Origin: Lacrimispora xylanolytica
GTDB lineage: Bacteria; Bacillota; Clostridia; Lachnospirales; Lachnospiraceae
DNA length: 64,000 bases
Reading direction: 5' to 3'
Assembly: GCF_026723765.1 (NCBI RefSeq)
Contig: NZ_CP113524.1
Location: 3,271,001-3,335,000, forward strand
Position 1 is the stretch's first letter. Each line of letters starts with the position of its first letter. Below are positions 1 through 64,000 of the stretch, piece by piece. The notes beneath the pieces are model-generated. The model saw only the letters and a list, made by a program, of their open reading frames with translations, made no database searches and was not told the DNA's origin. Both the position numbers and the translations under genes were made by a program.

Positions 1-76
1 GTTCAAAATTGTTTTCTGTCATAAGGGGCATCAAAAAGCTTTCTGTCTTTGCTTCATATTGTTCCCTTTTTGCCAT
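1..76 (-). CDS. rimP: Ribosome maturation factor RimP, N-terminal fragment
   Basis: Only the first 25 codons are in the window; the gene runs off the left edge. The reverse strand reads MAKREQYEAKTESFLMPLM and continues TENNFE, which matches the start of clostridial RimP (typically M-KRE-YE-KTE--L-P---ANGFEL). A GGGAGGAA ribosome binding site sits just upstream of the ATG at 76-74. RimP is needed for 30S subunit maturation and usually heads the rimP-nusA-infB operon. The identification rests on a short stretch plus family memory, so it is probable and not certain. Confidence 0.7.
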   Translation of the reverse strand, partial: MAKREQYEAKTESFLMPLMTENNFE

Positions 77-103
77 ATTCCTCCCACCTTTCCAAACAAA
101 TGG

Positions 104-129
104 AAAGAGTGGACTTGCGCCCACTCTTT
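104..129 (-). promoter_or_regulatory. Leader hairpin upstream of rimP
   Basis: A perfect 9-bp stem (AAAGAGTGG / CCACTCTTT) with an 8-nt loop lies about 25 bases upstream of the rimP start on the minus strand. A hairpin of this kind in the 5' leader could affect translation or processing of the rimP-nusA operon. It lacks a following T-run on the minus strand, so it is not a standard terminator. The role is inferred only from position. Confidence 0.4.
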
Positions 130-274
130 ATCCGTCAAACATTCATGTTATCCATAGTAGTATAGCACCGATTCCCAGGTAATGCAAGGGCTTTTTCTCT
201 TTTTTCCCGTTATTCCCGTAATCCTCCACGATTCATTCCACTTCGACAAATAGAAAGGAAATTGTAGACATATC

Positions 275-303
275 TTCACACTCCTTTTTATTGTACATAT
301 TAT
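275..303 (+). promoter_or_regulatory. Putative sigma-A promoter of the ABC transporter
   Basis: TTCACA at 275-280 and TATTAT at 298-303 are separated by 17 bp. They lie about 40 bp upstream of the ATPase start, which has an AAGGAGG ribosome binding site. The -35 box is weak. Confidence 0.35.
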
Positions 304-341
304 AACACTATATCAGATTAATATATCGAAAAGGAGGACCC

Positions 342-1109
342 ATGAAGCCTAAACTGGAAGTTCGCGGGGTCAGTTACTCCTATCATTCCCTTGAGGGTGA
401 GACGCTGGCCCTTTCTGATATATCTTTTACGGCAGAAAACGGGGAATTCCTTGCAATCGTCGGACCCTCCGGCTGCGGGAAATCTACCCTCTTATCTCTT
501 CTCAGCGGATTGCTGACTCCTGATACGGGAGAAATTCTTATAGACGGTGTTTCCCAGTCTGAATCATTCTCAAACATCGGCTATATGCTGCAAAGGGATC
601 ACCTTTTTGAATGGCGGACGATTATGGGAAATGCGGAGCTTGGCCTTGAAATACAGAAAAAGCTTGACAGCAGTTCCAAAGAAAAGCTGCATCAAATGCT
701 CTTAACCTATGGTCTTGGAAATTTTGAGCAGGCAAAACCATCTGAATTATCCGGAGGCATGAGACAGCGTGCCGCACTGGTCCGCACTCTGGCTCTGGAG
801 CCTGACCTTCTTTTGTTAGACGAACCGTTTTCCGCACTCGACTATCAGACCAGACTCTCTGTCTGCGATGACATCAGTTCTATTATAAAAAGCACCCAAA
901 AAACAGCAATATTAATCACCCATGATCTTTCCGAAGCAATCAGTGTTGCGGACAGGGTCATCGTACTGACAAGCAGACCGGGACGGATGAAAGCCATTGT
1001 ACCGGTTTCTTTTGGAGATGATTATATACGGCCGCTCATGAGGCGAAACATGCCGGAATTTTCTGTCTTCTTTAATCAGGTATGGAAGGAGCTGCAGAAC
1101 CATGATTGA
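342..1109 (+). CDS. ABC transporter ATPase, nitrate/sulfonate/taurine (SsuB/TauB) type
   Basis: The 255-residue protein is a complete ABC nucleotide-binding subunit. It has a Walker A GPSGCGKST near residue 43, a Q-loop (MLQRDHLF), the signature LSGGMRQR, Walker B LLLLDEPF and a switch His in ITHDLSE. Length and the short C-terminal tail fit the NitT/TauT family, which energises uptake of small anions or heterocycles. The start follows an AAGGAGG box by six bases. Its stop overlaps the start of the permease gene by eight bases, so the two are translationally coupled. No substrate-binding protein is adjacent, so the substrate cannot be stated. Confidence 0.9.
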   Translation: MKPKLEVRGVSYSYHSLEGETLALSDISFTAENGEFLAIVGPSGCGKSTLLSLLSGLLTPDTGEILIDGVSQSESFSNIGYMLQRDHLFEWRTIMGNAELGLEIQKKLDSSSKEKLHQMLLTYGLGNFEQAKPSELSGGMRQRAALVRTLALEPDLLLLDEPFSALDYQTRLSVCDDISSIIKSTQKTAILITHDLSEAISVADRVIVLTSRPGRMKAIVPVSFGDDYIRPLMRRNMPEFSVFFNQVWKELQNHD

Positions 1110-1899
1110 GACTCATCCATCCTTAGCCCAGCAGGAATTTATTGAAAAGGAAAAACAGCACCGGCGTAATGTAAGGATCTTACGTCTGATGCTTCTGGTT
1201 CTCCTTTTATCGATCTGGGAGCTTAGCGCAAGACTGGGAATTATTAATGACTTTATCTTCAGCTCCCCTACCCGTGTGACCATGACCTTTATTGACATGG
1301 TAAAGGATCATTCCATTTTTGTTCATACCGGAGTGACGGTAATGGAAACCCTCATAAGCTTTGTTCTGGTTGTCGGCTTCGGACTCCTTATTTCCATACT
1401 TCTCTGGTCCAGCCGTAGCATATCTGAGGTACTGGAACCTTATCTCGTTATGCTTAACAGCCTACCTAAATCCGCCCTTGCCCCCATCTTAATTGTATGG
1501 TTAGGCAATAACATTAAGACCATCATTGTTGCATCTATTTCAGTTGCTGTCTTTGGTTGTATCATGACTCTCCACACGGGTTTCTCCCAAACAGACCCGG
1601 ATAAAATCAAGTTGATTTATTCTCTTGGAGGGACAAAGAAGGATGTGTTATTAAAGGTATTGCTTCCAAGCTCGATCCCTTTGATTATCAGCAATATGAA
1701 GGTCAACATCGGACTTTGTCTGGTTGGTGTTATTATTGGAGAATTCCTGGCAGCTAATAAGGGGCTGGGATATCTGATTATCTATGGCAGCCAGGTGTTT
1801 AAGATGGATTTGGTTGTTATGAGCATTGTGATTCTCTGTATTGTGTCTGCGATTTTGTATCAGGGGATTTCTATTTTGGAGAAGAAGATTAAGTTTTAA
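1102..1899 (+). CDS. ABC transporter permease, nitrate/sulfonate/taurine (SsuC/TauC) type
   Basis: This 265-residue integral membrane protein has about six hydrophobic segments. The cytoplasmic coupling region (YSLGGTKKDVLLKVLLPSS, then IPLIISNMK) matches the EAA loop of BPD_transp_1 permeases. It overlaps the ATPase gene by eight bases and ends immediately before a strong hairpin at 1911-1961. The last ~35 codons (FKMDLVVMSIVILCI onward to EKKIKF) are the parent of three degenerate copies at 2.9, 7.6 and 18.8 kb. The gene itself looks intact. No binding-protein gene is seen nearby, so it may use an unlinked receptor. Confidence 0.88.
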   Translation: MIETHPSLAQQEFIEKEKQHRRNVRILRLMLLVLLLSIWELSARLGIINDFIFSSPTRVTMTFIDMVKDHSIFVHTGVTVMETLISFVLVVGFGLLISILLWSSRSISEVLEPYLVMLNSLPKSALAPILIVWLGNNIKTIIVASISVAVFGCIMTLHTGFSQTDPDKIKLIYSLGGTKKDVLLKVLLPSSIPLIISNMKVNIGLCLVGVIIGEFLAANKGLGYLIIYGSQVFKMDLVVMSIVILCIVSAILYQGISILEKKIKF

Positions 1900-1910
1900 C
1901 TGTTTCATTC

Positions 1911-1961
1911 GTTTAAGGAGCTTTAAAGCATTCATTAATCATGCTGCAAAGCTCCTTAAAC
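1911..1961 (+). terminator. Terminator after the permease gene (parent of the dispersed copies)
   Basis: A 14-bp perfect stem, GTTTAAGGAGCTTT / AAAGCTCCTTAAAC, begins 11 bases after the permease stop. It can serve both strands, so it may also end the convergent XRE gene. The AAGGAGCTTT stem recurs after each degenerate permease tail. Confidence 0.7.
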
Positions 1962-2017
1962 TTTCTCCTATCCTGCAACTGTGATTTTAAAAAGCTCTAA
2001 TGCTATGCTATTTATTT

Positions 2018-2635
2018 TTATTCAGACCATTGCATTTGATTATCTGGAATTCCTAGTTCCCTACAACGTTCACATACTAACTGTTTTTCTTCCTGATTTC
2101 CAATGCTGTATTTCAAGATCAAATTCTTAAAAACGATATACTTAATATTATCAGACTTAAAATCCACAAACCAGTTTTCATTAGGCGTATCGCCTGATTT
2201 CATCACTTTTGAAATTTCTTCTGGAAAATTACTGTACTTTGAGGAAAAAAATAACACAGTCCAATATTTTGGTTTTCCTGCAGTCTTCCATATCTCTATT
2301 TTTTTTATTTCCAATAAGTCAAGAACGTTTTCTTCGGTAATACTTTCCTTTATTAATACTCCTTCATATAATGTACTGTTATCATTTATTGGCAGACTCT
2401 TTCCACAGCATGAAACATCTTTTACTCCATCAATATCAAATTCATCTTTTAATAATTCATCAATGGAAACTTTAAATAACCTGCTTAAAAAGATTATTTT
2501 TTCCATTTCCGGAATAGCAATATCTGATTCCCACTTTGTGATTGCCTGTCTACTCACATTACATAGCTCCGCTAATTGTTCTTGTGTAAGACCATTCTCT
2601 TTTCGTAAATATTGTATTTTCTCAGATAATTTCAT
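2018..2635 (-). CDS. XRE/HTH_3 family transcriptional regulator
   Basis: The 205-residue protein starts with a Cro/C1-type helix-turn-helix at residues 4-60 (GLTQEQLAELCNVSRQAITK, then WE) followed by DELLKDEF, which is typical of HTH_3 regulators. The remaining ~130 residues match nothing I recognise and may be a sensor or oligomerisation domain. An AGGAG box lies upstream of the ATG. The gene is more A+T-rich than the transporter beside it and sits alone between the permease terminator and the first degenerate permease tail, consistent with an acquired cassette. Its targets are unknown, though a palindrome at 2725-2741 lies in its upstream region. Confidence 0.8.
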   Translation of the reverse strand: MKLSEKIQYLRKENGLTQEQLAELCNVSRQAITKWESDIAIPEMEKIIFLSRLFKVSIDELLKDEFDIDGVKDVSCCGKSLPINDNSTLYEGVLIKESITEENVLDLLEIKKIEIWKTAGKPKYWTVLFFSSKYSNFPEEISKVMKSGDTPNENWFVDFKSDNIKYIVFKNLILKYSIGNQEEKQLVCERCRELGIPDNQMQWSE

Positions 2636-2724
2636 AATGACTCCTATTTCACTAAATAATTATTTTGATATTTCTATTTTAGCAGAGACATTTTAGAATA
2701 GCTATTAACTATAAAGTTCTTTTA

Positions 2725-2741
2725 TGCAACCAATAGTTGCA
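2725..2741. promoter_or_regulatory. Candidate operator upstream of the XRE gene
   Basis: A perfect inverted repeat, TGCAAC-N5-GTTGCA, lies about 90 bp upstream of the XRE start. Size and spacing suit a dimeric HTH repressor. Binding by the neighbouring regulator is inferred from position only. Confidence 0.3.
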
Positions 2742-2892
2742 CGAAATGAAGTTCAATAGTGCAAGACCTCCAGCCAATCATTATAAAAATATAATCACAG
2801 CTATAATTCAAATCATATATATTTAAAATTATAATTAATACTGTTGCATGCTTACCAATTCACCATATCCAACCATATCATTTTGTACCCAC

Positions 2893-2996
2893 AGCTCTTT
2901 AAGATAAATTTTGTAGTTATGGGCATTGTAATTCTGTATTGTAGCTGCGATTTTATATCAGGGAATATCTTTGTTGGAGGATAAAATTAAGTTTAT
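2893..2996 (+). pseudogene. Degenerate copy B of the permease 3' end
   Basis: The stretch reads as KINFVVMGIVIL, then after a 2-base deletion IVAAILYQGISLLEDKIKF, matching the last ~33 residues of the permease ending at 1899. The deletion breaks the frame and the stop codon is lost. No upstream part of the gene is recognisable. It is followed by a terminator hairpin like the one behind the intact gene. Confidence 0.8.
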
Positions 2997-3008
2997 CTGT
3001 TTGATTTA

Positions 3009-3056
3009 TAAAAGGAGCTTTCAGTAGAATACCCATCATACTGAAAGCTCCTTTTA
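3009..3056 (+). terminator. Terminator hairpin of permease tail B
   Basis: A perfect 18-bp stem (TAAAAGGAGCTTTCAGTA and its complement) with a 12-nt loop follows tail B. It closely resembles the hairpin after tail C, including about 25 bases beyond the stem. Confidence 0.7.
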
Positions 3057-3165
3057 TCTATTTCACTATCTAATATGCATAATTTTTGGATCTATATTAT
3101 AAAAGTGGGCACGATAAGTAACTATATATTACAATTAAGTAGACACAAAAAGGAGTTATCTACTC

Positions 3166-3459
3166 ATGTCCACAAGCAAAACTGGAACACGGTATGACGA
3201 GGACTTCAAACGTACTCTCGTTAACCTTTATCAATCCGGCGGTAAAACACAGGCTGCTCTCTGTAAAGAATACGGGGTATCCCTACCCCCGCTTACCCGT
3301 TGGATCAAACAATACTCTACCGTTAAAACGGATGATGGCGAAGTCTTGACTGCCAAACAAGTGAAAGACCTTCAAAAACGCAATGCTCAGCTTGAGGAGG
3401 AACTCCTCATATTAAAAAAAGCGATTGCCATCTTCACGCCACACTCCAGCAACGATTAG
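3166..3459 (+). CDS. IS3-family transposase OrfA
   Basis: The 97-residue protein has the N-terminal helix-turn-helix of HTH_Tnp_1 (YDEDFKRTLVNLYQSGGKTQ, then ALCKEYGVS and WIKQY) and a C-terminal leucine-zipper stretch (KDLQKRNAQLEEELLILKKA). An AAAGGAG box precedes the ATG. An A7G run near the end of the zipper (TTAAAAAAAGCG, about 3415-3425) is the usual place for programmed -1 frameshifting to OrfB. Shifting there does open a frame that continues past the OrfA stop. Confidence 0.88.
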   Translation: MSTSKTGTRYDEDFKRTLVNLYQSGGKTQAALCKEYGVSLPPLTRWIKQYSTVKTDDGEVLTAKQVKDLQKRNAQLEEELLILKKAIAIFTPHSSND

Positions 3460-3502
3460 ATGCGGTTTATAAGCTTTGTTTTCAGCATGACACAAAAATT
3501 GT

Positions 3503-4297
3503 TTGCCATGTACATATTATAAGCATTTCCACTCCGTACCTGCTAACCACACCAAAGAAAATCAGGAGATAGCCAAACGAATTTTTCAAATCTATGCTGA
3601 TTATAACAAGCGTCTTGGTGCATATAAGATTACCTATGTCCTCCGGCGTGATAATGGCATCCACATCAGTGTTGGACGAGTGTACCGACTGATGAAAACA
3701 CTTCAATTACCACGTATGTCCACGGAAAAGACATATCGTTACTGTCGGCATAAAGATAATGGTAATTGCAACAATTATCTTCATCAAGAGTTCAACCCGA
3801 AATCCCCTGATATTGTCTGGGCTAGTGATTTCACTTATAATAAGGTCTCCAGGAAATGGTATTACCTTTGTATTGTAATGGATCTATTTTCTCGCAAAGT
3901 CATTTCTTGGAACATTTCAGCACTACCTGATGTCAATCTGGTATTGACTGCATTCAAAAAAGCTTATGATAGAAGGAGGTGCCCTGCAGGGCTCATGTTT
4001 CATTCTGATCGAGGATCTCAATATACTGCATTTGCTTTTAGACAGTTATTAGATTCTCTTAATGTAATGCAGTCATTTTCTAAGAAAGGCTATCCCTTTG
4101 ACAACGCCTGCTGTGAAAGTCTCTTTAAATATCTAAAAAAAGAAGAAACCAACCGAAAAACCTATCACTCTTTACAGGAACTGCAGTTATCCGTATTTGA
4201 GTACATTGAAGGTTTCTACAACTCTAGGAGACCACATGTTTCTCTTGGACTGCTAACCCCTAATGAAAAAGAAGAACTCTTCTGGAATCAACCTTAG
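3503..4297 (+). pseudogene. IS3-family transposase OrfB (DDE integrase), N-terminal part disrupted
   Basis: The 264-codon open part carries the rve integrase core with the three catalytic acids: Asp in WASDFTY, Asp in HSDRGSQYTA and Glu in ACCESLFKYLKKE. The expected upstream part is present in another frame (LQQRLDAVYKLCFQHDTK, then IVCHV). It breaks off just before TYYKHFHSVP, where the family normally has a conserved VLGV-RS-YY stretch. A small out-of-frame deletion near 3500-3512 explains this. An unusual TTG would be the only start for the remaining frame, so I treat OrfB as broken. Confidence 0.72.
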
Positions 4298-4350
4298 TAA
4301 CTGATTCCAGAAAGTTTTTCTAATAATCGTGTCTACTTACTTGACTACAG

Positions 4351-4763
4351 TGCATATTCTCTCTTATGTTTTGTTTCTTCATATGCTGACTGCAATAAAT
4401 ATAAATCTGAATCCGCATTAATTATTCACTCAATTTAACCACTACAGCCATATTATAATGACTTAATAAAGAAATATATTAAAATTCAAGCTTATTTAGT
4501 AGCATTCTAATTTCTTTATATTTTTTAGACCCACACTACATGTAATATAAAAGAAAATGCGATATTGATAATTAAATATTTAACTATAAATGCTCTATAC
4601 AATTTCACTTAGCTAAATAATATCACACGTGTTCTAATAGATTTATTATATTAATTAATAATGGTGGACATTGCAATAATTATAAGATACTTAGCTTAGT
4701 CAGACTAAGACATATATTAGTCACTTTATATACTTTTATTTAAACAAACCAACTAATATAAGG
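4351..4763. other. A+T-rich gap between the IS element and the SIR2 gene
   Basis: No gene is apparent in these ~410 bases, which are strongly A+T-rich. The only structure noticed is a short palindrome CTTAGTC-A-GACTAAG at 4695-4709, downstream of the SIR2 gene on the minus strand. It has no clear T-run and is at best a weak terminator. Confidence 0.4.
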
Positions 4764-7325
4764 CTATATCGACTCAACTAAAACATCTATATCTTCATTA
4801 CTCTGAATGCTTTGGCTCATTAAATTATAATAAGGGCTATTAATACTTATTCTTATTATAGATTGTTTACCTAAATAACACAATAATTTATAAAAATCTT
4901 GCATTGCATTAGCAATATATTTATCCTCTGATTTGTAAACTTCATTTAGTATATCACGAATTTCACAAAGCTCTTTAGTTGCAACATCAACCTTAAACTT
5001 TCGTATTAATTTAACTTTTTCAGTAACATAGCAACTAATTGAAAACGGTTTTGCTTTCTTAATATAAAAATCTTTGCTATAAATAAGTTCTTTTATAAGG
5101 CGTTCTCCTGTATCGAATAAAACTAAGGCCTCCGACACATTAGACTGACTATTAGCAAATTTAAGATAATTTCTTGCTATCGCATGCTTAATTTTAAAAG
5201 AATTTGGCTGTATATGTTGAGCAAATTTCAAGTGACTTAACGCTTTGGCAAAATCACCATTTTGTTGCTCATATATTCCTAACTGTAACCAATAATAGCT
5301 AATATTTTCAAAATAATCTTTTAATTCATATAGTAAATTTCCAATTTCTTTTATGCTAAATATAAATTGATCACTTAGTTTTTTTTCTTTGAGTAAACTT
5401 TGAAAAACAATAATCCATATATCATTATTTCCTTCATGTACATATCTTGAAATGAATATAAGTAATTCTTTTATAATGCCATAGACCTGTTGTCTGTTTT
5501 TCTTTATTATCTCATCCTGAAATAAAGAATTTCTTAAAGAAAGCCCTTGATCATCATACCTTATATAGTCTACTATTTTCAAATTTTTAATATCTATATT
5601 TACCGCCAAGTCAACTGCTTTCCCATATCTTTCATTGAATAATTCCATTGGATAGTATTCTATATCAGCTTTATCAAAAATTGCGATTTCTAACAATAAT
5701 CTAATTTCGTCTCTTGATAAATGGCTTACATCTAACATTTTTCTTTTTAGCTTTTTTAGTATGCCTTTTCCATATGTTAAATCTATAATTAAACTAACTA
5801 TACTACGCTTCCTTAAAATTTCTTGTTGTCTCTTCGTTCTAGGTAATTCTATCAAACTTGATAAATACTTTTTATCAGATAATTTTTTTTCTATTATTTT
5901 AGCATCGCTATCAGTTATTATATCTGTACACTCAAAATCAGTATAACAATTACCCTCTAAATAATATTTTTTTCTGTTATGATAATATATACGAGAAGCA
6001 CATAAGAACACTACAGTTTTTCCTAAATAGTTATCTTGAAACATTTTTTCAATTTCATTATAATAATAACTTGCATTATCAATAATAATAGCGTACTGTG
6101 AAAAATCAGTCTTATTTATATATTTCTTGATTACATTTCTATTTATATACCCACCTTTATATTCCATTACTTCATAATCTTGATTATGTAGGTATACCCC
6201 TAGTTGCTTTAGTAATGTACTTTTACCAGAGAAAGAGCCTCCATATATGCAAAAGCACTTTGTAGTTGATTTTCGGGCTATTAATTCTTCTAATCTATTT
6301 TTTGCTAAAATTAATGTATCATTTTCAAATGTCCAACTTTCAAAAACATCTTGCCAACTGCAATTAAAACCTTGATAGATACTACTCTCATATGGCTTTT
6401 TGAAAATATGCATTATATCATCGAGTCTAAAAATTTTACTATAATTCAGTTCCATTCTAACTTTTTTAACTTCATCTGGAGCATAATTTAAAGTATGAAG
6501 AAATCTCAAAAATTGTTCTGTAGTCCATTCTATAACGCTTGCATTTAAATTCTTGGCTTTTTGCTTAAGAGCTAATGATGGATATGGCTCTATAAAAAAC
6601 AACTTGTTTTTGTTACTCTGTAATTGTAAACTTCCGTAAAGTTGAAGATAGTATTCAAAGTCTGGTTCATCAAGTGATGCACCAATAAAAATGATGTCAC
6701 TTGTGGAGTATAATTCACCTGTAAAAGCCATTAAACCCAAGTCAATTTTTTTTGTAATTAGCTCATTATACTCATCTTTACTAAATATATATCCTGCATC
6801 TGGTTTTTTAACATCTCCATGGAGTTTTATCAACATCATATTTTCGCCAATACTATTAGGTATATATTCCTTTAACCCATAGGAAAAATATGATTTTTTC
6901 ACATTCTCATAAATATTTTCTACAAGATCATCAATATTTACAGTATATATCCGTTTCCACGGATAGTCCACTAAATATCCGTGAAACCCCTCATTATTAA
7001 ATACTGATTTAGCCCTCGCATTTTTTAATCGTTCTGTCAAAAATTTTTCTCTAGCTGTTTTCCCCCCGTACATATCATCAATGCAACTACATAGTTCTCT
7101 TATTTTATATTGCTCTATTTCTTTATATTCCATCTCTGTAATTTCTTTTTGATTTACTTTACCTATTACAAAATTCTGAATTAATTCAAGACAGATCTCT
7201 TTTCCTGTCGGCATTGTACCGGAATCACAAATTGCATCTCTAGAAAAACCTGCACCTAAAAATAATGTTGGGCAATTCCCTATTAGACTGCTTTTCAGCT
7301 CCTTTACTTCTAATTCATCACTCAT
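4764..7325 (-). CDS. SIR2-like NADase / P-loop NTPase / TPR-like antiphage-type protein
   Basis: The 853-residue protein has three parts. Residues ~15-280 are SIR2-like: GAGFS (24-28), YTVNIDD with Asn130, KLHGD with His169 and IFIGASLDEPDFEYYL. Asn and His match the catalytic pair of defence SIR2 NADases. Residues ~355-600 are a STAND/NACHT-like NTPase with Walker A GGSFSGKST (Lys368) and a possible Walker B YAIIIDNAS. The C-terminus has helical-repeat character (LGIYEQQNGDFAKALSHLKF). This architecture is known from Avs5/DSR-type proteins that deplete NAD+ when they sense phage. The gene is very A+T-rich, lies alone next to an IS element and is bracketed by permease tails B and C, all pointing to horizontal acquisition. 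The ribosome binding site is an unusual G7 run. Confidence 0.82.
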   Translation of the reverse strand: MSDELEVKELKSSLIGNCPTLFLGAGFSRDAICDSGTMPTGKEICLELIQNFVIGKVNQKEITEMEYKEIEQYKIRELCSCIDDMYGGKTAREKFLTERLKNARAKSVFNNEGFHGYLVDYPWKRIYTVNIDDLVENIYENVKKSYFSYGLKEYIPNSIGENMMLIKLHGDVKKPDAGYIFSKDEYNELITKKIDLGLMAFTGELYSTSDIIFIGASLDEPDFEYYLQLYGSLQLQSNKNKLFFIEPYPSLALKQKAKNLNASVIEWTTEQFLRFLHTLNYAPDEVKKVRMELNYSKIFRLDDIMHIFKKPYESSIYQGFNCSWQDVFESWTFENDTLILAKNRLEELIARKSTTKCFCIYGGSFSGKSTLLKQLGVYLHNQDYEVMEYKGGYINRNVIKKYINKTDFSQYAIIIDNASYYYNEIEKMFQDNYLGKTVVFLCASRIYYHNRKKYYLEGNCYTDFECTDIITDSDAKIIEKKLSDKKYLSSLIELPRTKRQQEILRKRSIVSLIIDLTYGKGILKKLKRKMLDVSHLSRDEIRLLLEIAIFDKADIEYYPMELFNERYGKAVDLAVNIDIKNLKIVDYIRYDDQGLSLRNSLFQDEIIKKNRQQVYGIIKELLIFISRYVHEGNNDIWIIVFQSLLKEKKLSDQFIFSIKEIGNLLYELKDYFENISYYWLQLGIYEQQNGDFAKALSHLKFAQHIQPNSFKIKHAIARNYLKFANSQSNVSEALVLFDTGERLIKELIYSKDFYIKKAKPFSISCYVTEKVKLIRKFKVDVATKELCEIRDILNEVYKSEDKYIANAMQDFYKLLCYLGKQSIIRISINSPYYNLMSQSIQSNEDIDVLVESI

Positions 7326-7351
7326 ATCTCATCCCCCCCTTTTTAAACTAT

Positions 7352-7380
7352 ACGTTTAAATGATTATAATACGTTTAAAA
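7352..7380. promoter_or_regulatory. Repeated ACGTTTAAA motifs at the SIR2 gene promoter
   Basis: Two direct copies of TACGTTTAAA (7351-7360 and 7370-7379) flank a TATAAT-like box on the minus strand (7363-7368), and a third weaker copy lies near 7401. This spacing suggests a repressor binding site over the promoter. No regulator gene is adjacent, so the binding protein is unknown. Confidence 0.35.
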
Positions 7381-7554
7381 TAATACACTTTTAATCATAA
7401 ACCGTTTATCAATATAAAATTACAAATGATAGAAATAATGTAATTTTATAAGCTTATTATATACACTTTTTTATTTCAAATCAACCATTATCCGTATATT
7501 ATACTTTTATGGTAAATTTTATTTATTTAATATATAATAAATCATTTTATACTA

Positions 7555-7662
7555 CAGCACTTCAAGATAAATTTGTTTGTTATGAGCATTATAATTCTCT
7601 TTATTGTATATACGATTTTGTATCAGGGGATTTCTTTGTTGGAGAAGAAAATTAAGTTTTAA
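7555..7662 (+). pseudogene. Degenerate copy C of the permease 3' end (frame intact)
   Basis: In frame, this reads FKINLFVMSIIILFIVYTI, then LYQGISLLEKKIKF and a stop. That is about 24 of 33 residues identical to the end of the permease at 1899, including the same last residues and TAA. No start codon or upstream coding sequence is present. Tails B and C also share sequence before and after the coding part and form a ~190-bp direct repeat around the IS/SIR2 block. Confidence 0.85.
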
Positions 7663-7676
7663 TTGTTTCATTAGTC

Positions 7677-7720
7677 AAAGGAGCTTTCAGTAGAATAATT
7701 ATCATACTGAGAGCTCCTTT
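7677..7720. terminator. Terminator hairpin of permease tail C
   Basis: A 16-bp stem with one wobble pair (AAAGGAGCTTTCAGTA / TACTGAGAGCTCCTTT) follows tail C. It also lies downstream of the pirin gene on the minus strand and may end that operon. Confidence 0.65.
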
Positions 7721-7796
7721 TATCTATTTCACTATCAAATATTCATAGTTTATGATTTACCAAGTATATCCTATACGTTTATACATGATTTATATA

Positions 7797-8822
7797 TTAC
7801 CTTTTTACCACACTTCCATCTGGATAGCGGGCGAATCTTCCCATCTCCCTTTCATGGACCGGCTCATCATCTGGCCATGGCCAGCCTCCGAACTGGGTAT
7901 TCTGATAATCTTCATATGCATTTCGTATTTCCTGTTCGGAATTCATAACAAATGGTCCATATTGCACCACCGGTTCATTGATGGGCTCTCCTTCCAGTAG
8001 TAAAACGTAGCTGGTTTTATCTCCATTTACCACTGTAATGTCATCTTCTCCTGAAAGCTTGATTCGGGAAGAGGGATCTATGTTTTTACCGTCTATGGTA
8101 ATAGAACCGGTTCCCTCATAAAAATACAGGTTGCGGTTTAAGGTCTTAGAACCAGCAATGATATGAAACTCTGCCTCTGGCTCCAGCTCCACAAGCTGGA
8201 TTCCTACATGATTTTCTTCCTTTGCTGCCCATGAATTTTTCGTTGGCTCCAGGCTTTTTTTATCTTCACATCTTCCGGCAATTAATCGGATGGTTGCTGT
8301 CTTTCCTTTTTCATTGGTATGCTTTATCACTGGAATTTCTTCTGCCCATAGCATCTTGTAATCCGGGTCTGCGAATTTACTCCTTGCCGGTAGATTCAGC
8401 CAGATCTGAAATAGTTCAAGGGGATTTTCCTTATCCTGATGCACCAGGGGGAACATCTCTACATGCTGGCAGCCTGCTCCGGTGGTCAGCCATTGGACGT
8501 CGCCATTCCCATAACGTCCTTGGGCTCCCTTGGAATCAAAATGGTCAACAATCCCTTCCAATACAACGGTAACCGTCTCAAACCCACGGTGAGGATGAAC
8601 CGGAAATCCGGGAACTGATTCACCATGGTACATGCTAAAGCCGTCTTTTCCTGAAAAATCATTACCCATTCTTCTTCCTTCTAAAGAAACAGCAGGTCCT
8701 TGTGCCTCATTCCCTGCCGGGAAATGATCCTTATGATGCATACATGCCAGGAACGGACTGTCCATTCCCCATTGGAAACCTATTTTTTCAATTGCCTTTA
8801 TCTTTTTACTCATTTGATTCAC
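7797..8822 (-). CDS. Pirin family protein
   Basis: The 341-residue protein has the pirin double beta-barrel. The N-terminal cupin motif HPHRGFETVTVVLEG, followed by HFDSKGAQG and WLTTGAGCQHVEMFP, supplies the three His and one Glu that bind a metal (usually iron) in pirins. The C-terminal half contains the second barrel (VLLLEGEPINEPVVQYGPFV). Bacterial pirins include quercetin dioxygenases and stress-linked proteins; the substrate here is unknown. The gene overlaps the marR gene by 17 bases and is probably co-transcribed and MarR-regulated. Confidence 0.9.
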   Translation of the reverse strand: MNQMSKKIKAIEKIGFQWGMDSPFLACMHHKDHFPAGNEAQGPAVSLEGRRMGNDFSGKDGFSMYHGESVPGFPVHPHRGFETVTVVLEGIVDHFDSKGAQGRYGNGDVQWLTTGAGCQHVEMFPLVHQDKENPLELFQIWLNLPARSKFADPDYKMLWAEEIPVIKHTNEKGKTATIRLIAGRCEDKKSLEPTKNSWAAKEENHVGIQLVELEPEAEFHIIAGSKTLNRNLYFYEGTGSITIDGKNIDPSSRIKLSGEDDITVVNGDKTSYVLLLEGEPINEPVVQYGPFVMNSEQEIRNAYEDYQNTQFGGWPWPDDEPVHEREMGRFARYPDGSVVKR

Positions 8823-9267
8823 TCCTTGTGTTTATTTTTTTCAACAGATGCACTAACATTTCCTTTTCCTCTTCCTCAAGTCCAGTAAAACTCTCTGCTA
8901 AGTCTTCCACATGTCTGGGAAATATCTCTTCTATTTTATCTCTCCCTTTTTGTGTGATAGCAATAATACTTGATCTTTTATCCTTTGGATTGGGGTGTCG
9001 CTCTATCATGGCATCTTTTTCTAAGTTGTTAATTACCACCGTCATATTTCCGGAGGTAGAAAGAATACTGTCAATGATCTCATTAATTGTTAAATCGCCT
9101 TTATGGTACAATGCCTCCAGCGCAGCAAATTGGGCAGATGTCAGACCTCCCTGATTAAAGATAGCACCAGCCCTCCTGTGAAGTGCCTGAGTCGTCCTGC
9201 TAAGTCCAATAAATGCCTTTAAATTGATATCATTTTCTTTTCCATAAGATATTTTGTTCTTTTTCAT
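8806..9267 (-). CDS. MarR family transcriptional regulator
   Basis: The 153-residue protein shows the MarR winged helix: GLTSAQFAALEALYHKGDLT, then SGNMTVVINNLEKDAMIERH and the wing PNPKDKRSSIIAITQKG. It is the first gene of a two-gene operon with pirin. Its promoter contains a perfect 16-bp palindrome in the -35/-10 spacer, so self-repression is very likely. The ATG is only six bases from the -10 box and no ribosome binding site is visible, which suggests a leaderless message or a second start site. Confidence 0.9.
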   Translation of the reverse strand: MKKNKISYGKENDINLKAFIGLSRTTQALHRRAGAIFNQGGLTSAQFAALEALYHKGDLTINEIIDSILSTSGNMTVVINNLEKDAMIERHPNPKDKRSSIIAITQKGRDKIEEIFPRHVEDLAESFTGLEEEEKEMLVHLLKKINTRSESNE

Positions 9268-9273
9268 AGTTTC

Positions 9274-9302
9274 AATATATCACTAATTAGTGATAATGTC
9301 AA
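9274..9302 (-). promoter_or_regulatory. marR-pirin promoter with MarR operator in the spacer
   Basis: On the minus strand TTGACA (9302-9297) and TATATT (9279-9274) are 17 bp apart, a near-consensus sigma-A promoter. The perfect palindrome ATCACTAATTAGTGAT (9279-9294) fills the spacer. A repressor dimer there would block RNA polymerase directly. Assigning it to the adjacent MarR protein is inference from position and palindrome size. Confidence 0.75.
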
Positions 9303-9344
9303 TGTTGTTTTAGAGATATGAGGAAATCATAGAATTTAGACAAT

Positions 9345-9382
9345 AAGGACAAGCCAGTATTTTAAATGCTGGCTTGTCCTTA
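9345..9382 (-). terminator. Terminator of the hydrolase-FNT operon
   Basis: A 13-bp stem (AAGGACAAGCCAG / CTGGCTTGTCCTT) lies about 90 bp after the FNT gene stop on the minus strand, before the marR promoter. Confidence 0.65.
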
Positions 9383-9471
9383 ATTATAGGATTGTATCCG
9401 ATATTTGTGAATTGTTAGTAAGGCTGAGTAAAACAAACCACTATTTTTTCTATTCCAATAGAATTAGTTTA

Positions 9472-10263
9472 TTAAATAATTTCTTTTGTCTTTGAGGCAT
9501 ACCAGTAAGGAACTCCCAAAAACAAAGAGGCTCCTGCCATATTCCCAAGTGTTACAATCAGAACATTCTTACACACCTCAAACAGTGTCAAATTAACATC
9601 GTGAGGCAGTAAAAGTGCTATTGAAAAAATCCCCATATTGGCTATCGAATGTTCAAATCCGGAAACAGCAAATGCTAAAACACAAAACACCATCATCATT
9701 AATTTAGCAGTTTCTTCCTTCATCTTATAGCAGAGCCAGATTGCAAGGCATATTACAAAGTTGCATAACACTGCACGGAAAAATAGCTGACTCATGGGTA
9801 TATCAAGTTTGGAAAGAGCCGTTTTTTCAATGTATGCATCTGATATCCCGATCATTGCTTTGCTTTGTACATAGATAAAAGCTAATACCATGCATCCGAT
9901 TAAGTTTCCGGCATAATTAATCAGCAAAAGCTTTGCTGTTTGTTTCAAACTCACCGTTCTCTTTAGATACCCAATGGTAAATACAAAACAATTTCCAGTA
10001 AAAAGCTCCCCTCCTGCAAACGTCAGTAGCCCCAGGGCCACCCAGAAGGTGAGCCCGATTGCTATTTTTCCATACATTTTTCCTTCCACCTGTATGATTG
10101 CAGCCGCAGAAAAGGAAAGGGCAATTCCTATGATAATAAAAAATCCTGACATCATAGCCAATACAACATACTGGAATAAGTTCTCGTTTAAAAATTCACT
10201 TTTCTTCTGTGCAGATTCTGCCACTTTATTGACTTCATTTGTATACATGACCGTACCTGCCAC
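9472..10263 (-). CDS. Formate/nitrite transporter (FNT/FocA-NirC) family channel
   Basis: The 263-residue protein has six hydrophobic segments and the FNT motifs: GGELFTGNCFVFTIGYLKR in the first half, NYAGNLIGC, and LGNMAGASLFLGVPYWYAS near the end. FNT proteins are pentameric channels for small monovalent anions such as formate, nitrite or hydrosulfide; the substrate cannot be chosen from sequence. The first codon is a GTG whose G is shared with the TAG stop of the hydrolase gene. An ATG five codons later is an alternative start. The gene is co-transcribed with the hydrolase. Confidence 0.88.
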   Translation of the reverse strand: MAGTVMYTNEVNKVAESAQKKSEFLNENLFQYVVLAMMSGFFIIIGIALSFSAAAIIQVEGKMYGKIAIGLTFWVALGLLTFAGGELFTGNCFVFTIGYLKRTVSLKQTAKLLLINYAGNLIGCMVLAFIYVQSKAMIGISDAYIEKTALSKLDIPMSQLFFRAVLCNFVICLAIWLCYKMKEETAKLMMMVFCVLAFAVSGFEHSIANMGIFSIALLLPHDVNLTLFEVCKNVLIVTLGNMAGASLFLGVPYWYASKTKEII

Positions 10264-11480
10264 TACATAGTTTCAATCATGTTACAGTCAAATACTTCAT
10301 CCAACCAGTCAAACATTACCTGATGGAAAAGTGCATGATTCCCCTCCTGACAATGCTCTTCTGCCCCTTCTTCTATTGTAAATACCCGAACCGTCTTTGG
10401 TGCCTTAATTTCCTCAAGTAATGCATCTAACTGATCTCTGGACACGAAATGATCCGTCTCTCCCATGGTCAGTAATACAGGGCATTTTATTTTACTGGCA
10501 ATTCCTTTTAAAGAAGCCTTTTTCATCTCTTCAAATACTTCATAGCGGTGTTTCAGACCAAACACCCATTTTCCGTTATTCAGCATCCATCTTAGATTGG
10601 AATTTTGTTCCTCGGCCAACGCAAGCATCTGCTCTCGTCTTTCTTCAGGCAGCTCTAATACTTGTGCCAGCTGGGGATTCTGATTTAAAGTGGAATCGAA
10701 GGTATCGTAAAATACATTAAACGCAATACAAGCCTTCACTCGTTCTTCAAATGCGGCTGCTCTCGGTGCAAAGTACCCGCCCAGACTCATACCGAGCAGT
10801 GCAATTTTTTCCTTGTCAATTTCTTGTCTTGTTTCCAGATAATCAATCGCTGCTTTTACCGGAACCTCCGCATCATGGCGCATTACAAGATTTTGTTTAC
10901 GAAGGGCTTCTCCTTGTCCTGGCATTTCAAAGACCAGACAGTGATATCCTCTCTTAATTGCTGCAGCTGCACCGCAAAAATACAATTCCTGTAACGTAGA
11001 GTCATATCCTCCAACAAAGATGAGAACTGGACGTTTCGTTAACTCATTTTTCTTATCCTCTAAGGCTCCGTAAAAATATCCTTTCAAATAAGTTCCTTCA
11101 TAAGGGATTTTTACGATTTCGAAATGACTGTCTAATAAATCCATTCCTTTCTCAAAAGCCATGACACTCTTATCGAAATTTTCCATTCTTCTTTCATCGG
11201 TTCCATCCAAAAAGAATTCTCCCGTACGATAATAATTATGTGCTCGTAAAAAGGCCTCTCTGGCACTTACCTTATGGCTCTTATTCAAGCAATCAATTGC
11301 GGTCTGATAGGTCCTGTCCGCTGTTTTTTTCCATTCCAAAAACCAGCTTTCAAAGTTTCCTTCCTCCACTTTAGATACTGTAGCAAGGCATTCCCCTATT
11401 TCAGCACCTTGATATCCTCCATAAGTTGCTGCTCTTAATAATTCAAATGAAAACGCCTGATCGTTAAAATAAAATTTCAT
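10263..11480 (-). CDS. Alpha/beta hydrolase, FrsA/DUF1100-like esterase type
   Basis: The 405-residue protein has an N-terminal helical domain and a C-terminal alpha/beta-hydrolase fold. The nucleophile elbow is GMSLGGYFAPRAA (Ser), the acid is likely the Asp in MGETDHFVS, and the His is in GAEEHCQEG. The oxyanion region reads VGGYDSTLQELYF. It resembles the family containing 2,6-dihydropseudooxynicotine hydrolase and FrsA-like esterases, but the substrate is unknown. It is first in an operon with the FNT channel and shares one base with it. An operator-like palindrome at 11562-11583, also found at the neighbouring tetR promoter, suggests TetR control. Confidence 0.8.
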   Translation of the reverse strand: MKFYFNDQAFSFELLRAATYGGYQGAEIGECLATVSKVEEGNFESWFLEWKKTADRTYQTAIDCLNKSHKVSAREAFLRAHNYYRTGEFFLDGTDERRMENFDKSVMAFEKGMDLLDSHFEIVKIPYEGTYLKGYFYGALEDKKNELTKRPVLIFVGGYDSTLQELYFCGAAAAIKRGYHCLVFEMPGQGEALRKQNLVMRHDAEVPVKAAIDYLETRQEIDKEKIALLGMSLGGYFAPRAAAFEERVKACIAFNVFYDTFDSTLNQNPQLAQVLELPEERREQMLALAEEQNSNLRWMLNNGKWVFGLKHRYEVFEEMKKASLKGIASKIKCPVLLTMGETDHFVSRDQLDALLEEIKAPKTVRVFTIEEGAEEHCQEGNHALFHQVMFDWLDEVFDCNMIETM

Positions 11481-11561
11481 AATCGTTTCTCCTTATCATT
11501 CATTGTAATTATGCAGTTCACGTAATCCATTACTTTTGCATAATAGATTTTTATACAACAG

Positions 11562-11583
11562 TTTCATTGAACATTCAGTGAAT
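11562..11583. promoter_or_regulatory. Candidate TetR operator upstream of the hydrolase-FNT operon
   Basis: The sequence TTTCATTGAACATTCAGTGA and the following bases end in the same TTCAGTGAAT half-site seen at 12276-12285 in front of the tetR gene. Both copies form imperfect palindromes (ATTCA...GTGAAT). The shared motif links the regulator to this operon. Confidence 0.5.
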
Positions 11584-11617
11584 AATTTTCTTTTAAATAT
11601 ACCCGGAAAATACATTG

Positions 11618-12259
11618 CTATATTTTCCAGGTTAAAAGCGTGTAATCTACGATCTGCTTCAGATAACTATCCCGATTACTATGATACATATTATGATTAT
11701 CAAAGAAAACATCCTGCACAATGTAGGAATAGATTGCACTCCAAAACTGATTGACCATCATAAAAGGATCAAAGGAGCGAATTTCCTTTCTGTCCACATA
11801 TACCTGAATCAGTTTCATGGTCTGCTCCATCAACAGGTTCACATGTTGATTAAAGCTTTTTGTATATTCCTCTGAAAAAACACTTTTTTCTTTTAATAAA
11901 ATCATGAGTACATTTTTATCCTTTGCTATATAAGTGAAGAAAATGTTTCCCAGTGAAATCAGTAATTCTTTGATTGGCATGGTTTCCTTTAAGGCTGCAA
12001 TCTCAGACTCTACCAATAAGTAACGTTCTTCCAGAAACTCATTGAGTATCAAATCCAAAATTTGTTTTTTCCCTTCCGGAAAATAGTGATAGATCAATCC
12101 GTCTGCCATGCCTATATTCTTCGTTATTTGCCTTGTGGTTGTAGCATGGTAGCCTTGTAATGCAAATAGTTCCTTTGCTGAGTTTAAAAGCTGCTCTCTT
12201 CGTTCCATTGCCTGAAGATCACGACTCGTGAGATTTGTTGTATCATTTTTTGCTTTCAT
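11618..12259 (-). CDS. TetR/AcrR family transcriptional regulator
   Basis: The protein has about 213 residues from the chosen ATG. The N-terminal TetR helix-turn-helix reads LLNSAKELFALQGYHATTTR, then QITKNIGMADGLIYHYF. The rest is the helical ligand-binding domain. A GTG three codons upstream (12268) is possible but lies inside the palindromic operator, so I prefer the ATG at 12259. The operator motif at its own promoter recurs in front of the hydrolase-FNT operon downstream, so it probably controls both. Confidence 0.85.
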   Translation of the reverse strand: MKAKNDTTNLTSRDLQAMERREQLLNSAKELFALQGYHATTTRQITKNIGMADGLIYHYFPEGKKQILDLILNEFLEERYLLVESEIAALKETMPIKELLISLGNIFFTYIAKDKNVLMILLKEKSVFSEEYTKSFNQHVNLLMEQTMKLIQVYVDRKEIRSFDPFMMVNQFWSAIYSYIVQDVFFDNHNMYHSNRDSYLKQIVDYTLLTWKI

Positions 12260-12262
12260 TTC

Positions 12263-12285
12263 ATTCACCGTCCGTTCAGTGAATA
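12263..12285. promoter_or_regulatory. Candidate TetR operator at the tetR promoter
   Basis: The palindrome ATTCAC-N10-GTGAAT sits directly upstream of the tetR start and shares TTCAGTGAAT with the site at 11562-11583. Its position fits autorepression. Confidence 0.5.
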
Positions 12286-12407
12286 TTATATACCTTCTTT
12301 TTTAAAAATGCAATGGTTTTATTTAGTTTTTTTGCTTGATAAAAAGATCAGCAATCCAATGATCTGGACTGTTAACTATTTCTGTATAGAAGAAACCAAG
12401 TCAGTGA

Positions 12408-12761
12408 TTAATGGTTTAGCACAAATAATATCTCATCTACGATGCAGCCATATAGTAATATAACGATACTCATTATAATAAACGTTACTCTAAAAGAAAA
12501 TATATGAAATCTCTGTTTCCATTCTAACCAGTCTTTTTCCTTACCCCTGTCTTTTTTTATAATAGACCCAGCACCTGTTATCAATCCCATACTACCAGCT
12601 GCAAATAAAATCCCTTTTATGCTCTCAAGAGTTGTTATCAAACTTCCTCTTGAAATAAGTAAACTAATTACACCACTTATTATCACTAAAGTGCAGCTAA
12701 CAAAACTACTATACTTCATACATTTATAAAAATCCATTCCAACAATCTTTACACGTTCCAT
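12408..12761 (-). CDS. Small membrane protein at the end of the opp operon
   Basis: I do not recognise this 117-residue protein. It has three hydrophobic segments, at residues ~18-36, ~48-65 and ~90-108. Short charged loops include a basic stretch (KKDRGKEKDWLEWKQRF). It starts five bases after the stop of the last opp ATPase gene, so it is probably part of the same transcript. It could be a transporter accessory protein, but nothing in the sequence shows this. Confidence 0.6.
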   Translation of the reverse strand: MERVKIVGMDFYKCMKYSSFVSCTLVIISGVISLLISRGSLITTLESIKGILFAAGSMGLITGAGSIIKKDRGKEKDWLEWKQRFHIFSFRVTFIIMSIVILLYGCIVDEILFVLNH

Positions 12762-12766
12762 ACTAT

Positions 12767-13750
12767 TTAACCCTTTTGATATAAGTGACAGGCAACATAA
12801 TGACCTTGTTCTACTTCTGATAATTTTGGTGCCTCACATTTACATTTATCCATTACTTTACAACATCTGCCTTGAAATTTACACCCTGGCGGCGTATTAA
12901 TAGGACTTGGAACATCACCTTCTAACATAATTCTCTGTCTGGAATCTTCAATCTTTGGATCGGCAATAGGTATCGCTGACATTAACGCTTCCGTATAAGG
13001 ATGAAGTGGGTGCTGATAAAGATTTTCTGATTCTGCGAGTTCTACGATAGACCCTAAATACATGACAGCGATTCGGTCGGAAATATGTTTCACCATTGCA
13101 AGATCATGAGCGATAAAAAGATAGGTCAGCTTCATCTCCTTTTGGAATTGAATCAGCATATTCGCAATTTGTGCCTGTATGGATACGTCTAGTGCTGAAA
13201 TAGGCTCATCGCACATGATGAATTTAGGTTCAACAGCAAGAGCTCTGGCAATTCCAATTCTTTGTCTCTGACCGCCTGAAAATTCATGGATAAAACGGTT
13301 CGCATGCTCTTTATTTAATCCAACCAGTTCCAGCAGATGAGCAATCTTTTCCTCTTTTTCCTTCTTTGTTTTAGCCAGCCCATGAATTTCAATGCCCTCC
13401 CCAATAATCTCTGCAACTGTCATTCTGGGGTCTAAGGAAGCATAAGGATCCTGAAAAATAATCTGGACTTCTTTGTGAAACGCCTTTTTTTCTTTTCCCC
13501 TTAGTTTATGTACATTTTGTCCTTTATAATATACTTCCCCTTCCGATGCACGATACATGCCCACGACCGTACGGCCACAGGTGGTCTTTCCACAGCCGGA
13601 TTCACCTACCAGACCTAATGTTTCTCCTTCTTTGATACGAAATGAAACATCATCAACTGCTTTTAATACATCATGTTTCCCCACATCAAAATATTTCTTT
13701 AAATGCTTCACCTCTAAAATATCATGACTGCTCATACGATTCACCCTCAT
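12767..13750 (-). CDS. oppF: Oligopeptide ABC transporter ATPase, OppF/DppF type
   Basis: The 327-residue protein has Walker [14 protein letters not shown], signature [15 protein letters not shown], Walker [13 protein letters not shown] and the C-terminal oligopeptide/dipeptide extension ([19 protein letters not shown], then a Cys-rich stretch). The Cys motifs in this extension often hold a 4Fe-4S cluster in Opp/Dpp ATPases. The gene overlaps the preceding oppD by 29 bases. With OppD it forms the heterodimeric motor of the peptide importer. Confidence 0.9.
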
Positions 13751-14810
13751 TTACTGCAAAGTCATTTTCAATCAAGACTATCATTTTTCTGTCATTAAGG
13801 AACATTTTTTTATTAGACTCAGGTACTTCCTTATGATGCAGCCAACAGCTTGTATGATGACCGGCTTCAAAATGTGTTTTTTCAGGCATTTCTTCTAAGC
13901 AGACATTCATACAATAATTACAGCGTTTTGCAAATGCACATCCTTTGGGCGGAGAAATAAGGTCTGGTGGAGTTCCTTTGATGGTCTGCAAAAGTTCTTT
14001 GTTCTTCCACTCCAATTTAGGAACACTGCCAAGAAGTGCCAGGGTGTATGGGTGCTGTGGATGATAGAAAATGTCATCTCTTTTTCCGCTTTCAACAATT
14101 TGTCCTGCATACATAACAGCAACCTTATTAGCGGAACCGGCTACAATGCCAAAATCATGAGTAATTAAGATAACAGCGGTTTTTAGTTTATCCTTCAGAC
14201 TTTTAATAAGCTCCATAATTTGTGCTTGAATCGTGACATCAAGAGCTGTCGTTGGCTCATCAGCAATCAGTATTTTGGGATTGCAGGCGATGGCAATGGC
14301 AATCATCGCCCTTTGCCTCATCCCACCTGAAAATTCAAAGGGAAATTGATCGATCCTGGTTTCCGGGTTTGGAATGCCTACTGCTTCTAATAATTGGAGA
14401 GCCTCTTGTCTGGCTTCCTTTCTGCTGATCTGCCTATGCTGGACAATATTTTCTATAATCTGTTTTCCGATTTTCATGGTTGGATTTAACGAAACCAAAG
14501 CATCCTGAAAGATCATAGAGCACTCTCCGCCCCGAAAAGCCCTTTGCTCTTTTTGACTCATTTCCAATAAGTTCTTTCCATTATAGATAATCTTACTGCC
14601 CTTTTTGATTTCACCCTGGGGAGCTTTGACCAGAGACATGATTGCTCTGGAGGTCACACTTTTGCCACAACCGGATTCACCAATAATAGCCAAAACTTCT
14701 CCTGCTTTTACCTCAAAAGAAACACCTCTTACCGCCTGCACTTCTCCAGCATAGGTATGAAAAGAAACTATTAAATCTTCAACTTTTAGTAAAGCTTCCT
14801 GACTCATCAT
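13722..14810 (-). CDS. oppD: Oligopeptide ABC transporter ATPase, OppD/DppD type
   Basis: The 362-residue ABC ATPase has Walker [14 protein letters not shown], signature [14 protein letters not shown], Walker [13 protein letters not shown] and the oligopeptide C-terminal domain ([19 protein letters not shown]). After the usual end there are ~35 extra residues ([19 protein letters not shown] and on), which overlap the start of oppF. It lies ten bases after oppC in a tight operon. Confidence 0.9.
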
Positions 14811-14819
14811 GATTTCCTC

Positions 14820-15737
14820 CTAGTCTCTAAGCTGCGGGTCAAGTGCATCCCTAAGTCCATCCCCTAAAATATTAAACGCCAATACAAGTAAACATAAAAG
14901 TAAACTGGGAAACAATAAATGGGCAGGATAAAATGCCATTGCCTCCTGACCGGCTGAAAGTAATGTCCCCAAACTGAATGCAGGCGGCTGTAGGCCAATT
15001 CCTAAAAATGATAGTATGGTTTCGTCAAAAATAATATGAGGAATGGATGTAGCCATATCAAGGATTAATAAGCTTAAGGTATTGGGGATCAGATGTTTTG
15101 CGATGACTCTTCCTGTGGAGGCTCCAAGCGCCGCGGAAGCCATGATGTATTCGCTCTCTCTAAGCTTTAGAATCTGACCTCTTACCATACGGGCTGTACT
15201 CGTCCAGTTGGTGATACATAATGCAAATAATAAAGGCAGATAACCATTTCCCAATACAACTAAAATAATTAAAGTAACAATAAGATAAGGAATGCTATTT
15301 AAGACCTCTACAATACGCATCATCACATCATCCACAAAACCGCCCAGGTACGCCATAACCGCTCCGTAAATGCAGCCAATCACCACTTTTAGAGTTGCTG
15401 CAACAATAGCAACAATAATGGAAAATCTCAAGCCTTTCCACAAACGGGAAAAAAGGTCTCTTCCTAAATAATCCGTTCCCAGCCAATAGGTACTATCAGG
15501 CGGTAAATTTTTAATTTCCGGCGTTAAGGTTGTATAATTTTGACCACTTAAGCCAGGTCCTATGATTGACATAAGAAAGAGAATTATGAGTACAGCCATT
15601 GATAACAGGGCTAATTTATTTTTCTTTAATCTTCTCCAGGCGTCCTGCCAATAGCTGATATTCGGTCTGACGACCTCATCAGCATCAAACTTAGACTGAT
15701 CAGCCAATTCAAACCTTTTATCTACCAATGAATTCAT
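14820..15737 (-). CDS. oppC: Oligopeptide ABC transporter permease, OppC/DppC type
   Basis: The 305-residue permease has the OppC N-terminal segment (SYWQDAWRRLKKNKLALLSM), a periplasmic stretch with TYWLGTDYLGRDLFSRLWKG, which is diagnostic of DppC/OppC, and the EAA loop (AALGASTGRVIAKHLIPNT). About six transmembrane helices are visible. It is encoded 17 bases after oppB and ten before oppD. Confidence 0.92.
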   Translation of the reverse strand: MNSLVDKRFELADQSKFDADEVVRPNISYWQDAWRRLKKNKLALLSMAVLIILFLMSIIGPGLSGQNYTTLTPEIKNLPPDSTYWLGTDYLGRDLFSRLWKGLRFSIIVAIVAATLKVVIGCIYGAVMAYLGGFVDDVMMRIVEVLNSIPYLIVTLIILVVLGNGYLPLLFALCITNWTSTARMVRGQILKLRESEYIMASAALGASTGRVIAKHLIPNTLSLLILDMATSIPHIIFDETILSFLGIGLQPPAFSLGTLLSAGQEAMAFYPAHLLFPSLLLCLLVLAFNILGDGLRDALDPQLRD

Positions 15738-15754
15738 TCTATTTCCCCCTTCCC

Positions 15755-16720
15755 TTATTTCCCGGCACCGATTTTGATTCGGGGATCCACGATTCCGTAT
15801 AAAATGTCTGTAACCAACATGGTGATGACCGTAATAATTGCGTAAAATGTGGTTCCTGCCAGGACAATGGGAATATCTCTTCCCTGAACAGCTTCTATGT
15901 AATATCGTCCCATGCCGGGAATGGAGAAGACCCGTTCTATAAACAGTGAACCAGTCAGAATACCTGCTACTGTTGACGGCAGAACAGTGATAATAGGAAT
16001 AAATGAATTCCGTATCACATGATTCTTTACGATCTGCATTTCAGAAAGCCCTTTTGCCCTTGCTGTAAGGGTATATTCCTGGTTAATGCTCTCCAGCATA
16101 CTTGTCTTTGTCAGTCTGGAATAATAGGCTATGAAGCTGCAGGAACCGGCTATGGTGGGAAGAATCGTATACTTCCAGCCCCCAAACCACAATTCCTTTC
16201 CTTTGGGCCAGCCAATAATAGGGAGCTTTAAGATATCTCCATTGGCACAATATTTCTGGAGCAAAAGGGATATAACAAGGGAAGGCATGGATACTAAAAT
16301 CATAGCCCCTACTAAGATCAGCTTATCCCAGTAGCTTCCTCTCTTCATCGCTGCTATAATTCCCAGTAAGATGCCCAAAGTCACACCTAATAAAATCTGC
16401 TGAATGCTGAGCCTGATGGTCACTGGAAGTTTCGCCTTTAGATTTTTAGCAAATGTTTCGCCTGGTCTGATAATGGATTCTCCAAAATCGCCCTTAAGGA
16501 TCAGCCCCTTCATGGTGATTACATACCGTTCCACCACGGGCTTATCGTATCCGTATTTTTCTATAATCTTGGTCTGCACTGTTTTTGGCAGTTTAGCAAT
16601 CTTTGAAGTGAGTGCATTTCCAGGGATTGCTGACAGCAGGAAGAACGTAGCTGTTACAATCAAGAACAAGGTAATAAGCATTTCCAATACTCTTCGGATG
16701 ATGTATTTTGCCATTTTCAT
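15755..16720 (-). CDS. oppB: Oligopeptide ABC transporter permease, OppB/DppB type
   Basis: The 321-residue permease has the N-terminal MAKYIIRRVLEMLITLF signature, a central cytoplasmic EAA loop (TARAKGLSEMQIVKNHVIRN) and the motif GSLFIERVFSIPGMGRYYIE that is typical of DppB/OppB. About six membrane segments are visible. A strong intercistronic hairpin separates it from the upstream binding-protein gene. Confidence 0.92.
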   Translation of the reverse strand: MKMAKYIIRRVLEMLITLFLIVTATFFLLSAIPGNALTSKIAKLPKTVQTKIIEKYGYDKPVVERYVITMKGLILKGDFGESIIRPGETFAKNLKAKLPVTIRLSIQQILLGVTLGILLGIIAAMKRGSYWDKLILVGAMILVSMPSLVISLLLQKYCANGDILKLPIIGWPKGKELWFGGWKYTILPTIAGSCSFIAYYSRLTKTSMLESINQEYTLTARAKGLSEMQIVKNHVIRNSFIPIITVLPSTVAGILTGSLFIERVFSIPGMGRYYIEAVQGRDIPIVLAGTTFYAIITVITMLVTDILYGIVDPRIKIGAGK

Positions 16721-16737
16721 TCTCCTACTCTATCACT

Positions 16738-16783
16738 TATACCAAAAGCACATCGACGTTTGCCGATGCGCTATGTGGTATAA
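16738..16783 (-). promoter_or_regulatory. Intercistronic hairpin between oppA and oppB
   Basis: The gap holds an 8-bp outer stem (TTATACCA / TGGTATAA) and an inner CATCG / CGATG stem. No T-run follows on the minus strand, so it is more likely an RNA-stabilising or processing element than a full terminator. Such structures often keep binding-protein mRNA more abundant than permease mRNA. Confidence 0.5.
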
Positions 16784-16796
16784 CCTTACCTTCTAT

Positions 16797-18536
16797 TTAC
16801 TGTTCCACAACATAAGCATATTTGAATTCATATTTTCCGCCAAAGATAGGATACTGAAGCCCTTTTAAGCGGTTATTGATATAACTATGTTTATCACGAT
16901 AAAGAAGAGGTTTGATTGCTGCATCTTCTTTGATTAAGATACGTTCTGCATCCCCATATAGCTTCAGCCGTTTTTCATTATCCTGCTCTTTTTCTAACTG
17001 GTCCAGGAGCTGATCATAGGCTTTGCTGGAATACTTACCATAATTGCTGCTTCCACCGGTCCTAAAGATATCAATAAATGTCATAGGATCGTTATAATCT
17101 GCTCCCCATACCTGCATACACAAGTCAAATTCCCCAGCAACCTGTGCGGAATGTGCAAGCCCGAAGTCACCTACAATATTAAGATCTACCTTTATGCCTA
17201 AATTATCTTGTATCCGCTGTACCACATATTGCTCTATGTCTTTTTCTATGGTTGATTCGCCGTAACCTAAGAATTGAATGGTAATGGTGCTTAGATCATC
17301 CGTATCTTTTCCAAGCTCTTTTAATCCTTCATGAAAGAGCGCCTGTAATTTTTCCGGATTATTTGCGTATTCACTATATTCTTCTTTAATGGGTTCCGGG
17401 ACCTCTGAACGATATTCTTTATCTCCGACTTTAATATTGGGCGTTACTAGGCCATAAGCTGCCGTGTATCTGCTATTGTAAACAGAATCAATAAATGTCT
17501 GGCTATCCAATGTATATGCAATTGCTTTTCTCACTTTTGCATTCTGCATGAGACCGCTGGGACATGATTCCTGAGTATTAAATGAAAAGTATTGGGATGC
17601 AACGTCCCCATCCGTATAAAGCTGGCATTTTCCTTCACTTGCCGCCTGATCCCATTTTTTCAAATAATCACCGGAAGCTGCTACAAAATCTAACTGACCT
17701 GCTTCAAATAACTGGAACTGGGTAGCCGTTTCATCAATCTGCTGTAAATCAATTTCTTCTAAGTAAACATTTTCTGCATCCCAATATTCTGGATTTTTCA
17801 CTAAAACAGTGCTTTGGCTGGCGGTGTATTCCTTCACCATATACGGTCCGCAGGATAAGGTCTGCATTGCATCCGTACCATATGTATCCCCATATTTTTC
17901 AATATTGTCCACGCGAATTGGATCAAACATGGTATAGGATAATTTGTCAATGAAATAAGATTCTGGTTTTTCAAGGGTAAATTTAAGCGTATTATCATCG
18001 ACAGCTTCTACGCCTACATCTTTGAAGTCACATTCGCCATTGTAATATTTCTCCGCATTCTTAATGGGGAATGCAAAAAAAGCATATGGACATGCTAAAT
18101 CTGCGTTCAGCACTCTTTCTACCGTATCTACATACTGGCTTGCAACTACTTCTACCCCATCCGACCATTTATTTTTTCTTAAATGAAACGTATAGGTAAG
18201 ACCATCTTCTGAAACCTCATATTTTTCACATCCGGCATTTTCCAGAACACCATTATTCTCTCGAAATAACCCTTCACAGGTTGCTAAGAAAAACGAACCG
18301 GACTCAGAATCACCAACCTGTGCGGTATCAAAGGTAATGACATGAAATTGCTGACCATGTGCAATCTGCTCTGATGCAAGTTTCTCTCCATTCGGTCCCT
18401 TTTTATCATTCTGCGAGGCTTGTTGAGTAGCAGTGGTATCCCCACTTGCAGATTTATCAGAGCCACCACATCCTGCTATACCAGTTGCAACTAGTCCTGT
18501 TACAAGCATCAGACCAATAAACTTTTTTAATCTCAT
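16797..18536 (-). CDS. oppA: Oligopeptide ABC transporter substrate-binding lipoprotein
   Basis: The 579-residue protein is an SBP_bac_5 family binding protein. The signal peptide ends in a lipobox (VATGIAGC), so Cys23 is the likely lipidated residue. Family marks include LRKNKWSDGVEVVASQYVD, then NPEYWDAENVYLEEI and AIAYTLDSQTFIDSVY. A Thr/Gln/Ser-rich linker follows the lipobox. It is the first gene of the operon, with an AAAGGGATG ribosome binding site. Peptides are the likely ligand, but specificity cannot be read from the sequence. Confidence 0.9.
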   Translation of the reverse strand: MRLKKFIGLMLVTGLVATGIAGCGGSDKSASGDTTATQQASQNDKKGPNGEKLASEQIAHGQQFHVITFDTAQVGDSESGSFFLATCEGLFRENNGVLENAGCEKYEVSEDGLTYTFHLRKNKWSDGVEVVASQYVDTVERVLNADLACPYAFFAFPIKNAEKYYNGECDFKDVGVEAVDDNTLKFTLEKPESYFIDKLSYTMFDPIRVDNIEKYGDTYGTDAMQTLSCGPYMVKEYTASQSTVLVKNPEYWDAENVYLEEIDLQQIDETATQFQLFEAGQLDFVAASGDYLKKWDQAASEGKCQLYTDGDVASQYFSFNTQESCPSGLMQNAKVRKAIAYTLDSQTFIDSVYNSRYTAAYGLVTPNIKVGDKEYRSEVPEPIKEEYSEYANNPEKLQALFHEGLKELGKDTDDLSTITIQFLGYGESTIEKDIEQYVVQRIQDNLGIKVDLNIVGDFGLAHSAQVAGEFDLCMQVWGADYNDPMTFIDIFRTGGSSNYGKYSSKAYDQLLDQLEKEQDNEKRLKLYGDAERILIKEDAAIKPLLYRDKHSYINNRLKGLQYPIFGGKYEFKYAYVVEQ

Positions 18537-18766
18537 TGATAATCATCCCTTTCTCTTCACTATTTTAAGATATGTAATGCATAATTTTTGTAGTACCACA
18601 TTGCCAGACAAGTACCTATGGAACGGTATTATCTCTATTATTCTTTTTCATACTACCCCTCCTTACTATTGTTTATAAGTATTACTTTTCTCTCTGCTTC
18701 CAAACATGGGAACTGACTCGTAATTTATGGAAAGAGCCCAATCTATACCATTTTGTCCAAAAAATC

Positions 18767-18868
18767 CTTATGACGATTTGGGCTGCTATGGGCATTGTGG
18801 TTCTTTGTATTGTTTATGCAGTTTTGTATCATGGAATTACTAACCTGGAGAAAAAATTAGATTTTAAC
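18767..18868 (+). pseudogene. Degenerate copy D of the permease 3' end
   Basis: The frame MTIWAAMGIVVLCIVYAVL, then YHGITNLEKKLDF, aligns with the last 33 residues of the permease at 1899. The stop is shifted a few codons by substitution. It is the most diverged of the three copies at DNA level but keeps protein similarity. No upstream part of the gene is recognisable. It is followed by the same type of hairpin. Confidence 0.75.
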
Positions 18869-18879
18869 TTCTTAACTTG

Positions 18880-18930
18880 ATAAAAGGAGCATTTGCAGTA
18901 TATTTTCTATACAACAAATGCTCCTTTTAT
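18880..18930. terminator. Terminator hairpin of permease tail D
   Basis: A perfect 16-bp stem (ATAAAAGGAGCATTTG / CAAATGCTCCTTTTAT) follows tail D. It also lies 12 bases beyond the stop of the convergent DUF6508-like gene and probably terminates it. Confidence 0.75.
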
Positions 18931-18941
18931 TCATATCCTGT

Positions 18942-19367
18942 TTACCCCATCTGCGAATCAAGTTCCTTTAATCTTTTTAGCCATTTCGTTATGCTGCCAT
19001 TTTGAAAGAATTCCAGCAATGCCCCATCACAAAATCGTTCCGCACGAACTGCTCCTGTAATAAGAGCCATGATACATTGAGCATCAAGTGATGACACCTC
19101 TGCATCTTTCATTGATTCAGTTTCCCATAAAAGACCATTCTTCTCTAAAATCTCTCCATACCGATTTAACTGCATATCTTCATTTTCATCCATACAGGTA
19201 TATACGTCCTGCAGGAACTCGCTGACAACATCGGAATAGTTAACAAATGGCATCTGTATCGGGCTTTCTTTAGTTCCTTTCTTTTCCTTATCAATGATCC
19301 AGTCCCCGTACTGTGCTTCTGTGAGCTTTGGTATGTATTTTGTTATTATTTCAAATCTGTTTGCCAT
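18942..19367 (-). CDS. DUF6508-like hypothetical protein
   Basis: The 141-residue protein starts at MANRFEIITKYIP. I chose this ATG because an AGGAGG box lies eight bases upstream. The C-terminal part (CIMALITGAVRAERFCDGAL, then LEFFQNG and ITKWLKRLKELD) resembles proteins annotated DUF6508, of unknown function. It is soluble, with no signal peptide. It stands alone between tail D's terminator and a divergent non-coding stretch. Confidence 0.65.
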   Translation of the reverse strand: MANRFEIITKYIPKLTEAQYGDWIIDKEKKGTKESPIQMPFVNYSDVVSEFLQDVYTCMDENEDMQLNRYGEILEKNGLLWETESMKDAEVSSLDAQCIMALITGAVRAERFCDGALLEFFQNGSITKWLKRLKELDSQMG

Positions 19368-19476
19368 ACTCGATACCTCCTGATGATATAGCCTTATCTT
19401 TTCTAAATGCATGCGTCTAACATAGTTATGATTTATATCCTATACCAAATTGTATCTTTTTTCCATCTTTAGTTAC

Positions 19477-19514
19477 AAAAAAAGGCCCAACCCCCATCTT
19501 CCTAAGGTTTGAGC
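19477..19514 (-). terminator. Terminator of the small two-TM protein gene
   Basis: On the minus strand GGCTCAAACC pairs with GGTTGGGCC, with one bulge, followed by a T7 run, about 37 bases after the gene's stop. Confidence 0.7.
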
Positions 19515-19551
19515 CATTGATACCCAAGTTTAATTATTTTAATATAATCTG

Positions 19552-19830
19552 CTATTTTGTTAATCTACGACGATAAATATAATTTGATACCAGCGTAACG
19601 GTCCCTACGATTAATAAACCGATTGCCCAAAATTGCCTGAACGTAAATATAGCAATAACACCAGAAAGCAATAACCCAGCTCCTATGCAGCTACCAACCG
19701 TTGTTCCGATTTTATCGACCTTAGGTGATGGGGTTCGCAATTTCTTCGATTTCTCAATTATTGAATTTGTGAATTTCAATGATTGATCCGTAGCATTTCT
19801 AGTCGTTTCAAATAATTTTTTCTGATTCAT
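19552..19830 (-). CDS. Small hypothetical membrane protein with two TM segments
   Basis: The 92-residue protein starts at MNQKKLFETTRN, where GGAGG lies eight bases upstream. After a charged N-terminal ~45 residues there are two hydrophobic segments (around residues 48-65 and 68-85) and a basic tail (YIYRRRLTK). I do not recognise the family. Its promoter region carries a palindrome at 19893-19909 that matches one at the promoter of the upstream tetR gene, so it is probably a target of that regulator. Confidence 0.6.
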   Translation of the reverse strand: MNQKKLFETTRNATDQSLKFTNSIIEKSKKLRTPSPKVDKIGTTVGSCIGAGLLLSGVIAIFTFRQFWAIGLLIVGTVTLVSNYIYRRRLTK

Positions 19831-19892
19831 TGATTCAGCCTCCATTTAATTGATTTTGTGGTGACGTAGTATTTATAGTAAATTTAGTTTAA

Positions 19893-19909
19893 AAACCGAC
19901 CACCGGTTT
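19893..19909. promoter_or_regulatory. Candidate TetR operator before the two-TM protein gene
   Basis: AAACCG-N5-CGGTTT is a perfect palindrome. It shares AAAAACCGAC and the ACC-N7-GGT spacing with the site upstream of the tetR gene at 20633-20652. Confidence 0.55.
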
Positions 19910-19925
19910 CTATATCTTGTAAAAA

Positions 19926-19950
19926 ATGGACTGTTATCACAACAGTCCTA
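19926..19950 (-). terminator. Terminator of the second tetR gene
   Basis: An 8-bp stem GGACTGTT / AACAGTCC with a five-base loop is followed on the minus strand by a T6 run, about 25 bases after the tetR stop. Confidence 0.75.
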
Positions 19951-19971
19951 TCGATCAGATGAAAGACCTTC

Positions 19972-20619
19972 TCAAAAAACCCCCATCTGCTTATATCCAC
20001 TCATTACGTTGTCAATAAATGCTTTATCAACGATATCTAATCCAAGAGAACACATAACGGATTGCAAGTAATTCAAGCGTTCCTCCGTCTCCTCATAATT
20101 ACGTCCGAACAAAGCCGGATTGAGCCAAAAATTCAAAAGGAGCAAAAAAACTTCTGCACATAAAACAGGCTGCTCTGTTTGTAATGATCCTTCTCTTACC
20201 CCCTCTTCAATCAACGTTCCAATGATCCGGGCATCCAGGTTTACCACCGTTTGTAAGCCACTCACTACAAAGTATGGATTGCTTATCTGAGAACTCAATA
20301 CGGAATCAAGCATATGTGTTTTCGCATCCGTACTAAGATGATAAAGAATTTTTTTCAGCTTTTCTTTTGCATTATCTGCCTTGATGCTTCCCAGTAATTC
20401 TTCCAGCATATCGGCAATATACTGTGCACGCCTTTTCATAACTGCAGATAAAATCTCTTCTTTTGATTTAAAATGGTGGTACAGCCCTCCTTTGGAAAGA
20501 GAGAGCGTGTCTAAAATATCTTGTATACTGGTTTGCTCATATCCTTTTTCAATAAATAGTTTCGTTGAAGCATCCAGTATCTTTTCCAGTGTTTGTTCTG
20601 GATATTTGTTTCTGCCCAT
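19972..20619 (-). CDS. TetR/AcrR family transcriptional regulator
   Basis: The protein has about 215 residues from MGRNKYPEQTLEKIL. This start is set by GGAGG six bases upstream; the open frame extends further but without a ribosome binding site. The helix-turn-helix is LFIEKGYEQTSIQDILDTLS, then LSKGGLYHHFKSKEE. The C-terminal domain is the variable helical sensor. Matching palindromes lie at its own promoter and before the small membrane protein gene that follows it. This suggests autoregulation and control of that gene. Confidence 0.87.
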   Translation of the reverse strand: MGRNKYPEQTLEKILDASTKLFIEKGYEQTSIQDILDTLSLSKGGLYHHFKSKEEILSAVMKRRAQYIADMLEELLGSIKADNAKEKLKKILYHLSTDAKTHMLDSVLSSQISNPYFVVSGLQTVVNLDARIIGTLIEEGVREGSLQTEQPVLCAEVFLLLLNFWLNPALFGRNYEETEERLNYLQSVMCSLGLDIVDKAFIDNVMSGYKQMGVF

Positions 20620-20632
20620 ATTAGTCCTCCAT

Positions 20633-20652
20633 AAAAACCGACGGTTGGTCTG
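20633..20652. promoter_or_regulatory. Candidate TetR operator at its own promoter
   Basis: AACCG-A-CGGTT is a perfect palindrome just upstream of the tetR ribosome binding site. With flanks it shares AAAAACCGAC and the ACC-N7-GGT pattern with 19893-19909. Confidence 0.55.
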
Positions 20653-20729
20653 TTTCTCTATCATAAGCAATCTGGCCTCTTTTGTCAATACTCTCTATGA
20701 AAAAAGGGATATCAAAAACTGGAAATAAG

Positions 20730-20762
20730 GACCTATCCCGATCATCTAAGCGGGTAGGCCCT
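20730..20762 (-). terminator. Possible terminator of the FUSC-HAD gene
   Basis: GGACCTATCCCG pairs imperfectly with CGGGTAGGCCC, about 100 bp downstream of the FUSC-HAD gene on the minus strand. A short T-rich stretch follows. Confidence 0.5.
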
Positions 20763-20858
20763 AATGGTATTTATATTCTGTTACTATTATCTAATCGGTG
20801 ATTTTCTTCAAGCCGGTCTATGGTTTCTTGTTCTGAATTCATAATATGCTGTTCAAAG

Positions 20859-22220
20859 CTATGATTTGCCGCGGAAAAACAGACGAATGGGCTCATATAC
20901 TTTCTTCATCTTCTTCACCATCGTATTATGGTCGGAATCCTCAATCAGTACATCGTATTTGCCTGGAATGCTGCCGAAGGTTACGCTCTTATCAAAGTCA
21001 AGCATCGCTTTTAAGTTTCGAAGCATGTTTTCTCTGGTGGCTTCTTTATTATATATTTTGATATAAGCATAGCCTGGATATTCATCGGAATCATAGGTCA
21101 GCACTTTATATTCAGAGATCCATTCTTCTTTCATGAGCTCCTGGTATGTGTCTGCTATTTTCTCCTTTTTATGAATCAGCATGAAATAAACAACATTTTC
21201 ATTTTCAGGAAGCCTTCGGTTCACATAATTTCGATAGGGTGATTTTTTCAGCCTTTTGAAGATATCAAGCTCTGCTTCATTGCTTAGCTTATCATAGTAG
21301 ATGACCAGCAAATCATCAATTACCACGTTGATAAATAGATTGAGGTTCCTCTTTTCTAAAAATTCAATGATTCTTTCTGAACTCTTATAAGATATCATAT
21401 ACGTCAGCAGATAAGATTTTTCATTGATATTATATAACGCTGCTCCATCCATAACGATGACCGGAAGGGTCAGATGAAGCTCACTTACGGATTCTATCAG
21501 GGAAGCCGGTGTTCGAAGCGTTGATAGGGTGAATTTGGCTCCGTCATCAATCATTCGGTTCAGTTCTACCCGGCTGTAGGGCGGAAGCTTTTCATCCTTT
21601 GTAAGTAGGGTATCATCGATACCGGAGACAAATAGAATGTCTCTGTTTTTAGCTCTGGGAAGGTATAAGAAACTGCAGATCATAGCCATTAAAATTCCAA
21701 CCACGATTTCCAAAACGCGCCCGGCGGTGAAAAGAAAGGCATTCTTTTCTGCTGCTATGGTCACAACAATGCTTAGATATACCATGCAGGAATAATATGA
21801 CATGTTTTTTAGATTAACTGCTACAGTACTGTATAGAACCACGCCCAGAATACTGACTATGATTAAAATTCCCCATATGGTCCAGCCGTGGCTCTCGGCC
21901 TGGAAAAATAACGTTCCCTTTCCCAGACAAAAGATCTGAACCACCAAAAATCCCCATATCGCTCCGATCCCTGTGCCAGCAAACCTTTCTTTTATCAGCT
22001 TCCAGCGATTTCCTGTATAGGGGCCTACACATTGTAAGGCAACCAGGGATGAGATAAAAGCTCCCTCCTGATTCCCCAAAAAAGAAAATATAACAAAGCA
22101 AAAAAGAACAGCAAAGAGAGAACGAATGATTCTTAGCCCTACTCCGGGTAAATGATAAAACCAATTGTGAAACTCCTTTAAATTCCCTAACTTCCCCTCA
22201 CCGGATTCCCAATGAATCAT
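20859..22220 (-). CDS. FUSC-type membrane domain fused to a degenerate HAD/Cof hydrolase domain
   Basis: The 453-residue protein combines two unrelated domains. Residues ~25-190 hold about six hydrophobic segments with an FUSC/aromatic acid exporter-like region (GPYTGNRWKLIKERFAGTGI). Residues ~193-450 resemble Cof-type HAD phosphatases (ILFVSGIDDTLLTKDEK, then VIVMDGAALYN). The HAD nucleophile is lost: where the family has DxDxT, this protein has Gly200-Ile-Asp202-Asp-Thr204. The C-terminal GD..ND motif is also altered (IEDSDHNTMVKKM). The HAD part therefore probably senses or binds a ligand. The start follows AGGAAAATAACG. It has its own transcript, with terminators on both sides. Confidence 0.75.
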   Translation of the reverse strand: MIHWESGEGKLGNLKEFHNWFYHLPGVGLRIIRSLFAVLFCFVIFSFLGNQEGAFISSLVALQCVGPYTGNRWKLIKERFAGTGIGAIWGFLVVQIFCLGKGTLFFQAESHGWTIWGILIIVSILGVVLYSTVAVNLKNMSYYSCMVYLSIVVTIAAEKNAFLFTAGRVLEIVVGILMAMICSFLYLPRAKNRDILFVSGIDDTLLTKDEKLPPYSRVELNRMIDDGAKFTLSTLRTPASLIESVSELHLTLPVIVMDGAALYNINEKSYLLTYMISYKSSERIIEFLEKRNLNLFINVVIDDLLVIYYDKLSNEAELDIFKRLKKSPYRNYVNRRLPENENVVYFMLIHKKEKIADTYQELMKEEWISEYKVLTYDSDEYPGYAYIKIYNKEATRENMLRNLKAMLDFDKSVTFGSIPGKYDVLIEDSDHNTMVKKMKKVYEPIRLFFRGKS

Positions 22221-22257
22221 CGTTATTTTCCTACCCTTCTTTTTTATATAACAAAAA

Positions 22258-22327
22258 GCTGCCCCTTAATGAGCCTCTTCATAAATAATCCATAGGATTA
22301 TTTAGAAAAAGCTCATTACGTGGCAGC
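22258..22327 (-). terminator. Long terminator hairpin after the 51-codon gene
   Basis: GCTGCC and TAATGAGC on one side pair with GCTCATTA and GGCAGC on the other, around an inner AAATAATCC / GGATTATTT stem. A T5 run follows on the minus strand. It lies 50 bases after the small gene and separates it from the FUSC-HAD gene. Confidence 0.7.
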
Positions 22328-22376
22328 CGATTCTCTGATATAAAACTGGGCTTGTCCTTACCATAACCATGAATTC

Positions 22377-22532
22377 TTAAGCTTGTTCAATGTAGTCGTC
22401 AACCATCTCAAACAGAGCTTCTTCATTCTGCTTATCTGTTTCCTCTTCACGCCCTGGAATATATTTCATATTGAGCACATAACTGCCGAATATTTTATTT
22501 ACATTGCTATCATTTTGTACCTGTGCCATCAT
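22377..22532 (-). CDS. Small hypothetical protein (51 residues)
   Basis: A 51-codon frame begins with two adjacent ATGs, placed five and eight bases after a perfect AGGAGG. It reads MMAQVQNDSNVNKIFGSYVL, then NMKYIPGREEE and a stop after DDYIEQA. It is acidic, has no membrane segment and is followed by a strong terminator, so it looks like an independent gene. I do not recognise the family. Confidence 0.6.
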   Translation of the reverse strand: MMAQVQNDSNVNKIFGSYVLNMKYIPGREEETDKQNEEALFEMVDDYIEQA

Positions 22533-22682
22533 AATGACCTCCTGTCTAAATGTTGAACTATAGCTTTTACATCCTTATTATATGTGACCACTAAGAATTA
22601 ATCCAATTCACTTTTACTATGGGTCCATTCATAAAAAGCATAGCATCATTTATCAGGAATAAGCATGACATTTACCTGTTTC

Positions 22683-23543
22683 TTATACCGTAAGACTTTC
22701 TATATAACGAATAAATTCCTGCACTTCTTTGGAGTATTTTTCCTCCTTGTATACAAACCACGTATTACGGAGGACGGGTCTTCCGTCCGGGTAATAAATG
22801 GGTGTCAGTGTAAGGTGATAGCTATTGTCAAAGCCCTTCGGCAGAAAACAGCAAACATAGCCAAGCCCCTTGGACGCAAGCTGCCAGGAAACATCAATAA
22901 ATCCCGCACTCATGCCACCGGGAACCGGCACATGGAAGGTTTGATCCCACCAGTCATCAAGAATCTCTCTGGTTTTATCATTTGTCTTATAGGCGATTCT
23001 GGGGCGGTTGAGTAAATCGGAAATCTCAATGGGACCTTTTGAAAGGATATAGGCCTGGCATTCATAGATTTTTTTCTGAATCACTCCTCCCTCATAGTCC
23101 CCATTGACAAATGCAACATCAACCTCTCCGTCACAGGCCTTTTGAAAGACCAGATTGCTCTGGTCATTTTGCAGTTCAAACTGCACATTGGGATGGGCCT
23201 TGGTATATTCATAAAGGAGTTCCGTTAAAACAAATTTGCTGTAAGTATAGGAGGCTCCCAGAACAATGATTTTCATATTTTCTTCCTGGAACTCCAGCAG
23301 CTCTTTTTTTAACTGCTGGAGAAAAATCATATATTCCTGGGCTTTTTTAGCCAGAAGCTCTCCCTGTTTGGTAAATTCCAGACCCTTTGTTGTACGTTTT
23401 ACGATCTCCACATGAAATTCTTCTTCCATGGACTGCAGTCTCTTTGAGAGAGACGGTTGGGATATATATAGTAGATTAGCCACCTTGGTCATATTGGGCG
23501 TCTTATATAATTCATATAAAATCTGCCAATCCGAATCCTTCAT
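22683..23543 (-). CDS. LysR family transcriptional regulator (downstream of aconitase homologue)
   Basis: The 286-residue protein has the LysR helix-turn-helix (MTKVANLLYISQPSLSKRLQ, then SMEEEF) and an effector-binding domain (ENMKIIVLGASYTYSKFVLT). It is encoded 28 bases after the aconitase-family gene on the same strand, so it is probably co-transcribed. A second LysR gene diverges from the other end of that gene. Confidence 0.9.
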   Translation of the reverse strand: MKDSDWQILYELYKTPNMTKVANLLYISQPSLSKRLQSMEEEFHVEIVKRTTKGLEFTKQGELLAKKAQEYMIFLQQLKKELLEFQEENMKIIVLGASYTYSKFVLTELLYEYTKAHPNVQFELQNDQSNLVFQKACDGEVDVAFVNGDYEGGVIQKKIYECQAYILSKGPIEISDLLNRPRIAYKTNDKTREILDDWWDQTFHVPVPGGMSAGFIDVSWQLASKGLGYVCCFLPKGFDNSYHLTLTPIYYPDGRPVLRNTWFVYKEEKYSKEVQEFIRYIESLTV

Positions 23544-23571
23544 GATTTCCTCCCGCCTCCTGAACCTCTAT

Positions 23572-25872
23572 TTACAAAATCCCTTTTCTGTTCTTGTTAT
23601 AATTAATCAGACAGCCTGCTTTTACGATTTCACGTTCTTCTGAAGTCATATCTGCAATGAATAAATGAAGCTCCTTCATCTCATTGCCTTTTACCTGATA
23701 GGCAGTGATATTTTTTAAATCTCCATCAAGAGCTTTTCTGATACCAGGAACAAAAATATAATCGCCCACTTCAAACTCTGGCTCCTCTGTCATCTGGAAC
23801 GGAATCATACCCCAGTTCATTACGTTGGAACGGTACCTCTTGGTGGCATATTCCTTGGTAATGTTAGCCAGTCCTCCGATTACCCTCTGACAGCTTGCAG
23901 CCTGCTCTCTGGCGGAACCATCTCCTGGTTTTACTGCATATATCATACTTCCTATTTCCGTGTCTTCCGCTTTTATATCCGCAAGATTTTCTATGGTGCG
24001 GATAGCAGAAAAAACGTGCTCTAATTCAGGCTCTAAGGCAAAGACATCCTCACCCTTCATACGGCCTTTTTCCAGACGGTCCACCGCTTTGCTTCTTCCT
24101 ACATATTGAGGGTCTCTTCTTGATAAGGTAAATTCTGCCAGCCCTAAGGGGTTGGAACGAAAGGATGAGGTTTCTCCGGAGGGAATCAGTTCATCTGTGG
24201 TGGTTACCTCGTCCATGATTTTAGAGCAGACCTTTAATAAGATATTATCGGTAAGGGCACCCATGACCGGCCAGTCCTTGATGTTAGGTCCGTAAACCAG
24301 TTCTTTGTCCTCTTCCGCCTTATTATATCCCTGATAAACCCGCTTGTCATAGACGCCTCGGTCAAAGGAATACTCTGGAATATCGCCCCAGCAGGAAAGC
24401 TCTGCTGCTGAGGTTAAAATACCTCCATTGGCAGCCGTAGCCGCAATGGATCTGGCATCCATGAGTGCAACCGCTGACATCTGTCCTTCTCCTGGCTTTG
24501 AGCCTTCCCGGTTAGGGAAATTTCTGGTGGTATGACGGATGCTCAGACCATTGTGAACAGGAGTATCTCCGGCTCCAAAACACGGACCGCAGAATGCAGT
24601 ACGGATGACAGCTCCCGCTTCCATTAACTCAGCAACAACGCCTTTTTTCACTAAGTCAATAAATACCGGCTGAGAGGATGGATAGACTGCCAGAGAAAAC
24701 TCATCACATCCGCAGTCCTTGCCTCTTAATGCATGGGCCGCTTCGATTACATTGGTGTAGTTGCCTCCGGCACAGCCTGCTATGATCCCCTGCTGAACCT
24801 GGAGCTTTCCATCCACAATTTTATCTGTAAGAGTGAAGGAAGCTCGTCCCCCGCTGATTTTAGCAGCTTCTTTTTCCACACTTCTTAAAATATCGCCCAG
24901 ATTGCTATTTAGTTCATCGATTTCATAGACATTGCTTGGATGGAACGGAAGTGCTATCATGGGTTTTACTGTGTTTAAATCTACATATACACAGCCATCA
25001 TAATAAGCAACATCTGCTGGGTTTAACTCCTTATATTCCTCTGGGCGACCATGAAGAGCTAAGAACTCTTTGGTATCTTCATCGGTCTTCCAAATGGAGG
25101 AGAGGCAGGTCGTCTCCGTTGTCATTACATCAATGCCGTTTCGGTAGTCAGTTGTCATGGAAGCAACGCCTGGTCCCACAAATTCCATTACCTTGTTCTT
25201 TACATAGCCGGATTTGAATACTGCGCCAATAATAGCCAGTGCGATGTCCTGAGGACCCACTCCTGGCTGTGGCTTACCGGTTAAGTATACGGCAACCACA
25301 CCTGGATATGCTACATCATAGGTATCACACAAAAGCTGCTTTACTAACTCTCCGCCGCCTTCTCCGATTGCCATGGTACCAAGTGCACCGTACCTGGTAT
25401 GGGAATCTGAGCCTAAGATCATTCGCCCGCATCCTGCATGCATCTCTCTCATGTACTGATGAATGACAGCAATATGTGGCGGAACAAAAATGCCGCCGTA
25501 TTTCTTAGCCGCTGACAGACCAAACATATGGTCATCTTCATTAATTGTACCACCAACAGCGCATAATGTGTTGTGACAATTTGTTAGAACATAAGGAACC
25601 GGAAATTTTTCCATGCCAGATGCTTTAGCCGTCTGAATAATACCAACAAATGTGATATCATGGGAAGTCATGGCATCAAATTTCAGTTTCAATTTAGACA
25701 TATCATTGGAAGTATTATGAGCCTCCATAATGGAATATGCTATGGTTCCTTTCTCCGCTTCTTTTTGATTCACCGGCTGCCCTGTGATTGCTTCCACTTT
25801 TCCGGATTTAGCCTCCGGAACGACCTCCATTCCATTGACCAGATATACGCCACTATCATACAGCTTAACCAT
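23572..25872 (-). CDS. Aconitase-family hydratase, YbhJ-like
   Basis: The 766-residue protein belongs to the aconitase superfamily and is closest to the YbhJ type by my recollection. It has the N-terminal catalytic and Fe-S region ([20 protein letters not shown], then GCAGGNYTN and [13 protein letters not shown]) and a C-terminal swivel-like domain ([14 protein letters not shown]). Three cysteine positions compatible with 4Fe-4S ligation are visible (TTCLSS/GCAGG/FCGPC region). It likely hydrates or dehydrates a hydroxy-acid whose identity is unknown. LysR genes at both ends suggest a catabolic substrate acting as inducer. Confidence 0.82.
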
Positions 25873-25926
25873 CTTAAACTCCTCCTGATTATTTCTTTTA
25901 TACTCCCACTATACAACGCTCAATGC

Positions 25927-25974
25927 ATATAGTAAAATACTATATTATTGATAACATCCATAGGTTTTGCCTAT
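25927..25974. promoter_or_regulatory. LysR-type operator region between aconitase homologue and divergent lysR
   Basis: Two dyads lie in the divergent intergenic region: ATATAGTA-AAA-TACTATAT (25927-25945, perfect) and ATAGG-N5-CCTAT (25960-25974). The paired arrangement fits the recognition and activation sites of a LysR regulator. Confidence 0.6.
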
Positions 25975-26006
25975 ATGCTGAAAAAGAATTGGAAAGGAGC
26001 CATATT

Positions 26007-26939
26007 ATGACAGACAGAGAGCTTCTATACGTTAAGACTGTAACGGAGGTAAAGAGCATTTCCCGTGCAGCGAAAAAGCTTTTTATCACTCAGCCTTCTT
26101 TAAGTCAATCCATTCAAAGAATTGAACAATTCCTGGGAACCAAGTTATTCAACCGGACTCCGGAGGGACTTATATTAACGGATGCCGGAGAACGGTATTA
26201 TCAGGCCGCCTGTAAGATTTTAAAAATATATGATGATTTTGAATCAGAAATCAAAGATATCAACACCATGAAAAATGGGCAGATCTCCATTGGAATTACC
26301 AATCATTTGGGAAACATTATCCTTCCTGAAATACTTCAGGAATTTAAAAAGCAATGTCCTCATGTTACCTTGACCATATACGAAGGAACCACGGATAACC
26401 AGGAGATGAAGCTTCTTTCCGGAGAACTGGACTTTGCTATTTTGCATGCTCCAAAAAAGGATACCAGTCCGCTTCTGAATTATGAAATACTGTCCAATGA
26501 TCCTTTTATCGTTGTGATGGAACAAAATCATCCCCTGGTCAAGGCGGCTAAAAGGATGGAAGGCTATACGTATCCGGTTCTTGATATTAAACTGCTTAAA
26601 AATCAGCCATTTATCATGCTTCATGAAGACCAGCGCATCCGGCACGTGGCCGACTCGATTCTGGCAAAAGCCAAAATAAATCCCGAAATCATATTAACCT
26701 TGAAAAATTATGAAACAGCCCAGTCAATGGCTGGAAAAGGAATTGGAGTTACCCTGCTGCCCGAGGATTATGCCCGTTTAACCTCTCTGGAATCTGCACC
26801 TGCTTTTTTATCCATTGAAAAGAAATATTCCTCAGGCTGGGATTTATGTATTACCACCTCTAATACAAGCTTTCTCTCCCACACGGACCAGTACTTTCTC
26901 TCACTTGTTCGTAAATATTTTTCAAGCAGCGACGAATGA
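26007..26939 (+). CDS. LysR family transcriptional regulator (divergent from aconitase homologue)
   Basis: The 310-residue protein starts at MTDRELLYVKTV, set by AAAGGAG ten bases upstream; a longer open frame upstream overlaps the operators and lacks a ribosome binding site. The helix-turn-helix is SISRAAKKLFITQPSLSQSI, then QRIEQFLGTKLFNR. The effector domain carries GQISIGITNHLGNIILPEIL. Its divergent position makes it the likely regulator of the aconitase-family gene. It is convergent with the alpha-galactosidase gene, four bases apart. Confidence 0.9.
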   Translation: MTDRELLYVKTVTEVKSISRAAKKLFITQPSLSQSIQRIEQFLGTKLFNRTPEGLILTDAGERYYQAACKILKIYDDFESEIKDINTMKNGQISIGITNHLGNIILPEILQEFKKQCPHVTLTIYEGTTDNQEMKLLSGELDFAILHAPKKDTSPLLNYEILSNDPFIVVMEQNHPLVKAAKRMEGYTYPVLDIKLLKNQPFIMLHEDQRIRHVADSILAKAKINPEIILTLKNYETAQSMAGKGIGVTLLPEDYARLTSLESAPAFLSIEKKYSSGWDLCITTSNTSFLSHTDQYFLSLVRKYFSSSDE

Positions 26940-26943
26940 AACT

Positions 26944-29052
26944 TTATTCGTTTCTTACAAGTAACACCGCAACTGCTTTTCTGTTTTCCCTTGGCCGGTA
27001 TACGAGAACGCTGTCTTCAATAACAACCTCTTCCTTTGCATCCGAGTACACATCATGAACCTCACGGGGACAATCCTCCGTAAGAGGAACTTGTATCACC
27101 TCAGGAAGATCACCATCAAATATATGGATGATCGAATAAGCCATCGTTCCATCTTCTCCAACCCGTAAGACAGCCTGCCAGCCTTTTGGATGCCGGATGC
27201 TTGTCACCTCCGGTCCAAAACGGTAGGACTGGCCTCTTTTAATTACAGGAGATATCTTTTTATAGAACGCCATTCCATTATCAATCACCTTCCATTGGTG
27301 GGAGGAAAGTCGGGTAACATCGCCGGAGAGGCAAAGCCTTCCCAAAAACGCAGCTGCGATGGAGTATGCAATTCTTTTTAAGGAATCCTCCTGCCTGATC
27401 ACTGCCCAGATCTGGCTTTGTCTTGGCAGAACGGCACGATGAAGGTTGGCTGCGATTATGGGGATTTCTTCGCACTCATGAGCATCGGAAAAGGATGCCA
27501 TACTGGTAGCGGCCAGAAAACGCGGCTCCAGACGATGACCTCCGGAAGCACAGTTTTCCAATACAATGCCAGGAATCTCACGCTTTACCTTTTCTAAGAA
27601 TTCAAAGGTCTTCTCTATGTTGATACGAAGTCCCTCTCCCAGGGAGTCGGGACCATCACAGCCTATTCCTATGGTATCATTGTAATCAATTTTCATATAC
27701 TCAAAGCCGTAGCGCTTCAAAAATCCAATGACTTTCTCAGTTAAATACTGCTCAACCCATGGATCCTTCATATCCCAGAAACGGCGCCTGGTGGTTGTAA
27801 GCACAGTCCCATCCACATGAAGGAGATGGTCTTCCATCTGATAAGCTTTAGCAGCCTTTCCCACACCTTCAATTTCGAACCAGATACCAGGTTTTAAGCC
27901 AGCCTCTTTGATTGCTTCCACCGTCTTTTCCAGTCCCTCTGGAAACAACTCCTTTGATACCTCATAATCTCCCATGCTCATGTCCCAGGGAATTCCGGGC
28001 TGTTTATACCAGCCGCAGTCGATGACAAAATAAGTAAATCCTTTTCCTTTGATCACATCCAGGATTCCCCTTATGTTTTCATGAGACGGGCAGCCCCAGG
28101 TGGTACAGTATTCATTAAATACCATGGGAAGCCCCTGCTCCTCTTCTGGTCCCATATCTGCTGCTTTCTGTCCGGCATCTGTCAGCCTTTTTGTAAAGAC
28201 ATCAATGGAATCCGTATGGCATACGGAAACAATGGCTTTTGGTGTTACAAAGCTCTCTTCCGGCTTTATGACCTTAAGCCAATGGCCAAACTCCCGGTCA
28301 GCCAATCCTCCGCTCATGGCAATATTTTCATCCTCCCGGTATATTTCCATTTGCCAGGAGGCACCATGTGCTAACTGGGCGCCCCAGAACACATGATGTT
28401 TCCTGTCTTCCATGGCTAAAAACGGGAAATAGCCATTGACAGGCAAAGAGCCTCTTTGTCCAAATCGTTCACATCTGACGGCTCCCATGGTCCAGGAGGT
28501 ATCCAGCTGAAGCTCCTCCATGGTCTGAGTGGAAAGCCTGCCTTCCTGGCTCCAGCGGCTCATAAGCCGGTGAACCAGGATGTTATTATGACCGTCTCCT
28601 TCTATGTAGGGAGAGATTCCTGTTAAGGAAAAGCTGGAGAGCATTTCAATGGATACTGGCGTTTTACTGCTATTTTTTAATTCATTCCATATTTCAACAG
28701 ATTTCGAGCCTTGCTGCCAATAAAGGGTATGACGTACTTCATATCCACGTTTATCTCTTAGAGTGGTTATAATAGTTTGGCTATTTTCTATTAAAACTTC
28801 TTTCTGATCCTCAAACAATAACCGCTCTGTACTTTCTCCATTGCGCAGGGTGTTTCCAGGAGCATATGAGCCTTGGTAAATGTCTCCTGATATTTTTAAT
28901 TGCACCATACCATCAAGCTTTGCATTCTTTTTAAGCATTTCTGGAATTGGCATATCCCTTGGATAGAGTTGAAGTCCTACATGCTTCTTTTCATCCATAC
29001 AATAACGGGCCACCATATCTCCTAAGATATATTCTTTTAAAATAGAATCCAT
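26944..29052 (-). CDS. Alpha-galactosidase, glycoside hydrolase family 36
   Basis: The 702-residue protein shows GH36 features: FVIDCGWYKQPG, nucleophile Asp in YMKIDYNDTIG, LENCASGGHRLEPRF and the acid/base Asp in FSDAHECEEIP. Length is close to clostridial enzymes of the family (about 720-740). It has no signal peptide, so it acts in the cytoplasm on imported alpha-galactosides such as melibiose or raffinose. No sugar transporter gene is adjacent. Confidence 0.9.
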   Translation of the reverse strand: MDSILKEYILGDMVARYCMDEKKHVGLQLYPRDMPIPEMLKKNAKLDGMVQLKISGDIYQGSYAPGNTLRNGESTERLLFEDQKEVLIENSQTIITTLRDKRGYEVRHTLYWQQGSKSVEIWNELKNSSKTPVSIEMLSSFSLTGISPYIEGDGHNNILVHRLMSRWSQEGRLSTQTMEELQLDTSWTMGAVRCERFGQRGSLPVNGYFPFLAMEDRKHHVFWGAQLAHGASWQMEIYREDENIAMSGGLADREFGHWLKVIKPEESFVTPKAIVSVCHTDSIDVFTKRLTDAGQKAADMGPEEEQGLPMVFNEYCTTWGCPSHENIRGILDVIKGKGFTYFVIDCGWYKQPGIPWDMSMGDYEVSKELFPEGLEKTVEAIKEAGLKPGIWFEIEGVGKAAKAYQMEDHLLHVDGTVLTTTRRRFWDMKDPWVEQYLTEKVIGFLKRYGFEYMKIDYNDTIGIGCDGPDSLGEGLRINIEKTFEFLEKVKREIPGIVLENCASGGHRLEPRFLAATSMASFSDAHECEEIPIIAANLHRAVLPRQSQIWAVIRQEDSLKRIAYSIAAAFLGRLCLSGDVTRLSSHQWKVIDNGMAFYKKISPVIKRGQSYRFGPEVTSIRHPKGWQAVLRVGEDGTMAYSIIHIFDGDLPEVIQVPLTEDCPREVHDVYSDAKEEVVIEDSVLVYRPRENRKAVAVLLVRNE

Positions 29053-29157
29053 AATCTCCTCCTATTATACCGGAATTATTCCATACAAGTGAAAGAAAGG
29101 TACGTTGTGCAGAAATGATTCAATTTCTGTCAGTAGATTTGAAAATACGGTATCTTT

Positions 29158-29745
29158 CTAGAAATCCTCTGATAAGAGATATACGGCAACCGTATCGTCA
29201 GTCTGTGTATCATAATTCACTGATACATAACCAGTTTTATATTTAAAATGCATGTCGCCATTCCGGTCACTGACCGGATCTCCAAAGGCAGTCTTAAATT
29301 TATCTATTTTATCACCGATTCTGGCACCATTAAAATCAACCTGATTGGCCTGGAGAAATATCTGACTGACAGTACCAGCGTTCCTTTGAAACCAAACTCG
29401 TATTCCAGCTTTCTCAAATTCCAAACCGCCTTCGTCGATTGCATTGGGCTTCTCGTTCATCTTATCGATAAAATCCTGTTTACCCGTACCAAGTAAATCA
29501 AAATATGTCTCGAAGGAAACCGCTTCTTTATCCAGTGAAGAGGTTTGCTCTGAGACCGCTGTCTCTGACTGAGAATCAACAACAAGGGGCTCCTGGGTGG
29601 CAGCACTGCTTTCCATTTCAGTTGCAGTCTGTGAGGTAGTATTGTTGGCAGAGCCGGGCGAACTGGAGCAGCCAGTTATGAGAGCGAGGCTCACTATCGT
29701 TATTGCACCTAATTTTGCAGTCATCTTATTGAATTGTTTTCTCAT
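29158..29745 (-). CDS. Secreted lipoprotein, DUF4309-like by appearance
   Basis: The 195-residue protein starts at MRKQFNKMTAKLGAITIVSL, where AAAGGAG lies about eight bases upstream. The lipobox is LALITGC, followed by a Ser/Thr/Ala-rich linker. The C-terminal ~110 residues (YFDLLGTGKQDFIDKMNEKP, then GDKIDKFKTAFGDPVSDRNG) form a compact domain resembling small extracellular repeats of unknown function. Function is unknown; cell-surface location is likely. Confidence 0.7.
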   Translation of the reverse strand: MRKQFNKMTAKLGAITIVSLALITGCSSSPGSANNTTSQTATEMESSAATQEPLVVDSQSETAVSEQTSSLDKEAVSFETYFDLLGTGKQDFIDKMNEKPNAIDEGGLEFEKAGIRVWFQRNAGTVSQIFLQANQVDFNGARIGDKIDKFKTAFGDPVSDRNGDMHFKYKTGYVSVNYDTQTDDTVAVYLLSEDF

Positions 29746-29925
29746 ACATAATACTCCTTTTATTCTATTATTTATCATTTCCACCCTTGTTTTTATTCTA
29801 CACTTTTTTGCAGTATCTCTGTGAAATAGCATGCTTACAGCTTCATTGTAAATGAGCTCCTCACTCTTGTAAACCTTTAAATGCGGAATCAGGGCCTGTG
29901 CATAATTTTCGATTCTCAATGAAAC

Positions 29926-29957
29926 AAAAAGCACCAATCATGATTGACTGATGCTTT
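29926..29957 (-). terminator. Terminator after the Cys-motif protein gene
   Basis: AAAGCATCAGTCAATCA pairs imperfectly with TGATTGGTGCTTT and is followed on the minus strand by T-rich sequence. It closes the aldo/keto reductase-merR-dxs-orf cluster. Confidence 0.65.
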
Positions 29958-29980
29958 CTAAAGAGTATTGATCGTTATTT

Positions 29981-30340
29981 TTATTTAAGAATATCATTCT
30001 TTTTTTGTAGAATTGTTTCGGCTGCTGCACAAGCCGGACAATCACAATATTTTGCTCCGGCAGCTTCGATTTCCTTGGCGTGCCCCAGTATTTTTTTTGC
30101 AAAATCAGCTCCAAGAATTTCAGTTCCTTTATCAGATTCCGCAAAACCTATTAAACTGTGAATGGGCATAATACACGTTTCCAGCTCATCCATGTATTTT
30201 TTTGTCTCTACTGCTTCCTGATCAGTTCCAACGGAGTCCAGCCATGTACGTGCTGCCGCTTTTGCCTCACTGCTGCAGGACGGTGCATTCATTAATTCCT
30301 GTGATTTTTCAGTAACAAATTTCAAAATTTCATGATCCAT
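29981..30340 (-). CDS. Conserved small protein with CxCxxC motif
   Basis: The 119-residue protein starts at MDHEILKFVTEKSQELMNAP, where AAAGGAC precedes the ATG. It is predicted helical and soluble and ends with KYCDCPACAAAE, a three-cysteine motif that could bind a metal, plus Cys residues in APSCSSEA and ETCIMP. Similar clostridial proteins are, as I recall, often labelled Hsp90-like, but nothing here resembles an Hsp90 ATPase domain. The gene follows dxs by 55 bases and may be in its operon. Confidence 0.65.
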   Translation of the reverse strand: MDHEILKFVTEKSQELMNAPSCSSEAKAAARTWLDSVGTDQEAVETKKYMDELETCIMPIHSLIGFAESDKGTEILGADFAKKILGHAKEIEAAGAKYCDCPACAAAETILQKKNDILK

Positions 30341-30395
30341 AATTGATTGTCCTTTCTTCTGATTTTTTCTACATTTTACCATAAACAATCTTCTT

Positions 30396-32159
30396 TTACA
30401 ATTGATTGGCGAGCTTCAAAATATCTTCTACGATTAATTCCTTTGTCAGCCGATTCTTTTTAAGAACTTCCTTCACATCATATCTATCCAGGAATTCTTT
30501 TTTCAGACCGTAATTCAATACCTTCATGGGAGACGGGCCATAGAATCTGGTAATCTTCTCTCCAAAACCGCCGTCCAGAATTCCATCCTCGATTGTTATT
30601 ACTATCTCATGGTCTACCTTTAACTCCTCAAGCAATTTCTCATCGATTCCGGTGATAAACCTGGGATTGATGAGTGTTGGCTGTAAGCCTGTAGCCTTTT
30701 TAATTTCATCAGCCACCTCTTTGCCAAGGGAATAAAAGGTTCCAAGTGCCACGATAGCAGCTTTTTTGCCCTTTTGTGTTACCTGATATTGATTTAAATT
30801 GTTAAAATCTGCATCTACAGGGTCACCGCCGGATATAATACCACCGCCTGGTACACGGATTGCTACCGGGTGTTCTTTTTGGGTTATGCTCCAGTCAAGC
30901 ATGGCAAGATACTCTTCCTTTGTGGTTGGTGCAAGGTACACCAGGTTTGGTATGTTTGATATCATTGGAATGTCGAAGAAACCAAGATGTGTGACATCGC
31001 TCATTCCATAGACTGAGGCTGCGAATATAAGGATGGCAGCCGGATTATTGTTGATACAAAGATCCTGAGACAGCTGGTCATAGGTTCTCTGTAAAAATGT
31101 GCTGTAAACGCCGTATACCGGATTGCCTCCATTGGCTGCGATGCCGGAGGCAAGTGCAACGGCATGCTCTTCCGCAATTCCCACATCAACGAACTGGGAA
31201 CCTACTTCCTTTCTTTTCTCCTCCGTAAATCCCATAACCGTAGGTGTTCCTGAGGTGATGGCAACTAATGTTTTATCTTCTTTCATTTTCTTCATGAGAA
31301 ACTCACCAGTTAAGCCGGAGTAATTTTCACGGTCTGAGGAATACAGCGGTTTGCCGGTTTCCTTGTCAAACGGCGCGCTGTAATGCCAGTTCTCCCGGTC
31401 TTGTTCTGCGGGAAGATATCCTTTTCCTTTTTGCGTGCAGATATGAACGACTACAGGATGATTGGAGTCTTTGACTTTTTTAAATGCTTCTATGAGCTTC
31501 TGTGTGTCATTTCCATCTTTCACAAAATGGTAATCAAGTCCCAGGGCTTTAAATAAGTTGCACTCTGCTTCTCCATTGGTATCACGAAGAAGCTTCAAAT
31601 TTGAATACAGACCGCCGTGGTTCTCTGCGATGGACATGTCGTTGTCATTGACTACAATGATTAGGTTGCTTTTAAGCTCCGGGGCAAAATCAAGTCCTTC
31701 CAGCGCTTCTCCGCCGCTTAATGAACCATCTCCGATGATTGCTATGATATTTTCTTTCTGGCCTTTTAAATCTCTTGCCTTAGCCAGACCGCAGGCAAGG
31801 CTTACTGATGTTGATGTGTGTCCCAGAATAAAGAAATCGTGCTCGCTCTCATCCGGATTACTAAAGCCTGTTACATCGTTATAATGTTCTTCATAGAGGA
31901 ACGAATCTTTTCTGCCGGTGAGCATTTTATGGCAATAGCTTTGGTGAGATATGTCATATACCATCTTATCTGTTGGAGAATCAAAAACATAGTGTAATGC
32001 AATGGTTGCCTCCACCATACCAAAGTTGGGACCAAAATGTCCTCCGTGTCTGCTCAGCTTTTCCAGAAGTGCCAGTCGCATTTCTGCTGCTAAGTCTATA
32101 AGCTGTTCTTTATTTAACTTCCGTACGTCGGAAGGCTGGTTGATCTGTTCTAAATACAT
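30396..32159 (-). CDS. dxs: 1-deoxy-D-xylulose-5-phosphate synthase-like enzyme
   Basis: The 587-residue thiamine-diphosphate enzyme shows HGGHFGPNFGMVEATIALHY, the ThDP motif GDGSLSGGEALEGLDFA...NDNDMSIAEN and a transketolase-type pyrimidine domain (FVDVGIAEEHAVALASGIAA). DXS condenses pyruvate and glyceraldehyde-3-phosphate, feeding isoprenoid and thiamine/pyridoxal synthesis. At 587 residues it is shorter than most housekeeping DXS proteins (about 620), so it may be a second copy. It lies 47 bases after merR, in a cluster headed by an aldo/keto reductase. Confidence 0.85.
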   Translation of the reverse strand: MYLEQINQPSDVRKLNKEQLIDLAAEMRLALLEKLSRHGGHFGPNFGMVEATIALHYVFDSPTDKMVYDISHQSYCHKMLTGRKDSFLYEEHYNDVTGFSNPDESEHDFFILGHTSTSVSLACGLAKARDLKGQKENIIAIIGDGSLSGGEALEGLDFAPELKSNLIIVVNDNDMSIAENHGGLYSNLKLLRDTNGEAECNLFKALGLDYHFVKDGNDTQKLIEAFKKVKDSNHPVVVHICTQKGKGYLPAEQDRENWHYSAPFDKETGKPLYSSDRENYSGLTGEFLMKKMKEDKTLVAITSGTPTVMGFTEEKRKEVGSQFVDVGIAEEHAVALASGIAANGGNPVYGVYSTFLQRTYDQLSQDLCINNNPAAILIFAASVYGMSDVTHLGFFDIPMISNIPNLVYLAPTTKEEYLAMLDWSITQKEHPVAIRVPGGGIISGGDPVDADFNNLNQYQVTQKGKKAAIVALGTFYSLGKEVADEIKKATGLQPTLINPRFITGIDEKLLEELKVDHEIVITIEDGILDGGFGEKITRFYGPSPMKVLNYGLKKEFLDRYDVKEVLKKNRLTKELIVEDILKLANQL

Positions 32160-32206
32160 GTAATTCCTCCTGGCTTTCTTAAACTGCTATTTTCTATGGT
32201 TTCTTC

Positions 32207-32581
32207 TTAATTCCATGACAGCTTGCCTGTATCCACTGCATGTTCATATCGTTCAATTTTATAATTCAGCCGGTCCAGTGTGGCATCCAGCTGTTTTCTT
32301 TGTTCGTGAAGCACTTCTCTTTGTTTTTTTAGAAGCTCGAGTCTATCTGGTATGGTGATATCTCCCTCCTGATTCAGCTTCACGTATTGGGCCATTACTT
32401 CAACAGGCAGACCAGCACTTCTCATGCATATAGCCAGCTCTACCCACTCTAAATCTTCTTTCTGATAGTTTCTGATTCCGCCGGACGTACGAGTGACTTT
32501 AGGAATCATTCCAATCCGTTCGTAATAGCGGAGGGTATCCTGTGGGATGTTGTATTTCTCACTTACTTCTTTTACTGTCAT
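32207..32581 (-). CDS. MerR family transcriptional regulator
   Basis: The 124-residue protein has the MerR helix-turn-helix (VKEVSEKYNIPQDTLRYYER, then IGMIPKVTR), the second-wing motif RNYQKEDLEWVE and a dimerising coiled coil (LLKKQREVLHEQRKQLDATL). It lacks Cys metal ligands. It is encoded 11 bases after the aldo/keto reductase gene. The shared promoter has the stretched 19-bp spacer typical of MerR targets, so it probably activates its own operon. Confidence 0.9.
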   Translation of the reverse strand: MTVKEVSEKYNIPQDTLRYYERIGMIPKVTRTSGGIRNYQKEDLEWVELAICMRSAGLPVEVMAQYVKLNQEGDITIPDRLELLKKQREVLHEQRKQLDATLDRLNYKIERYEHAVDTGKLSWN

Positions 32582-32592
32582 GTTTATACCTC

Positions 32593-33552
32593 TTATAATG
32601 CTCCAACTATTTTATGGGGCATGTATAATTCTTCCAGATAATTTACATCTTCTGAGCTTAATTGCTTCTGTAAGCTTCCTGCTGCATCGTCGAAATATTT
32701 TGCTTTCGTGGCACCTATCAGAGGCGCTGTTACGCCTTTTGTAAACTGCCAAGCAAGAGCAATCTGGGTCATGGTGCACTGATATTTTTCTGCTAATTCA
32801 GAGACTCTGGTCACGATACCCATATCAGAATCCTTGGTGCTGTCATACTTACCGATTGCTGTTGTGTCTGTCTGACTGCGGAGAGTATTCGCTGACCAGG
32901 GCCTTGATAATCTTCCTGCTGCCAGAGGACTGTATGGAGTTAACACCACTCCCTGCTCCTTGCAGATAGGAATTAATTCCCTTTCATCTTCCCGATAAAG
33001 AAGATTGTAATGATTCTGCATGGATACAAATTTTGTCCAGCCATTTTTTTCTGCTATATTTTGTAGTCTGGCAAATTGATAGCCGTACATGGCTGATGCT
33101 CCGATGGCGCGGACCTTACCGGATTGCACCGCCCTATGAAGTGCTTCCATGGTCTCTTCCTCTGGTGTGTGGTAGTCAAAACGATGAATAATCAATAAAT
33201 CCACATAATCCATTCCCAGCCGTTTTAAGGAACCGTCAAGCTCTCTTTCTATGGCCTCCTTTGAAAGATTGCCATCATTGAAATAGACCTTTGTTGCTAT
33301 AACAACCTTTTCACGGGAAATATTATTTTTAATGGCTTTCCCCAGGTATTCTTCACTGGTCCCGGCGGAATAGCAGTTTGCTGTATCAAAAAAATTTATC
33401 CCAAGTTCCAAAGCATGCTTAATAATTGCTTCACTTTCGAATGGATCCAGGGTCCAGGCATGCATTTTACTTTCCGGATCACCGAAACTCATACAGCCTA
33501 CACACAATCGCGATATCTCAATGCCAGAGCTTCCTAATTTTGCATATTCCAT
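32593..33552 (-). CDS. Aldo/keto reductase
   Basis: The 319-residue TIM-barrel oxidoreductase has the active-site set of the family: Asp and Tyr in FFDTANCYSAGTSEEYLG, Lys in VVIATKVYF and His in LLIIHRFDYH. The C-terminal NADP-binding part includes GATKAKYFDDA. It reduces an aldehyde or ketone with NADPH; the substrate is unknown. It is the first gene of the MerR-controlled cluster. Confidence 0.9.
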   Translation of the reverse strand: MEYAKLGSSGIEISRLCVGCMSFGDPESKMHAWTLDPFESEAIIKHALELGINFFDTANCYSAGTSEEYLGKAIKNNISREKVVIATKVYFNDGNLSKEAIERELDGSLKRLGMDYVDLLIIHRFDYHTPEEETMEALHRAVQSGKVRAIGASAMYGYQFARLQNIAEKNGWTKFVSMQNHYNLLYREDERELIPICKEQGVVLTPYSPLAAGRLSRPWSANTLRSQTDTTAIGKYDSTKDSDMGIVTRVSELAEKYQCTMTQIALAWQFTKGVTAPLIGATKAKYFDDAAGSLQKQLSSEDVNYLEELYMPHKIVGAL

Positions 33553-33621
33553 ATTTGCCCTCCTTTTTATAAGATGCGAAATGAATCTTTATGAATTAAT
33601 ATCCCTTTTCAGTGTGAATCG

Positions 33622-33652
33622 ATTATAATACTTGGAGTCAACTCAAAGTCAA
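33622..33652 (-). promoter_or_regulatory. MerR-type promoter of the aldo/keto reductase operon
   Basis: On the minus strand TTGACT (33652-33647) and TATAAT (33627-33622) are 19 bp apart, two more than optimal, as at MerR-activated promoters. The spacer holds the dyad ACTTtgAGT-tg-ACTccAAGT. The adjacent merR product probably binds here and untwists the spacer on induction. Confidence 0.82.
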
Positions 33653-33787
33653 GACTTTTTTTATTTTACTATAAATTGGTTTAAATGAGATGAGATTTTG
33701 TATCATTTCAGCTAAAAAAAGGGTGCCCAAGTTTGGATTATCTACACACAGGAATTTAACATCTAAGAAACTGGTTATCTAATTACT

Positions 33788-33843
33788 AAAGAAAGAGTGT
33801 TCTACCATATCATTAAAGAATATGATGGAACACTCTTTCTTTT
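33788..33843 (-). terminator. Terminator of the HNH-mutT genes
   Basis: A long stem (AAAGAAAGAGTGTTC / the complementary side at 33829-33843, with an inner CCATATCAT / ATGATGG part) lies directly after the mutT stop on the minus strand. Confidence 0.75.
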
Positions 33844-33849
33844 CTTAGA

Positions 33850-34236
33850 TTATACAATTTTAAGTAATGTATCAATGATCTCTTTATCAGCAGGTAGCCA
33901 TTGTATTTTATTTAATTCATCTTTTGCCAACCACTTTGCCGAGCTATGTTCTTTTAATGTCAATTCCCCAGATTCAATCTCACAAAAATAGCAATGCATG
34001 GTAAGATGAAACTCAGAGTAATCATACTCAACTATAGTTAGTTTAGAATGAATATTTATATTTACATCTAACTCTTCTTTTATCTCACGTATTAACGCTT
34101 GTTCCTCCGTCTCTCCCTTCTCTATTTTACCTCCTGGAAATTCCCAGCCGCCTTTAAATTCACCGTACCCTCTTTGCGTTGCTAATATTTTATTATCTTT
34201 TTTTATTAGAGCCGCAGATACTTGTATTGTTTTCAT
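33850..34236 (-). CDS. mutT: MutT-type Nudix hydrolase
   Basis: The 128-residue protein has a full Nudix box: GGKIEKGETEEQALIREIKE followed by ELDV (GX5EX7REUXEEXGU with one relaxed position). The rest fits the (d)CTP/8-oxo-dGTP pyrophosphohydrolase group (WEFPGG, SAKWLAKDELNKIQWLPAD). The usual role is removal of oxidised nucleotides. Here the gene sits 19 bases after an HNH restriction-type nuclease gene, which may indicate a joint role. Confidence 0.88.
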   Translation of the reverse strand: MKTIQVSAALIKKDNKILATQRGYGEFKGGWEFPGGKIEKGETEEQALIREIKEELDVNINIHSKLTIVEYDYSEFHLTMHCYFCEIESGELTLKEHSSAKWLAKDELNKIQWLPADKEIIDTLLKIV

Positions 34237-34255
34237 ATTATTTTACTCCGTAAAA

Positions 34256-35098
34256 TCATTCAGATAGTTTCTTTTCATATGCTAGCAACCAATTGAAACG
34301 TTCTACATTTTGCTTAGCAACACTCTCAAGTATAATGTTATCCGTATCGCTATTCAATACGTGGACCCTTCTATGACAATTTGGACATATTGCCACGACA
34401 TTTTCAATCGTATCTGCTCCACCATCTGCTAACCGTTTTACATGATGTTCTTCAAGATACGGTTCGTTATTCTTATCATTAAATGGTGCTACAGCGCCAC
34501 AACTTTGACATTTTCCTTCTGCAATCCGTTTAACCATTTCTTTTAAATAAGGATCACGGTAATAAACCGTTGCCTCGGTTTTTTTAGGCGTTTTATCTGG
34601 CTTACTCATTCTTGATCTTTTAATCAGCTCAACATTTGATAAAGTACTTATTTCTTTTTCTAACCTTTCCGCAGCGACAGAGTCATCAATCGGTTTTACA
34701 GGAAATATCCATACTTTTCTCATATTACCATTTTCATCTGCTTGTGTTGTCTGATATGGAGTCTCAACTAATTTAACAATGCCACGATATGTGTAAATGG
34801 TTCTTTTCATGACTTCAAATAGATGAACCTCTACCCCATTGGTATTTGAATTATATAACGTAATATTTTGATTTCCGGTTAATACTTGATCTCCAGTTTT
34901 GCCCATCCCTGTATAATGTAATACACCATTGTCACTCCATTTATCACTATATAGGCCTTTTGTTTCATCCGCTATCAATACTAATGTTCCTGTTTTTTTT
35001 GCACGGCGCATACCACTGGAATTACTGCAACCGAATATTCTCATCAAATCTTGATTTTTAATTTGATCTCCTATAGATATCCCTGGGTTAAATCCCAA
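34256..35098 (-). CDS. HNH endonuclease, McrA-like (modification-dependent restriction type)
   Basis: The 280-residue protein ends with a complete zinc-dependent HNH domain: CQSCGAVAPF, EEHHVKRLADGGADTIENVV and CPNCHRRVHV. Two CxxC pairs hold zinc and the HH supplies the catalytic His. The N-terminal ~130 residues (GSSxxGMRRAKKTGTLVLIA region, then LYSDKW and LHYTGMGKTGDQVL) resemble the SRA-like N-terminal module of ScoMcrA-type type IV enzymes that read modified bases. The start is a TTG seven bases after AGGAGG. It is followed closely by mutT. Assignment to type IV restriction is inference. Confidence 0.75.
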   Translation of the reverse strand: MGFNPGISIGDQIKNQDLMRIFGCSNSSGMRRAKKTGTLVLIADETKGLYSDKWSDNGVLHYTGMGKTGDQVLTGNQNITLYNSNTNGVEVHLFEVMKRTIYTYRGIVKLVETPYQTTQADENGNMRKVWIFPVKPIDDSVAAERLEKEISTLSNVELIKRSRMSKPDKTPKKTEATVYYRDPYLKEMVKRIAEGKCQSCGAVAPFNDKNNEPYLEEHHVKRLADGGADTIENVVAICPNCHRRVHVLNSDTDNIILESVAKQNVERFNWLLAYEKKLSE

Positions 35099-35135
35099 TT
35101 TGCCTCCTCCTTATACTATATATTTACTCCAATAT

Positions 35136-37706
35136 TCACCGATCAAAAGACTTACGAAGAACCTTTTCAACAAACGCCCTCACTACACTCTCATCAAACT
35201 GGGTTCCGGCATTGTTTATAAGCTCCTCTACCGCCTCCTCCTGATTCCACTTTCGATGATATCCCCTTGGAGCAATCATGGTATCATAGGCATCTGCAAC
35301 ACTTAATATCCTGGCTGGAAAGGGAATTTCATTGCCTCTAATTCCCTGAGGATAGCCATTTCCATCCATGCGTTCATGATGGCTTAACACGTATTGGGCC
35401 GCCTGGGCATATTTCACGGAGGATTTTAAGATCTGGTAGCCTTTTTCCGGGTGGCGTTTGAATTGGGTCCATTCCTCTTCTGTCATGGGTTCTATTTTGG
35501 AAATGATTTCTTTATCAAGCCCTATTTTACCTATATCATGCAAAAGTCCTGCAATGGTGATATCATGAATGATTTCATCTCCAAGGTCCATTGCTGTTGC
35601 CAGTTCCTTGCATATTTCACTGACTCTCCGGTTATGAGCCTCCTCCTCTTCGTTATCCCGATATAACTGTTCGATAATGACGTGAATGGTCTGATTTCTC
35701 ATGGAATTGCTCTCTTTTAGTTTTTGCTGGTACATGACATTCTCAGCTTCACTGAAAATATAGAATATATCCTGGTCTTCCATTGTTTTTGTCGAGGCAC
35801 CAAAGGAGACTGATAATATTCCATGGTCAACGTTTTCCATCGCCATAGCCGTTTTCATGCGGCTTATCATTTCCTGTGCCTCATCTTGTTCCGTCCTTGG
35901 AAGGAGAAATACAAATTCATCGCCTCCAATTCTTGCAATGATATCATCGCACCGGCTGTATTGATGAAAGATCTCAACCGCCCGTTTTAAAAGCTTGTCT
36001 CCGGTCAGATGGCCAAATGCATCATTGGTCAGTTTTAGACCGTTGACATCGGCGAGAATCAATGTGACAGGAAGATTGCTTTTTGTATCCAGACGTCTTA
36101 ATTCTTCTTCGTAGAAGCGCCGATTGTAGAGCCCTGTCAGCTGGTCGTGATAGCTTAAATAAAGGACCTCCTGCTGTGCATGCTTGCGCTCTTCAATATT
36201 ACGGCTGGAGCTGACGATTTCTATTTCCATATTATCGTTGTAGCGGTATTTGCAGGACATTTCTGTCCAGATTCGTTTTCCGTTCTTGTGGATATTCTGC
36301 AGTTCTATGGTATATGTCTTGCTCACCTCTGAATGCTCTTTAAATTCCTTAATGCTTCGGATCAGCATCTCCTTGGTCTTTTCTCTGAATTCATTGGGTA
36401 TCAGGAGAGCCGGGTCCATTTTCATAAGCTCATCTGGATAGAATCCCAAAAAATGATAGACGGAAGGGCTGACATATTTAAGCTTTAACTGATTAAAATT
36501 AAAGACCCAGGTCACATCAGAGGAAAATTCCATAATCATCTGCAGGTTCTTCTCACTGTTCCTGAGAGCATCCTCCGCCTTTTTCTGTTCCGTAATATTC
36601 GTAAGGAAATATTCAATGGCTGGCTTGTCCATCCATTGAATCAGGACACCATTTGCCTCCACCCAAGCCGTTGTCCCATCTTTGTGCATTACCCGGTACT
36701 GAATCCTTTTTTCCAGTACTTCTCCTGACAGGCGCCTGTCATTCGCTAAATTTGCCCTTGCCCGGTCATCTTCATGAATAATTTCAAGAAATGGCTTATT
36801 CATAAGCTCTTCCATGGAATATCCAAGGATTTGGGAAAGCATGGGATTATAGATCTGAATCCTTTTGTTTTGAACAATCATAATACTTTCCGATGCATTT
36901 TGAAAGATCATCCGAAACTTCTCTTCACTCTCTTTTAAGGCCTTCTCAATGTGCATTCGCTGGGTAAAATCATATTGGGATAACAGGATGGATTTCTTGC
37001 CATGATACTTTATGATCATGCCAATGGTAATAGCCCAAAAGACCCGTCCAGACTCCATCCTTAAATTCATATAAAATTCACTGGTCACCCCTGAAGTATG
37101 TACCTTATCTACGAACCGGTGCCAGTCTTCTGGATCTACAAATGATTTTATAATACTCTTCCTGCTATAAGCTGCTTCACCAAATTCATATAAGCTTCGC
37201 CCTGCCTGATTCATATAAAGAAAGGTGCCATCAAGCCGTAGAACCCCAAGGGAAAATGGAAGATTCTCTATGATAAAATGAAACTCCGAATCTTTCTCCT
37301 TTAAAAGCTTTCTCAGCTGACCGCCTTCTTCCACCTGACTTCTTTTAATTGAAATATCGGTGATATTGGTGATCAGATAATATTTTTCTGGTGAGTATAC
37401 ATATACCCGCAGCCAGCGGCCAAACGTGACCGAAAAGCTCTCAAACTCCTTGCTTCTCCCCTGTAGGGCTGCGGTTCCGAATACGCGGATCCAGTCCAGG
37501 GATTCCTCCCCAATTGCCGGCATTACTTCAGTAACCCTTTTTCCAATGATCTCTTCCCGTTTTAATCCGCTCATCGTTTCATAAGCTGTATTTACATCCA
37601 GAAAATAATAATCACAGGGAACGCCTGCCTCATCAAGAACAATTTTATGATATGCGTATGCCATGGGTGCGTTTCTTACAATCGATTCAAAGAAATGATC
37701 ATTCAT
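35136..37706 (-). CDS. Multi-PAS GGDEF / HD-GYP c-di-GMP signalling protein
   Basis: The 856-residue protein contains about four PAS domains (residues ~1-520), a GGDEF domain (~525-685) with an intact RIGGDEFVFLLPR active site and an HD-GYP domain (~690-850) with LLHDIGKIGLDKEI, HPEKGYQIL, LSHHERMDGNGYPQG and VADAYDTM. It could both make and degrade cyclic di-nucleotides in response to ligands sensed by the PAS modules. No membrane segment or signal peptide is visible, so it is cytoplasmic. The HNH gene follows 37 bases downstream. Confidence 0.9.
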   Translation of the reverse strand: MNDHFFESIVRNAPMAYAYHKIVLDEAGVPCDYYFLDVNTAYETMSGLKREEIIGKRVTEVMPAIGEESLDWIRVFGTAALQGRSKEFESFSVTFGRWLRVYVYSPEKYYLITNITDISIKRSQVEEGGQLRKLLKEKDSEFHFIIENLPFSLGVLRLDGTFLYMNQAGRSLYEFGEAAYSRKSIIKSFVDPEDWHRFVDKVHTSGVTSEFYMNLRMESGRVFWAITIGMIIKYHGKKSILLSQYDFTQRMHIEKALKESEEKFRMIFQNASESIMIVQNKRIQIYNPMLSQILGYSMEELMNKPFLEIIHEDDRARANLANDRRLSGEVLEKRIQYRVMHKDGTTAWVEANGVLIQWMDKPAIEYFLTNITEQKKAEDALRNSEKNLQMIMEFSSDVTWVFNFNQLKLKYVSPSVYHFLGFYPDELMKMDPALLIPNEFREKTKEMLIRSIKEFKEHSEVSKTYTIELQNIHKNGKRIWTEMSCKYRYNDNMEIEIVSSSRNIEERKHAQQEVLYLSYHDQLTGLYNRRFYEEELRRLDTKSNLPVTLILADVNGLKLTNDAFGHLTGDKLLKRAVEIFHQYSRCDDIIARIGGDEFVFLLPRTEQDEAQEMISRMKTAMAMENVDHGILSVSFGASTKTMEDQDIFYIFSEAENVMYQQKLKESNSMRNQTIHVIIEQLYRDNEEEEAHNRRVSEICKELATAMDLGDEIIHDITIAGLLHDIGKIGLDKEIISKIEPMTEEEWTQFKRHPEKGYQILKSSVKYAQAAQYVLSHHERMDGNGYPQGIRGNEIPFPARILSVADAYDTMIAPRGYHRKWNQEEAVEELINNAGTQFDESVVRAFVEKVLRKSFDR

Positions 37707-37925
37707 ACGATTCCTCCCTCATCTAGCTTTGTTCAATATCATGCGTTTGCTGCTTGTTAAACCTTAACATAAGAACTCCCTTGAGCCAGCAGCTACCTTT
37801 GACCTGGAATCATGGTTTCAACAATAAACGATCATACGCAGGTATTCTCTTATTTTACTCATTATATCATTCTTTTTTTCATAACAAAACTTGATTTATT
37901 AGGAATTTAGCTTAAAAAAATTAAA

Positions 37926-37969
37926 AAGCTTCTGCATAGTTGGCTTTTTAAGCCTTGATGCAGAAGCTT
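37926..37969. terminator. Terminator after the GH18 gene
   Basis: A 12-bp perfect stem (AAGCTTCTGCAT / ATGCAGAAGCTT) encloses a second perfect stem (GGCTT / AAGCC). It lies 15 bases after the GH18 stop on the minus strand. Confidence 0.75.
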
Positions 37970-37983
37970 CCTTATATATTAGA

Positions 37984-39201
37984 TTACTGATTTAGAATAC
38001 GATGCATATTGCCCAACAGCTCACCAGACGGATCCTGGCTCAGCTCCCATATCATGGCGCCTGCGAGGCCTTTGGATTTGATGAACTCCGATTTATAGCC
38101 AACGGATTCCCCATCTTCATAGCTTATAAAAATCGTGCCATTAAAGAGCCACGGAACCTTTGACTGGGAATGGACGAACCGGGTATAGCCTTCTTTATGT
38201 AAGTAATTCTTATTGATATCCTGGTAGCTGATGGAGCTTGCACCACCGAACCTTTGATAGAGTCCCCGGTTAGAATCGGTGACAGAGGAATATAAGTAAC
38301 CGTAAAATGGAACACCCATTACAAGCTTTTCTTTTGGGAACGATGCATTCAGCCAGGTATCCACTGCCTGCTCCACACTTGTTTTATATTGTGGTGAGGA
38401 ATCTCCGTTTGGATAAAGTGGGGCCAGCAAATCCGTGTGGGTATCCCAGTGTCCATGAAGATCGTAGGTCATAATATTGGCAAAATCCAGATAGGATGCA
38501 ATCTTTGATAGCTCTACGTTGTTTACATAAGATTTATCTGCACCTCCAGCAATGGTAAGCAGGTAATGCTTTTGATCTCTTGCACCTCTTTCGTCCAGCT
38601 TTTCCCGTATTTTCTTAAGAAGCAGCGTGAAATTCTGTTTATCCTCCGGGCGTTTTCCATTGGTGTTGAGTCCTCCTGCCACCGGGTACTCCCAGTCTAA
38701 ATCGATACCATCAAATCCATATGTAGTAATAAAATCCACACAGCTGTCGGCAAAGGCATTTCTTCTTTCTTCCGTAAGCGCTGCATCAGAGAATCTCCCA
38801 GACCAGCTCCAGCCACCGACTGAAATCAGAGTCTTCAGGTTTGGATTAGACTGCTTTAAGGAATTTAATAGCCGGAAATTCTCTGGGTCTATATCTGGGT
38901 AACCAAGAGTCAGCTTTAAATCTGGTCCTATGTTCGCAAAGGCATAGTTGATGTGAGTCAGCTTGGAAGCATCAATTTGATTGGGATAATAATGAGAATA
39001 AGCAGACCATGCTGCATAATAACCAACCATTAAATGGTTCTTACCTGCATCTGCTTCCTGTGACTGTACCCCTTGAGAGGCTTCTGCTGCCGGTGCTGTT
39101 TCATTTTCAGCATATGCATCTTTTTCACTGCTTACTCCGAAAAGAGCAAGCATGAAAATAGATAAGCCTAACAGTGTCGTTCTAATAACCGTTTTTTTCA
39201 T
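37984..39201 (-). CDS. Secreted glycoside hydrolase family 18 (chitinase-like)
   Basis: The 405-residue protein has a signal peptide (MKKTVIRTTLLGLSIFMLAL and on, likely cut after DAYA). The GH18 barrel carries HINYAFANIG, SVGGWSWSGRF and the catalytic FDGIDLDWEYP, where the final Glu is the acid. Further marks are MTYDLHGHWD and GAMIWELSQD. It probably hydrolyses chitin or a related GlcNAc polymer outside the cell. No carbohydrate-binding module is visible. Confidence 0.9.
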   Translation of the reverse strand: MKKTVIRTTLLGLSIFMLALFGVSSEKDAYAENETAPAAEASQGVQSQEADAGKNHLMVGYYAAWSAYSHYYPNQIDASKLTHINYAFANIGPDLKLTLGYPDIDPENFRLLNSLKQSNPNLKTLISVGGWSWSGRFSDAALTEERRNAFADSCVDFITTYGFDGIDLDWEYPVAGGLNTNGKRPEDKQNFTLLLKKIREKLDERGARDQKHYLLTIAGGADKSYVNNVELSKIASYLDFANIMTYDLHGHWDTHTDLLAPLYPNGDSSPQYKTSVEQAVDTWLNASFPKEKLVMGVPFYGYLYSSVTDSNRGLYQRFGGASSISYQDINKNYLHKEGYTRFVHSQSKVPWLFNGTIFISYEDGESVGYKSEFIKSKGLAGAMIWELSQDPSGELLGNMHRILNQ

Positions 39202-39311
39202 TTGACTTTCCTTCTCCTTTAAAGTTTCATCAAGTATATCATGATGGTTATTCCTTGAATAGCGCGCAAAAACTGGTTCCCGTTCCTAATGTTGGTAAAT
39301 CTGGATATGAA

Positions 39312-39358
39312 AATAGTTCCATAATATGGCTTTTTATCGCCCATATTATGGAACTATT
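39312..39358 (-). terminator. Terminator of the zinc operon
   Basis: A perfect 18-bp stem (AATAGTTCCATAATATGG and its complement) with an 11-nt loop lies 38 bases after the last G3E GTPase gene. It is the only strong terminator found between zur and the end of the cluster. Confidence 0.8.
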
Positions 39359-39396
39359 CCAATCGAGAAATCTCACTGAATCCCTTTTTTACCCTC

Positions 39397-40500
39397 CTAA
39401 AAAGGAGGCGGCTTAATTAAGCCATCCAGCGCTTCTTTTATTTGCTTTTCATTTAATTCTTTCCCAATAAAAACAATCTGGTTATTTCGGTCGCCCCATA
39501 GCTCATCCCATTCTTCTAAAAGCTCAGGACTCTCCTTTAAGCTTTCTTCCTGCTCCTCTTTGGTGCCCGCGGCTACCCAGGGAGAGACGGGAGTGATGGC
39601 AATGCTGTTTCCTGCCTGTTCAAATAAAACAGCCTGATCTGGCTCCTGATAAAACCATAAGTATCCTTTGGCCCTGATGATATCCTTGGGATAAGAGGTT
39701 TCGATCCAGTCATAGAACAGGGCATTGTCAAATGGTTCTCTCCGTTCATAGACAAAGGAGCTGATTCCATAATCCTCATGCTCTTTTCCGGCTTCATGAC
39801 GAAGCAGTGCCTGAGACAATGCACTGGAACGGCTTAAACGCTCATAATCGTACAGCCTTCGATTAAAGATTTTCCCAACAGGCACCTGACCGCCTGTAGT
39901 TTTTATCAGCTCTGCTTCCGGAGATAGGGTTTTAATAACTTGTTCTACCCGCTCCTTCTCTGCTTCTGTAAGAAGATCACATTTGTTTAAAATGATGATA
40001 TTACTGAACTCAATCTGCTCCATTACAAGATTAATGACGTCCTCTTCCTCCTGGTCACTGTCCGCTCCGGCTTCCAGTTCCTCTACAAATTCGGACAATA
40101 TCCGGTTGCCATCCGCAACGGATACAATGGAGTCAATATAAGCAGGAAAATCATCCCCCTCATCTTCAAATGCATCTGCAATGCTCATGGGACTGCTGAC
40201 CCCGGAAGCCTCCACGATGATTCCATCAATCTCCTCATTCTGGGCAATTGTCCTGATCTCACTGATAAAATCATCCTTAAGGCTGCAACAGATGCAGCCT
40301 GAGGTCAGTTCCACCACCTGATATTCCAAAGGAAGGCCTTCCTGGCTTCGTATCAGTCTGGCATCCAGATTGACAGCACCCATATCATTGACGATGACTG
40401 CCAGACGCAGCCCTCCTTCCTGTTCCAATATATGGTTTAACAGAGTCGTTTTTCCGGCTCCCAGATAACCGCTTAACAAGGTAACCGGCTTTTTTATCAT
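39397..40500 (-). CDS. G3E (COG0523/CobW) GTPase, putative zinc chaperone 1
   Basis: The 367-residue protein has Walker A GYLGAGKTTLLNH, the metal motif SGCICCSLKDDF (CxCC), Walker B IIVEASGVSSP and the guanine motif NKCDLL. A C-terminal CobW_C domain follows. Zur-regulated members of this family (ZigA, ZagA) deliver zinc to client enzymes during starvation. It ends the zinc operon. An acidic insert (EELEAGADSDQEEEDV) could contact metal. Confidence 0.88.
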   Translation of the reverse strand: MIKKPVTLLSGYLGAGKTTLLNHILEQEGGLRLAVIVNDMGAVNLDARLIRSQEGLPLEYQVVELTSGCICCSLKDDFISEIRTIAQNEEIDGIIVEASGVSSPMSIADAFEDEGDDFPAYIDSIVSVADGNRILSEFVEELEAGADSDQEEEDVINLVMEQIEFSNIIILNKCDLLTEAEKERVEQVIKTLSPEAELIKTTGGQVPVGKIFNRRLYDYERLSRSSALSQALLRHEAGKEHEDYGISSFVYERREPFDNALFYDWIETSYPKDIIRAKGYLWFYQEPDQAVLFEQAGNSIAITPVSPWVAAGTKEEQEESLKESPELLEEWDELWGDRNNQIVFIGKELNEKQIKEALDGLIKPPPF

Positions 40501-40524
40501 AGTTTCTCCTTTCAGGACCCCTCA

Positions 40525-41391
40525 TTAATAGTAAGGATAAACGTATTCCTCTGAAGGCTTTTCTGCTGCTTCTATTTTTTCCGCTTCTAAAGTTGCATAT
40601 CCATCCTTTACTGCAAGTTTCCCGGTCACTGTAATCCAGCTATTTTCCCCCCATGGCAGTTTGCCATTAGATACCGCAACAAGCCCCATTGGCGCTAAGT
40701 CCGCAGAGCAGCACCACATGGACAATCGGACCACGGCAAATTCATTTTCCTTTTTATCTTCCAGATCAAGGTATACAAACCCTTTTAGCGTGACGGTATA
40801 GCCGTCGTAAGCTTCCGGATGGTTGCTTAACTCCGTAATCCACGGACTGAAATCCTCATCCGATATGGTAATGGTCTTTGTTTCGTTATTCAGACCATTT
40901 AAACCAGGAGGTGGAGTCTTTGCCTGAGTATCAGGCTGAGCTTCCTGACTTTCGTAATTTTGCTCCTCTTCCAAGGTATCCTCTGGCTTTTCTAACGTAT
41001 CCTGACCGTAATAAGCATACTCATCAGAAGCCTGTGTGGTATCCTGTGTCGTTTCCACTGGCGAACTCCTTGGAATCCCGGCTCCTCCCTTTACCATGGC
41101 CCCTGCTGCCGGAGAAGAAGGCGGAACTGCCAGAAGCAGAATGGGGAGAATCAGTACCATGCAGCGCTTGATTCTGCTTTTATATCTGGGGCGAAATAAA
41201 TTCCTGACACTTACGGCCGCCCAAAAGAACATAAGGAAAGAAAGCCCATATAAATACGGTTTCATTCTGGGAGTTACATAGTTTAAATAGGTTCCACTTA
41301 TGGTCAGACGAACCAGCAAAGCACCAAATATCAGATAGGAGGCGCTTTCCGTAAGGGCTTCCAGATTGAGACCTTTTCCACGTAATCTCAT
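40525..41391 (-). CDS. TIGR03943/YcgQ-like membrane protein
   Basis: The 288-residue protein has an N-terminal membrane part with about three hydrophobic segments, a low-complexity acidic/Gln-rich linker (EKPEDTLEEEQNYESQEAQP), and a C-terminal extracellular-type domain (EAYDGYTVTLKGFVYLDLED, then WCCSADLAPMGLVA). This arrangement matches the YcgQ/TIGR03943 family, always paired with a YcgR-type permease. Its ATG overlaps the permease stop by four bases (ATGA). Confidence 0.82.
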   Translation of the reverse strand: MRLRGKGLNLEALTESASYLIFGALLVRLTISGTYLNYVTPRMKPYLYGLSFLMFFWAAVSVRNLFRPRYKSRIKRCMVLILPILLLAVPPSSPAAGAMVKGGAGIPRSSPVETTQDTTQASDEYAYYGQDTLEKPEDTLEEEQNYESQEAQPDTQAKTPPPGLNGLNNETKTITISDEDFSPWITELSNHPEAYDGYTVTLKGFVYLDLEDKKENEFAVVRLSMWCCSADLAPMGLVAVSNGKLPWGENSWITVTGKLAVKDGYATLEAEKIEAAEKPSEEYVYPYY

Positions 41392-42908
41392 AGTCTCAGC
41401 CCTCCACTATAAAAATAAGAAAACAGATACACGCCGATAAAACAAACAACAAATACAGTTACCATCAGCCTTATGATAAAGGTTTTTCCAAAACCGGAAA
41501 GCAGCATGGCAACGTTCTTAATATCCATCATCGGACCAAACACCAGAAATCCCAGGATTCCCCCCATTGGAAATGAGGAAGCCATGGATCTTGCCACAAC
41601 CGCATCGGAGGAAGAACAAAGGGATAAAACAAAGGCCATGACCATTAAAAATAAAATGGAGCCTAAAAGCCCTATTCCGGCTCCTGCTCTGGCCATGTCT
41701 GGCTTAAACTGCTGAAACAGTGCTGAGATAAAGATACCTGTAAGAAGATATTTCCCCACACTGAAAAATTCATTCTGGGCATGACGCACCATTTGTAAAA
41801 ACCGGGAGCCAGAGTAGTCCTCCCATTCATCGGCTCTGCCTCCAAACATTTTGTCTGTATAGACTCTCTTTGGAGGAAAGACAAGATAGGTCAGGCCGCA
41901 GATAACGGCACAAAGGATTCCAAGGCCGCATCTGGCCCCAATGATGGCTAAGTTCCCATTAAATGCATACCAGGTAGAAAGAATGACCACCGGATTGATT
42001 ACTGGTGATACCAGCATAAAGGTAATGGCAGCAGACATGGGCACTCCTTTTTTTACCAGACTTTTAAATACAGGTATGGAGGCACAATCACACACCGGAA
42101 GACAAAAGCCTGCAAAGATTGCAAAGATCTGGGCCGGAAGGATCCTTTTTGGAAACCTTCTCTGAATCCAGTCAGGGCTTACAAACACCTGAATTGCAGA
42201 GGATAGAATAACACCAATAGCCAAAAACGGCACTGCCTGTAAAAATACCCCTAAAAATACGGTAAGAAAGACGTCCAGAGAGAAACGGACAGGTCCCATT
42301 ACCGGCCTTAGGAGCAGGTATAAAATTGCCGCCGCTGTTACAGATAAAATCCATATCTGAGGCTTTAAATCATAGCGAAACAGCTTTCTCATAAACCCTT
42401 CCCAGTTATCCTCTGAAAAAACCGGCAGCTCTGCCCCAAAGCTTAAGCGCTTTGTTTTGCCTGCTGATACATAGACACAGTCGCTTGCTGCCACCTGAGA
42501 CATGGAAATGGACCCTGAATCAGCTAATCTTTGATCCAGTGAGGTCTCGTCTGCCGCATAAATTACTTTTTCTATGCTGATAACTGGCTTAAGACGAAAC
42601 TGGAGAAACATTTGCTCAAAGGTATGGAAATGCTCCATACCGTTCCATTCTATTAAAACCAGATCAACCGAATGCTCGGCTAGTTCGGTGCATATCTCCT
42701 CACAGATTTCATGAGGAACCTCCTCAAGCTGGCTCTTTTTATAGCTTAGACTCCGGATATGCTCTGACTCCATTAACGGGACATCCCCGTTTTCAAACTG
42801 AATGACCAGAATATCCTGCTCCTTAAGCTCCTCATTTGCCAGGCGGTTGATAATTGTGGTTTTACCGGAATCCAATAATCCGGTAACCACCCATACAGGA
42901 GTTATCAT
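41388..42908 (-). CDS. G3E-like P-loop domain fused to a YcgR/DUF318 (ArsP-type) permease
   Basis: The protein has about 506 residues from MITPVWVVTG; I chose this ATG because GAAGGG lies nine bases upstream. Residues 1-185 form a reduced G3E-like domain with P-loop GLLDSGKTTI and a Walker B-like LVLIEWNGMEH. It lacks the CxCC metal motif and the NKxD guanine motif. Residues ~190-506 are a permease with about eight membrane segments and the motif PVCDCASIPVFKSLVKKGVP, typical of DUF318/ArsP proteins. A fused nucleotide domain is unusual for this family. The context suggests metal, probably zinc, movement across the membrane. Confidence 0.8.
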   Translation of the reverse strand: MITPVWVVTGLLDSGKTTIINRLANEELKEQDILVIQFENGDVPLMESEHIRSLSYKKSQLEEVPHEICEEICTELAEHSVDLVLIEWNGMEHFHTFEQMFLQFRLKPVISIEKVIYAADETSLDQRLADSGSISMSQVAASDCVYVSAGKTKRLSFGAELPVFSEDNWEGFMRKLFRYDLKPQIWILSVTAAAILYLLLRPVMGPVRFSLDVFLTVFLGVFLQAVPFLAIGVILSSAIQVFVSPDWIQRRFPKRILPAQIFAIFAGFCLPVCDCASIPVFKSLVKKGVPMSAAITFMLVSPVINPVVILSTWYAFNGNLAIIGARCGLGILCAVICGLTYLVFPPKRVYTDKMFGGRADEWEDYSGSRFLQMVRHAQNEFFSVGKYLLTGIFISALFQQFKPDMARAGAGIGLLGSILFLMVMAFVLSLCSSSDAVVARSMASSFPMGGILGFLVFGPMMDIKNVAMLLSGFGKTFIIRLMVTVFVVCFIGVYLFSYFYSGGLRL

Positions 42909-42909
42909 A

Positions 42910-43854
42910 TTATAGTTTCCCTTCAAATAACGATTTTATTTGTTCTTTTTTAATCCCTGTCCCGATAAAGCAGATTTTATTCCCCTCCGCCTGACTGGAT
43001 TCCAGTTGAAACTTTCCCGGTATGTAGTGGAATAAGAATTTCCCCTCGTTACAGCTTACAATTCCTTTTCCCCGGAGAATCATGCCGTCTGCATATTGAA
43101 TCACATGCTCCAGTTTGAGCTTCAGTTCCTCTTTTGTAAGGCTGTCATTACATTCTAACGTAACAGAAGAAAACACCTCTCTGGCAAAACGAAACGGGGA
43201 GGAAACTGCACTCAGTAAATGGGATATCTTTGGAGTCTTTAAAGACTCTTCATAAAGCTCCTTCACTGCTTCTACCCTCTCTCCAGTCCGGAATACCTCT
43301 GCTGGAATGCTGTCCCAGAAATCAGCCTCGATCCTTGCCTCCTGGTTGCATTCTCTTATTTTATCCAAGGTCTCTTCGATCTCCCCGGAATTGCCCTCTA
43401 AATGGCTGATTAGAATCAAATCCCCGTAACGAATCTGATCCACAAAAAATTCTCCGTAATTTTCCTTATACTTATCAAATCTTCTGATGTCTACTACGGT
43501 GATACAGCGTTTTATCTCCACAAGCTCCTTCTGCTTTAAGCATGCCTTCACTATATCCGAAAGCTTGCCAACTCCAGATGGTTCAACCAGAATAACATCC
43601 GGCTGGTATTCCTTTACAATCTGTCCTATGGCTTTATAAAAATCTCCTGACATACTGCAGCAGATACAGCCTGAATTCATACTGGTGACCGTAATCTCAC
43701 AGCTTGTTAAAAAGCTGGCGTCAATGCCAGCTTCACCAAAATCATTTTCAATGACCACAATTTTCTGACCCTGGAAAACAGAAGAAGCCATTGTCTGTAT
43801 CAACGTTGTCTTTCCTGCTCCCAAAAAGCCAGATATGATATAAAGATCTGTCAT
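42910..43854 (-). CDS. G3E (COG0523/CobW) GTPase, putative zinc chaperone 2
   Basis: The 314-residue GTPase has Walker A GFLGAGKTTLIQTM, metal motif SGCICCSMSGDF and Walker B ILVEPSGVGKL. The NKxD guanine motif is not obvious (LILISHLEG in its place), so nucleotide specificity may differ from the other copy. The C-terminal domain is short. It is one base from the fused permease gene and 22 bases after znuB. Confidence 0.86.
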   Translation of the reverse strand: MTDLYIISGFLGAGKTTLIQTMASSVFQGQKIVVIENDFGEAGIDASFLTSCEITVTSMNSGCICCSMSGDFYKAIGQIVKEYQPDVILVEPSGVGKLSDIVKACLKQKELVEIKRCITVVDIRRFDKYKENYGEFFVDQIRYGDLILISHLEGNSGEIEETLDKIRECNQEARIEADFWDSIPAEVFRTGERVEAVKELYEESLKTPKISHLLSAVSSPFRFAREVFSSVTLECNDSLTKEELKLKLEHVIQYADGMILRGKGIVSCNEGKFLFHYIPGKFQLESSQAEGNKICFIGTGIKKEQIKSLFEGKL

Positions 43855-43876
43855 CTTATTTACTCCTTACTGCCAG

Positions 43877-44683
43877 TTACCCCTTTCCGCCGAATACCTT
43901 CTTTCCAGCGAACATAAATAAAAGGGAAATAACTCCCACCAGAACAATGGTTCCTCCTGGCTTCAATCCAAAATAATAGGCAAAAAACAGCCCCGCGATC
44001 ATAAAAGCCACGTCAAAGCTGACTGCATAGATAACCGTCTGCTTATAATTTTTCCCAAACTGCATGGCACATGCCACAGGAATCACCATCATGGAAGACA
44101 CGATCAGTGCTCCTACGGTCCTTGCCGCAACGGAAACCGTAGCCGCAGTCAGTATGGTAAAGATAAAATTCACCTGCTTTACCGGCACCCCCGCCAGCCT
44201 TGCGCTTCGTTCATCCAGGGCAATATAAAAAAGCTCCTTATATAAAAGCAGAAATACGAGAAGAACCACCATGGAAACACCTATAACAAGAAACATTTCC
44301 ATATCACTGATTGCTACAATACTGCCAAACAAAAAGCTGTTAAAGTTTGCAGAATTTTTAACAAATCCAGACAAAACTCCCGCAAGCCCGATTCCAGCAG
44401 ACATCATAATGGCAATGGACATCTCTGAATAGCGAGGCAGCTTTCTGCGAATTGCCTCGATTCCAAAGGCTGCTATCATACAGGCTGCTGCTGCGGTGGC
44501 TACAGGATTTACTCCAAGAATCAGACCTGCTGCTACTCCGGCAAGAGAGGTATGGGAAAGGGCGTCTCCAATCATGGACAATCGTTTTAGTACAATCACG
44601 ACACCGATGCAAGGAATTACGGTAGCAAGCAAAATTCCCACAAGGAATGCCCGCTGCATAAATCCGTAACTAAATATCTCCAT
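43877..44683 (-). CDS. znuB: Zinc/manganese ABC transporter permease, ZnuB type
   Basis: The protein has about 268 residues from MEIFSYGFMQRAFLVG. This start is set by GAAGGG eight bases upstream and overlaps the znuC stop by 14 bases. It has about eight hydrophobic segments and the ABC-3 family motifs (IGDALSHTSLAGVAAGLILG, then ARTVGALIVSSMMVIPVA). It forms the membrane channel of the zinc importer with ZnuC and ZnuA. Confidence 0.9.
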   Translation of the reverse strand: MEIFSYGFMQRAFLVGILLATVIPCIGVVIVLKRLSMIGDALSHTSLAGVAAGLILGVNPVATAAAACMIAAFGIEAIRRKLPRYSEMSIAIMMSAGIGLAGVLSGFVKNSANFNSFLFGSIVAISDMEMFLVIGVSMVVLLVFLLLYKELFYIALDERSARLAGVPVKQVNFIFTILTAATVSVAARTVGALIVSSMMVIPVACAMQFGKNYKQTVIYAVSFDVAFMIAGLFFAYYFGLKPGGTIVLVGVISLLFMFAGKKVFGGKG

Positions 44684-45377
44684 CGCATTCACCCTTCCTC
44701 TCAAAGTTGACCCGTATCATCGTACCATTATGAAGATGCCAGACATCGTCTGCAAGCTCTGATAAACAGTTTCTGTCATGGGTGACCATAAAAACAGTCA
44801 CCCCATCTTCGCGATTGAATTTCTTAATGAGACGGTAAAACTCCTCCGTGTTTTCCTTATCCACTCCAGAGGTCGGCTCATCAAGAATTAATAGCTTTGG
44901 CTGGTTTACCAGGGCGCGGGCAAGGAGGACCCTCTGCTGCTGGCCCCCGGAAAGCTTTCCGATGAGCCGCTTTTCAAAAGGCTCCATTCCTACCTGACAT
45001 AATGCCTGATGCACCAGTTCCTTTTCCTTTTTTCCGCCAAAGCGGAATAATCCGATTCGGGAATATAAATTTGCCTTAACAATTTCCTCCACTGATGCCG
45101 GGAAATCCTTATAACCCGCCATTCCATTCTGGGGAACATAGCCTACCTGGCTCCAGCCGTCAAACTGTTTCAGCTCCTGGTCCATAAGTTCTATGGAGCC
45201 ATTTTCCCCGGTTAAGGGCAGTTCACCTAACAGCATTTTAATCAGTGTGCTTTTTCCGGCTCCATTGGCTCCTATCAAAGCTGCAAACCGGCCCTTGGGA
45301 ACAGATAAATCTGCTCCTTTTAATACCGGTGTATTTCCATAGGAAAAGGTCAAGCCTTTTATTTCAATCGCGTTCAC
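44670..45377 (-). CDS. znuC: Zinc/manganese ABC transporter ATPase, ZnuC type
   Basis: The 235-residue ABC ATPase has Walker A GANGAGKSTLIKM, Q-loop YVPQNG, signature LSGGQQQRVLLARAL, Walker B LLILDEPTSGVD and a switch His in MVTHDRNC. It lies 21 bases after znuA. It energises high-affinity zinc uptake. Confidence 0.9.
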   Translation of the reverse strand: MNAIEIKGLTFSYGNTPVLKGADLSVPKGRFAALIGANGAGKSTLIKMLLGELPLTGENGSIELMDQELKQFDGWSQVGYVPQNGMAGYKDFPASVEEIVKANLYSRIGLFRFGGKKEKELVHQALCQVGMEPFEKRLIGKLSGGQQQRVLLARALVNQPKLLILDEPTSGVDKENTEEFYRLIKKFNREDGVTVFMVTHDRNCLSELADDVWHLHNGTMIRVNFERKGECDGDI

Positions 45378-45398
45378 AATTCTTACTCCTGTCCCTTG

Positions 45399-46349
45399 TT
45401 ATTCAAGTGCTTCCTTTAAAGCAGCAAGGTTTTTTTCCATAACAGAAAAATAATCCTCTCCTGCCTTTAATTCTTTGTCGCTAAGCCCCTCTACCGGGCT
45501 AAGTACCTCTGTCTTCGCCCCGGTCTCTTTGGCAATGGCTTCCGCCACCTTAGGACTTACCAGCTCCTCAAAAAAGATTGTCTTAACCTGATTATCCCGG
45601 ACATAGTCAATAACCTCAGCCATTCTGGCCGGATCCGGCTCTGAATCCGGTGTCAGTCCTTCAATTCCCACCTGGGTAAGACCATAGGCAGAACATAAAT
45701 ACCCGTAAGCTTCATGGGAAACCACGATGGATTTGTTGGAAAGAGGTGACAAGGTCTCCTGAAAGGATTGATCCAGCTGATCAAATTTCTCTGCATATGT
45801 CTTATAGTTGGCTTCGTAATAATCCTTGTTCTCCGGATCCGCTTTTACGAGTCCATCTTTGATGTTTTCCATTTCCTTTTTCGCATTTTTCGGATCAAGC
45901 CATACGTGGGGATCGAATTCTCCATGATCATGTTCATTCTCCTCTTCTTTATGGTCCCCTTCTTCCTCGTGGCCTTCCTTTAATGTAATCCCACTAGAAG
46001 CCTCCACGACAATAAGGCTTTTATTACTAAGACTTTTTAAAACATCTTCCGTCCAATGCTCCATACCAGCACCACTATAAATAAATACATTGGATTCTTC
46101 CAGACTCGCTATATCACGGGTACCCGGTTCCCACTCATGTGGCTCTGTGCCTGCAGGAACCATGTTTTTTACATTTACTTTATCCCCGCCTACTTTTAAG
46201 GTAAAATCATAAACCGGGTAAAAGCTTGTCATTACGCTTATTTTATCTCCCGCAGCTTCCTTTTTTGCAGCACATCCAGTAAGTATCACACTAAAAGAAA
46301 GGGCGGCTACAGCCATGAAGCGATTGATCCTTGATCTATATTTTTTCAT
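45399..46349 (-). CDS. znuA: Zinc-binding lipoprotein ZnuA
   Basis: The 316-residue cluster A-I binding protein starts at MKKYRSRINRFMAVAALSFS (GGAGG upstream) and has lipobox VILTGC. It has the metal-site histidines (GTEPHEWEP, PHVWLDP, VVSHEAYGYL) and a His/Glu-rich loop (GHEEEGDHKEEENEHDHGE) typical of zinc-specific family members. The His-rich loop argues for zinc over manganese. Confidence 0.92.
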   Translation of the reverse strand: MKKYRSRINRFMAVAALSFSVILTGCAAKKEAAGDKISVMTSFYPVYDFTLKVGGDKVNVKNMVPAGTEPHEWEPGTRDIASLEESNVFIYSGAGMEHWTEDVLKSLSNKSLIVVEASSGITLKEGHEEEGDHKEEENEHDHGEFDPHVWLDPKNAKKEMENIKDGLVKADPENKDYYEANYKTYAEKFDQLDQSFQETLSPLSNKSIVVSHEAYGYLCSAYGLTQVGIEGLTPDSEPDPARMAEVIDYVRDNQVKTIFFEELVSPKVAEAIAKETGAKTEVLSPVEGLSDKELKAGEDYFSVMEKNLAALKEALE

Positions 46350-46410
46350 TATTTCCTCCGTTTTTATCATACATTTAGAACCGCTTTATTCTCCTAGACA
46401 AGAGATAACA

Positions 46411-46722
46411 TCAACGATTCAAACGGACCTTTAATCCAACCAGTGAAAGCCTGGGGCTTAATATTCCAGACTCATATGCTTTCAGCTGATTCTTTACAAA
46501 GATTATTGCAAACGTGAGAATGACTCCGCTCCCCAATGCCTGTGAAAGCAAGTGGAGGGTACGGATACACGTTTTTATCTCCAAACATACGATACAGCCC
46601 TCGCCCGGGCAGTCATGACGAAAACGGGTTAGAACGAAAAAGGATGAGTATAGAAGAGTCAGCGTTACGAAAATGGCAAGAAGCATAGAAACATTATGCC
46701 TGTGGTTCCTGAAAAATTTCAT
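46411..46722 (-). CDS. Small membrane protein of the zinc operon
   Basis: I do not recognise this 103-residue protein. It has two hydrophobic segments (residues ~13-31 and ~62-78). The loop between them contains HDCPGEGCIVCLEIKTC, four cysteines and a histidine that could bind zinc. The position between zur and znuA suggests a role in zinc uptake or sensing. The basic C-terminus probably lies in the cytoplasm. Confidence 0.65.
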   Translation of the reverse strand: MKFFRNHRHNVSMLLAIFVTLTLLYSSFFVLTRFRHDCPGEGCIVCLEIKTCIRTLHLLSQALGSGVILTFAIIFVKNQLKAYESGILSPRLSLVGLKVRLNR

Positions 46723-46750
46723 AGCCCATCTCCTTTCCTATCCATTTCCA

Positions 46751-47155
46751 TTACTGACACTGGCTGCAATAACCATATAACACCATATGGTGCTGATCCA
46801 GCTGAAAGCCATGATCTTCGTGGATATGCTCATAAAATGCGTCCAGTCTGGAGCATTCCAGTGGAATGATTCCTCCGCATTTTAAGCATACCAGCTTACC
46901 TACGTTGCCATATATTTCGTCACCGATGTACCGAAATTGTGCTTTGGAACCGTCTACCGATGGAATCTTAACTACAACTCCATCTTCCGTAAGACGTTCC
47001 AATGCCCGATATACCGTTGTTTGTCCCACATGGATCCCGTCACGGTGAAGATATTCCATGAATTGTTCCACCGTACAGAACAACTCCTTTTGCTTTTTTA
47101 AACAGTTGAGAATAATCTCCTGCTGTTTTGTCCGGTATCTTCCTCTCTCTGCCAT
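46751..47155 (-). CDS. zur: Fur family regulator, probable zinc uptake regulator Zur
   Basis: The 134-residue protein has the Fur winged helix (HVGQTTVYRALERLTEDGVV) and two CxxC pairs (VCLKCGG and YCSQCQ) that form the structural zinc site. Sensory His residues are in ECSRLDAFYEHIHEDHGFQ. It heads the cluster containing ZnuABC and two G3E GTPases, so Zur is the best subfamily guess, though PerR or Fur function cannot be excluded by sequence. It probably represses the whole operon when zinc is sufficient. Confidence 0.85.
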   Translation of the reverse strand: MAERGRYRTKQQEIILNCLKKQKELFCTVEQFMEYLHRDGIHVGQTTVYRALERLTEDGVVVKIPSVDGSKAQFRYIGDEIYGNVGKLVCLKCGGIIPLECSRLDAFYEHIHEDHGFQLDQHHMVLYGYCSQCQ

Positions 47156-47193
47156 ATAATACCCCCGTTTTCGAAATCAGAAATCATTTTCAT

Positions 47194-47221
47194 ATTATAA
47201 CACGTATCTCTTCTCTGTCAA
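47194..47221 (-). promoter_or_regulatory. Promoter of the zur/zinc operon
   Basis: On the minus strand TTGACA (47221-47216) and TATAAT (47199-47194) are 16 bp apart, a near-consensus promoter about 40 bases before the zur start. An imperfect GAAAATGATTTCTGATTTC stretch at ~47172-47190 downstream could be the Fur-family box, but the match is weak. Confidence 0.65.
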
Positions 47222-47353
47222 GGTTCTTTCATTTTATAAGAAGTGATAAAATTTCTCCCGGATTTGTTATTCCCCCATTGACAGCCCTGGAAAAACCTGT
47301 TATTATGTTCATAAATTTAGTTTTTATTATATTTTTGAACAAAGGAGATTGTT

Positions 47354-49162
47354 ATGCAGGCTATCATTCTGGCCGCCGGAATGGGACGGCGTTTAAAAAA
47401 GCTGACGGAGCATCAGCCAAAATGTATGGTTTTAGTAAACCAGGTACCCTTAATCGAACGCATGTTAAAGCAACTGGATCACTATCACCTGGACCGAATT
47501 ATCCTGGTGACTGGACATGAAGGTGAGACTTTAAAATCCTTTACTGCTTCTTTATCCCTTCACACCCCAATTATCTTTATAGATAATCCGGTATATCAGA
47601 CCACCAATAACATATATTCCCTGTATCTGGCAAAGGAACACCTTCTTCGCGATGATACCATTTTACTGGAATCCGACCTGATTTTTGAACAGGAAGTCCT
47701 GACACAGATTGTACATAATCCCTATCCCAACCTGGCGCTGGTGGCTCCCTTTGAAAGCTGGATGGACGGAACCGTAGTTCTTTTGGATCAACAGGATAAC
47801 ATCACCAAGTTCTTAACAAGAAAAGATTTCCGGTTTGAAGACATTCATACCTATTATAAAACAGTCAATATTTATAAGTTCAGCAAAAGCTTTTCCGAGA
47901 CTCATTACGTCCCATTTTTGGAAGCCTACAGCAAGGCACTGGGAAATAACGAATATTACGAGCAGGTACTAAAGGTCATTTCTTTACTGGACGATCATGA
48001 CCTAAAAGCTACCCGCCTGGAAAATGGATTCTGGTATGAGATCGACGACGAGCAGGATCTGGACATTGCGGAATCTATCTTTACGGATTCCCAAAGCAGG
48101 CTCTCAAGGATTTCCAGCCGGTACGGTGGTTTCTGGCGATATCCAGGCCTTCTTGATTTTTGTTATCTGGTGAACCCATACTTTCCTAACAGCCGTCTCA
48201 TGGGAGAAATAAAAGCCAGTTTTGAAGCCTTGTGCACAAGCTACCCTTCCGGTCTGGAGGTCAACAATCTTTTGGCTGCCAAGTCCCTGGGACTTAACAG
48301 AGATCATGTATTGACTGGTAATGGTGCCGCAGAGCTTATAAGGCCCCTCCTTCGTTCCTTTCAAAATGGGGTGGGCATCATAAAGCCTTCCTTTGAGGAG
48401 TACGGAAACTGTGCCAAGCTCCCCATTCCTTTTACGGTCACCACTCCTGATTTTTCCTATACCGTAAAGGATCTTATGGAATTTTACAAAGACAAGGAAA
48501 TGGATGCCCTTGTACTGGTAAATCCGGAAAATCCTACGGGGAATTACATAAAAAAAGACGATGTTATTTCTCTCCTGGATTTCTGTGCAGAGAAAAGTAC
48601 CTATTTAATTCTGGATGAATCCTTCCTGGACTTTTCTTCCGCGGAAGATGATCCCTCCTTAATGAATCAGGATATCCTGGATGCTTATCCAAATCTGATT
48701 CTGATTAAAAGCATTTCAAAATCCTATGGGGTACCCGGTCTGAGACTCGGAATCCTGGCCTGCAGCGATCCGTCTGTCACTGGTCTTGTAAGAAAGGAAC
48801 TGCCTGTATGGAATATCAATTCCCTGGCGGAATATTTTTTACAGATTTTTGAAAAGTACCAGTCCGATTACAAGGAAGCTTTACGGAAGTTCAAGGAAAC
48901 AAGGACTCTGATGTATGAGGAACTCCGTTCCATCCGTCAGCTAAAGCTTTATCCCTCGGAAGCCAATTTTATACTCTGCGAAATCACAGACGGCTGTTCT
49001 GCTTCTCAGATTTCAGAGCTTTTGTTAAACCGTTATAACATCTTAGTAAAAGACTTATCCCACAAGTCAGGCATGGAAGGTAGAGAGTTTATACGCATTG
49101 CAATCCGCACCAAAGAAGATAATAAGCGGCTGGCTGATGCGCTGAAACATATATTGCGATAA
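47354..49162 (+). CDS. Sugar/phospho-alcohol nucleotidyltransferase fused to class I aminotransferase
   Basis: The 602-residue protein joins two enzymes. Residues ~1-235 are a nucleotidyltransferase of the LicC/choline-phosphate cytidylyltransferase type (MQAIILAAGMGRRLKKLTEH, then KCMV, TNNIYSLYLAK and ESDLIFEQEVL). Residues ~240-602 are a fold-type I PLP aminotransferase like HisC/CobD (NGAAELIRPLL, LVNPENPTGNYI, catalytic Lys in KSISKSYGVPGLRLG). The pair could activate and aminate a small phospho-alcohol or phosphonate headgroup; the exact substrate is not evident. The promoter region is short and an AAAGGAG box precedes the ATG. A methyltransferase gene follows 17 bases later. Confidence 0.83.
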   Translation: MQAIILAAGMGRRLKKLTEHQPKCMVLVNQVPLIERMLKQLDHYHLDRIILVTGHEGETLKSFTASLSLHTPIIFIDNPVYQTTNNIYSLYLAKEHLLRDDTILLESDLIFEQEVLTQIVHNPYPNLALVAPFESWMDGTVVLLDQQDNITKFLTRKDFRFEDIHTYYKTVNIYKFSKSFSETHYVPFLEAYSKALGNNEYYEQVLKVISLLDDHDLKATRLENGFWYEIDDEQDLDIAESIFTDSQSRLSRISSRYGGFWRYPGLLDFCYLVNPYFPNSRLMGEIKASFEALCTSYPSGLEVNNLLAAKSLGLNRDHVLTGNGAAELIRPLLRSFQNGVGIIKPSFEEYGNCAKLPIPFTVTTPDFSYTVKDLMEFYKDKEMDALVLVNPENPTGNYIKKDDVISLLDFCAEKSTYLILDESFLDFSSAEDDPSLMNQDILDAYPNLILIKSISKSYGVPGLRLGILACSDPSVTGLVRKELPVWNINSLAEYFLQIFEKYQSDYKEALRKFKETRTLMYEELRSIRQLKLYPSEANFILCEITDGCSASQISELLLNRYNILVKDLSHKSGMEGREFIRIAIRTKEDNKRLADALKHILR

Positions 49163-49179
49163 TAAAGGAGGCAACAAAC

Positions 49180-49761
49180 ATGAATACAATGGAAACAAAC
49201 AAAGAAACCTGGAAACAAATCTGGACCCGTAAGGGCAATGCAGACAGTACCGTAACCGACTTACTTGCCTACGATGGATACGAGGCAACCCAGGTAGATA
49301 TGGAAGAAGTAGCAAAACAGGTTATAAAAAGACTGGATATCCGTAAGGAGGATAAGGTGTTAGAGGTAGGCTGCGGGGCCGGAGCACTTGCCCAGTACTT
49401 AGACTGCGATTATGTGGGCATTGATTACTCCCCCACTCTCGTTAAAAAGCATATTGAGATCCTGAATCACTCAGTCCTTACCGGAGAGGCTGCTGACCTG
49501 CCTTTTAAGGATAAATCCTTTGATAAAGTCATCTGTTATGGCGTCTATCTCTATTTTGACAACAAAGATTACGCCAAGGCTGCCACCGAAGAGCTGTTAC
49601 GAGTGGCTAAAAAAGGTGTGTTAATCGGAGAAATCCCCATGCGTTCCCACAGGGATGAGCATCTGTTATTTGTAAAGGATGATTTTAAAGGCTGGGATCT
49701 CAGCGACGGTTTTTATGACCCCTACCGTAAGGACCGCTTCAATGCAGTTTATATGTTTTAG
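49180..49761 (+). CDS. Class I SAM-dependent methyltransferase
   Basis: The 193-residue protein has the Rossmann motif I (VLEVGCGAGALAQYL), an acidic residue after strand 2 (VGIDYSP), motif GEAADLPFKDKSFDKVICYG and a strand-4 region. It fits the Methyltransf_11/25 group. It is the second gene after the nucleotidyltransferase-aminotransferase fusion, with an AAAGGAGG site, so it probably methylates the product of that pathway. Substrate unknown. Confidence 0.88.
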   Translation: MNTMETNKETWKQIWTRKGNADSTVTDLLAYDGYEATQVDMEEVAKQVIKRLDIRKEDKVLEVGCGAGALAQYLDCDYVGIDYSPTLVKKHIEILNHSVLTGEAADLPFKDKSFDKVICYGVYLYFDNKDYAKAATEELLRVAKKGVLIGEIPMRSHRDEHLLFVKDDFKGWDLSDGFYDPYRKDRFNAVYMF

Positions 49762-49791
49762 AAATAAATAATTATATATAGAAGCAACACC

Positions 49792-49832
49792 AAAAAAGGC
49801 AGCGGTCAGTCTATCTGAGCGTTGCCTTTTTT
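49792..49832 (+). terminator. Terminator after the methyltransferase gene
   Basis: AAAAAAGGCAGCG pairs with CGTTGCCTTTTTT around inner GTCAG / CTGAG-type pairing, 30 bases after the stop. Ends in a T-run on the plus strand. Confidence 0.8.
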
Positions 49833-50117
49833 AGCCAATTTCTTTTTACAAAAACCTAATATTTATTTATAAAATTACTATGGTAATATTTCTAAAAATG
49901 ATTATAATGATGGTAATACTCATTAATGACGTCCAAACAAAAATACATTACAAATCATCCTACCTGGAATGATAAAGGAGACACTATTTTAATTCTATTA
50001 TGTTAAGTCATATTCCTATTTTTCAATGTGTTTATTTTTCATCTACACAATCTTCCCAATATTAAATCTATTTCATTCTATACAGTCAAAAACGGTACTT
50101 TTATCCACTAAAAAAGG
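49833..50117. other. Non-coding gap before the invertible segment
   Basis: No convincing gene lies here. A 26-codon open frame starting at 49926 has no ribosome binding site. In the present orientation the leftward promoter of the invertible segment fires into this stretch. Confidence 0.4.
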
Positions 50118-50134
50118 CGCAGTTTAACTAAAAC
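50118..50134 (+). repeat. Left inverted repeat of the recombinase segment
   Basis: CGCAGTTTAACTAAAAC is repeated perfectly in inverse orientation at 51522-51538. It is itself a quasi-dyad (GTTT...AAAC), as expected for a tyrosine-recombinase core site. Similarity ends sharply outside the 17 bp. Confidence 0.85.
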
Positions 50135-50170
50135 CACGCCGCAACTTTCAGACAAATTTCGACATCTTTC

Positions 50171-50200
50171 ATTATATAATATCGGTTTATTGTTTGTCAA
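50171..50200 (-). promoter_or_regulatory. Outward-facing promoter inside the invertible segment
   Basis: On the minus strand TTGACA (50200-50195) and TATAAT (50176-50171) are 18 bp apart. Transcription would start near 50164 and cross the left inverted repeat ~30 bases later. No gene on the minus strand lies just downstream, which makes sense only if the promoter works in the other orientation. Confidence 0.7.
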
Positions 50201-50280
50201 TCCTAACAAAAATAGTATTGATGATAGAATTCAAACACTTAAAAATGAAAGATGCAAAGCATTTTTGGCGAAATTCACAA

Positions 50281-50304
50281 CATTCGCCGTCAAAAATTAC
50301 GTCA
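50281..50304 (+). repeat. Direct repeat, left copy, before the recombinase gene
   Basis: Twenty-one of 24 bases (CATTCGCCGTC...CGTCA) match a stretch at 51449-51472 in the 3' end of the recombinase gene, in the same orientation. It may be an arm-type binding site or a remnant of another recombinase 3' end. Confidence 0.6.
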
Positions 50305-50322
50305 AAAAGGAGAATTATAGCA

Positions 50323-51483
50323 ATGCCGCGCAGAGGTGAAAATATATATAAGCGAAAAGACGGGCGCTGGGAAGGCCGACAGCAAAAGGCTACTGGCAAA
50401 TACCAGTACTTTTACGGAAAAAGTTATCGAGAAGTGAAAGAAAAAATGAGATTATTTATAGAAAATAACAAATTATCAGACAATGCAACAGGAAGTTCTA
50501 TTCCTGATGCGGTAGAGCTTTTAAAAAACTGGTTGGAATGCGAAGCGGTCAATCGAGTAAAGCCCTCTACCTATGAAAGTTATTATAATTGTTTAAACAA
50601 ATATATTATTCCATTTTATTTAGAAAATGACTGCGAAGAAATTACAGAAGAATCTGTAACGTTATTCGTAAAAGAAATGAAGGAAGAAGCCTCCATCTCC
50701 GATGCTTATAAGAAAAAGATTCTTGCTGTCTTTAAAACAGCATTAAAAGAAATACTTACAAACCACAAAGACTCTTCCAGTATTCTTCAGGCAGTGAAAC
50801 TACCTAAAACAGAACAAAAAGAGGTAGAGATCTTTACAATGAAAGAACAAAGAAGTATAGAATGGGCAGCCATTAATTTTGAAGATAAACGTGCACTCGG
50901 AATCATACTCTGCATATACACCGGCATTCGTCTTGGTGAACTTTGTGCCTTAAAGTGGAGTGATTTCGACTTAGAAGCTGCGACGATGTCCATAAAGCGT
51001 ACCGTGACTCGTACAAAAAACTTTAAAAAGCAGGAAAACAAAACGTTGCTGAATGTTGGTACTCCAAAGAGCCGGACTTCCATAAGAAAAATACCCCTTC
51101 CAGCATTCCTTGTAACCATTGCAAAGGATTTTATCTTAGCTGGAGACAAGGAAGATTATTATATATTATCAGGCAGCAATCTTCCCATTGATCCCAGGGC
51201 ATACCAGAAGTTATATAAAAGGGTTCTTAAAAAGGCCGGTGTCAAGGACCGGAAATTTCATTCAACCCGACATACCTTTGCTACCAGGGCTCTGGAACTT
51301 CACGTGGATATCAAGACTGTTAGCGAAATATTAGGCCATTCTAATGTAGCAATTACCATGAACGTCTATGCGCATTCCCTTATGGAACAGAAAAAAATAG
51401 CCATCGATAAGTTTAATGATATGCACCTTACCAGCATGAAGCAACATTCATTCGCCGTCGAAACTTCCGTCATCACTGCATAA
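50323..51483 (+). CDS. Tyrosine recombinase/integrase (phage integrase family)
   Basis: The 386-residue protein starts at MPRRGENIYKRKDGRWEGRQ, where AAAAAGGAG lies upstream; the open frame extends further left without a ribosome binding site. It has an AP2-like N-terminal arm-binding region, a SAM-like core-binding domain (~65-165) and a catalytic domain with all key residues: Arg in YTGIRLGELCALKW, HxxR in FHSTRHTFATRAL, His in LGHSNVAIT and the nucleophile Tyr in NVYAHS. It resembles Tn916-type and inverton-linked integrases. The gene is enclosed by perfect inverted repeats and no excisionase or other mobile genes are present, which favours a DNA-inversion role over an integrated element. 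Confidence 0.92.
   Translation: MPRRGENIYKRKDGRWEGRQQKATGKYQYFYGKSYREVKEKMRLFIENNKLSDNATGSSIPDAVELLKNWLECEAVNRVKPSTYESYYNCLNKYIIPFYLENDCEEITEESVTLFVKEMKEEASISDAYKKKILAVFKTALKEILTNHKDSSSILQAVKLPKTEQKEVEIFTMKEQRSIEWAAINFEDKRALGIILCIYTGIRLGELCALKWSDFDLEAATMSIKRTVTRTKNFKKQENKTLLNVGTPKSRTSIRKIPLPAFLVTIAKDFILAGDKEDYYILSGSNLPIDPRAYQKLYKRVLKKAGVKDRKFHSTRHTFATRALELHVDIKTVSEILGHSNVAITMNVYAHSLMEQKKIAIDKFNDMHLTSMKQHSFAVETSVITA
51449..51472 (+). repeat. Direct repeat, right copy, in the recombinase 3' end
   Basis: It matches 50281-50304 at 21 of 24 positions and lies within the last 12 codons of the recombinase gene. Confidence 0.6.
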
Positions 51484-51521
51484 TACTATGTAAAATCAAG
51501 GTTTTTTGCCATAGTGCCACA

Positions 51522-51538
51522 GTTTTAGTTAAACTGCG
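51522..51538 (-). repeat. Right inverted repeat of the recombinase segment
   Basis: GTTTTAGTTAAACTGCG is the exact reverse complement of 50118-50134. It lies 91 bases upstream of the chemotaxis receptor start. Confidence 0.85.
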
Positions 51539-51628
51539 AATCCCATATGCACGCAATCTGATTTTTCTTGAAGAACAAATTGAAGCAATCGTACATAAGA
51601 AAAAGACCAATAACAGGAGGTTCAAAGC

Positions 51629-53353
51629 ATGAAAAATTTCAGGGATTACAGTATTACAAAAAAACTACTCACCGCTTTCCTTAGTGTAGTGCTGATGATG
51701 CTAGTCGTCGGAGGCGTGGGTATCTTTGGCATGATCCGCATCAATCAAATGGATACCTATTTATATGAGGAGCAGACAGCACCCATCAGCGAACTATTTG
51801 CATCAACCAAAAACCTTTACACTCTTCGTACAGATATTAATGCGATTGTTGTTCATTCAGGAAGCCAATCTGAGCTTACAAAACTGGAGCAGGAATATCA
51901 GAATTCAAAAAAGGCATTTCTTGACAACGCAGCAGTATACCGGAAAAGCATAAAATCTGATTCAACTTTGGCATTGCTTGATGAAGCGACCCAATTGTTT
52001 GAGCAGTCATACGATCCGATGATTCAGGCGTGTCTGGAGGCTGCAAAATCCGGAGATAGTATCTCTGCCTTATCTGCACTGAACCGTGATAGTGAAGCCA
52101 TTCAGAAAATTTACGACAACATGGATCAGCTTATCACCCTTCGTATGGATGCTGCGAAGCAGACAAGCCAAGGCAACGACAGCACCGCTGTGGTTCTAAC
52201 GGTAATCCTGTGCATCATTGTGGCTTTGGGAACTATTGCTGCTCTCTATTTAAGCTTTAGAATCTCTAAGATGATCAGTGATCCTATCGGTCAGGTAGTA
52301 CTTGCTGCAAAGAAAATCGCTCTTGGTCATGTGGATGTGGATTTAAAAGACATAGATTCCAAGGATGAAACCGGTCAGCTCGCCGATGCATTTACCCAGA
52401 TGCTGAATGGAATCAGGGAGCAGGTGATGATTGCAGAAGAAATCAGCAATGGTGACTTCACTCAGGAAGTTCCCCTCCGTTCCGACGAAGATGTTCTTGG
52501 ACTTGCTCTTCGAAAGATAGAAAATGACCTTAACCGCACTCTTTTACTTATTAATATTTCAGCCGACCAGGTAAATACCGGTGCGGAGCAGGTATCCTCT
52601 GCTGCCCAGGCCTTGGCTTCTGGTTCCACCGAGCAGGCGGCTACCGTAGAAGAGCTGAATGCTTCTATTACTACCATTGCTAAGCAGGCAGAGCACAACG
52701 CAGACAACGTCCGCCTGGCTTCCACCTATGTGGAACAAAGCAGCAGCGGAGTCCTTGCAAGCAATGAATTTATGGAGAACTTAAACGAATCCATGAATAA
52801 AATTGGTACCGCCTCCGCAGAGATCTCCAATATTACAAAGGTAATTGAAGATATCGCTTTCCAGACAAACATTCTAGCCTTAAATGCAGCCATAGAAGCA
52901 GCACGTGCCGGGGATGCCGGTAAAGGCTTTGCAGTTGTTGCTGACGAAGTACGAAACCTTGCCATTAAATCTGCAGAAGCAGCCAAAGAAACTGGTATCC
53001 TTATCACTCATTCCGTAGAAGCCGTTTCCGAAGGGGAACAGATGGCGACTGAAACCTCCAGAATCTTAAAAGAAGTACAGGAAAAATCCAAGCTGGTGGA
53101 GCAGGCAATACAGGAAATTGAATCAGCCTCAAGCAACCAGGTGGCAGCCATTGAAGAGATCAATCAGGGCCTGTCACAGGTATCTGCAGTCATTCAGACA
53201 AACGCAGCAACCGCAGAAGAAAGCTCTGCCTCCAGTGAAGAGCTGGCTGCACAGGCACAGACGTTACAGCAGGAAGTCGGAAAGTTCAAGCTCAATAAAA
53301 ACACTTCCTTACAATCCAGTTTATCCCCTGCTTTTGGTTTAGGAAAATACTAA
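51629..53353 (+). CDS. Methyl-accepting chemotaxis protein
   Basis: The 574-residue receptor has a cytoplasmic N-terminus, TM1 (~13-33), a four-helix-bundle extracellular sensor (~34-185), TM2 (~190-212), a HAMP domain (~213-265), a second HAMP-like stretch (~270-310) and the signalling helices (~320-560). The hairpin tip is [20 protein letters not shown], then [22 protein letters not shown] precedes the ATG by seven bases. Only a weak promoter candidate lies between the right inverted repeat and the gene, so expression may depend on orientation of the upstream segment. The ligand is unknown and no other chemotaxis genes are nearby. Confidence 0.92.
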
Positions 53354-53395
53354 TAGCGAAATAACAGGATACATATTAAATACAAATATTACATA

Positions 53396-53439
53396 AAAGC
53401 GTAGAATCCCGGCCCTTAACGGTCCTTATTCTACGCTTT
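53396..53439. terminator. Bidirectional terminator between the MCP and ABC-F genes
   Basis: A perfect 12-bp stem (AAAGCGTAGAAT / ATTCTACGCTTT) with a 20-nt loop lies between the convergent genes and has A/T runs on both sides. Confidence 0.85.
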
Positions 53440-53441
53440 CT

Positions 53442-55328
53442 TTATACCATATCTTCTCCAAACGCAGTCTCAAACCATTCCATACACCATCTGGTCCATT
53501 CTTCCTGAGCCTTATCCCGTTCCTCTGCAATCTGCTGATAAGTAAGGGCTTCCTCCCACTCCATACCATTCCAGAACTCCTGAGAATTGATCCAGGCCGT
53601 TTTTAATTCTTCCAGACGCTCTGACAGTTCTTCCACCCTGTTTCTTGCCGGTACCAGCTTTTCAAGGACTAGGCCCAGCTTCCAATCCAGGTATGCTTCC
53701 TCTGTGGAAATCTCCTTTAACCGATGTCGTTCAGCTTTTGGTACTGCCCTCATGCCGGCAATCAAGGCCTGCTCTTCCGCCTTCACTCTGGCTGCGATTC
53801 CTTCCCCATTCTCTGCTTTTCGGCTTCGTTCCAGGTAATGCTCATAGCCAAAATGATAATAAAATACAGATTGTCCTTCAAAAAGCAAAATAGATTCGGC
53901 CAGACGACTTAAAAAGTACCGGTCATGAGATACAAATAAAATAGTTCCCGTATAGCTCATAAAGGCAGATTCCAGTGTTTCCTTCGCCTTGATATCCATA
54001 TGATTGGTGGGCTCATCAAGTATCAGGAAATTAGGTCTGCTCTGTAAAAGCTCCATGAGCACAAGCCTCGCCTTTTCTCCGCCTGATAAGGAATTTACTG
54101 GCTTCATGGCCTCTTTTCCACCAAATAGATAAGCCCCCAAAATGCTCCTCACTTCTTTCTCCGTCAGAGAAGGAAATAAATCGTGGAAATGCTCTGCCAC
54201 GCTTTTCGCAGAAGTTATTTCTGAAGAATGCTGATCAAAGTAACCAATGGTAATCTGATTGCCAATGGAATACTCCCCGGACACCTTTGAAATCAGTCCA
54301 GCGACTGTTTTTAAAAAGGTGGTTTTTCCGGCTCCATTTGGTCCAAGAATTCCGATCTTCTGCCCCCTGCGGATTCTCATGGTCAGTTCCGCAATCGGCC
54401 TGTCGTATCCTATTTTTAGATGCTCTGATTCAAAGACCCACTTGCTGCCCAGGATTGCCGGTTCTATGGCACCGGTAAATATATGGGCTTCATCCTCCAT
54501 GGGCTTTTCTACCAGTTGAATCCGCTCCGCTGCCTTTTTCTTGGCTCTTGCAAAGGCTGCCTTGCTTGGCTTATTCTTAAACCGCTCCACCAATGCATTT
54601 AAGCGGTTGATTTCCTCCTGCTGCCTTTCGTATTCTTTCGTTTTGATTCGAATATACTTTTTCTTCTCTTCCCGGTAATGAGTGTAGCTGCCGGGATACT
54701 TCGTAAGCCTTTTTCCTGAAAGTTCATAGACCACTGACACGGTCTGGTCCAGAAAAAAGCGGTCGTGAGATACCATTACCACGGATTTCTCATACTGCTT
54801 CATATACTGTTCCAGCCATTCTACGGTCTGAATATCCAGATGATTGGTGGGCTCGTCCAAAAGGAGGATATCAGGCTTTTGAAGCAAAAGGCTGATCAGT
54901 GCAATCTTTGTCTGCTCACCCCCGGAAAAATCGGCTATTTTTCTTTTTTTGTCCTCTTTTAAAAATCCAAAGCCTGTAAATAACCTGTCATATTCCCTCT
55001 CATATGCAAACCTCTCCATAGAGAAGGTGTCCTTAAAAGGACAAGAGGATAACAGTTCTTCCTCCACAGTCCTGTCTTTCTCTATAAAAGCCTGCTGCTT
55101 TAAATATCCTATGGTTGGTTTTCTGGATGTAACAATACCCGGACCATTTCTCTTATCATCCCGGTCTAAGGTGATTTCTCCGGCAATCAATTTTAAAAGG
55201 GTGGTTTTTCCGGCCCCATTGCTGCCCACCACCGCTATTTTTTCATTTCCCCGTATCTCAAAATTGATATGTGACAAGATCAAATTGCCGCCTGCACTCA
55301 CTGTCCCGTCTATGATTTGATACAACAT
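53442..55328 (-). CDS. ABC-F family ATPase
   Basis: The protein has about 628 residues from MLYQIIDGTVSAGGNLILSH, with an AGAGGAAAT site upstream. It has two ABC domains without membrane segments: Walker A GSNGAGKTTL and GPNGAGKTTF, signatures FSGGEQTKIAL and LSGGEKARLVL, Walker B LLLDEPTNHLD and LILDEPTNHMD. The linker between the domains (KEYERQQEEINRLNALVERF, then basic KKKAAERIQ) is the ABC-F P-site tRNA-interaction motif. Members act on the ribosome, as translation factors or antibiotic-protection proteins. Subclass cannot be assigned by eye. Confidence 0.88.
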   Translation of the reverse strand: MLYQIIDGTVSAGGNLILSHINFEIRGNEKIAVVGSNGAGKTTLLKLIAGEITLDRDDKRNGPGIVTSRKPTIGYLKQQAFIEKDRTVEEELLSSCPFKDTFSMERFAYEREYDRLFTGFGFLKEDKKRKIADFSGGEQTKIALISLLLQKPDILLLDEPTNHLDIQTVEWLEQYMKQYEKSVVMVSHDRFFLDQTVSVVYELSGKRLTKYPGSYTHYREEKKKYIRIKTKEYERQQEEINRLNALVERFKNKPSKAAFARAKKKAAERIQLVEKPMEDEAHIFTGAIEPAILGSKWVFESEHLKIGYDRPIAELTMRIRRGQKIGILGPNGAGKTTFLKTVAGLISKVSGEYSIGNQITIGYFDQHSSEITSAKSVAEHFHDLFPSLTEKEVRSILGAYLFGGKEAMKPVNSLSGGEKARLVLMELLQSRPNFLILDEPTNHMDIKAKETLESAFMSYTGTILFVSHDRYFLSRLAESILLFEGQSVFYYHFGYEHYLERSRKAENGEGIAARVKAEEQALIAGMRAVPKAERHRLKEISTEEAYLDWKLGLVLEKLVPARNRVEELSERLEELKTAWINSQEFWNGMEWEEALTYQQIAEERDKAQEEWTRWCMEWFETAFGEDMV

Positions 55329-55450
55329 TTTAATTTCCTCTGTTTTCTGATATTCCTTATTGTAACATAAATTGACGTTTTTGGGGCTATATTTTTCCAA
55401 TTCTACATGCCTGCGAAGCTCAGACGCAGGCACAGAATGAAGAGGGCAGC

Positions 55451-56335
55451 TTATTTCTTTTCCACAGCCACCCAGATTTCACAGGTGTAGGCGGGATTAT
55501 TTACATCAGCAGATGGATACACCTCAAAATCCGTGCCGCCACAGGGACGGTAATCACTTCCCGGGAAAAATTCACTGTAAATTTGATGGTATAGCCTGTG
55601 AAATGCATCGGGCATCTTTCCCCTGCACTGAAAGACTGCATAGGTATGAGACGGTATCTCCTCTACCGAAAATGCATCTTCTATCACCGATACGTTATGA
55701 CAAGGAATTCCTATGGCATATGGATAATTGGAATCCCCTGCGTCATTCCCAAAGCTTGCACCAACAATGGAGTGATTAAACATAGAATCTTCCGGGATAT
55801 ATTGGCTCAGAGCCTCGATTGTTCCATCTTCATTGCATTGACGCCAGAAGTCAGAGATATGGGTAAACGATAGCTCCTTTTCACTGGACAACCCTGTCTT
55901 TTTGCAGATCATTGAAAACCCGTCCTTCGTTTCCATCCTGTAATCTATAATCGTTCCTCCATCTAAGGATAATTTTACAGACAGACGGGAAAATGACTTT
56001 AAGCTGGCTCCATTTCGCGCCTGAGACGGGGATACTCCATGAAAGCGTGTAAAGGCACGGCTGAAGCTTTCCTGAGTGTCATAGCCGTATTTCACAGCAA
56101 TATCAAGTATCCGGGTGTTGGAAGCCGCAAGCTCGCTGCCAGCTAAAGACAGCCTTCTCATACGGATATAATCACCCAGGGTATATCCGCATAAAATACG
56201 GAACACCCGCTGAAAATGAAAGCTTGATGAGTACGCCTGTTTTGCTATTTCATCAAATTTAAGTTCCTCGGTAATATGCGCCTCCATGTAATCCACAGCC
56301 TTTTGTATTCCGCTAATCCAATCCAACGCATTCAC
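55451..56335 (-). CDS. AraC family regulator with GyrI-like effector-binding domain
   Basis: The 294-residue protein has two helix-turn-helices of the AraC type in the first 110 residues (LKFDEIAKQAYSSSFHFQRV, then ILDIAVKYGYDTQESFSRAF, TRFHGVSPSQAR). The C-terminal ~165 residues form a GyrI/Rob-like effector domain ending YTCEIWVAVEK. Proteins of this layout often sense small hydrophobic compounds and activate efflux or detoxification genes. It is followed, on the same strand, by the ABC-F gene, separated by ~120 bases. Confidence 0.88.
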   Translation of the reverse strand: MNALDWISGIQKAVDYMEAHITEELKFDEIAKQAYSSSFHFQRVFRILCGYTLGDYIRMRRLSLAGSELAASNTRILDIAVKYGYDTQESFSRAFTRFHGVSPSQARNGASLKSFSRLSVKLSLDGGTIIDYRMETKDGFSMICKKTGLSSEKELSFTHISDFWRQCNEDGTIEALSQYIPEDSMFNHSIVGASFGNDAGDSNYPYAIGIPCHNVSVIEDAFSVEEIPSHTYAVFQCRGKMPDAFHRLYHQIYSEFFPGSDYRPCGGTDFEVYPSADVNNPAYTCEIWVAVEKK

Positions 56336-56356
56336 CTCCTTTTATTAAGAACCTTT

Positions 56357-57328
56357 CTACTCGAACATGGGAATGATATGTTCTGTAACCAGTTCCAGTT
56401 TATTGTTCGGCCTAAGGGAAAAAAGAGCGGTAAGAGCAACCACCATTTTTTTAACGGGATGGACAAAAATCATGTTACCTCCATCTCCGATTGCTGCATA
56501 GCAAAGGCCGCTCTTTGTCGGAATGATCCACCATAAATACCCATATGGCAGCTCTCCCCAACGGCTTTTTTCCTTTGTGCTTTCCTCAATCCAATTAGAA
56601 GCTAAGATCTGCCTTCCATGATAAATACCCCCATTTAAGTATAATTCACCAACCTTAGCCATATCCCGGGGTGTTAAGCACAGTCCCCAGCCAGCAGTGT
56701 TGACTCCCGTTTTATCCACGATCCAGCCACTGGAATATTTGCTTTTTATGAAGGATATGTGCTCTTCCTTATCACGGATCTCCTTACTTTGAGGCACTGC
56801 TATGTCCATAGGTACCAATAGATTTTCTGCGGCAAAATCAAGGACGGATCGCCCTGTGGCTCTTACAAGAATCCCGGATAATATCTGAGCTCCAACCGTA
56901 GAATACTTAAATTCACCTGTGATTCCAGACCTTCCTCCCAGCAGATCAAGAGCTGCTTTTGTCCAGTCATCGCTTTTATACACCTTGGTATATGGTTCCG
57001 ACCTGTACTTATAGGGTGCAGTCATTGTCAGCATATGTCTAAGAGTGACTTCCTGAATTGTTTTTTCTCCACGTTTTACTGTATACTCCGGAAAGAATTC
57101 TAAAACCTTTTGATCCACATCTTTAATATATCCCTTGTCAATGGCAATGCCTATGAGGGCTGATATTATGCTTTTTGTAACAGACATCACATGTACCGTA
57201 TCCTGAGAAGTATAACCGTTAAAATACCCTTCGTATACCATTCTTCCATTTTTCAATACGATGACACCTGTAACATTATTATATTCTGTTTTAATTTGTT
57301 TTTCAAAGCCTATTATCTTTTCGTCCAT
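56357..57328 (-). CDS. Serine hydrolase, class C beta-lactamase-like
   Basis: The 323-residue protein has the SxxK active site (HVMSVTKSIISALIGIAID) and the second motif Tyr in FKYSTVGAQILSGILV. It has no signal peptide, so it is probably a cytoplasmic esterase or peptidase of the beta-lactamase/transpeptidase-like family and not a true beta-lactamase. It ends 21 bases before the AraC-type gene and may be co-transcribed with it. Confidence 0.82.
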   Translation of the reverse strand: MDEKIIGFEKQIKTEYNNVTGVIVLKNGRMVYEGYFNGYTSQDTVHVMSVTKSIISALIGIAIDKGYIKDVDQKVLEFFPEYTVKRGEKTIQEVTLRHMLTMTAPYKYRSEPYTKVYKSDDWTKAALDLLGGRSGITGEFKYSTVGAQILSGILVRATGRSVLDFAAENLLVPMDIAVPQSKEIRDKEEHISFIKSKYSSGWIVDKTGVNTAGWGLCLTPRDMAKVGELYLNGGIYHGRQILASNWIEESTKEKSRWGELPYGYLWWIIPTKSGLCYAAIGDGGNMIFVHPVKKMVVALTALFSLRPNNKLELVTEHIIPMFE

Positions 57329-57496
57329 GATTCCTCCTTAAAATGCTCCTATTATGAGGATTTTAAAATCTGCCTTATTCACTATCTGCCTTCCTCATTT
57401 CTTGTATCATTCCTATTGTAAGGAAAAAGGGCTTTTATTACCTGATTATTTGTGCGGAGCAGTGACAGGTACCATGCCCGTAATCTCTTATATACG

Positions 57497-57529
57497 AAAA
57501 GACTCTACGGAGTTCCCATAGAGTCTTTT
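57497..57529 (-). terminator. Terminator of the P-type ATPase gene
   Basis: An 11-bp stem AAAAGACTCTA / TAGAGTCTTTT with an 11-nt loop lies 12 bases after the ATPase stop. Confidence 0.8.
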
Positions 57530-57541
57530 TGACAATTCTTA

Positions 57542-60151
57542 TTAATTTCTGTTATTTATTATTTTTGAAATCTGGATGATAACCGTAGGAATGAATGCCA
57601 ATCCATAGATCATTCCCAGCTGGTTCCCGCTTAATGGTGCCACGGAAAAGAGTCTGGAAAGCAGAGGTACAAACATTACCATGTGAAGCAGTATCACTCC
57701 GGCGATAAATGCACCGAGGCTGTACCAATTGGTGGAGAATCCTATTTTGAAAAGGGAATATTTGCTTCTGCAGTTAAACCCATGGAACAACCGGGATAAG
57801 GTCAGTGTAGCAAATGCCATGGTGCTGGCTACTGCCGGGCTTCCTGTTTTCAGTCCCATGTGGAAAGCTGTCATGGTACAGGCTGCGATTAAAGTACCCT
57901 GCATCAGAAGCTTTAAGAGGAAACTTTTTGTAAGAATCCCTTCCTTTGGATCTCTTGGCTTTTCTCCTAACAAATCATGCTCTGCAGGCTCCATACCAAT
58001 GGCAATGGCCGGAAGGGAATCTGTAAGCAGATTGATAAAGAGCAGATGCACCGGAGCAAATGGGATTGGAAGCGCCATAAGGGAAGTGTAGAGAACCGAT
58101 AGAATTCCGGCTGTATTGCCTGACAGCAAAAACTGAATGGCATTTTTTATATTCCGGTACACATTTCGTCCATTGGCAACGGCTTTTATAATCGTGGCAA
58201 AATTATCATCAGAAAGAATCATGGAGGCCGCATCCTTGGAAACCTCGGTACCGGTAATTCCCATGGCTACCCCGATATCCGCCTTTTTTAAGGCCGGGGC
58301 ATCGTTGACACCATCTCCGGTCATGGCAACAATATTGCCTCTTCTCTGCCAAGCATCTACAATTCGAATCTTATTTTCCGGTGATACTCTGGCATAAACG
58401 GAGGTTTTTGTAATCTTCTCATCAAGCTCTTTGTCAGTCATACCATCAAGCTCCGCCCCTGTCACAGCCAGGTCCCCTTCTTCAAAGATGCCGATCTGCT
58501 TCGCGATGGCTGTCGCTGTGATCTTATGGTCCCCAGTGATCATGACCGGACGGATTCCCGCACGCTTTGCATCAGAAACGGCTGCCTTTGACTCTTCCCT
58601 TGGCGGGTCCACCATGGATACCAGTCCAAGGAATATAAATCCATTTTCCGAGTTTAACGAAAGGACATGATCTTTTTCCACTTCCTTGTAGGCAAATCCC
58701 AGAACACGCAGACCATTTTCGGAAAATCTCATGTTCTGATTTATAATTTCTTCCCGATCCTTTTGGTCAAGCTCTCTGATGCCTTCTGACGTACGGATAT
58801 GAGTCATGCGGTCTAATAATACATCAACGGCTCCTTTGGTCAAAACAGTTGGAACGCCGTGAAGATGGTATTTGGTGCTCATAAGCTTACGGTCTGAATC
58901 AAAGGGAAGCTCTTCCAGACGGTGCATTAAATCCCTTAAATAATGGTGGCTTACTTTTATTTTCCCTGTCATCTCAAGGAGGGCATATTCCGTCGGATCA
59001 CCGATTCCCTTTCCTTCCACAATGGCTGAGTCATTGGTAAGGACCGCATCGTAGATTAAGTACCGGTGAAGCTGGCTGCTGATATCAAGGTCCTCAGGTG
59101 TCATCGTTATTCCATCGATATAGATATCCTGAACCGTCATCTTATTCTGGGTCAGGGTTCCTGTCTTGTCGGAGCAGATGACTGAAACACAGCCAAGACT
59201 TTCCACTGCTTTTAATTCTTTGATAATGGCATTTTCTTTGGCCATTCTCTGAGTTCCCATGGCCTGAACAATGGTCACAATGGAGCTTAATGCCTCTGGA
59301 ATGGCTGCAACTGCAAGTGCTACAGCAAACATGAGAGAATCCAGAACCGGCATTCTGCGGTAAAGGCTTAAGAGAAATACTAACCCACAAATGATCATAA
59401 TCACGAATGCAAGACGGCTGGAAAACTGGTCCATGCTGGCCTGGAGGGGTGTCTTCTTTTCTTTTGTGGCATTCATAAGACTGGCGATCTTACCGATTTC
59501 CGTGTTCATCCCCGTGCCGGTAACTGCGACAACAGCTCTTCCATAGGTCACTAGACTGCCGGAATAGACCATGTTCGTACGATCTGCCAGGGGCATATCC
59601 AGTTCAAATACAGCATCTTCTTTATCTACATTGGTGGATTCCCCAGTCAGGGAGCTTTCATTGACCTGGAGGGAATAATTATTTAAAATTCTGCCGTCAG
59701 CCACTACCATATCCCCGGCCTCAAGGAGAAGGATATCTCCCGGAACTACGTTCCTGGAATCAATCTCAATTTTCTGACCATCCCTTATGACCTTTGCCGT
59801 TGGTGAAGACAATAACTTTAAGCTTTCCAGTGATTTCTGGGCCTTTTCATGCTGTACGGTTCCTAATATGGCATTTAATAATATAACCGCCACAATGACA
59901 ACCGTGCTTTCCACATTTCCGGATAACATGGAAATGGTGGCAGCTACAATGAGTATAATGACCAGGAGATCCTTAAACTGTTCGGCAAAGACCTGGAGCG
60001 TACTTTTCTTTTTGCCTTCTTTAAGAACGTTTTCTCCCTTTTTTAAAAGCTCGGCGGCTTCCTTAGAGCTTAATCCTTCCTTTTTCGTATGAAGCTCCTT
60101 TAAAACCTCTTCACCACTTTTTTGATACCAATCCTTCAAACTTTCCTCCAT
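57542..60151 (-). CDS. P-type cation ATPase, Ca2+/Mn2+ (type IIA/IIB) exporter
   Basis: The protein has about 869 residues from MEESLKDWYQKSGEEV. GAGGACAGC upstream supports this ATG; a TTG ten codons earlier, four bases after GGAGG, is an alternative. It has the actuator TGES loop, phosphorylation site CSDKTGTLTQNKM, hinge GDGVNDAPALKKADIGVAMG and about ten membrane segments. Membrane motif PEALSSIV in TM4 and NLLTDSLPAIAIGMEP in TM6 fit SERCA-like calcium or manganese pumps. The upstream yybP-ykoY-type riboswitch points to manganese export. Confidence 0.9.
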   Translation of the reverse strand: MEESLKDWYQKSGEEVLKELHTKKEGLSSKEAAELLKKGENVLKEGKKKSTLQVFAEQFKDLLVIILIVAATISMLSGNVESTVVIVAVILLNAILGTVQHEKAQKSLESLKLLSSPTAKVIRDGQKIEIDSRNVVPGDILLLEAGDMVVADGRILNNYSLQVNESSLTGESTNVDKEDAVFELDMPLADRTNMVYSGSLVTYGRAVVAVTGTGMNTEIGKIASLMNATKEKKTPLQASMDQFSSRLAFVIMIICGLVFLLSLYRRMPVLDSLMFAVALAVAAIPEALSSIVTIVQAMGTQRMAKENAIIKELKAVESLGCVSVICSDKTGTLTQNKMTVQDIYIDGITMTPEDLDISSQLHRYLIYDAVLTNDSAIVEGKGIGDPTEYALLEMTGKIKVSHHYLRDLMHRLEELPFDSDRKLMSTKYHLHGVPTVLTKGAVDVLLDRMTHIRTSEGIRELDQKDREEIINQNMRFSENGLRVLGFAYKEVEKDHVLSLNSENGFIFLGLVSMVDPPREESKAAVSDAKRAGIRPVMITGDHKITATAIAKQIGIFEEGDLAVTGAELDGMTDKELDEKITKTSVYARVSPENKIRIVDAWQRRGNIVAMTGDGVNDAPALKKADIGVAMGITGTEVSKDAASMILSDDNFATIIKAVANGRNVYRNIKNAIQFLLSGNTAGILSVLYTSLMALPIPFAPVHLLFINLLTDSLPAIAIGMEPAEHDLLGEKPRDPKEGILTKSFLLKLLMQGTLIAACTMTAFHMGLKTGSPAVASTMAFATLTLSRLFHGFNCRSKYSLFKIGFSTNWYSLGAFIAGVILLHMVMFVPLLSRLFSVAPLSGNQLGMIYGLAFIPTVIIQISKIINNRN

Positions 60152-60221
60152 TCCGCTGTCCTCAATCACACAGCCACGCAAAAATCCTCCACAGGCTACT
60201 TATAGCATCTCAAAAAAGTAT

Positions 60222-60371
60222 AAAAAAAAGACCATTAATGCATTCTTTTATGGATGACGTATCCACAAATAAATACATTAAAAGTCTGGTAACCACCTTT
60301 GGGCATGCACCACCAGGCTGCTTTTAAAAGCCGGATGTTGACAGTGCATTAAAACTACTCCCTTTTAACGA
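60222..60371 (-). promoter_or_regulatory. yybP-ykoY-type manganese riboswitch with terminator
   Basis: The minus strand leader of the P-type ATPase holds the aptamer. P1 is TTAAAAG (60368-60362) with CTTTTAA (60284-60278), then the conserved loop GGGAGTAG. P2 is ATGCAC/GTGCAT, with GTCAACA before P3 (CCGGCTTTT / AAAAGCAGCCTGG). P4 is GGTGGTTACC. The P1 3' strand is also the 5' arm of a terminator whose other arm ends at 60230, followed by eight T's (60229-60222). Ligand-bound P1 would prevent the terminator, giving an ON switch. Assigned from remembered consensus and pairing. Confidence 0.75.
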
Positions 60372-60416
60372 ATCTGATATTCAGTTGTTTGTTTTCAATT
60401 CTTTTTGAGTAAGGAC

Positions 60417-60445
60417 ATTATACGTTGAAATAATTCATTTGTCAA
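60417..60445 (-). promoter_or_regulatory. Promoter of the riboswitch-P-type ATPase transcript
   Basis: TTGACA (60445-60440) and TATAAT (60422-60417) are 17 bp apart on the minus strand, a perfect consensus promoter ~45 bases upstream of the aptamer. Confidence 0.85.
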
Positions 60446-60636
60446 TATGGTTTTCCTGACATAATTTTCCTGGTTTGAAAAGATAAAATTAATGTACAAG
60501 AACCAAAGAATAAAAACATAATTAAGGTCAATAATACTTAAATCGGTATAAAATATTCCGATTTTCCATTTTATTCTTGTCAAAGGATTAAAATGTGCTA
60601 CTATAGAATTAATTATATGGAAAGGAAACCAGGCGT

Positions 60637-62040
60637 ATGAATGATACCTCCGTCCGAATTAGTAAAATAGAAATATCGGGATTTAAAAATACACAGTATG
60701 GGCAGATTGAGTTGCCCTCTGCCATTGAAAAGAACTTCTTCTCCTCATCAGCTGACATACTGGGAATCTATGGTCAGAACGGCTCCGGGAAAACCGCTGT
60801 AATCGAGGCCATGGCTCTCCTACAGATACTCCTTACGGGAAAATCTCTTCCCAAAGAAACCGGTCATTATATTTCAGAGGACATGAATTCTTTAAAAATC
60901 AGTGTAACCTTTATGATTCAGACTCCTGATAAGGCCTCTTTGGCTGAATATTCTGTCATTCTAGGAAAATTACCAGAAGGGGAGATTGAGATTTCAAAGG
61001 AAACATTGACCGCTTCCCTATGGACCGGGGAGAAATTTGAAAACAGGAAGAATTTAATTGACTACTCCTCTTCCTCTAAGGGTCCCGTTTTTACCCCAAA
61101 ATACCGCTTTGACCAGTTGGTACGGTGCAATGAAGAAAACAAAATCAACTTAAACGTAGCCAAACGACTGGCTCAGAAAAATATGGTCTCTTTTCTCTTT
61201 GGAAGTGAGGGAAGAACTATATTTCTTTCTGCTCCTCATGAGATTTCAGAAGAATACGCCTACATCATCAGAGCGCTGTACCAGTATGCCAGCTATAACC
61301 TGTTTGTCATCACCAGCGCCCATTCCGGTTCCATCAGCATGAATTTCATGCTCCCCTTTGCATTCCGGCTTCAGGTAGGAAAAAAGGTGGAAAAGGGCGA
61401 GCTTCCCATACGCCTTGACGGCCCTTCCATCATCACCAAAGAACAATACCGAATTGTAAACCAGATCATAGAGGATATGAATGCCGTCATTTCAGCAATG
61501 ATTCCCGGACTCTCCATCGCCATTCACAACTTTGGGGAGCAGCTGCGGGAAAATGGCTCAGAGGGCTATAAGATTGAACTGATTTCAAAACGGGATGATA
61601 TTATTATTCCTTTAAAATACGAGTCCGAAGGAATTATTAAGATTATATCGGTGTTAAATGTCCTGATGTGCATCTATAACCACCCTTCCATGTGCCTGAT
61701 TATCGATGAACTGGATGCCGGTATTTATGAATACCTTCTTGGAGAGCTGCTTTCCGTCATGGAAAAGGGAGCCAAGGGGCAGCTGATCTTTACCTCCCAC
61801 AACCTGCGTGCTCTGGAAATGCTCCATAGAAAAAGCATTGTATTTTCCACCACCAACCCTTGTAACCGCTACATCCGTCTCCAGAACGTGAAAAACAGCA
61901 ATAATCTGAGAGATCTTTATTTGAGAAGCATCACCTTAGGCGGACAGCGGGAAGCCGTTTACGCAGAAACAGATACCGTGGAGATTGGGCGGGCCTTTCG
62001 AAGAGCCGGAAAGGGGGCTTTCCATGATATCCAAAAGTAA
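60637..62040 (+). CDS. AAA ATPase of the OLD/RloA/AriA-like (AAA_15/21) group
   Basis: The 467-residue protein begins with an SMC/OLD-like ATPase start (ISKIEISGFKNTQYGQIELP) and Walker A GQNGSGKT at residues 46-53. Near the C-terminus are Walker B LIIDELDAGIY and a switch His in IFTSHNLRALEM. The middle is a long, divergent insert. Such ATPases partner with TOPRIM nucleases in Gabija, PARIS and RloAB defence and in OLD nucleases. The next gene encodes a TOPRIM-like protein and overlaps this one by 17 bases. Confidence 0.78.
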   Translation: MNDTSVRISKIEISGFKNTQYGQIELPSAIEKNFFSSSADILGIYGQNGSGKTAVIEAMALLQILLTGKSLPKETGHYISEDMNSLKISVTFMIQTPDKASLAEYSVILGKLPEGEIEISKETLTASLWTGEKFENRKNLIDYSSSSKGPVFTPKYRFDQLVRCNEENKINLNVAKRLAQKNMVSFLFGSEGRTIFLSAPHEISEEYAYIIRALYQYASYNLFVITSAHSGSISMNFMLPFAFRLQVGKKVEKGELPIRLDGPSIITKEQYRIVNQIIEDMNAVISAMIPGLSIAIHNFGEQLRENGSEGYKIELISKRDDIIIPLKYESEGIIKIISVLNVLMCIYNHPSMCLIIDELDAGIYEYLLGELLSVMEKGAKGQLIFTSHNLRALEMLHRKSIVFSTTNPCNRYIRLQNVKNSNNLRDLYLRSITLGGQREAVYAETDTVEIGRAFRRAGKGAFHDIQK

Positions 62041-62719
62041 AAAAGTCCTCCTCTTCATTGCAGAAGGGCCTACGGATGAAGACACCCTAAGCCCTGTTTT
62101 AAAGAAAATATTTCATAATGAAGAGGTACGCTTTCATATTGTCCATGGTGATATGACCAGCAACTGGGCCGTCTCTGTGAATAATGCAGTAAAGACCGTA
62201 TATCAGCATGTGGAAACAGAGAGAAAGCGGTATGGTTACCAGAGAAATGATATTTTAAAGGTCATTCATCTGGTGGATATTGACGGGGCATTTATTCCCC
62301 CTGACAAAATCATGTATCAAAAGGTTAGAGACATTCAATACTTTGACGACCGGGTAGAAGCCTCGAACCCCAAACGGGTCCAGGAGCGAAATGAGAGGAA
62401 ATCACAGATTTTAAATAAGCTGTCTGAAACCGGTAAAGTAGGAACCCTCCCATACCGTGTATATTATTTCTCCCGAAACCTAGAGCACGTGTTTCATGAC
62501 AGAAATGGTAATCTTTCCGATGAAGAGAAGGTGAACTTTGCAGATTCCTTTGCAGACCATTACCTTACGGATCCGAAAGGGTTTATATCCTTTTTATCAA
62601 ACAGTGATTTTACGGTGCCAGGGGATTATAACGATACCTGGACATTCATTGGAAAAGGCTTAAATTCCCTTCATCGCCACAGCAACTTTCACTTATTATT
62701 TCAGTCCATGGTATTGTAA
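62024..62719 (+). CDS. TOPRIM-like partner of the AAA ATPase
   Basis: The protein has about 231 residues from MISKSKKVLLFIAEGPTDED; AGGGGG lies eight bases upstream of this ATG. TOPRIM marks are the acidic Glu in FIAEGPTDEDTLSPVL and the DxD in HLVDIDGAF. The C-terminal half is unlike anything I know. With the upstream ATPase it forms a two-gene module like RloAB or PARIS (AriAB). Its 3' end overlaps the convergent amidohydrolase gene by 19 bases. Confidence 0.65.
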   Translation: MISKSKKVLLFIAEGPTDEDTLSPVLKKIFHNEEVRFHIVHGDMTSNWAVSVNNAVKTVYQHVETERKRYGYQRNDILKVIHLVDIDGAFIPPDKIMYQKVRDIQYFDDRVEASNPKRVQERNERKSQILNKLSETGKVGTLPYRVYYFSRNLEHVFHDRNGNLSDEEKVNFADSFADHYLTDPKGFISFLSNSDFTVPGDYNDTWTFIGKGLNSLHRHSNFHLLFQSMVL

Positions 62720-64000
62720 ACGCATATGCCATTTAAAAAGGTCTGGCAAACAGAAACGTTTGATATTCGTTCCGAATGGCATTTGCGGATATCCTCAGAT
62801 AGTACAGTAAAATCTGCTGCCATTCCAGGCAGGAGCGTTCCTTTTTCTTCTTCCTCAAAGCTGGCTTTTGCTCCCATGGCTGTAAAGGTATGAAGAGCTT
62901 CTTCCACTGTAAGGGACTGTTCCGGTAAAAAGGTCTTTCTTCCATCTAATGTAGTTCTTGTGACCGCGCACTGAATGCCTGCCAGCACATCTCCATGCTC
63001 CACCGGAGCATCAGAGCCATTGGATACCGTAACGCCCATATCCAATAAGGTCTTAAATGCATAGGTGCTGGCAGCCCGTTCCCTTCCTACACGACTCTCA
63101 ACAATATGATTATCATGATCCATAAATATGGTCTGCACATAGGCATGGAGATTCCACTCCTTTAAGGTTTTAATCAGCTCTGGCGTGGTTATTTGGCAAT
63201 GAACGATTCCATGGCGCATGGGATTGTCCTTCTTTCCTTTAAGTGCCTTTATAATGGACTTTGTGGTCATTTTCATGGCCTTGTCTCCAATGGTATGAAC
63301 AGCCACCTGCATTCCATGAGAGGCTCCGTAGCTTATCCTTTGATCTAACTCCTCTTGACTGTAGATAGAGATACCGCAGTTATCAGGGTGTTCTATATCA
63401 TCAGCATATGGAGTTTCTAACGAGGCTGTTCTTGCTCCAAGGGAGCCATCTTCAATTATCTTTAAAGGGCCTATGGTGAAAAACTCACTGCCTTTTCCGG
63501 TCCTATATCCACTGCCTAAAAAATCATCCAACTCTTTTTGATCTAGCAGGAGGCACTGTTCATATACCTTTACGGTCAGCCGTCCCTCTTTCTCCAGTTC
63601 CTCATAGGCTTCTATCACCGTCTTATATGAAAGTCCGGGAAAGGCACCAAAATCGTCACTTTGTACAGAAGTGATTCCATAAGAATTTAACCGTTTCATT
63701 GCCCGCAGCATATAAGCCTTCACAACCTCTTTATCTGGCGGCGGTACCTTTGTGCTGACCAGATTGATTGCATACTCACGAAGAATACCAGTAGGCTCTC
63801 CCGCCTCATCTCTATCAATGGAACCTCTTTCCGGGTTCTTGGTTCCTTTTCTGATACCAGCTGCTAAAAGGGCCGCGGTATTGGCACACGCGATGTGTCC
63901 GCAGGAGCGGTAAATGAGTATGGGCCGGTCCTTGGACACCAGATCCAGATCCTGGCGGGTGGGCAGCCGTTTATCACCAATAAATTGCTCCTGGTTCCAG
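62701..64000 (-). CDS. YtcJ-like amidohydrolase, 5' end beyond the window
   Basis: The frame is open to the right edge and an internal GTG near 63939 is not the true start: upstream codons continue as WNQEQFIGDKRLPTRQDLDL. The protein belongs to the amidohydrolase superfamily, YtcJ type: SCGHIACANTAALLA, GSLGARTASLETPYADD, VAVHTIGDKAM, VSNGSDAPVEHGDVLAGI. His and Asp residues in these motifs bind metal. At least 433 residues are visible; full length is usually about 530. The N-terminal HxH motif would lie outside the window. Confidence 0.87.
   Translation of the reverse strand, partial: WNQEQFIGDKRLPTRQDLDLVSKDRPILIYRSCGHIACANTAALLAAGIRKGTKNPERGSIDRDEAGEPTGILREYAINLVSTKVPPPDKEVVKAYMLRAMKRLNSYGITSVQSDDFGAFPGLSYKTVIEAYEELEKEGRLTVKVYEQCLLLDQKELDDFLGSGYRTGKGSEFFTIGPLKIIEDGSLGARTASLETPYADDIEHPDNCGISIYSQEELDQRISYGASHGMQVAVHTIGDKAMKMTTKSIIKALKGKKDNPMRHGIVHCQITTPELIKTLKEWNLHAYVQTIFMDHDNHIVESRVGRERAASTYAFKTLLDMGVTVSNGSDAPVEHGDVLAGIQCAVTRTTLDGRKTFLPEQSLTVEEALHTFTAMGAKASFEEEEKGTLLPGMAADFTVLSEDIRKCHSERISNVSVCQTFLNGICVYNTMD

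Follow-up and report, generated by a model that had tools for sequence, protein, structure and literature searches.

A self-encoded promoter segment in Lacrimispora predicted to invert and to switch a neighbouring chemotaxis receptor gene

PMC5903667 gives signalling and chemotaxis as the commonest functions near inversions in Clostridia, and reports read-based inversions that in Anaerotignum propionicum adjoin a methyl-accepting chemotaxis protein (MCP) gene and in Clostridium thermocellum lie near chemotaxis genes; its passage on those cases gives no account of segment, promoter, recombinase or sites. The same paper also places a recombinase gene inside the invertible DNA of the Hin switch of Salmonella and of a fimbrial segment of Providencia stuartii. 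A study of gut-community invertons (PMC11892184) describes a group, number 139, of 33 invertons, 32 of them from Clostridia, that is linked to a group of tyrosine-type recombinases; the word chemotaxis is absent from its main text. In the C. difficile flagellar switch, associated with RecV, a recombinase-driven inversion lies upstream of a motility operon (PMC7446863), and the title of that paper names Rho, which points to an involvement of termination. No prior description of a cassette such as the one reported here was found in the open-licence literature, and one may nevertheless exist. Hin is a serine recombinase, and RecV acts from elsewhere in the C. difficile genome. Compared with Hin and the Providencia segment, the Lacrimispora xylanolytica locus has a tyrosine recombinase with integrase-like architecture and a receptor as its target, and its crossover site may act as a terminator in the OFF state. 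It differs from the C. difficile switch, where termination, going by that title, involves Rho, in that the recombinase lies inside and the hairpin looks intrinsic. The cassette enzyme belongs to the same tyrosine recombinase family as integrases of the Tn916/Tn1549 type, and the layout of arms and cores resembles integrase attachment sites; the whole cassette, however, measures 1.4 kb, holds one gene and has inverted cores. Because inversions tied to chemotaxis in Clostridia, like invertible segments that contain their recombinase gene, have already been published, the cassette is a variant on a known theme. The original prediction was right in placing the recombinase inside the segment, an arrangement with precedents in Hin and Providencia (PMC5903667).

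The window is the whole stretch of DNA that was analysed, 64,000 nucleotides of the L. xylanolytica genome. Within it a cassette of about 1.4 kb (50118-51538) consists of 1387 bp enclosed by perfect 17-nt inverted repeats, the left copy, CGCAGTTTAACTAAAAC, at 50118..50134 on the plus strand and its inverted partner at 51522..51538 on the minus strand; the pair lies exactly where it had been predicted and matches at 100% identity. With up to three mismatches, the 17-mer occurs at two places in the window, against 0.10 expected from shuffles, and in the whole 4.5-Mb single-contig genome the exact 17-mer is found as this pair alone. Ten additional places in the genome carry it with three mismatches, a number not above that of a reversed-pattern control. 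One of the ten is the left core of a paralogous cassette, B, and apart from that core no trans site above control was found in the own genome at up to three mismatches. Inverted repeats, an enclosed outward promoter and an adjoining gene, which together mark a promoter inverton, are all present. The adjoining gene, the predicted target, lies at 51629..53353 on the plus strand and encodes an MCP with a 4HB sensor, a HAMP domain and a signalling domain. The genome of the strain has 21 matches to the MCP signalling domain. Taking these features together with the comparisons below, we consider it probable that 50118-51538 forms an inverton which encodes its own recombinase, bears a promoter and controls the chemoreceptor gene at 51629.

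The tyrosine recombinase gene that had been predicted between the repeats is complete and intact. Its likely start is the ATG at 50323, which stands behind AAGGAG and aligns with the starts in relatives; the gene runs to 51483 on the plus strand (386 aa), the mechanical open reading frame beginning at TTG 50194. The product matches Pfam Phage_integrase (9.5e-27) and, at 2.1e-13, the solved Int protein 6emy, which we take to be the Tn1549 integrase; Pfam gives a tyrosine recombinase, and not the serine recombinase fold seen in Hin-type invertases. R203, H313, R316, H339 and Y349 are invariant in an eight-member alignment and are presumably the conserved catalytic R..HxxR..H..Y residues. No Pfam match was found for the N-terminal domain, even at E 10. 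In viral contigs and phages, relatives reached 22-40% identity at most. One expectation had to be given up, namely that flipping would change the 5' context of the recombinase itself: since 190 bp upstream of the gene lie inside the repeats and would move along with it, the near context stays the same.

Four close recombinases are encoded in the same genome, that of the window (A) together with B (56%), C (56%) and D (61%). Each of A, B and C is flanked by inverted repeats, carries an outward promoter and is followed on the right by an MCP gene; none of these features was found at the D locus. Cassette B has imperfect outer arms, an identical centre and an intact frame of 376 aa; a stop (one TGA) that had appeared in it arose from an alignment that overran the true stop. 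Among named genomes, recombinase relatives were found at 12 loci, five of them labelled Lacrimispora, the closest being in Clostridium sp. 12(A) (100%) and [Clostridium] aerotolerans DSM 5434 (93%). At a threshold of 1e-80, each of 25 genomes of the genus has at least one relative, and all 46 matches were read with their flanks. Self-encoding cassettes amount to 21 loci in these 25 genomes (A in 14, B in 3, C in 3, E in 1), and the repeat-less D type is present in 24 of the 25. Two entries, L098 and L099, are contig ends of one B locus and were counted once, so that 22 repeat-bearing entries correspond to the 21 loci; L068, L097, L107 and L082 come from a second strain of the window's species, counted as a separate genome, and the recombinase frame of the C locus L107 is truncated. 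In 23 of 24 D loci scanned, no 15-nt inverted pair lay close around the recombinase, three matches (L020, L101, L104) lying elsewhere. A recombinase tree, built without L068, L097, L107, L082 and L098 and with 7 of 28 distant loci, places D inside the repeat-bearing clade as sister to C, with support of 97/93 for D and 100/96 for C and D together; deeper joins are less sure (82/60, 87/81). Being nested in this way, D has most likely lost its repeats.

The gene next on the right is an MCP gene in 23/25 self-encoding loci, that is in 21/21 loci of Lacrimispora and in two of four from another family. At the other two an HD-domain protein lies on the right, and an MCP gene on the left points toward the segment. 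The type A loci share their surroundings: the same methyltransferase and nucleotidyl/aminotransferase genes are found on the left in 10/10 loci with enough flank (12 compared), and the same MCP and ABC-F genes on the right in 12/12.

All of the 14 orthologues have the type A repeat pair; in 11 of them it is perfect over 17-18 nt, in the other three over 14 nt. A repeat score of 14 is by itself not decisive, because the D locus L083 reaches it with an unrelated T-rich pair; motif and place decide. Within the core the dyad arms are fairly stable, and the central 5 bp occur in 11 versions across loci (AACTA, AACCA, ATTCA, ATCCA, ACTTG, ATCCT, ACCTA, AATCA, ATTGT, ACTTA and ATTTC). Both cores of a locus carry the same central 5 bp in 27/27 loci, two of them without a recombinase, a count that is not free of selection because loci were partly recognised through their repeats; the two recombinase-less loci were found via synteny and the arm motif. 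Tyrosine recombinases require identity in the overlap region, so matched centres are the expected look of a working site pair.

The outward promoter, TTGACA-18-TATAAT, lies inside the segment on the minus strand at 50171..50200, as had been read before, and points away from the receptor gene (12/12 matches; predicted start site ~50164). A 12/12 promoter arose four times in 2000 shuffles of the segment, and both hexamers are invariant in 13 aligned type A orthologues. Promoter-like sites at 9/12 or better are not in excess between 49000 and 53000 (8 found, 9.4 expected), so weaker sites carry no meaning; the candidate weak promoter of the recombinase, CTAACA-16-TAGAAT with TG (50203..50230, plus strand), is by sequence no better than chance. 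Leftward, the strong promoter faces no gene start, just a convergent gene whose 3' end is at 49761, and mirror arithmetic reproduced both the start site (~51492) and the leader (~137 nt) that had been calculated for the flipped segment.

As the segment now lies, this promoter faces a terminator-like hairpin of 10 pairs with a T run (50106..50140, minus strand), built from the left crossover site and the flank outside it, with a folding energy of -14.0 kcal/mol at the present OFF junction versus -8.2 at the modelled ON junction. The OFF junction was the more stable one in 18/18 and 5/6 loci folded (23/24 in total), the first set being 18 of the 21 genus loci, with L069, L097 and L107 left out; the exception is L224, where the ON junction is more stable. 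By script count, at least five T of eight follow the hairpin in 6/13 A rows, both C rows and E, several of the other seven A rows having their T's paired into the stem. Cassette B has instead a separate strong terminator just outside the left site. Often, therefore, a structure resembling a terminator is directed against the promoter, be it the left crossover site or a separate hairpin close by, and such apparent insulation is common across loci but not uniform, L072 being the weakest case. On the plus strand, no terminator-like site was found between recombinase and receptor in the window.

Inside each end of the cassette, at near-fixed spacing, lies a direct repeat (CGCCGTCA...): repeat 1, CATTCGCCGTCAAAAATTACGTCA, at 50281..50304, and repeat 2, CATTCGCCGTCGAAACTTCCGTCA, at 51449..51472 within the 3' end of the recombinase gene, both on the plus strand. 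We infer that they are arm-type sites bound by the N-terminal domain of the recombinase. The upstream repeat was found in 22/22 repeat-bearing entries (21 loci) versus 0/24 repeat-less D loci. In one of the latter, L081, a CCGTC element is found at the 3' end. From left core to arm 1 the distance is 166-167 bp in A and B, 176-177 bp in C and 208 bp in E, and from arm 2 to right core it is 73-77 bp in 27/27 loci and 74-77 bp in the 21/21 of the genus. Among these 21 the stop codon shifts relative to arm 2, lying between 65 bp downstream and 4 bp upstream of it or, in the truncated L107, 128 bp upstream. The pattern YCGCCGTCA-N8-GTCA occurs exactly three times in the own genome, once at each of the cassettes A, B and C, and 37 times across the 25 genomes, 30 at cassettes and 7 elsewhere, against 12 for a control pattern. 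In distant relatives, an ungapped direct-repeat test with shuffles gave a GCCGTCA- or CCGTCA-like pair in about 7/16, few of them above chance; the same test did not single out the arm pair in L021 or L106.

Two genomes of the genus, G005 and G012, have no A recombinase, and the A-type place keeps, in a space of 397 and 350 bp, the promoter, the two arm repeats and both cores, which are perfect over 18 and 21 nt. These recombinase-free segments lie upstream of an MCP gene whose product is 66-68% identical to that of the window. Each of the two genomes has one close recombinase, of D type; either D acts in trans or the recombinase losses are recent. D must have a further use, since it is kept where the arm motif was not found (e.g. 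G014, G019, G022). In another family of the order, four genomes of one genus have recombinases 50-58% identical and the full cassette layout. Across the host's own family, 80 of 397 genomes (an even sample, own species included) have a relative at 1e-62, and among the distant loci listed (33-40% identity) 16/28 have inverted repeats scoring at least 17 around the recombinase, with varied right-hand genes.

The promoter points away from the right-hand gene in 27/27 loci (21 of the genus, four of the other family and two without a recombinase), and the opposite orientation, for which related genomes were to be searched, was found in none. The original prediction had taken a single conserved orientation, combined with repeats that vary among relatives, as evidence against inversion. 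The single orientation is what was found; the repeats do vary, but the two of a locus vary together, and for this reason the second half of the argument does not hold. Free switching at 50:50 would not yield 27/27, so either cultures strongly prefer OFF or the segment seldom flips. An indirect sign of flipping comes from the draft genome of L. aerotolerans DSM 5434, where the A locus is split between two contigs: contig 22 carries the left flank and ends with the full 17-mer, at the inner base of the left repeat, and contig 16 starts with the same 17-mer, at its outer base. In addition, contig 12 ends in the right repeat of B, at the last base common to both B repeats, and its last 1730 bp are identical to the other end of contig 16. 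With about 100 contig ends, 8 boundary positions and 4.7 Mb, the chance of such a boundary break is ~2e-4 for one and ~1e-8 for two. Repeats of 13-17 nt would be too short to break an assembly unless the reads hold both joins, and breaks at the repeat boundaries of two cassettes are such as a mixed population would cause. Among the three copies of the 17-mer in this draft no flipped junction was found, the contigs being in the OFF orientation. Around the recombinase, between 600 bp upstream of it and 500 bp downstream, 22/25 self-encoding loci are free of contig ends and N's. Genome G003 has an N and duplicated contig ends near the right repeat; the second right-hand repeat that this produces (L070) does not end at a repeat boundary and was not counted, and it may reflect the same kind of mixture.

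The uniform orientation would also fit a segment whose sites and gene are kept while flipping is absent or too rare to play a role, the receptor, if expressed, depending on read-through from the recombinase gene; the lack of a terminator-like site between the two genes on the plus strand of the window agrees with this. We regard such a frozen state as unlikely, because the central 5 bp match within every one of the 27 loci despite their 11 versions, because contigs break at repeat boundaries at two loci of one draft, and because the loci that have no recombinase keep perfect 18- and 21-nt repeats. The codirectional arrangement of recombinase and receptor, again with no terminator-like site between them in the window, speaks for a further reading: the segment would flip, yet the receptor would be expressed in the orientation now seen, in an operon with the recombinase, or the switch would mainly serve another gene, as the right-hand HD-domain protein of two genomes from another family would allow. 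Little probability attaches to either version: the hairpin facing the strong promoter is more stable than the modelled flipped junction in 23/24 loci, the candidate recombinase promoter is weak, and the gene on the right is an MCP gene in 23/25 self-encoding loci.

A single gene between short terminal repeats, encoding a recombinase akin to the integrases of mobile elements and phages, is likewise what a small mobile element without any inversion system would look like. Copies at unrelated sites would be expected of such an element; the exact 17-mer occurs only as this pair, and related cassettes, B and C, lie elsewhere in the genome. The A loci, however, share their flanks (10/10 on the left where there is enough flank, 12/12 on the right), the cassettes of all types share one orientation and have a receptor gene closely following them in 21/21 Lacrimispora loci, the inner direct repeats keep a near-fixed spacing and the promoter is conserved, which makes a mobile element very improbable. 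The reading as a working inverton is instead supported, at the level of sequence, by matched cores, conserved hexamers, recurrent chemoreceptor neighbours and the contig breaks in one draft.

In a working inverton of this kind, the recombinase would bind the two core repeats and probably the two inner direct repeats, and would exchange strands across the central ~5 bp, which must match. In the present orientation the strong promoter would fire leftward and stop at the hairpin that the left crossover site makes with its T-rich outer flank, so that the receptor would be OFF or low, with at most weak read-through from the recombinase gene. Inversion would set the promoter ~137 nt upstream of the receptor gene, the ON state, and would leave the hairpin without the matching outer arm and the T run. 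The comparisons suggest that flipping the cassette switches on the adjoining chemotaxis receptor gene, with OFF as the usual setting and presumably the majority state in cultures.

Matched but variable core centres, arm-type direct repeats and a terminator-like left site are what the present analysis adds to the earlier reading. Tentatively, and as a picture that may well prove wrong in one or more of its parts, the cassettes could form a family of chemoreceptor switches with integrase-type recombination at arms and cores, each cassette having its own recombinase and a crossover site that doubles as the OFF terminator. The switch would be strongly biased to OFF, a small minority of cells running the extra receptor, and in some lineages it would be reduced to 350-400 bp without a recombinase, worked in trans by the repeat-less D-type enzyme, the sole other close homologue there. 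The small size of the cassette and its natural deletion variants allow recombinase, arm repeats, core and terminator to be probed one by one for their roles. The host is a gut-type bacterium. Chemotaxis is usually seen as tuned by signal and adaptation, with the same receptors in all cells of a clone. If a conserved, self-contained DNA switch does act on single receptors, clonal cells would differ in what they sense.

Two recombinase-free versions of the cassette were found, both of which retain perfect repeats, the promoter and the arm repeats, the inner direct repeats inferred to bind the recombinase. One of 397 bp lies at approximately 1334-1730 of locus L239, and another of 350 bp, on the reverse complement of L195, is located between methyltransferase and MCP genes. 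At the A locus of the complete genome G025 (L074/L034) the MCP gene is split over frames, reflecting either a sequencing error or a real loss. To the left of the locus, at 45399-47155 of the window, lie two genes that by eye resemble those for a zinc-uptake lipoprotein and a Fur-family regulator; some relatives have them too.

A D-type recombinase is encoded in 24 of the 25 genus genomes (L020, L081-L096, L100-L104, L108 and L109). Flanking repeats and the upstream arm repeat were absent from all 24 loci, nine of which carry a consensus promoter followed by another MCP gene downstream of the recombinase. In each of the L020 and L104 genomes, two copies of a self-palindromic repeat, AAAAAGGTGTACCTTT, lie approximately 130 bp apart, about 7.0 kb (L020) and 3.6 kb (L104) upstream of the recombinase.

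Judged by eye, the right-hand gene is rRNA methyltransferase-like at the distant family locus L149 and sugar-nucleotide epimerase-like at L175. The self-encoded cassette layout is common family-wide, with other right-hand genes, being present at 16 of the 28 distant loci (within L149-L175).
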